From: a virus
DNA: 22,639 bases
Reading direction: 5' to 3' (one strand)
IMG/VR virus record: IMGVR_UViG_3300009526_000067
Location: 1 to 22,639 of that record
Shown here piece after piece: positions 1 to 22,639 of this stretch. The translations under genes and the position numbers were made by a program. The notes beneath the pieces are model-generated. The model had not been told where the DNA came from and searched no databases. It worked only from the letters and a program-made list of their open reading frames with translations. Every line of letters starts with the position of its first letter. Within the stretch, counting starts at the first letter, position 1.

Positions 1-903
1 AGTACATACCGACTCTATGGGAATCTAATCGAGTTCATCAGCGTTGACCAATCAGCCAAACTGAGAGGAAGGAAGAGGGAGATGCTCTATATTTGTGAGG
101 CGAATCAGCTAGACCTCGATGACTGGAGACAGCTAATTCTGAGAACGACAGGACGCATCCTAATCTGTTTCAACCCCTCCGACGAATTTCATTGGCTGTA
201 CGACGATGTCATCCCACGAGATGACTGTGACTTCTTTCAGACCACATACAAAGACAACCCCTTCTTAGAGCAATCTGTCATCGATGAGATAGAGCGATTC
301 AAGGACGTAGATGAACACTTTTGGAAGGTGTATGGACTAGGGGAGAGGGGAGTGAATAAGAGCGCAGTTCTGACGCATTGGAAGCAAGTCAAACAGATAC
401 CCCCTGAATACAAGTTCATGAATGTAGGTCTCGACTTCGGTTACACGAATGACCCTAGCTGTATTGTGAAAGTGTACACCGATGGATTCGGATTCTGCCT
501 CGATGAGATATGCTACTCTACAGGACTCACTAATGAGATGTTAGCAAAGATACTGATAGACTCAGGGGTGACAAGTACAGACACCATAATCGCAGACTGT
601 GCAGAGCCGAAGTCAATCGACTACCTCCATTCTTATGGAAAGGGTCTGAACATTCACGCCTGTAGAAAGGGCGCAGACAGCGTTAGATCTGGATTAGATT
701 TCTTAAAGTCTAGACCTCTGATGATTACAGAAAGATCGATTAACGGCATCAAAGAACTCAGGAACTACAAGTATAAGGAGGATAAGAATGGACGTATCCT
801 GAACGCTCCTGTAGACCTCTTCAATCACTTTGTAGATGCGTCACGCTATGCAATTACATTCAATCAAACAAATCCCAATTTTGGGAGCTATACATTCGGG
901 TAA
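1..903 (+). CDS. terL: Phage terminase large subunit, C-terminal part (5' end outside the window)
   Basis: This is the ATP-driven DNA packaging motor and nuclease that fills the prohead. The frame is open from base 1, so the gene starts upstream; the ATG at 82 is internal. About 300 residues are visible. The N-terminal end carries the final part of the ATPase domain, with an arginine-rich segment (RGRKRE) followed by a YICEAN stretch typical of PBSX-type terminases. The RNase H-like nuclease domain follows, with the three expected acidic residues: Asp145 in GLDFGYTNDP, Asp199 in IIADCAEPK and Asp279 in NHFVDASRY (numbered from base 1). The protein ends in a short glycine/aromatic tail. A 29-base gap separates it from the next gene. 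The Walker A region lies outside the window and cannot be checked. The family call is secure from the nuclease triad and the neighbourhood of virion genes. Confidence 0.93.
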   Translation, partial: STYRLYGNLIEFISVDQSAKLRGRKREMLYICEANQLDLDDWRQLILRTTGRILICFNPSDEFHWLYDDVIPRDDCDFFQTTYKDNPFLEQSVIDEIERFKDVDEHFWKVYGLGERGVNKSAVLTHWKQVKQIPPEYKFMNVGLDFGYTNDPSCIVKVYTDGFGFCLDEICYSTGLTNEMLAKILIDSGVTSTDTIIADCAEPKSIDYLHSYGKGLNIHACRKGADSVRSGLDFLKSRPLMITERSINGIKELRNYKYKEDKNGRILNAPVDLFNHFVDASRYAITFNQTNPNFGSYTFG

Positions 904-932
904 GCATTTAACCCTTTAATCGTTATTAAGAT

Positions 933-1627
933 ATGACCTTCAAAGTCCCACTTAAATACTCAGACCTAACTCTAGGACAACTCATGACCCTCCAAACGGA
1001 GGAGGACAGATTCAAGAGAGTAGCGTCCTGCGCTGATATTACTATCGAAGAGCTAAGGTCTGCACCGATGGCAGAAGTCATCCAAGCGGACGAACACCTG
1101 AATAGAATCAAAGACGAGGAGACAGGGAGGCATCTGAAGGTCATCGAACTCAACGGACAGCAGTACGGATTTATACCAAATTGGCAGGAGTTCAGTCTCG
1201 GTGAGTGGATAGACATAGAGGAGTATTCTGCTGACTTCTGGAATAACGCTGACAAGATTATGAGCATCTTATACAGACCACTTTTGAGGCAACAGGGAGA
1301 GGCACACACGATAGAGAAGTACACAGCGAAGGAAGATTCTGAAGCGTTCAAGCAAATCTCTGCTGACCTCTTTGGTGGTTGTATCCTTTTTTTTTTGAAT
1401 TCAAGGAGAACACTACTGCACACTATGAAGTCCTCTTTGATGGCAATGGCGCAGAGCCTGACCCCTTCTCTGTCAAATGGGGATGGTATCCTGTCCTCTA
1501 CACTCTCTCAGGAGAAAACATTCAGCAGATGGACGCTATTACGGAGAAGAGTGTCGGTTCTATTTTCACACATCTCGCCTACCTCAAAGACCTCCACTAC
1601 AAGCTAAAGAATGATAACGTACAATAA
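933..1627 (+). CDS. Conserved phage protein of unknown function, expressed through a -1 frameshift or slippage
   Basis: The zero frame starts at ATG 933 and runs open to 1607 (224 residues). After a run of ten T at 1387-1396, however, its product turns into serine/arginine-rich sequence that does not look like protein. The frame one base back is protein-like from the same tract to the stop at 1627 (FEFKENTTAHYEV ... LAYLKDLHYKL). A -1 shift in the tract joins the halves into about 231 residues. The N-terminal half is acidic and contains GQQYGFIPNWQEFSLGEWIDIEE, a pattern I associate with uncharacterised proteins of Bacteroidetes phages. Its position between terminase and neck genes suggests a virion-assembly role. 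A tail assembly chaperone, which often uses frameshifting, is possible but unproven. The 3' end overlaps the next gene by 17 bases. A sequencing indel in the homopolymer is the main alternative. Confidence 0.7.
1387..1396 (+). promoter_or_regulatory. T10 slippery tract, candidate -1 recoding site
   Basis: Ten consecutive T lie exactly where coding character changes frame. In the zero frame the codons are CTT TTT TTT TTG, which includes a U UUU UUU heptamer of the class that supports -1 ribosomal slipping. A homopolymer this long is also a known substrate for RNA polymerase slippage. Either would produce the fused product of the gene at 933-1627. I see no obvious strong stem-loop just downstream. 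Confidence 0.55.
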
Positions 1628-2828
1628 CATAGTAAACCGCTTTGAGAGGTTCGTAGCTGACCATCTCTTCCTCAAGACTTTCACTCACGGCTCTCCTTCA
1701 GGGGTTGACCTTGAGAAGTTTGAAGTGTATCCAGCTCTGCATCTAGTCTATACAGGCGCGACCTATGACAACACATCTAAAGAATACAGTTTTGAGGTGT
1801 ACATCCTAGACCTCCCTCCTGATAAAGCCAAGAAGATAGAGAACCAAACGCAACTTGTGAGCAACGCAGAACAGGTAGCAGAGGACATCCTCGCGGATAT
1901 GATGAACGGAGACCACGTATTCAACTTCAGCGACCTCTACACAGTCACTAGTGCATCTACTACCCCCCTAGAGGAAACAACCTCAAACTCTCTCGCAGGG
2001 ATTCTCTTGACAATAAGCATAGAGGTAGGCTATGCATTCGACTCCTGCAATGCTCCACTTTTTGGAGTCACTCCTTCGGGGTCTGAATTCCCAGAAGCAG
2101 GAGCAAGTGGGTTAAGGATAGTAGAAGTAGATGGTTCTCCTGATGTATCCAATGTCACGAAGATAATCGTCTCAAATGGGACGCTTATAGATAACGGCTC
2201 AGGAGTGGTGTCTTTAGACACAAAAGGAGGAGGTTCTGAAACACTAAAAGGATTGACAGACGTAGATGTTTCAAGCGTAGTAGAAAACAACACCCTAGTA
2301 TATGATACAAAAAACGGAGGAGAATGGGTAAACGGCTATCCCAATAGTAAAGGACAAGAGAGTGTGTTTATTCTGAATAGTACGAAATGGTCTAATTATA
2401 CTGGCAGCACACATCAGTGGAACTTTGGAGCTATTAATACTTCGGAATTGACTATAGCCTCATTTATGAAAGCAGGGTGGGTGGCAGGGATAGATAGCCT
2501 TACACAAGCAATATCAATAGGTGCATCAACACCAACCGCAGGGAGCACAGTTACTATAGAGGTAAAGTACTCTTTAACTCTAGATACGGCAACTGCCGTT
2601 TATATGACTGCATCACTATCAGGGTTTTTTGATGTGGTTAGTTTCTCTTTTCCGTCACACACCTCAGATGCAACTGATGTCATTGTAACGTCAACAACGG
2701 AAAAGGCGTACTTATTTCCTTCGAATAACCCTTGGTTACAAAACAATTATTTAGCTTTTAGTGTTGTCGCAAATGGGACAGGCACTATCAGACCTATTTA
2801 TGCAAAGATTACAATAGTACACGGATAG
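1611..2828 (+). CDS. Tail terminator-like / neck protein with an adhesin-like C-terminal extension
   Basis: The protein has 405 residues. Residues 1-150 resemble the small tail-terminator or neck proteins of Bacteroidetes phages: a helix, a beta-rich segment with FEVYILDLPP, then a long helix (NAEQVAEDILADMM). A glycine/serine-rich linker follows, and from about residue 205 comes a LKGLTDVDVSSV...LVYDTKNGGEWVNG segment of the kind used as a peg in phage fibre proteins. The last 150 residues are rich in Ser, Thr and beta-prone sequence, like a receptor-binding or decoration domain. Base composition becomes more A/T-rich from about 2230, suggesting that the C-terminal part was exchanged. ATG 1611 overlaps the end of the frameshifted gene (stop at 1627). 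The neck assignment rests on size, order and pattern only; a tail fibre or collar protein is the alternative. Confidence 0.55.
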   Translation: MITYNNIVNRFERFVADHLFLKTFTHGSPSGVDLEKFEVYPALHLVYTGATYDNTSKEYSFEVYILDLPPDKAKKIENQTQLVSNAEQVAEDILADMMNGDHVFNFSDLYTVTSASTTPLEETTSNSLAGILLTISIEVGYAFDSCNAPLFGVTPSGSEFPEAGASGLRIVEVDGSPDVSNVTKIIVSNGTLIDNGSGVVSLDTKGGGSETLKGLTDVDVSSVVENNTLVYDTKNGGEWVNGYPNSKGQESVFILNSTKWSNYTGSTHQWNFGAINTSELTIASFMKAGWVAGIDSLTQAISIGASTPTAGSTVTIEVKYSLTLDTATAVYMTASLSGFFDVVSFSFPSHTSDATDVIVTSTTEKAYLFPSNNPWLQNNYLAFSVVANGTGTIRPIYAKITIVHG

Positions 2829-2865
2829 AATAAACAGATATTTAAACTTTAAAAAATTAACAAAT

Positions 2866-3021
2866 ATGGAATTTTTAACTACAAACTGGATTGAACTTTT
2901 ACTCGCCATTATCACCCTTCTAGGGACTGTCACAGCGTTAACTGAAACGACGAAAGATGACTCTATCCTTGACATCGTGAAGCGCATTTTTAACGCTATA
3001 ATCCTCGGACGTAACAGGTAG
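2866..3021 (+). CDS. Small single-pass membrane protein, 51 residues
   Basis: ATG 2866 to TAG 3021 encodes 51 residues. Residues 8-25 (WIELLLAIITLLGTVTAL) form a hydrophobic segment, followed by TETTKDDS and an amphipathic basic C-terminus ending in GRNR. I recall similar small proteins from Bacteroidetes phages, with the same hydrophobic start and a threonine/lysine/aspartate hinge, but I know of no demonstrated function. It lies between the fibre-like neck protein and the gp10-like protein, with a 37-base A/T-rich leader before it and three bases after it. A role in host-membrane interaction or lysis is possible; the location in the tail module gives no clear hint. Confidence 0.72.
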   Translation: MEFLTTNWIELLLAIITLLGTVTALTETTKDDSILDIVKRIFNAIILGRNR

Positions 3022-3024
3022 AAA

Positions 3025-3579
3025 GTGGCGAAAGAAACTGACTTTTACGAAGCAGCTCTCAAGAAGTGGGGAGGTCTCTTAACGAACGCAGCAAAGCGAA
3101 CGCTAGGGACGAGAACCATAGGGAAGAATAAGACTTACGGAAAGGCTTCGGGTTCTTTGCAGAAGAGTCTGAAGTTCTCTATTGATGGGAAAGATGTCCT
3201 CTTCGGCTCTCCAGATCCTTCAGCAGCGTTCATCTATTGGGGCGTGAATGGCACAGATAAGCGTCGAGGTTCTCCGTTCTCGTATGGAGCAAAGCAACCC
3301 CCCTCAGATGCTATCAAAAAGTGGATGAAGGTCAAGCCTGTAAGATTGAGGGATAAGAGTGGGGCGTTTATAGAGCAGACAGAATCGCGTCTGAGTTCAG
3401 CAGCGTACCTGATAGCTCGGTCTATTAAAAAGAAGGGAATAGCATCCCTGAAGTATTGGGAGATAGCATATAAGGAAACCTTTCCAAAAGCAGAGAAGGA
3501 GCTAGGCGAGGCATTCGCAAAAGACCTCTTCAGTCACTTCGCAGTTAAGGTAGGTAATATAAAAATGACAAGTAAATGA
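3025..3579 (+). CDS. HK97 gp10-like tail completion / neck protein
   Basis: The start is the GTG at 3025, three bases after the preceding stop; the product has 184 residues and is strongly basic. The central FIYWGVNGTDKRRGSPFSYG followed by KQPP and a helix (IKKWMKVKP) is the signature I associate with gp10-like proteins that complete the head-tail joint in siphophages. A second helix pair, AAYLIARSIKKKGI, leads to a C-terminal helical segment, again as in that family. Neighbouring genes are neck and tail components, which fits. It overlaps the following gene by four bases (ATGA at 3576). The exact partner at the connector cannot be read from sequence. Confidence 0.7.
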   Translation: MAKETDFYEAALKKWGGLLTNAAKRTLGTRTIGKNKTYGKASGSLQKSLKFSIDGKDVLFGSPDPSAAFIYWGVNGTDKRRGSPFSYGAKQPPSDAIKKWMKVKPVRLRDKSGAFIEQTESRLSSAAYLIARSIKKKGIASLKYWEIAYKETFPKAEKELGEAFAKDLFSHFAVKVGNIKMTSK

Positions 3580-4832
3580 GCGCACAAATAGACAGCAAAC
3601 CTTCCCTGATAATCCCTGCGAATCAGTCTCTGATATTCAGTATCAAGGACAGTTTAGGAACACCCCCTGACAGATTTGTCGTGTGGGTATTAGAGAATGG
3701 TGTAGAGATAGCGAAACTATACCTAACCCCAAACACTAACAGCGTTGTGTTCTTTAATCTCGCAGAGGTAGTCAGAGACAGGGTGAAAGTAGATGACAAG
3801 ATACGAGACGAGAGCGAGACACTATTCAGCTACTCTACTCTACCCTTCACAACAGGAAGGAACGGACTCAAAAAGTACGTTGTCAATGTAGGGACGTACA
3901 CAGGTGGAGTCGAGTCAGGAACAGATGACACAGGCATAGTCTACCTCCTCGATGGAGTGGAGCAAGTGAGCGCAGGACTACACCCCTCTTTTGCTGACTA
4001 CTATTCTACAGCACTCACTCAAAAGACATGGTTAACAGATAGGAAGCTAGAAACAAACGGAAAGATAAACATAGAGGTAAGCGATGACGATGAGGGATGC
4101 ATTGCGTTTCTCAATGATTCGACTATAATCTCAGGACTTGCTACAAATGTTTTCTACACCTTGAGCGATGCGTCAGGTACTCAACTTCAGGCAGACATTA
4201 AAGCTATCGCCTCAGCTACAGGGGCGCAGCTACCTTCAGATACTAACATCGGTAAAAAATTGACGTATTTGATGGCTTACCCTAAGAACTTAGATAAGTG
4301 GCTACCTACTGTAGATAGACCTGTAAATAACCCTACTTGGGCATATTATGAAATGTCACTCTTAACAACAGGATACGCTCAGACATCTAAGGTCTACAGA
4401 TTCAACAGGAAATGTACTCAGGAGAAACACAAAAACACTCAACTAGCATGGACGAACTCAGTCGGAGGATGGGACTCTGTACTCTTTACAGGACGCACAG
4501 AACACACAGACACAGTCTCCTCAAAACCCTTCAGGAAAGAGATAGGGGACTGGGATGCGTCAACGTACTCCTTCCTCCCCCAAGCGAGAGAATCCCAAGC
4601 GTATCAGGTCACAGGAAAGTCATCCTTTACTCTGATAAGTATAGACTTCTCCTTCGCGGATATTGAACTCATCAAATACGCGATTCGCTCTGATAATTTA
4701 ATGATGAGAGCAGGGTCAGGAGATTGGATGCCTGTCGTAATAGATACGAAATCTTACAACGTAAAAGAGCGATTCTCAGGGGTCTTCTCTGTTTCGTTAA
4801 CTGTCACCCTAGCACAGTCCCTCAGATGTTAA
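3576..4832 (+). CDS. Phage tail structural protein of unknown role
   Basis: The protein has 418 residues and starts at ATG 3576 within an ATGA overlap. It is beta-rich: an N-terminal domain to about residue 130 with QSLIFSIKDSLGTPPDRFVVWV, a middle part, and a C-terminal portion with AWTNSVGGWDSVLFTGRTEH. The latter resembles a tail protein I know from Bacteroidetes phages, in which an asparagine/glycine/tryptophan stretch precedes a region ending in a strand-rich barrel-like domain. There is no signal peptide or membrane segment. It ends in Cys, with the stop overlapping the next start (ATG 4826). Together with the 751-residue neighbour and the tape measure it probably belongs to the tail tip or baseplate. 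I cannot assign a more precise function. Confidence 0.65.
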   Translation: MSAQIDSKPSLIIPANQSLIFSIKDSLGTPPDRFVVWVLENGVEIAKLYLTPNTNSVVFFNLAEVVRDRVKVDDKIRDESETLFSYSTLPFTTGRNGLKKYVVNVGTYTGGVESGTDDTGIVYLLDGVEQVSAGLHPSFADYYSTALTQKTWLTDRKLETNGKINIEVSDDDEGCIAFLNDSTIISGLATNVFYTLSDASGTQLQADIKAIASATGAQLPSDTNIGKKLTYLMAYPKNLDKWLPTVDRPVNNPTWAYYEMSLLTTGYAQTSKVYRFNRKCTQEKHKNTQLAWTNSVGGWDSVLFTGRTEHTDTVSSKPFRKEIGDWDASTYSFLPQARESQAYQVTGKSSFTLISIDFSFADIELIKYAIRSDNLMMRAGSGDWMPVVIDTKSYNVKERFSGVFSVSLTVTLAQSLRC

Positions 4833-7081
4833 GGTTAGTAGTTTGGAATAGCGCAGAAACGGCTCAGCATACCATCGAGCTATACGACCATGCGCCTGTA
4901 AATTTGAACTATCAATTTGCTGACGTTTCCCAGATCAATAAGACTCAGGGGTCATACTCTCAGACTTTCAGGATACCTGCCACAAAACAAAATAGGGATT
5001 TCTTTGGGTCTATAGACAAGGCAAATATAGAGGACACTTCTGACCTTATAATCTCAAACTATAGCGTCAAGCAAAAGATAAAAGCAGTTCTGAGTTACAA
5101 CACTATCCCCCTGATGAATGGCTATGTTCAAATCAAAGCCGTGTACATTCAAAAGAAAGACTTCACAGATATTGAACTCATATTTTTCGGGGATACTATC
5201 GACCTCTCAACGGCTCTGAAAGAGAAGAAAATAGCAGACCTTACAACTACCTCAATCGACCACGCTCTGAACTATGGGAATCTCATAGGCTCTATGGCTC
5301 TAGCACTAAATTCAGGAAATGTAGTCTATGGCTTTATGGACAAAGGGCAGAACTGGACATTTACAGAAGGACAGACACCCCCATACACATCTACCTCTGC
5401 ACTATGGCAGGGAGACTTCACTCCATACGTGAGAGCGAAGTGGCTCATTGACAGGATTATGTCTGAGGCAGGTTATACCTACGACTCAAATCTCTTTGAC
5501 TCTGCTGACTTCCTGAAGATTTACCTCCCTGCATATAACGGCTCTATTACTCCAAGTTCTGATGACAATAGCTCAGCGCAACAAGTCGCAGGAGTAGGGT
5601 TAAGTTCAAACTTTACGCTCTCTACTTCCTACGCTCTTGTACCTTTATTTGACACAGCAGCAGGAGGGTATGACTATTCAAGTAATTGGAGCAATAGTTC
5701 TCACACTTGGACAGCTCCCTATACTTGTCAAGTCACACTAACTGCCTCAGTATGGTTCACAGGTAACGCAGACCCTGTCGGAGTAGAGATTCGGAAAAAT
5801 GGCACTACTGTTGTGTTTCAGAATCCCTTTGGATTCAATGGATGGGGGCAGGGTACAGCGACGATTGAGGTTGTTGTCGGAGACACTTTGTCGATGTACG
5901 CAAAAGACCTTACAGGAATTGCTTTGTCTCTTAACTCTAACCCTGTAGGGGACAATAATAGTACTTGGTTCAGAATAGACGCAGTCTCAGAGCCTCTTCA
6001 GGGTCAGGATGTAGATATGAGTCTCAACTTTCCTGACATCAAACAGATAGATTTCCTGATGGGATTGCAGAAGATGTTCAATCTAGTATTTGTCCCTGAT
6101 AATACTAAACCGAGTCATCTCATTATTGAGCCGATGCAGGACTACATATCAGCAGGAACGCAGAAGGATTGGACGAATAAGATAGACTACAATATGGACG
6201 TTGTAATCACTCCGACCACAGACATACAGAGAAACGTATTTGATTGGGAGAACTCAGCAGGTCAGGACTTCATAAACGTAGCCGTTCAGGAGTCCACAGG
6301 GAGAGTATACGGACGGCATAGAATAGAAGACAAAGACAACGACTTCGCTACAGGAGAGGCAAAAGTACAGACTCAATTTGCCCCCTATATTCTGAGCAAT
6401 ATCCCCAGCTCGTCCATTGCTATACACAGATGCATAGACAAGGAAGGAAAGGGAATACAGACTCCAAAGGCTCGACTAGCTTACTACAATGGCGTTGACA
6501 CCTCTGTAGGCGAAGTCTATGTTTATAATGACGCTTTGACTAGCACAAACATAGGATTCCTACCTAACTTCAGCAACTATAATGCAATCTCTCCGACAGT
6601 CCCTGACAATGACTTAAATTTCGGCTATGAGAGAGCGTTCATCTTCGTAAACTCGCACCCTGTAAATACTCAATACTATCGCTATTGGATGGGGTTCGTT
6701 AATGAGCTATACTCTGCGGACTCTAGACTCCTGACTGCGTATGTCAAACTCACTAGGGCAGACATCCAAGACTTTGAATTCTCAGACCGAATCTACATCC
6801 AAGACACATACTACAGAATCCTGAAGATAAGCAACTACGATGCAACGACTGGAGGGGTTGTGAAGGTTGACTTTATCAAAATACTTTCAGACGTTGCTGA
6901 CTGTGCGTACCTTCCCACAGGACAGAATTCAAGCGGAGCAATAACTTTCAACGGAAGCGTAACAGAATTCGGAAATCAAGCCTGTTGTGAGCGTTATGGA
7001 TACGTTTGGTTTCCTGACAAAGTTGGAGGGAATACAAGATGCTTTCCAAGTACATTTATACCAACACCGACTATAACATGA
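4826..7081 (+). CDS. Large tail tip / baseplate-type protein
   Basis: The frame is open upstream to 4724, but the ATG at 4826, which overlaps the previous stop (4832), is the sensible start and gives 751 residues beginning MLRLVVWNSAE. Near residue 50, the motif GSYSQTFRIPATKQNRDFFGSI is a hallmark I recognise from large tail proteins of Bacteroidetes phages. A beta-sandwich-like segment at about residues 258-385 (TLSTSYALVPL ... GVEIRKNGTTV ... WFRIDAV) looks inserted between conserved parts. Then come LNFPDIKQIDFLMGLQKMFNLVF, a hub-like region, and a C-terminal end with a cysteine pair (NQACCERYG). It lies two genes before the tape measure. A baseplate hub or tail-tip protein is the best inference; no enzymatic motif is visible. 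Confidence 0.7.
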   Translation: MLRLVVWNSAETAQHTIELYDHAPVNLNYQFADVSQINKTQGSYSQTFRIPATKQNRDFFGSIDKANIEDTSDLIISNYSVKQKIKAVLSYNTIPLMNGYVQIKAVYIQKKDFTDIELIFFGDTIDLSTALKEKKIADLTTTSIDHALNYGNLIGSMALALNSGNVVYGFMDKGQNWTFTEGQTPPYTSTSALWQGDFTPYVRAKWLIDRIMSEAGYTYDSNLFDSADFLKIYLPAYNGSITPSSDDNSSAQQVAGVGLSSNFTLSTSYALVPLFDTAAGGYDYSSNWSNSSHTWTAPYTCQVTLTASVWFTGNADPVGVEIRKNGTTVVFQNPFGFNGWGQGTATIEVVVGDTLSMYAKDLTGIALSLNSNPVGDNNSTWFRIDAVSEPLQGQDVDMSLNFPDIKQIDFLMGLQKMFNLVFVPDNTKPSHLIIEPMQDYISAGTQKDWTNKIDYNMDVVITPTTDIQRNVFDWENSAGQDFINVAVQESTGRVYGRHRIEDKDNDFATGEAKVQTQFAPYILSNIPSSSIAIHRCIDKEGKGIQTPKARLAYYNGVDTSVGEVYVYNDALTSTNIGFLPNFSNYNAISPTVPDNDLNFGYERAFIFVNSHPVNTQYYRYWMGFVNELYSADSRLLTAYVKLTRADIQDFEFSDRIYIQDTYYRILKISNYDATTGGVVKVDFIKILSDVADCAYLPTGQNSSGAITFNGSVTEFGNQACCERYGYVWFPDKVGGNTRCFPSTFIPTPTIT

Positions 7082-7248
7082 TGGACAAAGGAAACGACAT
7101 ACTAGAGACTATCCTGCTACTTCAGGAATACGACACCCCCAAAAAGATACCGATGTATCACTATGCACTCGACTACACACTCACAGCTATCTTTCTGTTC
7201 GCTTACGGATCTGGAATCTACGCTCTAATTAATTGGCTATGGGTATGA
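7078..7248 (+). CDS. Small membrane protein just before the tape measure gene, 56 residues
   Basis: ATG 7078 overlaps the preceding stop as ATGA, so I chose it over the longer frame beginning at 7039, which would lie wholly inside the 751-residue gene for its first 40 bases. The product starts MMDKGNDILETILLLQEYD and ends with one hydrophobic segment (YTLTAIFLFAYGSGIYALINWLWV, about residues 32-55). The gene ends in an ATGA overlap with the tape measure start at 7245. In many siphophages the genes just before the tape measure encode tail chaperones; this one is too small and too hydrophobic for that. Function unknown. Confidence 0.6.
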   Translation: MMDKGNDILETILLLQEYDTPKKIPMYHYALDYTLTAIFLFAYGSGIYALINWLWV

Positions 7249-9329
7249 AGCAATGGATGACCTTCGGCATCAAAACCGAAGGAGCAGAGAAGGCTGAGAA
7301 AGACATCGATGGAGTAGCAGCAGCGTCGAAAAAAGCAGAGGAGTCTCAGGAAGGTCTGAACGATTCAATAGAATCAGGGACAGGTGCGCTCGATAAGATG
7401 ACAGGGGGTGCGATAGGGGCATTCAAGGGAGTAGTAGGAGGAGTAAAGAAGGCAGTCCTCGGAATGAAGACTCTGAAGGGTGCAATGATGGCAACTGGTA
7501 TAGGTGCGCTTGTCGTTATTGTGGGGTCTTTAGTGGCGTACTTCACAAAGACAAAGAAGGGAGCAGAGATTCTTCAGGTAGCTACGGCTGCGCTAGGTGC
7601 AGTCTTTGGAGTTCTTACTGACGTTCTCTCCTCTATAGGTGAGACTATGGTGTGGGCGTTCACTAGTCCACAGGAAGCCTTAGACGCTGTCAGCGAGAAG
7701 ATGGAGGCACTAGGTGGGTGGTTCTCTGACTTAGGTAACTATCTGAAAGAGGCGTTTTTCTTCTCTCTGCTCAAAGTTAAAAGAGCTATGCTGTCCTTTG
7801 CAGCAGCAGGTAAGGAATTGTTAGGATTTGATGCGTCAGGGATGAGGGCAGAGATAGCCTCAATAGATGACCAACTTAATGAAAGTATAGAGAAGATGCA
7901 GATAGCCTCTGACAAGGTTACTGAACCGCTTAAAAAGGCTTGGAAAACTGTCACAGAGGGGGTCGCAAATTTTGTCGATAAAGTAGGGAAAGCAATTTCC
8001 ACAGCGTCAGCACTTGAGAAGAGAGCCGTTGCGTTAGCAGATGCACAAAGAAATTTGAGCGTAGAATTCGCTCAGACGAGGGAGAAAATGAACGACCTGC
8101 GTATGGTAGGCGAGGACGTTACTCAGGAGATAGGAAAGAGAATAAAAGCAACGGAGGAGGCAGGAGCGTTAGAGATTGCACTAGCTGCCAAGACTCTAGC
8201 ACTTGCACAGGAGGCTGTAGATATTAAGAGGGCGCAGAATAACATCTCAGAGTCCACAGCCGAAGACCTTCAGGCTCTCGCTGATCTGGAGATAGCACTC
8301 TCAAACGCTCAGATAGAATCCGCAGGAAAGCAGAGGGGACTTCTGATGAAAATTAACGGACTGTATAAAGAGCAGGACGCAATAGCTGCGGCAGTAGTAG
8401 CAAAAGAGGCAGCAAGGGTCAAGGGTCTACTAGACCAACAGAATGCGATTGATGACATCAAAGACGCAGGGATGGCGAGAGAACTGCAAAAGATAGAAGA
8501 GCATTGGACAGAGCAGTTAAGATTGGCAACAGAGGCAGGGGGCGAGTTAGTAGGATTAGAGGAAGTAAAAGAGACACAACTCAAAGAGGTAAGGGACAAA
8601 TATCAAGCAATCGCAGACGCAGAGGCTGAAGCGATTCGGTTAGCGAAGGAGGCACTAGATGACAAAGCGGAAGCAGACGCAGAAGCAAAGAGGGAGGAGA
8701 TAAAGAACGGAGTTATTCAGACCGCAGGGGCAGTATTGGATGGACTGACCGCACTCAATGAAGCATTCACCGCTTTATCAGGTGAGCAGGTAGACGCGAA
8801 CGCTGCGCGACAGTTAGCCATCTCTGAGGAAACGGATGAGGCAAAAAAGAAGCAGTTAATAGAAACGAATAACGCTATTCTAGCAGAGCAGGAGAAGCAG
8901 CAGAAAAAAGGATTTGAGAATAGTAAAAAGCTACAGATAGCTCAGGCACTCATTCAGACCTACTCTTCTGCTACAGCAGCCTTCTCATCTTTGGCAGGGA
9001 TTCCTGTAGTCGGCCCTGTGCTTGGAGGCTTGGCAGCAGCCGCAGCCGTAGCAGGAGGACTCGCACAGATAGCAATGATTAAAAAGACAACCTTTCAGGG
9101 AGGAGGAGCAGGGCAGCAAGAGTATCAAGCACCCCCCACAACAGCAGAAGAACTAGGAGGAGGTGGAGGAGCAGGAGCAGCAACAGCCGCAGCAGGTACA
9201 TCCCCTCAAATAGACTTAGGATTCCTAGGGGCAGGGTCAGGCGGCTCTATTCAAGCCTATGTCATCTCAGAAAATGTCACCAATCAGCAACAGGCTGACC
9301 AAATAGTCACAGACCAAACTACTTTATAA
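7245..9329 (+). CDS. Tail tape measure protein
   Basis: This protein sets tail length and is threaded inside the tail tube. The frame is open from a TTG at 7233 and there is an ATG at 7239, but ATG 7245 forms an ATGA overlap with the previous stop and is preferred; it gives about 694 residues. The N-terminal part is alanine/lysine/glutamate-rich. A hydrophobic stretch follows at roughly residues 75-110 (MMATGIGALVVIVGSLVAYF), then a second near 110-135. Long heptad-like helices run through the middle, rich in Ala, Glu, Lys and Gln. A C-terminal hydrophobic segment (GIPVVGPVLGGLAAAAAVAGGLAQIAMI) leads to a glycine-rich tail. At about 0.15 nm per residue this predicts a tail near 100 nm. Length, composition and hydrophobic patches make the call secure. 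Confidence 0.9.
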   Translation: MKQWMTFGIKTEGAEKAEKDIDGVAAASKKAEESQEGLNDSIESGTGALDKMTGGAIGAFKGVVGGVKKAVLGMKTLKGAMMATGIGALVVIVGSLVAYFTKTKKGAEILQVATAALGAVFGVLTDVLSSIGETMVWAFTSPQEALDAVSEKMEALGGWFSDLGNYLKEAFFFSLLKVKRAMLSFAAAGKELLGFDASGMRAEIASIDDQLNESIEKMQIASDKVTEPLKKAWKTVTEGVANFVDKVGKAISTASALEKRAVALADAQRNLSVEFAQTREKMNDLRMVGEDVTQEIGKRIKATEEAGALEIALAAKTLALAQEAVDIKRAQNNISESTAEDLQALADLEIALSNAQIESAGKQRGLLMKINGLYKEQDAIAAAVVAKEAARVKGLLDQQNAIDDIKDAGMARELQKIEEHWTEQLRLATEAGGELVGLEEVKETQLKEVRDKYQAIADAEAEAIRLAKEALDDKAEADAEAKREEIKNGVIQTAGAVLDGLTALNEAFTALSGEQVDANAARQLAISEETDEAKKKQLIETNNAILAEQEKQQKKGFENSKKLQIAQALIQTYSSATAAFSSLAGIPVVGPVLGGLAAAAAVAGGLAQIAMIKKTTFQGGGAGQQEYQAPPTTAEELGGGGGAGAATAAAGTSPQIDLGFLGAGSGGSIQAYVISENVTNQQQADQIVTDQTTL

Positions 9330-9910
9330 TGAAATTAATAGAATTAATAATTGACGAGGAAGCAGAACTCTACGGAATAGATGCCATTTCGATAGTATCT
9401 GAACCTGCTATAAATAGCTCGTTCGTAGCACTCAAAGAAAACAAAACCCTTCTCGCGGAGGTCGATGCTGACAGGCATATCCTAATCGGTGCAGCCTTAA
9501 TCCCTGATAAACCTATCTATAGACATCAGGATGGAGAGGAGTTTCACGTATACTTTTCAAAGCGAACTGTGAGGAGAGCGATGGAGTTATTTTTCAAGTT
9601 TGGCAACCAAAACAATTCGACCCTAGAACACGAACACAAGCTAAACGGCTTGAGCGTTGTCGAGAGCTGGATAGTCGAAGATAAGAAAAAAGACAAGTCA
9701 GCTATCTATTCTCTAGACGTTCCTGTGGGGACTTGGTGCGTATCTGTCAAGGTCGAAAATGACGCTGTTTGGTCTGAATGGGTGAAGGAAAAAAAGGTCT
9801 CAGGTTTCTCAATCGAGGGGTTTTTCTGTGACCGATTAAAGGCTCAACAGGAGGCTAAAATGATGACAGAATTGACCAAAATCCTTGACAAATCCTCTAA
9901 ACCTGAATAG
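9329..9910 (+). CDS. XkdF-like prohead protease
   Basis: The protein has 193 residues and starts at ATG 9329 in a TAATG overlap with the tape measure. It matches the XkdF-like putative serine protease domain found in PBSX-type and Bacteroidetes phages: ISIVSEPAIN near residue 20, ILIGAALIPDKPIYR at 51-65, HVYFSKRTVRRA at 73-84, LEHEHKLNG at 99-107 and VSGFSIEGFF at 157-166. The histidines at 101/103 and the serines at 158/161 are the likely catalytic or structural residues. In this family the protease matures the prohead and is encoded directly before scaffold and capsid genes, as here. There is an unusual 195-base gap before the next gene. Confidence 0.82.
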   Translation: MKLIELIIDEEAELYGIDAISIVSEPAINSSFVALKENKTLLAEVDADRHILIGAALIPDKPIYRHQDGEEFHVYFSKRTVRRAMELFFKFGNQNNSTLEHEHKLNGLSVVESWIVEDKKKDKSAIYSLDVPVGTWCVSVKVENDAVWSEWVKEKKVSGFSIEGFFCDRLKAQQEAKMMTELTKILDKSSKPE

Positions 9911-10105
9911 ATGCCCTGAGCTATTTTAAGAGCCTCTGAGACACTTTGCCTATTGTAAGCTATACTGCCATCAGAAAATGGAGAAAGTAGAATTTCCACT
10001 ATAGCCTAAGATACAGAGCATAAAAAAAAGTATAGATTTCACAAACTTTTGATCAATTTGTAAGCATCTACCCCCTCAAATCGTTAATATGTATAAGCCG
10101 AAAAT
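9911..10105 (+). other. 195-base intergenic region before the scaffold/capsid genes
   Basis: This gap is much longer than any other in the structural region. It holds no open frame longer than eight codons and is A/T-rich towards its end, with A8 at 10022-10029 and the 8-bp palindrome TTGATCAA at 10049-10056. I find no full TTTG-N19-TAnnTTTG promoter and no clear terminator. The element ACTTTGC, two bases, then ATTGTAA (9943-9958) recurs in the early control region (17311-17324) without the two bases. A promoter or regulatory site for the highly expressed capsid genes is a reasonable guess. Confidence 0.4.
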
Positions 10106-10852
10106 ATGACACTACAGAAACGCATAAACGAACTCTTCACGAAGTTCAATCTAAGCCTAGAGACGATTCAAAAATCGAAACTAATGGCAGACGCGACCCT
10201 TGAAAATGGGACAGTAATCAATACAGACGCAGAGACCTTCGAAGAGGGTGCGCTCGTGTATGTACTCAATGAGGAAGGCGAGAAGATTCCACTTCCTGAA
10301 GGAGATTACAAATTGGAAGACGGCTCTGTTCTCTCAATCGGAGACAGCGGAGTAGTTTCTAGCATCCAAAGATCTGGAGAAGGAAAGGGTGAAGGAGAAG
10401 GCGCGAAAGCAGATGGCAACGCACCAAAGACAAAGCAACCTGCGGCAGCAGCACCGACACCTCCTGCAAAGAAAGCACCTGTTAAGAAGTCAAAGCAGAA
10501 TAAACTAGCTGAAGACGAAGTCATCGACGAAGAGAAGGAAGTAGAGAAGGAAATCGAAGAGGAAGAGAAATTGATGGACGATGCTTACATCATTGACCTA
10601 ATCAATCGAGTCCTAGACGAACGATTCCCAAGCGAAATTATCGAAGAGGAACTCTCTGCTGAAGAGAAAGCGATAACAGAACTCAGAGAGATTCTATCTC
10701 AACAGGCTAAAGAACTCACAACATTGAAATCACAAGCAGCGTCAGAAGGCGTACAGCGTGTGAATACTACTAAGGCAATCCCCCAAGTAGATTTATCGAA
10801 ATTATCATCAAGCGAAAGGGTTACGGCTCTATTTAACAAATTTAATTCCTAG
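10106..10852 (+). CDS. Probable capsid scaffold / head assembly protein
   Basis: The protein has 248 residues, lies directly upstream of the major capsid gene and is separated from it by four bases. The N-terminal part begins with a helix (RINELFTKFNLSLETIQ). Residues 30-90 follow with the pattern LENGTVINTDAETFEEGALVYVLNEEGEKIPLPEGDYKLEDGSVL, which I recognise from scaffold-region proteins of Bacteroidetes phages. A Pro/Ala/Lys-rich linker lies at about 93-130, then a very acidic coiled-coil-like helix (EKEVEKEIEEEEKL) and helices with heptad spacing to the end. Composition, charge and position between protease and capsid point to scaffolding. An alternative is that the N-terminal part is a separate beta domain whose role is unknown. 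Confidence 0.72.
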   Translation: MTLQKRINELFTKFNLSLETIQKSKLMADATLENGTVINTDAETFEEGALVYVLNEEGEKIPLPEGDYKLEDGSVLSIGDSGVVSSIQRSGEGKGEGEGAKADGNAPKTKQPAAAAPTPPAKKAPVKKSKQNKLAEDEVIDEEKEVEKEIEEEEKLMDDAYIIDLINRVLDERFPSEIIEEELSAEEKAITELREILSQQAKELTTLKSQAASEGVQRVNTTKAIPQVDLSKLSSSERVTALFNKFNS

Positions 10853-10856
10853 AAAT

Positions 10857-11834
10857 ATGGCGAACGCCCTACAAATCAATCTAGCAACGTCACCCGTAAC
10901 GTATGTGAACAAAACTTACGCGGGATTATTGGCGATGCCTTTCGTCGCTCCTGCAATTCTCAGCGCAGACAGCGTTGCAAATGGCTACCTCTCTATTTTA
11001 GAGAACGTCCGACACAAAGCAGTCCTGAAGAAGTTTTCTGGAGGAGCTATCGCAGACAGAAGTTGCGACTTTCAGCGACCAACTACAGGGACTCAGTTAG
11101 TTCTGACAGATGTAGTCCTAGAGACTAAGCAACTTCAGGTTAACGATGAGTTTTGTAATAACCAACTAGCTCAGGATTGGGCAGCGGCTCAGATGCAGGG
11201 CGCAAATGCAGGGATGCCAAACGCTTACGCAGCGTTCGTCTCTCAGTATGTAGCTCGTATCACTCAAGCAGGAACTGAGATTGCTATTTGGGGAGGTAAT
11301 TACTCTTACGATGGCGCAACCGCAGCACCTTCTACAGCCTTTACAGGTATACTACAGCAGTATAAAGCAGGAGCATCGCAGACTTATCAGACTACAAACG
11401 CAGGAGCATGGACAGCAGACGCAGTAGCCGTAACAGGAATTCTCACAAATCTTGCAGCCTTAACAGCTAATGCACCCCCTGCAATCGCAGGAGACCCTGA
11501 CGCAAATATCTACATGAGCCGTGCATCTGTTCAGCTATACTACCAAGCACTTGCGGCAACTTATGACCTCCCTTTCCTAAACGATGGAATGGTCTCACGT
11601 TACGCAGGTTACAACATCATTTCTCCAGCTGGAATGGTAGATAACGCAGCAATCTTGTCAAAGAAAGACAATCTGTACTTTGGTACTAATGTTATGACAG
11701 ATATGACTGAGGCTCGTATTTTAGACCTTACAGCCGTAACAGGTTCAGCCGTTACTCGTGTCGTTCTATTGTTTGACGCAGGTACTCAGATTGTAGATGA
11801 GGCATCTATGGGAGTAGCTAGACAAACATCGTAA
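10857..11834 (+). CDS. Major capsid protein, HK97 fold
   Basis: The protein has 325 residues and forms the icosahedral head shell. It begins MANALQINLATSPVTYVNKTYAG, without the long delta domain of HK97, so scaffolding comes from the separate upstream gene. The C-terminal part contains KKDNLYFGTNVMTDMTEARILD and VTRVVLLFDAGTQIV, which fit the P-domain and final strands of this capsid family in Bacteroidetes phages. Alanine- and threonine-rich composition, size and neighbours (protease, scaffold, portal) agree. The start at 10857 is four bases after the scaffold stop. Nothing is missing at the ends as far as I can see. Confidence 0.88.
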   Translation: MANALQINLATSPVTYVNKTYAGLLAMPFVAPAILSADSVANGYLSILENVRHKAVLKKFSGGAIADRSCDFQRPTTGTQLVLTDVVLETKQLQVNDEFCNNQLAQDWAAAQMQGANAGMPNAYAAFVSQYVARITQAGTEIAIWGGNYSYDGATAAPSTAFTGILQQYKAGASQTYQTTNAGAWTADAVAVTGILTNLAALTANAPPAIAGDPDANIYMSRASVQLYYQALAATYDLPFLNDGMVSRYAGYNIISPAGMVDNAAILSKKDNLYFGTNVMTDMTEARILDLTAVTGSAVTRVVLLFDAGTQIVDEASMGVARQTS

Positions 11835-11858
11835 AAAACAACTTAAACCCCCTAAATT

Positions 11859-12404
11859 ATGGCGTGTAATGTAACAGTAACAGGTAGAGCCTTACCATGT
11901 AAGGACAGCCTTGGAGGTATTAAAGAGATATGGATAGCTCCCTTTGCTCTGACAGGTGTAGTTCAAACTTTTGACGCAGTCGCAGCAGGAGAGATAGCAG
12001 ACTCAACGGCTGCAATGACGTTCAAAAATTACGATATGCATAAGAACACAGGCTCGTTCACTCAGACTGTGAATGCATCTGTAGAGAATGGAACTATTTT
12101 CTATACTCAGGTTGTATCGTGTGTTTTCTCTCGTGAGATAGCTGCTGACATCAGCAACTTCCAAGACTTAACGAAGGGGCGTGTTTTCATCGTAGTTCAA
12201 GACGTAAATAACAACCTCTTTGTCATGGGTCATACTCGTGGCTGTGAGCTAACTGGAGGGACATTAGAGTCAGGTGTAGCAATGGGAGACTTCAACGGAC
12301 TCAAGTACGAGTTCACAGGTGAGGAGTTCATAGCTGCTCCGTTCTTAGCTGCTACTTTAGGCGTTCCTTCAGGGTCAAATGTGACCTTCACACCGACTGT
12401 CTAA
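11859..12404 (+). CDS. Probable major tail tube protein (alternatively head decoration)
   Basis: The protein has 181 residues: MACNVTVTGRALPCKDSLGGIKEIWIAPF at the start, then KNTGSFTQTVNASVENGTIFYTQVV and GRVFIVVQDVNNNLFVMGHTRGCELTGG. Strand-rich, about 180 residues, and beginning with a Cys-containing turn before a GGI/KEI strand, it resembles proteins annotated as major tail proteins in Bacteroidetes phages. The short leader (24 bases) contains ACCCCCT and an A/T-rich run before ATG 11859. A strong terminator follows at 12432-12462, so this gene ends a transcription unit with the capsid gene, as expected for two abundant virion proteins. A head decoration role cannot be excluded by sequence alone. 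Confidence 0.62.
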   Translation: MACNVTVTGRALPCKDSLGGIKEIWIAPFALTGVVQTFDAVAAGEIADSTAAMTFKNYDMHKNTGSFTQTVNASVENGTIFYTQVVSCVFSREIAADISNFQDLTKGRVFIVVQDVNNNLFVMGHTRGCELTGGTLESGVAMGDFNGLKYEFTGEEFIAAPFLAATLGVPSGSNVTFTPTV

Positions 12405-12431
12405 GTTCGAAGCCTTAAACCGAAATCAAGG

Positions 12432-12462
12432 AAAGGGGGGGGCGAATAGCCTCCCCTTTTTT
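12432..12462 (+). terminator. Intrinsic terminator after the tail tube/capsid unit
   Basis: G8-C pairs with GCCTCCCC around the loop GAATA, with one G-U pair. The stem is extended by AAA/TTT and is followed by a T6 run. This is a classic rho-independent terminator on the + strand. It lies 27 bases after the stop at 12404, and its stem ends 14 bases before the ATG at 12471. Confidence 0.85.
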
Positions 12463-12470
12463 ATTTAAAT

Positions 12471-12875
12471 ATGATTAGACTCCAACCCGATACCGCAGGA
12501 CAAACAATATACGTCTCACCCTTTCAGGCGAGGAAGTACCTTGCTACGTTTACGAACTATTTAATTGAGTTTAAGAGTCAGGCTACGAGTGAGAACTTTG
12601 TTGTGATTCTGAATGTGGTTTCTGATAACGCCCGTTACACCAAGGCAACTGTAGGAACGCACTACAAAAGTCCCTTAACAGGAAACATCAAAATAACAGA
12701 CACAGGATTCTACACCTACAGAATACTAGGACAGAACTCAAGCGCTAACCTAGACCCTGAGGACGCTTCTGTAGTCGGTGAGTGTGAGGTGGGGATTCTC
12801 CAGATCATTGGTGCAGATGCTTGGACGATTCCTGACATCTCAATCCCTAACAATGTTGTATATTACGAACAATAA
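12471..12875 (+). CDS. Small conserved structural protein upstream of portal
   Basis: The protein has 134 residues and is beta-rich: YLIEFKSQATSENFVVILNVVSDNARYTKA at 31-60, then LTGNIKITDTGFYTYRILGQNSS and ECEVGILQIIG. This pattern of a strand-turn-strand core with TGFYTYRIL is one I recall in small proteins encoded immediately before the portal gene in Bacteroidetes phages; their function is not known to me. It starts right after a terminator hairpin, so it either has its own weak promoter or depends on read-through. It ends in a TAATG overlap with the portal, which suggests coupled expression. A minor head or neck component is the likeliest role. Confidence 0.65.
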   Translation: MIRLQPDTAGQTIYVSPFQARKYLATFTNYLIEFKSQATSENFVVILNVVSDNARYTKATVGTHYKSPLTGNIKITDTGFYTYRILGQNSSANLDPEDASVVGECEVGILQIIGADAWTIPDISIPNNVVYYEQ

Positions 12876-14647
12876 TGGACATACTCAAACTCGCACAATA
12901 CGAACCTAAGTCTTTCGAGGAGAAACCTTCGGGCAAAGGATGGATAAACTACGGAGACGATAACCTCTATCCGCAGTATTTAGTAGACTTGTATCAGAAG
13001 TCAGGAACTCATAACGCTCTCTGTACCTCTATCGCTTACATGATATTCGGAGAGGGTCTGAAGACTGACAGCATAGACGCACGGCTGAAGATGGAGGAGT
13101 GGAGTCTCGATGACGAGATACGCAAGTCGTGTCTAGATTTGAAGATACAGGGAGGGTTTGCTCTAGAAGTCATCTACTCAGTAGACAGAACGACGATAAG
13201 CAAGGTCAGACATCTACCATTTGAGAATGTACGCTCAGGAGAGGCAAATAAGAGGGAAGAGGTAGATTTCTACTATTACTCTAGAGATTGGGAAGACAGA
13301 AACTGCGAACCTGAAGAGGTTCACTCATTCGACCCTTCCAAAAGTAGGAAGTTTCCTGTTCAGATTCTCTACGTGAAGCCGTTTTCTGTGGGGTCTTTTG
13401 CTTATCCTTCTGTGGACTATCAGGGAAGTATCTCCTACATAGAACTAGACAAAGAGATAGCTGCCTATCACATTTCAAATATACGCTCAGGACTCGCTCC
13501 CTCGTATGTCATTTCATTTCTTAATGGTTCTCCTCCAGTAGAGGAACGCAACCGCATCAGAAACGACATTGAGAGCCAACTCGCAGGAGCTACGAACGCA
13601 GGTAAGTTCATTATAACGTACTCAGACCAACCTGACAGGAAGCCATCCTTTGAGCCGTTCCCATTAACGGACGCAGACAAGCAATATCAATTCCTCAGCA
13701 CAGAGACAACCGACAAAATCATGGTAGGGCATAGAGTAGTCTCTCCTGCGATGTTTGGAGTCAAGACAGCAGGGACACTAGGAAGCACTCAAGAGCTAGA
13801 GATAGCGTCTCAGTTATTCGAGCGACAGGTCATCGTCCCCTTTCAGAAGATAGTAGATAAGGCTGTGAAGTCTATTTTTAGAGCCGCAGGGATACTCGAC
13901 CCTGTTAAGCTACACAAGAACCCCCCTATAGTAGTTCAAGCCTCTCAGGACGCTCCTATGAGGTCTGAGCTATCAAAAGAGGACAAATTAGACCTAGATT
14001 CAGCAGTCAACACCCTGATAGAACTAGGAGAGGACGAGTCTGAGGAGTGGGAGTGCATAGATGCTCGAAGAGTAGACTATGAAGATGAAGAGAAGCAGGA
14101 CGCACTTTGGTCTTTTGCTAGAGTAATCGGAGGAGGAAGGGGAGAGAACGACCCCTCACCCGAATCAGGACAAGATAACAAACTCATAAGGATAAGATAT
14201 TCCTATGAACGTAAAGTATTGGGAGGGTTTGGTTCGAACCCCACAACAGGGAAGAAATACGAGAGCAGGTCATTCTGTAAGAAGATGGTAGGGGCAGGTA
14301 ATAAGGTATGGGCGAAGGAGCAGATAGAACTAGCCTCAAAAAGCGCAGTTAATAGAGGATGGGGAGTAGGAGGAGCGAATACATACGACCTATTTTTGAC
14401 TTGCTGTGAATCAGATAGATGCGATTTGTACAAAGGAGGAGGCAGCTGTCAGCATTTTTGGGAGCGTAGAACCTATCTGAAGAAAGGAAATGAGTCAATT
14501 AGCGTTAACCAAGCTAAGAAGATAATGAGGGAGGCAGGATATGACCCTATGGAGGTCAATAGCACCAAAGTCGCACAGCGTCCGCGCGATATGAGTGGCA
14601 GAGGCTTTGTAGATGGGCGCGGAAATTGGACAACACCTAGAAACTAA
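12875..14647 (+). CDS. Portal protein with a fused C-terminal Cys/His-rich domain
   Basis: The protein has 590 residues and forms the dodecameric DNA channel at one head vertex. The N-terminal 430 residues carry portal features: GKGWINYGDDNLYPQYLVDLY at 21-41, an alpha/beta core, FAYPSVDYQGSISYIELDKEI, and TTDKIMVGHRVVSPAMFGVKTAGTLGSTQELE followed by a long helix. From about residue 438 a different domain begins: SRSFCKKMVGAGNKVW, GGANTYDLFL, CCESDRCDLY and GGSCQHFWERRTYLKKG. The Cys/His positions and the GGxCxHxW end match the C-terminal domain of Mu F/SPP1 gp7-like minor head proteins, so portal and minor head protein appear joined. ATG 12875 overlaps the previous stop as TAATG. The portal call is secure; the role of the fused domain, perhaps zinc binding, is inferred. 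Confidence 0.85.
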   Translation: MDILKLAQYEPKSFEEKPSGKGWINYGDDNLYPQYLVDLYQKSGTHNALCTSIAYMIFGEGLKTDSIDARLKMEEWSLDDEIRKSCLDLKIQGGFALEVIYSVDRTTISKVRHLPFENVRSGEANKREEVDFYYYSRDWEDRNCEPEEVHSFDPSKSRKFPVQILYVKPFSVGSFAYPSVDYQGSISYIELDKEIAAYHISNIRSGLAPSYVISFLNGSPPVEERNRIRNDIESQLAGATNAGKFIITYSDQPDRKPSFEPFPLTDADKQYQFLSTETTDKIMVGHRVVSPAMFGVKTAGTLGSTQELEIASQLFERQVIVPFQKIVDKAVKSIFRAAGILDPVKLHKNPPIVVQASQDAPMRSELSKEDKLDLDSAVNTLIELGEDESEEWECIDARRVDYEDEEKQDALWSFARVIGGGRGENDPSPESGQDNKLIRIRYSYERKVLGGFGSNPTTGKKYESRSFCKKMVGAGNKVWAKEQIELASKSAVNRGWGVGGANTYDLFLTCCESDRCDLYKGGGSCQHFWERRTYLKKGNESISVNQAKKIMREAGYDPMEVNSTKVAQRPRDMSGRGFVDGRGNWTTPRN

Positions 14648-15210
14648 TGGCACTTACACCCGAAGTCTTATTCGTAAACCCTGACTATCTGAAGCGATTA
14701 ACCAATCTTAACGGCTCAGTAGAGGATTCCTATGTAATACCTAGCGTAATCGTAGTACAGGACAAAATCCTTCAGCAGTATCTAGGTACTGACCTGATGA
14801 ACGCCCTACTTGCTCACATCTCAGCAGGAACTCTAGCAGGAAACAACTTGATTCTAGTAGATGACTACGTCCGCAAGGCTGTAGCGTGGTGGACTATGGT
14901 GGATTTGATTCCTAGCCTATACGTTAAAATCGACAACGGAGGTCTAGTGATTAGAACGGCAGAGAATACGTCTGCAATTTCTCCAGCTGACTTACATAGA
15001 GAGGTAGAAAGAGCGCGACAAAATGCACAATTCTACACAGAGAGACTTGTCTCATATCTTTGTCAGAACTCTAGCCTGTTTCCTGAATACTCAACGAACT
15101 CAGGGAGCGATATGAGACCTATAACAGAGACCTATAATCAGAACGGGATGACGTACTCATTCGGTCAGGGAGGGGATGCACTCAAGACGCTGAGAGGTCT
15201 TCTGAAATGA
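14647..15210 (+). CDS. Head-tail connector protein, gp6-like (DUF6712 type)
   Basis: The protein has 187 residues and starts at ATG 14647 in a TAATG overlap with the portal. It is helical: LTPEVLFVNPDYLKRLTNLNGSV, then IVVQDKILQQYLGTDLMNALLAHIS, YVRKAVAWWTMVDLIPSLYVKI and a long helix ADLHREVERARQNAQFYTERLVSYL. This helix order and the QDKxLQxxLGTDL element match the connector family adjacent to the portal in Bacteroidetes phages, comparable to HK97 gp6. It ends with a short polar tail (TETYNQNGMTYSFGQGG). The stop overlaps a possible small gene at 15207. It ends the structural region. Confidence 0.75.
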   Translation: MALTPEVLFVNPDYLKRLTNLNGSVEDSYVIPSVIVVQDKILQQYLGTDLMNALLAHISAGTLAGNNLILVDDYVRKAVAWWTMVDLIPSLYVKIDNGGLVIRTAENTSAISPADLHREVERARQNAQFYTERLVSYLCQNSSLFPEYSTNSGSDMRPITETYNQNGMTYSFGQGGDALKTLRGLLK

Positions 15211-15380
15211 ACCGCAAAGACAACGTAGAAAAACTAAAAAAGTGGATTCAAGACTATGGACACAATTATACAGACCCTCATAAGCGTAATTCCGAGCCTC
15301 CTCGCTGTAGTAGGTGTATATGTGAACCTGACGAGGGAAGTGGAGAGACTGAGAGGGCGTGTGTACAATCTAGAGAGTGA
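15207..15380 (+). CDS. Possible 57-residue protein overlapping the next gene in another frame
   Basis: ATG 15207 forms an ATGA overlap with the connector stop and reads 57 residues (MNRKDNVEKLKKWIQDYGH...). The first 28 residues look protein-like and helical; the rest, which overlaps the gene at 15256, is arginine/cysteine-rich (PPRCSRCICEPDEG) and looks like a shadow frame. It could be a short leader that couples translation of the following gene, or a decayed gene. Only the start context supports it. Confidence 0.3.
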   Translation: MNRKDNVEKLKKWIQDYGHNYTDPHKRNSEPPRCSRCICEPDEGSGETERACVQSRE

Positions 15381-15465
15381 TAGGGATGAGGTCAAACTAC
15401 TCGTAAAGGAGTGCATTGATGGAATCCACGAACTGAAGGTATTACTAGCAAAGAAAGGAATATGA
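15256..15465 (+). CDS. Small membrane protein with coiled coil, holin-like
   Basis: The protein has 69 residues. Residues 4-26 (IIQTLISVIPSLLAVVGVYVNL) are a membrane segment, followed by a heptad-like helix (REVERLRGRVYNLESDRDEVKLLVKE). This layout, a single N-terminal membrane segment with a cytoplasmic coiled coil, is frequent in small proteins next to phage endolysins. It overlaps the endolysin gene by four bases (ATGA at 15462). A role in lysis, as holin or regulator, is inferred from neighbours only. The start codon has no strong ribosome binding site, as elsewhere in this genome. Confidence 0.65.
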   Translation: MDTIIQTLISVIPSLLAVVGVYVNLTREVERLRGRVYNLESDRDEVKLLVKECIDGIHELKVLLAKKGI

Positions 15466-15839
15466 ATAAACTAAAATACTTTAAGTTATCAGAATTTGAC
15501 TCCCCCGATTCTGTCGGATCTGGAGAAATGATGGAGACTGAATTCCTTGAGATGCTAGACGTTGCTCGTGATATTGCAGGATTTCCTTTCATAATCAATT
15601 CAGGATTCAGAACGATTTCTCACAATCAGGCTCTAAAGGAGAAAGGTTACAAAGTAGCTAAAAATAGCAGTCATCTTTTGGGATGGGCGGCAGACCTACA
15701 TTGTGGAAGTTCAAAGCGTAGATTCCTGATGTTAGAGGCTCTACTAGATGCAGGTTTCACGAGGCTAGGGATTGGCGATTCTTTCATTCATGTGGATTGC
15801 GACCCTGAGAAGACTCAGATGACTATTTGGACATACTAA
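15462..15839 (+). CDS. Endolysin, M15-type peptidase
   Basis: The protein has 125 residues and no signal peptide. It matches the peptidase M15A-like fold used by phages to cleave peptidoglycan cross-links. The motif SGFRT lies at 47-51. The zinc-binding signature SSHLLGWAADLH supplies His71 and Asp78, and FIHVDCD supplies the third ligand His110, with Asp112. Length is at the short end for a complete single-domain enzyme, and no cell-wall-binding domain is present. It lies between two membrane proteins, in an ATGA overlap with the first, which fits a lysis cassette. Export would need a holin because no secretion signal is seen. Confidence 0.85.
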   Translation: MNKLKYFKLSEFDSPDSVGSGEMMETEFLEMLDVARDIAGFPFIINSGFRTISHNQALKEKGYKVAKNSSHLLGWAADLHCGSSKRRFLMLEALLDAGFTRLGIGDSFIHVDCDPEKTQMTIWTY

Positions 15840-15848
15840 CCCCCCCCT

Positions 15849-16559
15849 ATGAGACCTCGACTACACGGAAACAAACTAGAGGCATATAAGCACCTTACAA
15901 GCCACGAGGAGCGCACTTTAGTAATAGGAGACCTACATTGTCCATTCGACCATAAAGATGCCTTAAATCACGCCCTAGACACTAAGGCGAAGTACAACTG
16001 CTCTCGTGTGGTCTTCATCGGAGATTTAATCGACTCTCACGCAAGTTCGAGGCACGAATCTGACCCTAATGGCATGAGCGCAGGGGATGAATTAAAGGAA
16101 GCGATTAAGAGCGTACAAAAATGGTACAAAGCCTTCGGAGAGAAGGGGACAACAATCATCACGGGAAATCACGACCGCATCGTGGCGCGGAAGGCATTCA
16201 GCGGAGGCATTCCTAGAGAGTGGATTAAGAGCTATAACGAAGTGCTAGGGACTCCCAATTGGACATGGACAGAAAGACTTGTCATAGATGGGATGCAGTT
16301 CGTCCATGGCGAAGGAGGAAGCGCCAGATCAAAAGCAAAAAACGACCTGATGACTACGATACAGGGTCACATCCATACTCAGATGTACACAGAGCATTTC
16401 TCAGGGGTCAATAGCAAAATTTGGGCGTGTCAGGTCGGTTGTCTTATAGACCGCGAAAGCTACGCTTACAGCTATGCAAAGAACTTCAAGCGTCAGGCGT
16501 TAGGCGTGGCAGTAATTATCGGAAACCACACCTGCATAAACGTCCCCCTCCCTGAATGA
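15849..16559 (+). CDS. Calcineurin-like metallophosphoesterase
   Basis: The protein has 236 residues and carries all five metal-binding blocks of the family: GDLH at 27-30, GD at 58-59, GNHD at 106-109, HGE at 153-155 and GHIHT at 173-177. Such enzymes hydrolyse phosphomono- or diesters with two metal ions; the substrate in phages is generally unknown. The ATG at 15849 follows a run of eight C and a single T, an unusual leader. It ends in an ATGA overlap with the next gene. Placement inside the lysis-like block may only reflect late expression; DNA or RNA repair, or nucleotide processing, are alternatives. Confidence 0.85.
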   Translation: MRPRLHGNKLEAYKHLTSHEERTLVIGDLHCPFDHKDALNHALDTKAKYNCSRVVFIGDLIDSHASSRHESDPNGMSAGDELKEAIKSVQKWYKAFGEKGTTIITGNHDRIVARKAFSGGIPREWIKSYNEVLGTPNWTWTERLVIDGMQFVHGEGGSARSKAKNDLMTTIQGHIHTQMYTEHFSGVNSKIWACQVGCLIDRESYAYSYAKNFKRQALGVAVIIGNHTCINVPLPE

Positions 16560-16978
16560 TGACAACATCAAAAAGAGAAAACTACACCCTTCTGCTGTCA
16601 CAGAATCCATGTGAATTGTTTCGGTATTTTAATACTCAGGATTTGCACGGATTAAATTTGAACGACTGCAAAGACTATAGAAATACATCAGAAGATTCTT
16701 ACATCGCTGGACTAAGCAATATAGACCCCTGTACAGGTGAAAGATTTATTTTCATAAACCTAAGCAGATGCACAGACGATATTCACACAATGGGACTCGT
16801 AATGCACGAGACAATGCACCTAGCTTTTAACCTATTTGAAGATGAAGAGGAACTCATCACTTTTGCTGAGAATGAAGCGTATAAAATTATAGACGAGATT
16901 CAAAAAAATGAGCATAATATACACCTCAGTAATTCTAGCAATATCAGCAGGAATCTTAATACTAACCTTAACCAATGA
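16556..16978 (+). CDS. Putative zinc metalloprotease-like protein with HExxH motif
   Basis: The protein has 140 residues and starts at ATG 16556 within an ATGA overlap. The segment GLVMHETMHLAF (residues 80-91) gives a HExxH zinc motif at 84-88 in a helix, followed by an acidic helix (EDEEELITFAENEAYKI) that could donate the third ligand. The N-terminal half is polar, with several cysteines (19, 38, 59, 72). The last 20 residues are asparagine/serine-rich and coincide with a hydrophobic 24-residue frame (16908-16982), so the C-terminus may be constrained by an overlapping gene. Function unknown; the gene sits beside lysis genes and could process host or virion proteins. The motif alone does not prove enzymatic activity. 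Confidence 0.6.
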   Translation: MMTTSKRENYTLLLSQNPCELFRYFNTQDLHGLNLNDCKDYRNTSEDSYIAGLSNIDPCTGERFIFINLSRCTDDIHTMGLVMHETMHLAFNLFEDEEELITFAENEAYKIIDEIQKNEHNIHLSNSSNISRNLNTNLNQ

Positions 16979-16982
16979 ATAA
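16908..16982 (+). CDS. Possible 24-residue membrane peptide nested between two genes
   Basis: ATG 16908 to TAA 16982 encodes MSIIYTSVILAISAGILILT plus LTNE, almost entirely one membrane segment. It lies out of frame inside the end of the HExxH gene and overlaps the start of the holin-like gene. The host gene's product is low-complexity over the same bases, as expected if the nested frame were the constrained one. Small membrane peptides are common in lysis regions. Chance is possible at this length. Confidence 0.3.
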   Translation: MSIIYTSVILAISAGILILTLTNE

Positions 16983-17193
16983 GCAACTTATAGAGATACT
17001 CAAAGCGTTTGACCTCACCCAGATCATGAAAGGCAAAGGAGACCTTCGTAGATGGAGCGCAAAGCGTACTATAGGGGGTTTAATTGTAGTCTATGCCCTG
17101 ACAAGTATGAACGGAGAGATAACAACGAACGGAATCATCCTCTGCTGTGTGGGTATTTTACCCCTGTGTATCTCGTTTCTAGAAAAAGATTAG
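16975..17193 (+). CDS. Holin-like small membrane protein
   Basis: The protein has 72 residues. After a basic/polar N-terminus (KGKGDLRRWSAKR) there are two hydrophobic segments, at about residues 33-45 (IGGLIVVYALTSM) and 52-69 (NGIILCCVGILPLCISFL), with a short polar turn and a charged end (EKD). Two membrane segments, small size and location as last gene of the lysis block before a terminator fit a holin. It starts in an ATGA overlap with the HExxH gene. I cannot tell whether this protein or the one at 15256 is the functional holin. Confidence 0.6.
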   Translation: MNKQLIEILKAFDLTQIMKGKGDLRRWSAKRTIGGLIVVYALTSMNGEITTNGIILCCVGILPLCISFLEKD

Positions 17194-17252
17194 TATATTG
17201 TAGCATCGTGTGACGCAATTATACGATACATCGGAGGTAACCCGATAAGGAG

Positions 17253-17283
17253 GGGGTAGACTTAACGAAGTCACCCCTTTTTT
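17253..17283 (+). terminator. Intrinsic terminator at the end of the late region
   Basis: GGGGT, a bulged A and GACTT pair with AAGTC and ACCCC around the loop AACG, followed by T6. It is a strong rho-independent terminator 60 bases after the stop of the last late gene and 95 bases before the early promoter. It separates late from early transcription. Confidence 0.87.
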
Positions 17284-17320
17284 AATGCCCTATAAATAAA
17301 ATATAAAAAAACTTTGCATT

Positions 17321-17336
17321 GTAAACCCTCGTAAAC
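17321..17336 (+). repeat. Direct repeat GTAAAC, 10-base spacing
   Basis: GTAAAC occurs at 17321-17326 and again at 17331-17336, separated by CCTC and thus one helical turn apart. It lies about 45 bases upstream of the early promoter's -33 box. The spacing would put two protein contacts on the same face of the helix, so an activator or repressor site is conceivable. Confidence 0.35.
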
Positions 17337-17378
17337 ATTGAGAAAACCAAACCAACCCCCTCATAACATAAAATAAAG

Positions 17379-17409
17379 TTTGTATAATGGGATATTATAA
17401 CTATCTTTG
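17379..17409 (+). promoter_or_regulatory. Early promoter of Bacteroidetes type
   Basis: TTTG at 17379-17382, a 19-base spacer and TATCTTTG at 17402-17409 match the Bacteroidetes primary-sigma consensus (TTTG-N19-TAnnTTTG) at every fixed base. The first early ATG (17438) follows 28 bases after the -7 box, giving a short A/T-rich leader. It lies just after the late terminator and would drive the early operon. Confidence 0.82.
17383..17399 (+). promoter_or_regulatory. Candidate operator: perfect palindrome inside the promoter spacer
   Basis: TATAAT, GGGAT, ATTATA form a perfect 6-base inverted repeat with a 5-base centre, filling almost the whole spacer between the -33 and -7 boxes. A dimeric repressor bound here would block RNA polymerase. 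One of the helix-turn-helix proteins encoded downstream (19014-19424 or 19424-19654) is a possible ligand; this is inference. Confidence 0.55.
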
Positions 17410-17437
17410 GGTATAATTAATCACTAAAATTAAAAAC

Positions 17438-17593
17438 ATGAAATTCTCAAAACAACAACTTCAAGTAATAGCATACTCAGTTTCACTTCTTGAAAGTGAT
17501 GGAGATAATGAGTTATCATCAAGTACAAATGTAGATATGCAGCAGATACTTGGAAAATTACAAGAGGTCGGAATTTGGGGAAACGTAGAATAA
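17438..17593 (+). CDS. Small early protein, 51 residues
   Basis: It is the first gene after the early promoter: ATG 17438 to TAA 17593, MKFSKQQLQVIAYSVSLLESDGD..., ending in LGKLQEVGIWGNVE. It is mixed helical with a polar serine-rich middle; there is no membrane segment, cysteine or recognisable motif. First-transcribed small phage genes often encode host-takeover or anti-defence proteins, but nothing here identifies such a role. The leader is A/T-rich without a Shine-Dalgarno sequence, as in other genes of this phage. The well-formed promoter and start support it as a real gene. Confidence 0.6.
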   Translation: MKFSKQQLQVIAYSVSLLESDGDNELSSSTNVDMQQILGKLQEVGIWGNVE

Positions 17594-17610
17594 TTAAAAT
17601 CAAATCAAAT

Positions 17611-17651
17611 ATCTGAATGGTTCTAGAGGGGTTCGATTCCCCTCGCAGATA
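17611..17651 (+). other. tRNA 3'-half-like element, possible attP core or structured RNA
   Basis: AGGGG (17627-17631), the loop TTCGATT and CCCCT (17639-17643) form a canonical T arm, followed by a seven-base acceptor-like strand CGCAGAT and the discriminator-like A17651. Upstream, ATCTG (17611-17615) can pair with CAGAT (17646-17650). No D arm, anticodon stem 5' strand or complete acceptor strand precedes it, so it is not an intact tRNA. Phages that integrate at tRNA or tmRNA genes carry exactly such 3' parts, making an attP core plausible. The alternative is a structured leader in the early transcript. Confidence 0.55.
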
Positions 17652-17657
17652 CTAACC

Positions 17658-17670
17658 GCAGGACACCTGC
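17658..17670 (+). promoter_or_regulatory. Hairpin GCAGG-ACA-CCTGC before the gene at 17685
   Basis: This is a perfect 5-base stem with a 3-base loop ending 14 bases before the start codon at 17685. There is no T run after it, so it is not a terminator. It belongs to a set of hairpins placed at nearly the same distance before starts (see also 12435-12456, 18578-18597 and 19658-19676). Confidence 0.45.
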
Positions 17671-17684
17671 ACAAAATCCATAAA

Positions 17685-18137
17685 ATGGAAAATTTCACAA
17701 AGACCATAGCTGAGGTCAAATCAGCACTAGACCAAGCGACTCAAATGCTTGAAGAGAATCAAACGCTCAGAGAAGAGATTCAGAGCCTTAAAGCAAGTCC
17801 AAACACTCACAGCAATGAGCGTGACCTGAAAGTCCTTGAGATGGCTTACCAAGCAGGAAGGGATGCCGTAATCGGACAGCTAAGGAATCAAAGCTATGAA
17901 ACGACTCACGAGATTGACGAGTCAACGTATTCAGATGGCTTTGAGATTCAATTCACTCAGGAGGTAGATATTGAGATAGACCTTGAAACTGTAATCGATA
18001 GCATCTACGATGAGCTGGAGATGGACAGCGATGACTTTAAGAAGCTACAGGAGGAAATTGAATTCACATTAGCCGCTCAACGGGCACTTGATGTCCTGAA
18101 TTTAGAGCAGATTACAACTAACAAAATTGAAGCGTAA
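17685..18137 (+). CDS. Early protein of unknown function with N-terminal coiled coil
   Basis: The protein has 150 residues and is acidic. Residues 1-36 form a likely coiled coil (AEVKSALDQATQMLEENQTLREEIQSL). A second helix (LKVLEMAYQAGRDAVIGQLRNQ) follows, then a strand-rich part (FEIQFTQEVDIEIDLETVIDSIYDELEMD) and a C-terminal helix. No catalytic or DNA-binding motif is evident. It ends in a TAATG overlap with the next gene. I do not recognise the family. Confidence 0.65.
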   Translation: MENFTKTIAEVKSALDQATQMLEENQTLREEIQSLKASPNTHSNERDLKVLEMAYQAGRDAVIGQLRNQSYETTHEIDESTYSDGFEIQFTQEVDIEIDLETVIDSIYDELEMDSDDFKKLQEEIEFTLAAQRALDVLNLEQITTNKIEA

Positions 18138-18382
18138 TGAATCAGGAATTTGTAGAGCAACAGATTGAAGCAACTAAGTCAGACTTAGTCTTCCACGAGT
18201 TACAACTCAAACTATCTTTAACAACTCAGCAAGGACTTGAACTCTTGCCGAAGGGGGAAAATGAGAAGCTAATAATAGACGCAAGGGATAGCGTCAAGTG
18301 GTACAATAAGAGAGTAGACCACGACCACAATATGCTAGACGTTCTCTACTCTGCTCGTGACCTAACCAATACAGCGAAATAA
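18137..18382 (+). CDS. Small early protein, 81 residues
   Basis: ATG 18137 overlaps the preceding stop as TAATG. The sequence is helical and polar: an N-terminal amphipathic helix (EFVEQQIEATKSDLVFHELQLKLSL), a loop with LLPKGENEK, then IDARDSVKWYNKRVDHDHNMLDVLYSAR. There are no membrane segments, cysteines or known motifs. Short coupled genes of this kind are typical of the early operon. Function unknown. Confidence 0.6.
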   Translation: MNQEFVEQQIEATKSDLVFHELQLKLSLTTQQGLELLPKGENEKLIIDARDSVKWYNKRVDHDHNMLDVLYSARDLTNTAK

Positions 18383-18546
18383 TGGAAGACTACAGCATCA
18401 ATTTTCAGGAGATACTTGACAAGATGACCCTACAAGACCTCAAGCGATTTAAGGAGAGTTTAGGGAAGTATTTTGACAGAAGACTAGCGAAGAAAATCAC
18501 GGAGCTAGAGGAGGCTAGAAAGAGCCTAAATTTATTATCTAATTAA
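18382..18546 (+). CDS. Small early protein, 54 residues
   Basis: ATG 18382 overlaps the preceding TAA by one base; the stop is at 18544-18546. MEDYSINFQEILDKMTLQDLKRFKESLGKYFDRRLAKKITELEEARKSLNLLSN is predicted to be almost entirely helical, with a basic middle and a heptad-like C-terminal helix. Its size and charge could fit a nucleic-acid or protein-binding accessory factor, but no motif supports this. The start context and coupling support it as a real gene. Confidence 0.58.
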   Translation: MEDYSINFQEILDKMTLQDLKRFKESLGKYFDRRLAKKITELEEARKSLNLLSN

Positions 18547-18577
18547 GCAAGATTTAACTTACATTTACAATTAATCA

Positions 18578-18597
18578 GGGGGGCGATTCTGCTCCCC
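18578..18597 (+). promoter_or_regulatory. G/C hairpin before the gene at 18613
   Basis: GGGGGGC pairs with GCTCCCC around GATTCT (seven base pairs, one G-U). It ends 15 bases before ATG 18613 and is followed by ATAAATTT rather than a T run, so termination is doubtful. It may stabilise the message or act as a processing site. Confidence 0.5.
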
Positions 18598-18612
18598 ATA
18601 AATTTCAATAAG

Positions 18613-19017
18613 ATGGCAACATCAAAAATCAAGTCTATCATGAAGACTGAAAATACATGGCAAGGACAATCAGGTACGATGTACGACTACAGAGTGACAA
18701 TGGAGGACGATACTGAGGGAGTAGCCTCTAGCACCTCACCTGAAGCACCCCCCTACATTGTAGGCGATGAGGTAGAGTATACTAAGTCGGAGAATAAGTT
18801 CGGAGTTAAGCTAAGGATTAAGAAGGAAAGCACGTTCTCAGATGGAGGAAGCTGGAAGGCTGACCCTGCGAAGGATGAGAAGATAACTAACTCATGGGCG
18901 TTGAATGCCGCTATCCAGATCATAGGAAAATGTGAGGAGAAAATGTCTTACGATGAGTACATCGAAGGGGCAGGATTAGTCGCTAAGTTATTAATTCATA
19001 AACGTGACAACCTATGA
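18613..19017 (+). CDS. Possible OB-fold nucleic-acid-binding protein
   Basis: The protein has 134 residues. The N-terminal 75 residues are strand-rich (KIKSIMKTENTWQGQSGTMYDYRVTMEDD, GDEVEYTKSENKFGVKLRIKKES), compatible with an OB-type barrel such as a phage single-strand-binding protein. The C-terminal part is helical (SWALNAAIQIIGKCEEKMSYDEYIEGAGLVAKLL). Its position upstream of DNA-binding proteins and the exonuclease fits a recombination or replication accessory. I do not recognise the family and the OB assignment is by pattern only. It ends in an ATGA overlap with the next gene. Confidence 0.5.
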   Translation: MATSKIKSIMKTENTWQGQSGTMYDYRVTMEDDTEGVASSTSPEAPPYIVGDEVEYTKSENKFGVKLRIKKESTFSDGGSWKADPAKDEKITNSWALNAAIQIIGKCEEKMSYDEYIEGAGLVAKLLIHKRDNL

Positions 19018-19424
19018 GCAAATTTAGCATAGAGGCTTTGTATGACATACAACCTCACATCAAACCGACAGAGGAACTTATCCTGTGCCTATTGAGCCGA
19101 AAGGGTGCGACACTCAAAGAAGTGTCAGAAAGTCTCTCTATGCCCCTACAAACAGCCTCAGCAAGATTGAGCGAGTTACACGACTCAGGACTGATTCATC
19201 AGTCAGAGCATAACTCAGCAAAGTATCACTTAACCCCCTTAGAAAATGTCTCCTCTGTAAAGTATAAGAGAGACAGGAAGAGATTCGACAAGTGGAAGAA
19301 ACTTGGTGAGGAGCGTGGATACTTTGGAATGGCTCAGGCTGACCTTATGGACGAGTATTATGACGAGAACGGAAAGGAGAAGAACCCCTCTCCAGAAATC
19401 AAAAAATCAGAACTAGCATTCTAA
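19014..19424 (+). CDS. Winged helix-turn-helix DNA-binding protein
   Basis: The protein has 136 residues. Residues 18-80 carry a winged-helix pattern of MarR/ArsR style: IKPTEELILCLLSRKGATLKEVSESLSM-PLQTASARLSELHDSGLIHQSEHNSAKYHLT, with the recognition helix at about 45-57 and the wing after GLI. The C-terminal half is basic then acidic (YKRDRKRFDKWKKLGEERGYF ... YYDENGKEKNP). It could be a transcription regulator of the early region or a replication-associated DNA binder. ATG 19014 overlaps the preceding stop as ATGA, and its own stop overlaps the next start as TAATG. Confidence 0.68.
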   Translation: MSKFSIEALYDIQPHIKPTEELILCLLSRKGATLKEVSESLSMPLQTASARLSELHDSGLIHQSEHNSAKYHLTPLENVSSVKYKRDRKRFDKWKKLGEERGYFGMAQADLMDEYYDENGKEKNPSPEIKKSELAF

Positions 19425-19654
19425 TGGCAAAGCACGAAACAAGCGACTTTAAAAAGTTCATTAAAAAACACTTTGGGACTCAGGCAAACTGCGCGAAGGA
19501 GTTAGGCGTTACAACTATGACAGTCTACCATTGGCAAACTAGCAACCCAAGAGGGATGTTAAAACACGCCCCTGAGATAGTTAACAAGTGTAACACTACT
19601 TGGACACAATTGGCAGGAGAAGTCCTGCACAGAGAAGAAGAATTGAATCAATAA
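19424..19654 (+). CDS. Small helix-turn-helix protein, Cro/CI-like
   Basis: The protein has 76 residues. The helix-turn-helix lies at about residues 18-38 (GTQANCAKELGVTTMTVYHW), followed by an S/N-rich turn and a helix (HAPEIVNKC). This is the size and layout of Cro-type or Lambda CII-like regulators. TAATG overlap with the upstream winged-helix gene indicates co-expression. A role as repressor of the early promoter is possible but untested; no oligomerisation domain is obvious. Confidence 0.65.
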   Translation: MAKHETSDFKKFIKKHFGTQANCAKELGVTTMTVYHWQTSNPRGMLKHAPEIVNKCNTTWTQLAGEVLHREEELNQ

Positions 19655-19657
19655 TCA

Positions 19658-19676
19658 GAGGGGGACAACCCCCCTC
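19658..19676 (+). promoter_or_regulatory. GAGGGGG/CCCCCTC hairpin before the gene at 19691
   Basis: GAGGGGG pairs with a C5-6 TC strand around the loop ACAA, giving about seven pairs. It ends 14 bases before ATG 19691 and is followed by A7, not T, so it is not a + strand terminator. It starts just four bases after the stop of the previous gene (19654). Confidence 0.5.
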
Positions 19677-19690
19677 AAAAAAACAGTAAA

Positions 19691-19918
19691 ATGGCAAAAT
19701 TTGTAAAGAGTAAAGACGTTCAAAAAGTAGAGCGCAAAAAGATTCAGACAACAACCCTGAACATCCTAGAAGGAGACCTCATCGCAACGAATAGAGGATG
19801 GAAGAAAGCGATGTGTGACGCTTACATGGATAAGGAAGGAATTATCTGCGTCGAGATAAAGACCTTTGGTCTGTGGAAGTATATGAGTTACGACCAAGCA
19901 ATAACGATACAGCGATGA
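19691..19918 (+). CDS. Small early protein, 75 residues
   Basis: The basic N-terminus (MAKFVKSKDVQKVERKKIQTTT) is followed by a short strand-rich domain (LNILEGDLIATNRGWKKAMCDAYMDKEGIICVEIKTFGLWKYMSYDQAITIQR). There are two cysteines and no membrane segment. The compact beta character suggests a small SH3- or Tudor-like fold, but no family is recognised. It overlaps the exonuclease start by four bases (ATG 19915), so it may be a partner of that enzyme. Confidence 0.6.
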   Translation: MAKFVKSKDVQKVERKKIQTTTLNILEGDLIATNRGWKKAMCDAYMDKEGIICVEIKTFGLWKYMSYDQAITIQR

Positions 19919-20625
19919 TAGACAGAACACAGCTATCCTATTCGTCGTTAAAATCGTTCATCAAATCTCCAGCTCACTTTCTAGCTTACAAGAGAAGGGA
20001 CTTTGTAGAATCAGCCTCTATGCGCTTAGGGACAGCCGTTCATTCGGCTCTCCTTGAGCCTGAGGAGTTCGAGAAGATTTACGATGTCACAGACTTGAGG
20101 AAGAACACCAAAGCCTACAAGGAGATGGTATCTAATAACCCCAAAAAGATTTATCTTAATAACTCAGATTGGCGAAGCATCCAAGAGATAAAGAGACGAT
20201 TTGCACAGAACAGGGAAGCAACTGAACTGCTAGACTTATGTAGTAAGCGAGAGACCGAAGTGAAGCGTGAGATTCAGGGCGTTCCTTTCAGGGGGTTCGT
20301 GGACGCGATGTCTAAGGATGTAATAGTAGACTTGAAGACTACACAGGACGCAAGTGCGGAGGGATTTAGTAAGAGCGTGTACAACTTTTCTTATCACTTA
20401 CAGGCTGCTATTTATAAGGAGTTAACAGGCGCAAAAGAATTCTACATTATAGCGATTGAGAACACCGCCCCCCATAACATCTGCATCTACAGGCTCAGTC
20501 AGGACGCTCTAGATAGTGGTTACGCAATGATGAGCAAAGGGATAGACTCCTTTAAGAATTGGAACGGAGAAGAGACAGGGTACGTGAATGATGGCATCCT
20601 AAGCCTTCCACGATGGGCGAAGTAG
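19915..20625 (+). CDS. RecE/exonuclease VIII-like PD-(D/E)XK nuclease
   Basis: The frame extends up to 19873, but ATG 19915 overlaps the previous stop as ATGA and begins MIDRTQLSYSSLKSFIKSPAHF, the normal start of this family (236 residues). Motifs: GTAVHSALLEP at 39-49 with His43; Glu115 in RETEVKR; FRGFVDAM with Asp130; IVDLKTT with Asp139 and Lys141; YHLQAAIYKE with Gln163 and Tyr167. This is the DUF3799-type 5'-3' exonuclease that resects double-stranded DNA for annealing recombination. Its usual RecT/Erf partner is not in the window. It overlaps the replication gene by 13 bases. Confidence 0.88.
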   Translation: MIDRTQLSYSSLKSFIKSPAHFLAYKRRDFVESASMRLGTAVHSALLEPEEFEKIYDVTDLRKNTKAYKEMVSNNPKKIYLNNSDWRSIQEIKRRFAQNREATELLDLCSKRETEVKREIQGVPFRGFVDAMSKDVIVDLKTTQDASAEGFSKSVYNFSYHLQAAIYKELTGAKEFYIIAIENTAPHNICIYRLSQDALDSGYAMMSKGIDSFKNWNGEETGYVNDGILSLPRWAK

Positions 20626-21317
20626 TACGACAATTCAAGGGGATCTGGATACCTGCGGACATTTGGCTCAGTAAGGAACTGAAGCCTATCGACAAGATAC
20701 TCCTAGCAGACATCGACTCCTTTACAGGAAACGGCAAAGCGTTCTACAAATCGAATGCGACCATAGCGAAGGAACTAGGCGTCTCCGTGAGTACGGCTAA
20801 GAGAGCGATTAAGGCACTTTTAACCTTAAAGTACATTCAGATAACAGGTACAACGTCAAAACGTGTCTGTAGGTCTCTAATAGGATTTAGGGATTCGGGT
20901 CAACCTGAACGCGATGAGGTTCAGAATGAATTTGACAAGGGTCAAATTGACCCCCCACTAGGGTCAAACTGCCCCCCTACTAATACAGTTAGTAATTCAA
21001 AGACTAATTCACTACTAACAGAGGGGGTTATGTTGCCCTTTATGGATTCAAGATTCAAACTCGCATGGCTTATGTGGATAGACGAACGCAAGGCGAGACG
21101 ATACGGACGCTATACTCAAATAGGAGAACAAGCAGCACTTCATAAACTCTACAAAGAGTCTGGAGAAGACCTAGACACCTCTATTGAAATGATTAACGCA
21201 TCTGTAGCAAACGGATGGCGCGGAATATTCCCACTTAAAAAGAACAAAAATGAACGACTTAAAAATAAGGGATTCGATAGCGAGGAGTATCTCGCTCATC
21301 TCAAGACCCTCACATAG
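20613..21317 (+). CDS. Replication initiator-like protein with N-terminal winged helix
   Basis: The protein has 234 residues. The N-terminal part (residues 8-80) is IWIPADIWLSKELKPIDKILLADIDSF, then a helix-turn-helix (NATIAKELGVSVSTAKRAIKALLTLKYI), as in lambda O/DnaD-like phage initiators. Residues 93-140 are a polar, low-complexity linker. The DNA encoding this linker contains clustered GTCAA/TTGAC repeats (20897-20994), as the lambda origin lies within the O gene. The C-terminal part is helical (FKLAWLMWIDERKARRYGRYTQIGEQAALHKLY) with VANGWRGIFPLKK, a frequent end in such proteins. ATG 20613 overlaps the exonuclease stop by 13 bases. Confidence 0.78.
   Translation: MGEVVRQFKGIWIPADIWLSKELKPIDKILLADIDSFTGNGKAFYKSNATIAKELGVSVSTAKRAIKALLTLKYIQITGTTSKRVCRSLIGFRDSGQPERDEVQNEFDKGQIDPPLGSNCPPTNTVSNSKTNSLLTEGVMLPFMDSRFKLAWLMWIDERKARRYGRYTQIGEQAALHKLYKESGEDLDTSIEMINASVANGWRGIFPLKKNKNERLKNKGFDSEEYLAHLKTLT
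20897..20994 (+). repeat. Origin-like repeat cluster inside the replication gene
   Basis: GGGTCAA occurs at 20897-20903, 20939-20945 and 20961-20967, that is 42 and 22 bases apart. The middle copy is half of a palindrome (GGGTCAA, A, TTGACCC, 20939-20953) and of another (AATTTGAC, AAGG, GTCAAATT, 20929-20948). CTGAAC/GTTCAG (20905-20924) and TACTAA/TTAGTA (20978-20994) add further inverted repeats, followed by A/T-rich sequence. This suits initiator binding and unwinding, but is only inferred. Confidence 0.6.
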
Positions 21318-21807
21318 TATCACAGCCTCGGACGCTTGGGAATCAGGTACGAACGTGCGGAGCGCATTCAAAAACCAACCTGCTCCCACTCACGCCTGTC
21401 TGATGGCTCTCCTGAAGGATGCGATTGATTACCTTGACTTCAATAAAACAATAACAGGGACGAGGAACTTTGTGGACGCTGTGGATTATCTCATCAGTCA
21501 ATTCCCTGCGATGAAGCTAGAGGAATGGTCAGTCATAATGACCCGATTGAAAGCAGGGGTGTACGGCAAGATGTACGAGCGTTTGAAACTGCCTGAGCTG
21601 GTAGAGATATTCCAACAATACGAAGGGGAAAGAGCCGAGATGATGGAGCGAAACATCAAGAGACAGAAGGACTTACCCCCTACCCCCCTAACGGAAGAAC
21701 AGAAGGGATTAATGAAGAGACTCCTAGCAGACTTAAAACTCCCTGAAGAGGACACAGACGAGAGAGGACGATGGGACTACATACAACACCCAAACACACC
21801 CGAATGA
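21250..21807 (+). CDS. Replication-associated protein, possibly helicase loader-like
   Basis: The protein has 185 residues from ATG 21250, which overlaps the initiator by 68 bases. Real homology may begin near residue 25 (SDAWESGTNVRSAF), where no ATG is present, so I kept the upstream start. The core FKNQPAPTHACLMALLKDAIDYLDFNKTITGTRNFVDAVDYLISQF, then LEEWSVIMTRLKAGVYGKMYERLKLPELVEIFQQYEGER is a pattern I know from Bacteroidetes phage proteins encoded after the initiator. The C-terminal part is lysine/glutamate-rich. Order after an O-like protein suggests a lambda P-like loader, but there is no motif proof. It overlaps the methyltransferase by four bases. Confidence 0.55.
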   Translation: MNDLKIRDSIARSISLISRPSHSITASDAWESGTNVRSAFKNQPAPTHACLMALLKDAIDYLDFNKTITGTRNFVDAVDYLISQFPAMKLEEWSVIMTRLKAGVYGKMYERLKLPELVEIFQQYEGERAEMMERNIKRQKDLPPTPLTEEQKGLMKRLLADLKLPEEDTDERGRWDYIQHPNTPE

Positions 21808-22421
21808 TAACTTTAACAAACGAAGATAATATGCTATTGATGCGTAGGTATGAAGATAATTATTTTGATCTTGCCATTGTTGATCCGCCTTATGGGATAA
21901 ATATAAACGTAAGTATGGGCAGAAGAAAAGGAAACAAAAAAAGCGACTACCATAAGTTTGCTGGAGGTGATTCTGCGATACCTACTGCAGACTATTTTAA
22001 AGAATTGTTTAGGGTAAGTAAGAACCAGATTATCTGGGGTGGTAACTATATGACTGACCACATAACACCCAGCCCTTGTTGGTTGTTATGGGATAAAGGA
22101 TTTAGCGAAGATGTTACTTTTGCTCAGTTTGAAATGGCGTGGACATCTTTTAATTCAAGTGCTAAAAAGTATGATAAGCACCCAAACCAATTAAACAGAA
22201 TACACCCCACACAGAAGCCTGTAAACCTTTACGAGTGGACACTTGACCGATACGCAAAGGAAGGTGATAAAATACTTGATACTCATTTAGGAAGTGGCTC
22301 AATAGCTATTGCTTGTCATAACTTAGGCTTTGACTTGGTGGGGTGTGAGTTAGATACTGAGTACTACGAAGCAGCGTGTAAGAGGTTAAAGCAGCACCAA
22401 GCGCAACTGACAATGTTTTAA
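21804..22421 (+). CDS. DNA methyltransferase, beta class (N6-adenine or N4-cytosine)
   Basis: The frame is open from 21771, but ATG 21804 overlaps the previous stop as ATGA and gives 205 residues. Catalytic motif IV is DPPY at 27-30 and comes before the SAM-binding motif I (DTHLGSGS, 159-166), the order of beta-class enzymes. IHPTQKP lies at 133-139 and CELD at 181-184. No restriction enzyme gene lies beside it, so it is probably an orphan enzyme protecting phage DNA or altering regulation. Base composition and codon choice are more A/T-rich than in its neighbours, suggesting recent acquisition. The target sequence cannot be read. Confidence 0.88.
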   Translation: MITLTNEDNMLLMRRYEDNYFDLAIVDPPYGININVSMGRRKGNKKSDYHKFAGGDSAIPTADYFKELFRVSKNQIIWGGNYMTDHITPSPCWLLWDKGFSEDVTFAQFEMAWTSFNSSAKKYDKHPNQLNRIHPTQKPVNLYEWTLDRYAKEGDKILDTHLGSGSIAIACHNLGFDLVGCELDTEYYEAACKRLKQHQAQLTMF

Positions 22422-22454
22422 GAAACTTCCCCCTAAATAACGTATATTGTGCGA

Positions 22455-22639
22455 ATGGCATCAGCTAGACAGAAACTAGTCAAGGACTTAGACAAGGTCT
22501 TCTCTTTATTTATAAGGATGAGAGCCTCAGATGAGAACGGCTATGCTACTTGTTTCACGTGTGGACAGGTTAAGAAGTGGAAGGAAGGGGACGCAGGGCA
22601 TTTCATCAGTCGAGGAGCGTACTCAACGCGATGGAATGA
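22455..22639 (+). CDS. ninG: NinG/Rap-like recombination protein, 5' part (cut by window end)
   Basis: ATG 22455 opens a frame that runs to the window end (61 codons visible). MASARQKLVKDLDKVFSLFIRMRASDENGYATCFTCG is followed by the GDAGHFISRGAYSTRWN segment, diagnostic of NinG, the lambda Rap-type junction endonuclease. Cys33 and Cys36 with His49 are the visible metal-binding residues. It resolves recombination intermediates, in keeping with the exonuclease upstream. The 33-base leader contains TCCCCCTAAATAA. Confidence 0.85.
   Translation, partial: MASARQKLVKDLDKVFSLFIRMRASDENGYATCFTCGQVKKWKEGDAGHFISRGAYSTRWN

Follow-up and report, generated by a model that had tools for sequence, protein, structure and literature searches.

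A minimal tRNA-like element between phage genes: a candidate processing site for polycistronic messages

In an intergenic space of a phage genome lies a sequence that resembles the 3′ half of a tRNA, and the question it raises is what such a piece could be doing between two genes. The DNA analyzed, hereafter the window, comprises the 22,639 nucleotides of the IMG/VR record IMGVR_UViG_3300009526_000067 (positions 1 to 22,639) and is a fragment of a phage genome, its source phage carrying at least one copy of the sequence. A sequence-only reading had offered two interpretations: a piece of a tRNA gene without its 5′ half, as temperate phages carry in an attP core, or a tRNA-like mini-structure that would act as an early leader RNA.

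Anatomy of the element and its neighborhood

The tRNA-like element (TLE) reads T-ATCTG-AATGGTTCTA-GAGGGG-TTCGATT-CCCCTC-G-CAGAT-A-C (17610-17652), and its parts are listed in Table 1. The acceptor-like stem has 5 bp, or 6 if the possible pair T17610-A17651 is counted, and there is neither a D stem nor an anticodon arm. The tRNA D loop follows the order A14-R15-Y-G18-G19, and the 10-nt linker contains A-A-T-G-G in this same order. Direct reading of the sequence confirms the previously described T arm of 6 bp, which includes G17626-C17644, with its TTCGATT loop and the discriminator A, and also the intergenic position, between the end of an ORF (17593) and an ATG (17685). The 40-base mini-structure made by ATCTG/CAGAT and the T arm holds both in the sequence and in the covariation of the family described below. 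As an early leader RNA, the interpretation stands for the mini-structure and fails for the leader proper: since a short ORF precedes the element on the same strand, it is intercistronic. Nor is the TLE a tRNA piece that has lost its 5′ half, given that the linker itself is conserved (A-R-Y-G-G), making this a complete small element.

Table 1. Features of the window and of other TLE-bearing loci (locations with an L prefix refer to the latter)
Feature	Location	Strand	Remarks
Mini tRNA-like element	17610..17652	+	Acceptor-like stem, D-loop-like stretch, T arm, discriminator A, C74-like C
Acceptor-like stem, 5′ strand ATCTG	17611..17615	+	Complement of 17646-17650; family covariation
D-loop-like linker AATGGTTCTA, 10 nt	17616..17625	+	G17619-G17620 at the place of tRNA G18-G19 (partners of the T loop)
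T arm	17626..17644	+	6-bp stem GAGGGG/CCCCTC (17626-17631 with 17639-17644), loop TTCGATT 17632-17638
Unpaired G between T stem and acceptor 3′ strand	17645	+	Read from the sequence
Acceptor-like stem, 3′ strand CAGAT	17646..17650	+	Complement of 17611-17615; family covariation
A-C, discriminator-like purine and C74-like C	17651..17652	+	AC or GC follows 86/101 copies with a 5-bp acceptor
Downstream hairpin GCAGG-ACA-CCTGC, 13 bases	17658..17670	+	Folds in the window and in L001
51-aa ORF upstream of the TLE	17438..17593	+	No family match; unrelated gene in its place in L001
150-aa ORF downstream of the TLE	17685..18137	+	No family match; first of the conserved early genes
Pistol ribozyme	L010:4240-4305	-	Rfam
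Pistol ribozyme	L048:11373-11445	+	Rfam
Pistol ribozyme	L072:981-1046	+	Rfam
Hammerhead II ribozyme	L011:4548-4609	-	Rfam
Hammerhead I ribozyme	L058:1376-1425	+	Rfam
GOLLD RNA	L036:152-569	-	TLE behind its 3′ end
GOLLD RNA	L126:350-757	+	TLE behind its 3′ end

The order in the window, with stop codon, TLE, hairpin, and ATG, is the anatomy of the actinophage copies, and the distances of around 16 nt past the stop and 32 nt ahead of the start agree with their placement. Neither ARAGORN nor a scan against Rfam 15 with the threshold relaxed to E ≤ 1 reported anything in the window. The terminator scan of the window did not list the TLE either, and no T run lies behind it, which sets it apart from intrinsic terminators as defined by a GC hairpin plus a T run. 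For the lone window copy, the energy model favors an alternative pairing of the acceptor region (GGTT/AACC) while ignoring contact between the D loop and the T loop, and minimum-energy folds of individual copies are an unreliable guide to these elements.

Regarding the surroundings, a terminator-like sequence, GGGGTAGACTTAACGAAGTCACCCCTTTTTT, lies immediately ahead of the early region (17253-17285) and was probably missed by the terminator scan because of its bulge. A candidate promoter, TTTG-N19-TATCTTTG (17379..17409, + strand), precedes the 51-aa ORF; we take it to be of the Bacteroidota type from a comparison by eye with the consensus, a promoter type outside the coverage of the sigma-70 scan of the window. 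No integrase was seen among the window proteins scanned, which represent part of the ORFs of this genome fragment.

An exact 26-base pattern retrieved three IMG/VR contigs, L001, L002, and L003, of which L002 is nearly the same phage as that of the window. The downstream protein is 75% identical in L001 and L003, and its relatives are found in these three close contigs only, so the rest of the family had to be reached through sequence patterns. The TLE is identical in all three contigs (43 of 43 bases in both L001 and L003). When the window and L001 are aligned at the ATG, the TLE agrees in 43/43 bases and the whole 76-base leader in 73/76, while the downstream gene agrees in 350/453 (77%; 65% at third codon positions) and the 100 bases upstream in 33/100, near the random level. 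Such identity next to gene DNA at 77% and unrelated upstream DNA argues that the TLE of the window is not a product of chance. The hairpin behind the element likewise keeps its stem in L001, with one loop base changed.

A covarying RNA family in phages

More than 200 distinct copies were found in phages and prophages of Bacteroidota, Bacillota, and Actinomycetota. The first blastn search led to the crAss-like phage cr131_1, which has an unannotated ATCGG-AATGGTTTTA-GAGAGG-TTCGATT-CCTCTC-CCGAT-A whose loops are those of the window and whose stems are compensated. The loop pattern then led to L010, L011, and L012, with several copies per contig and very different stems, again compensated; the acceptor strands are ATCTG/CAGAT in the window, ATCGG/CCGAT in cr131_1, TTCCGG/CCGGAA in L011, and GCCCCG/CGGGGC in L010. 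A covariance model built from 16 copies, with the window left out, finds positions 17611-17652 of the window at 39.6 bits, with an E-value of 1.1e-7 that is calculated within its own record and, as with all E-values of this model, is rough.

A wider pattern, fixing only the loop residues and two inner T-stem pairs, matched at least 119 viral stretches and at least 61 stretches of bacterial genomes. Both stems are present in 167 of 200 of its matches, and most of the matched contigs without clean stems look like imperfect copies. At E ≤ 0.1, the matches per whole record of eight actinophages number 10 in Fowlmouth, 11 in Indlulamithi, 11 in Cuke, 8 in Predator, 10 in Izzy, 14 in Papyrus, 7 in Konstantine, and 14 in VanLee, a few of them weak or partial, and within each record they occupy a single strand. 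Matches in the crAss-like phage cr4_1 and the lactococcal phage sk1 were weak and were left out of the counts. In bacterial genomes, the matches sampled lie mostly amid genes of phage families, anti-repressors and late transcriptional regulators among them; matches were found in at least 9 of 118 genomes in a sample of the genus Streptococcus, at least 13 of 149 in the family of Epilithonimonas, and at least 1 to 2 of around 200 in phylum-wide samples. None of 249 genomes of Pseudomonadota matched with 25 candidates scored per genome, from which we do not claim that the phylum lacks the family. The TLE is absent from Rfam 15, ARAGORN misses its copies, and we found no description of it in the open literature searched, the coverage of which was incomplete. 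This is apparently an unannotated and widespread family of phage RNAs.

Some variants deserve mention in their own right. In Streptococcus phage Javan523 (L204:3014-3056), the TLE is nearly invariant and common to many prophages of S. pyogenes, S. dysgalactiae, and S. canis, and it lies around 130 nt ahead of a DNA modification methylase gene. By eye, one gap of Predator (L205:8530-8672) holds a continuous 12-bp minihelix, GCCGCTGACGGG-TTCGACT-CCCGTCAGCGGC, instead of the two-stem element. Two gaps of Fowlmouth (L202:5858-5979 and L202:6933-7134) hold longer versions, in which an extra arm separates the D-loop-like stretch from the T arm; these are possibly intermediate between the mini form and a tRNA. 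Two TLE-bearing loci also carry a DUF805b RNA, a cis-regulatory family of Rfam (L157:5149-5185, - strand, and L129:3167-3199, + strand).

This spread bears on the proposal of an attP core, that is, the captured 3′ end of a host tRNA gene used for site-specific integration. The sequence does resemble tRNA positions 49-73, and a real case of a tRNA with an integrase exists in the Bacteroides phage Versailles. However, 395 Bacteroidota genomes contain no exact or one-mismatch match, and comparison with tRNA 3′ ends gave a single genome of the 395 matching the 3′ half at two mismatches or fewer, with the acceptor changed. Moreover, the TLE has its own 5′ acceptor strand, and up to 14 copies with compensated stems occur per phage. 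We therefore regard integration as a very improbable explanation for the window copy, and for the family as a whole we consider it refuted. The sequence-only reading was to be refuted if no tRNA 3′ end matched and, in addition, the fold lacked conservation in related phages; the second half of this condition does not hold, as the fold is conserved.

Evidence at the RNA level comes from the stems. In the training alignment, 96.9% of the cells are paired, compared with 55.4% after shuffling; since this alignment was partly chosen for pairing, the fair test is the set of 162 distinct matches chosen on their loops alone. There, T-stem pairs 3-6 are formed in 90-98% of the copies against 34-47% in shuffled ones, acceptor pairs 2-6 are formed in 63-90% against 34-47% with shuffled partners, and all six pair types are in use. 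The lower values in the acceptor reflect an imperfect register, caused by 1-nt bulges and 7-bp T stems. A bulge such as that at G17645 is present in 31 of 211 copies, including many of those from Bacteroidota (TCCCA...C-TGGGA). Both stems thus covary strongly, which is the mark of selection at the level of RNA. This refutes the view of the elements as decayed tRNA pseudogenes, to which their tRNA-like sequence and the extra arms of the Fowlmouth copies might lend some color; selection is visible in the covariation as well as in the fixed placement, and decay is an extremely improbable origin.

The loops are constrained as well. A scan of 77.7 kb from eight actinophage loci for a T loop and two stems, with any sequence in the intervening loop, gave 51 matches on the gene strand and none on the opposite strand or in shuffled sequences. 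Loop positions 4-5 are occupied by GG in 49 of the 51, position 1 by A in 88%, and position 3 by a pyrimidine in 92%. The loop separating the acceptor and T strands measures 9-12 nt across copies, and the stacked acceptor and T helix is 11 or 12 bp long in 162 of 211 copies, compared with 7 + 5 in tRNA. On the 3′ side of the acceptor, the purine and the first C are conserved (86 of the 101 copies with five-bp acceptors) and the second C is not. The family thereby shows three features of tRNA: a T arm with a TTCRANY loop, an acceptor stem, and the GG of the D loop. One might suppose that the TLE is simply a structural stabilizer or exonuclease block, capping the 3′ end of the upstream message or the 5′ end of the downstream one with no involvement of specific tRNA enzymes, as stable hairpins at message ends generally protect RNA. 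The strict D-loop and T-loop sequences far exceed what a stable hairpin needs, however, and we consider such a role improbable.

Placement between genes and ribozymes in equivalent gaps

In the eight annotated actinophages, distances to the neighboring genes were taken for 61 copies: the TLE starts a median of 9 nt past the upstream stop codon and ends a median of 42 nt before the next start. All but seven of them (54/61) overlap annotated genes by 10 nt or less, compared with 9-21% under random placement. In the other loci, analyzed with crude ORF calls as is the case outside GenBank records, 73 of the 131 copies fall between genes, compared with 12% by chance, at a median of 11 nt past the stop. 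Some short annotated ORFs of Fowlmouth (for instance gp47, L202:4840-5115), Cuke, and others overlap the TLE, and their start codons may have been placed too far upstream. Behind nearly every actinophage copy, 0-3 nt past A-C-(G), there is a hairpin, mostly of 5-9 bp, which is more stable than in dinucleotide shuffles (mean z of -3.2; p ≤ 0.05 in 46 of 60). Among Bacteroidota and Bacillota copies, such a hairpin is found in some and missing in many, and most Bacteroidota copies lack a strong one.

The median distance of 9 nt from the stop codon is near the edge of the ribosome, which invites the idea that an uncut TLE acts on translation, its elbow affecting termination, recycling, or re-initiation. 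This would leave unexplained the 3′ R-C, the hairpin right behind the element, and the ribozymes in equivalent gaps described next, and we regard it as quite unlikely.

Rfam scans over about 600 kb surrounding TLE copies revealed five self-cleaving ribozymes in TLE-bearing phage loci, all on the strand of the TLE (Table 1). In L010, L011, L058, and L072, the ribozyme motif starts beside a stop codon, at a position ranging from 6 nt ahead of the stop codon's end to 1 nt past it, and the following start codon lies 11-36 nt downstream. In L048, the Pistol motif overlaps the last 20 nt of the upstream ORF, and the distance to the next start is 42 nt. Two successive gaps of one operon in L072 hold first a TLE and then a Pistol ribozyme, and in L010 the leaders after the Pistol ribozyme and after the element TLEb have AGGGAGTGGACA in common, in the Shine-Dalgarno region. 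Given that ribozymes cut RNA and occupy the same kind of gap, a shared job is suggested, namely cutting between cistrons; this support for a cutting role, counted in TLE-bearing phages only, is strong but not formal. In addition, in both contigs seen to carry a GOLLD RNA (L036 and L126), the acceptor of a TLE starts around 5 bases past the 3′ end of the GOLLD match, at a point where this large noncoding RNA would have to be ended precisely, and this side case supports a processing role.

Cutting would also be compatible with a role in trans, where the excised mini-tRNA of around 42 nt is itself the stable product, perhaps CCA-tailed, and acts, for instance, to decoy host enzymes or defense effectors that recognize the top halves of tRNAs. 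RNase P, the CCA enzyme, and EF-Tu recognize features within the top half of a tRNA, which would suit such a product, as would the presence of up to 14 copies per genome. Nevertheless, the fixed place between stop and start and the ribozymes at equivalent sites point to a role in cis, the acceptor sequences vary freely, and a decoy would not need a copy in each gap. We thus consider a trans-acting product unlikely.

A proposed role and its known counterparts

Structure, covariation, placement, copy number, the downstream hairpin, and the ribozymes in equivalent gaps are the observations from which we infer cleavage of the TLE, the enzymes responsible, and an effect on mRNA stability. Quite probably, the TLE is a cis-acting processing site that punctuates polycistronic phage mRNA and is cut by host RNase P and, presumably, also by RNase Z. 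Once transcribed between two cistrons, it would fold as the acceptor and D-loop/T-loop elbow half of a tRNA, the part that RNase P measures. The host enzyme would then cut on the 5′ side, at the first acceptor base and immediately past the upstream stop codon. Past the discriminator base, a second cut would probably be made by an enzyme of the RNase Z type, which processes tRNA 3′ ends, so that the message would be split into separate cistrons. A hairpin at the 5′ end of a message is a known stabilizing end; such a hairpin would lie a few nt from the 5′ end of the downstream piece in actinophages, plausibly also in the window, and should shield that piece from decay.

What is known of RNase P substrates is consistent with this proposal. 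The enzyme binds the stacked acceptor and T stems together with the T loop and pairs with the 3′ RCC (PMC11221534), and it finds the canonical site even in hairpins reduced to an acceptor stem, a T stem, and a T loop, which it cuts there (PMC11143913). The family has the corresponding stacked acceptor and T helix of around 12 bp with a T loop.

Some points speak against the processing role. RNase P prefers CCA at the 3′ end, and the TLE conserves only the first C of it. After a cut by RNase P, the 3′ end of the upstream message would be short and lack protection. The strong downstream hairpin is missing from most Bacteroidota copies, and the energy model predicts the alternative acceptor pairing for the window copy taken alone. 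Even so, on balance it seems somewhat more likely than not that a dedicated class of decoding-less minimal tRNAs serves many tailed phages, those of Gram-positive and Bacteroidota hosts, as intercistronic full stops, at which host RNase P and RNase Z would split early mRNA into protected single-gene messages and for which self-cleaving ribozymes could substitute.

If true, this would be an operon-splitting, post-transcriptional system of DNA viruses that is undescribed in the literature searched. The family itself apparently adds a large unannotated set of RNAs to well-studied phages, such as Predator, with 8 model matches, and Papyrus, with 14. If cleavage occurs, it would explain how each gene in densely packed phage operons can have a separate message stability and level, the TLEs would be natural minimal substrates of RNase P, and the scattered self-cleaving ribozymes of phages would be offered a role.

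The TLE falls outside several known classes that it resembles. It is not a transfer RNA, as it has no anticodon arm or cloverleaf, and ARAGORN and the Rfam tRNA model miss both the window and the other elements. The nearest Rfam models are mascRNA-menRNA and tmRNA, both weak and below threshold: the former (RF01684) scores 26.9 bits against a gathering cut-off of 42.5, and the latter (RF00023) scores 21 bits for one Predator element against a cut-off of 47, with no tag region. The resemblance to the tRNA-like domain of tmRNA lies in an acceptor stem, a D loop without a D stem, and a T arm, while the mRNA-like part and the tag are absent. mascRNA and menRNA are small tRNA-like RNAs that RNase P and RNase Z excise from a long transcript, and the TLE is comparable to them if it is cleaved as proposed; they differ in being longer and in coming from single loci of nuclear long RNAs in animals.

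Viral RNAs offer further parallels. The C4 antisense RNA of phages P1 and P7 is an RNase P substrate (PMC11143913); it is thus a phage RNA cut by this enzyme, but it acts in trans as an antisense RNA and is not repeated between cistrons, and the Rfam scans of TLE loci did not find it. Pistol and hammerhead ribozymes share with the TLE the equivalent intercistronic gaps of the same phages, in contrast to which they are self-cleaving and have an unrelated fold. The tRNA-like structures of plant viruses are found at the 3′ ends of RNA genomes and have a pseudoknotted acceptor; they too are tRNA mimicry by viral RNA, differing from the TLE in this location and in the pseudoknot.

The closest counterparts are of two kinds. 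In the tRNA punctuation of mitochondrial transcripts, messages are freed by the excision of tRNA-shaped units that separate the cistrons, much as in our proposal, except that those units are functional tRNAs, whereas the TLE has no anticodon arm and would serve, if the model holds, solely as a cut site. The minihelix model substrates of RNase P have the same acceptor stem, T stem, and T loop, around 12 bp when stacked, and the same 3′ R-C, but they are laboratory constructs, while the TLE is natural, lies in phage mRNA, and has a conserved D-loop-like stretch. Processing signals that resemble tRNA are of a known kind, and the TLE would work as tRNA punctuation and the RNase P model substrates do.
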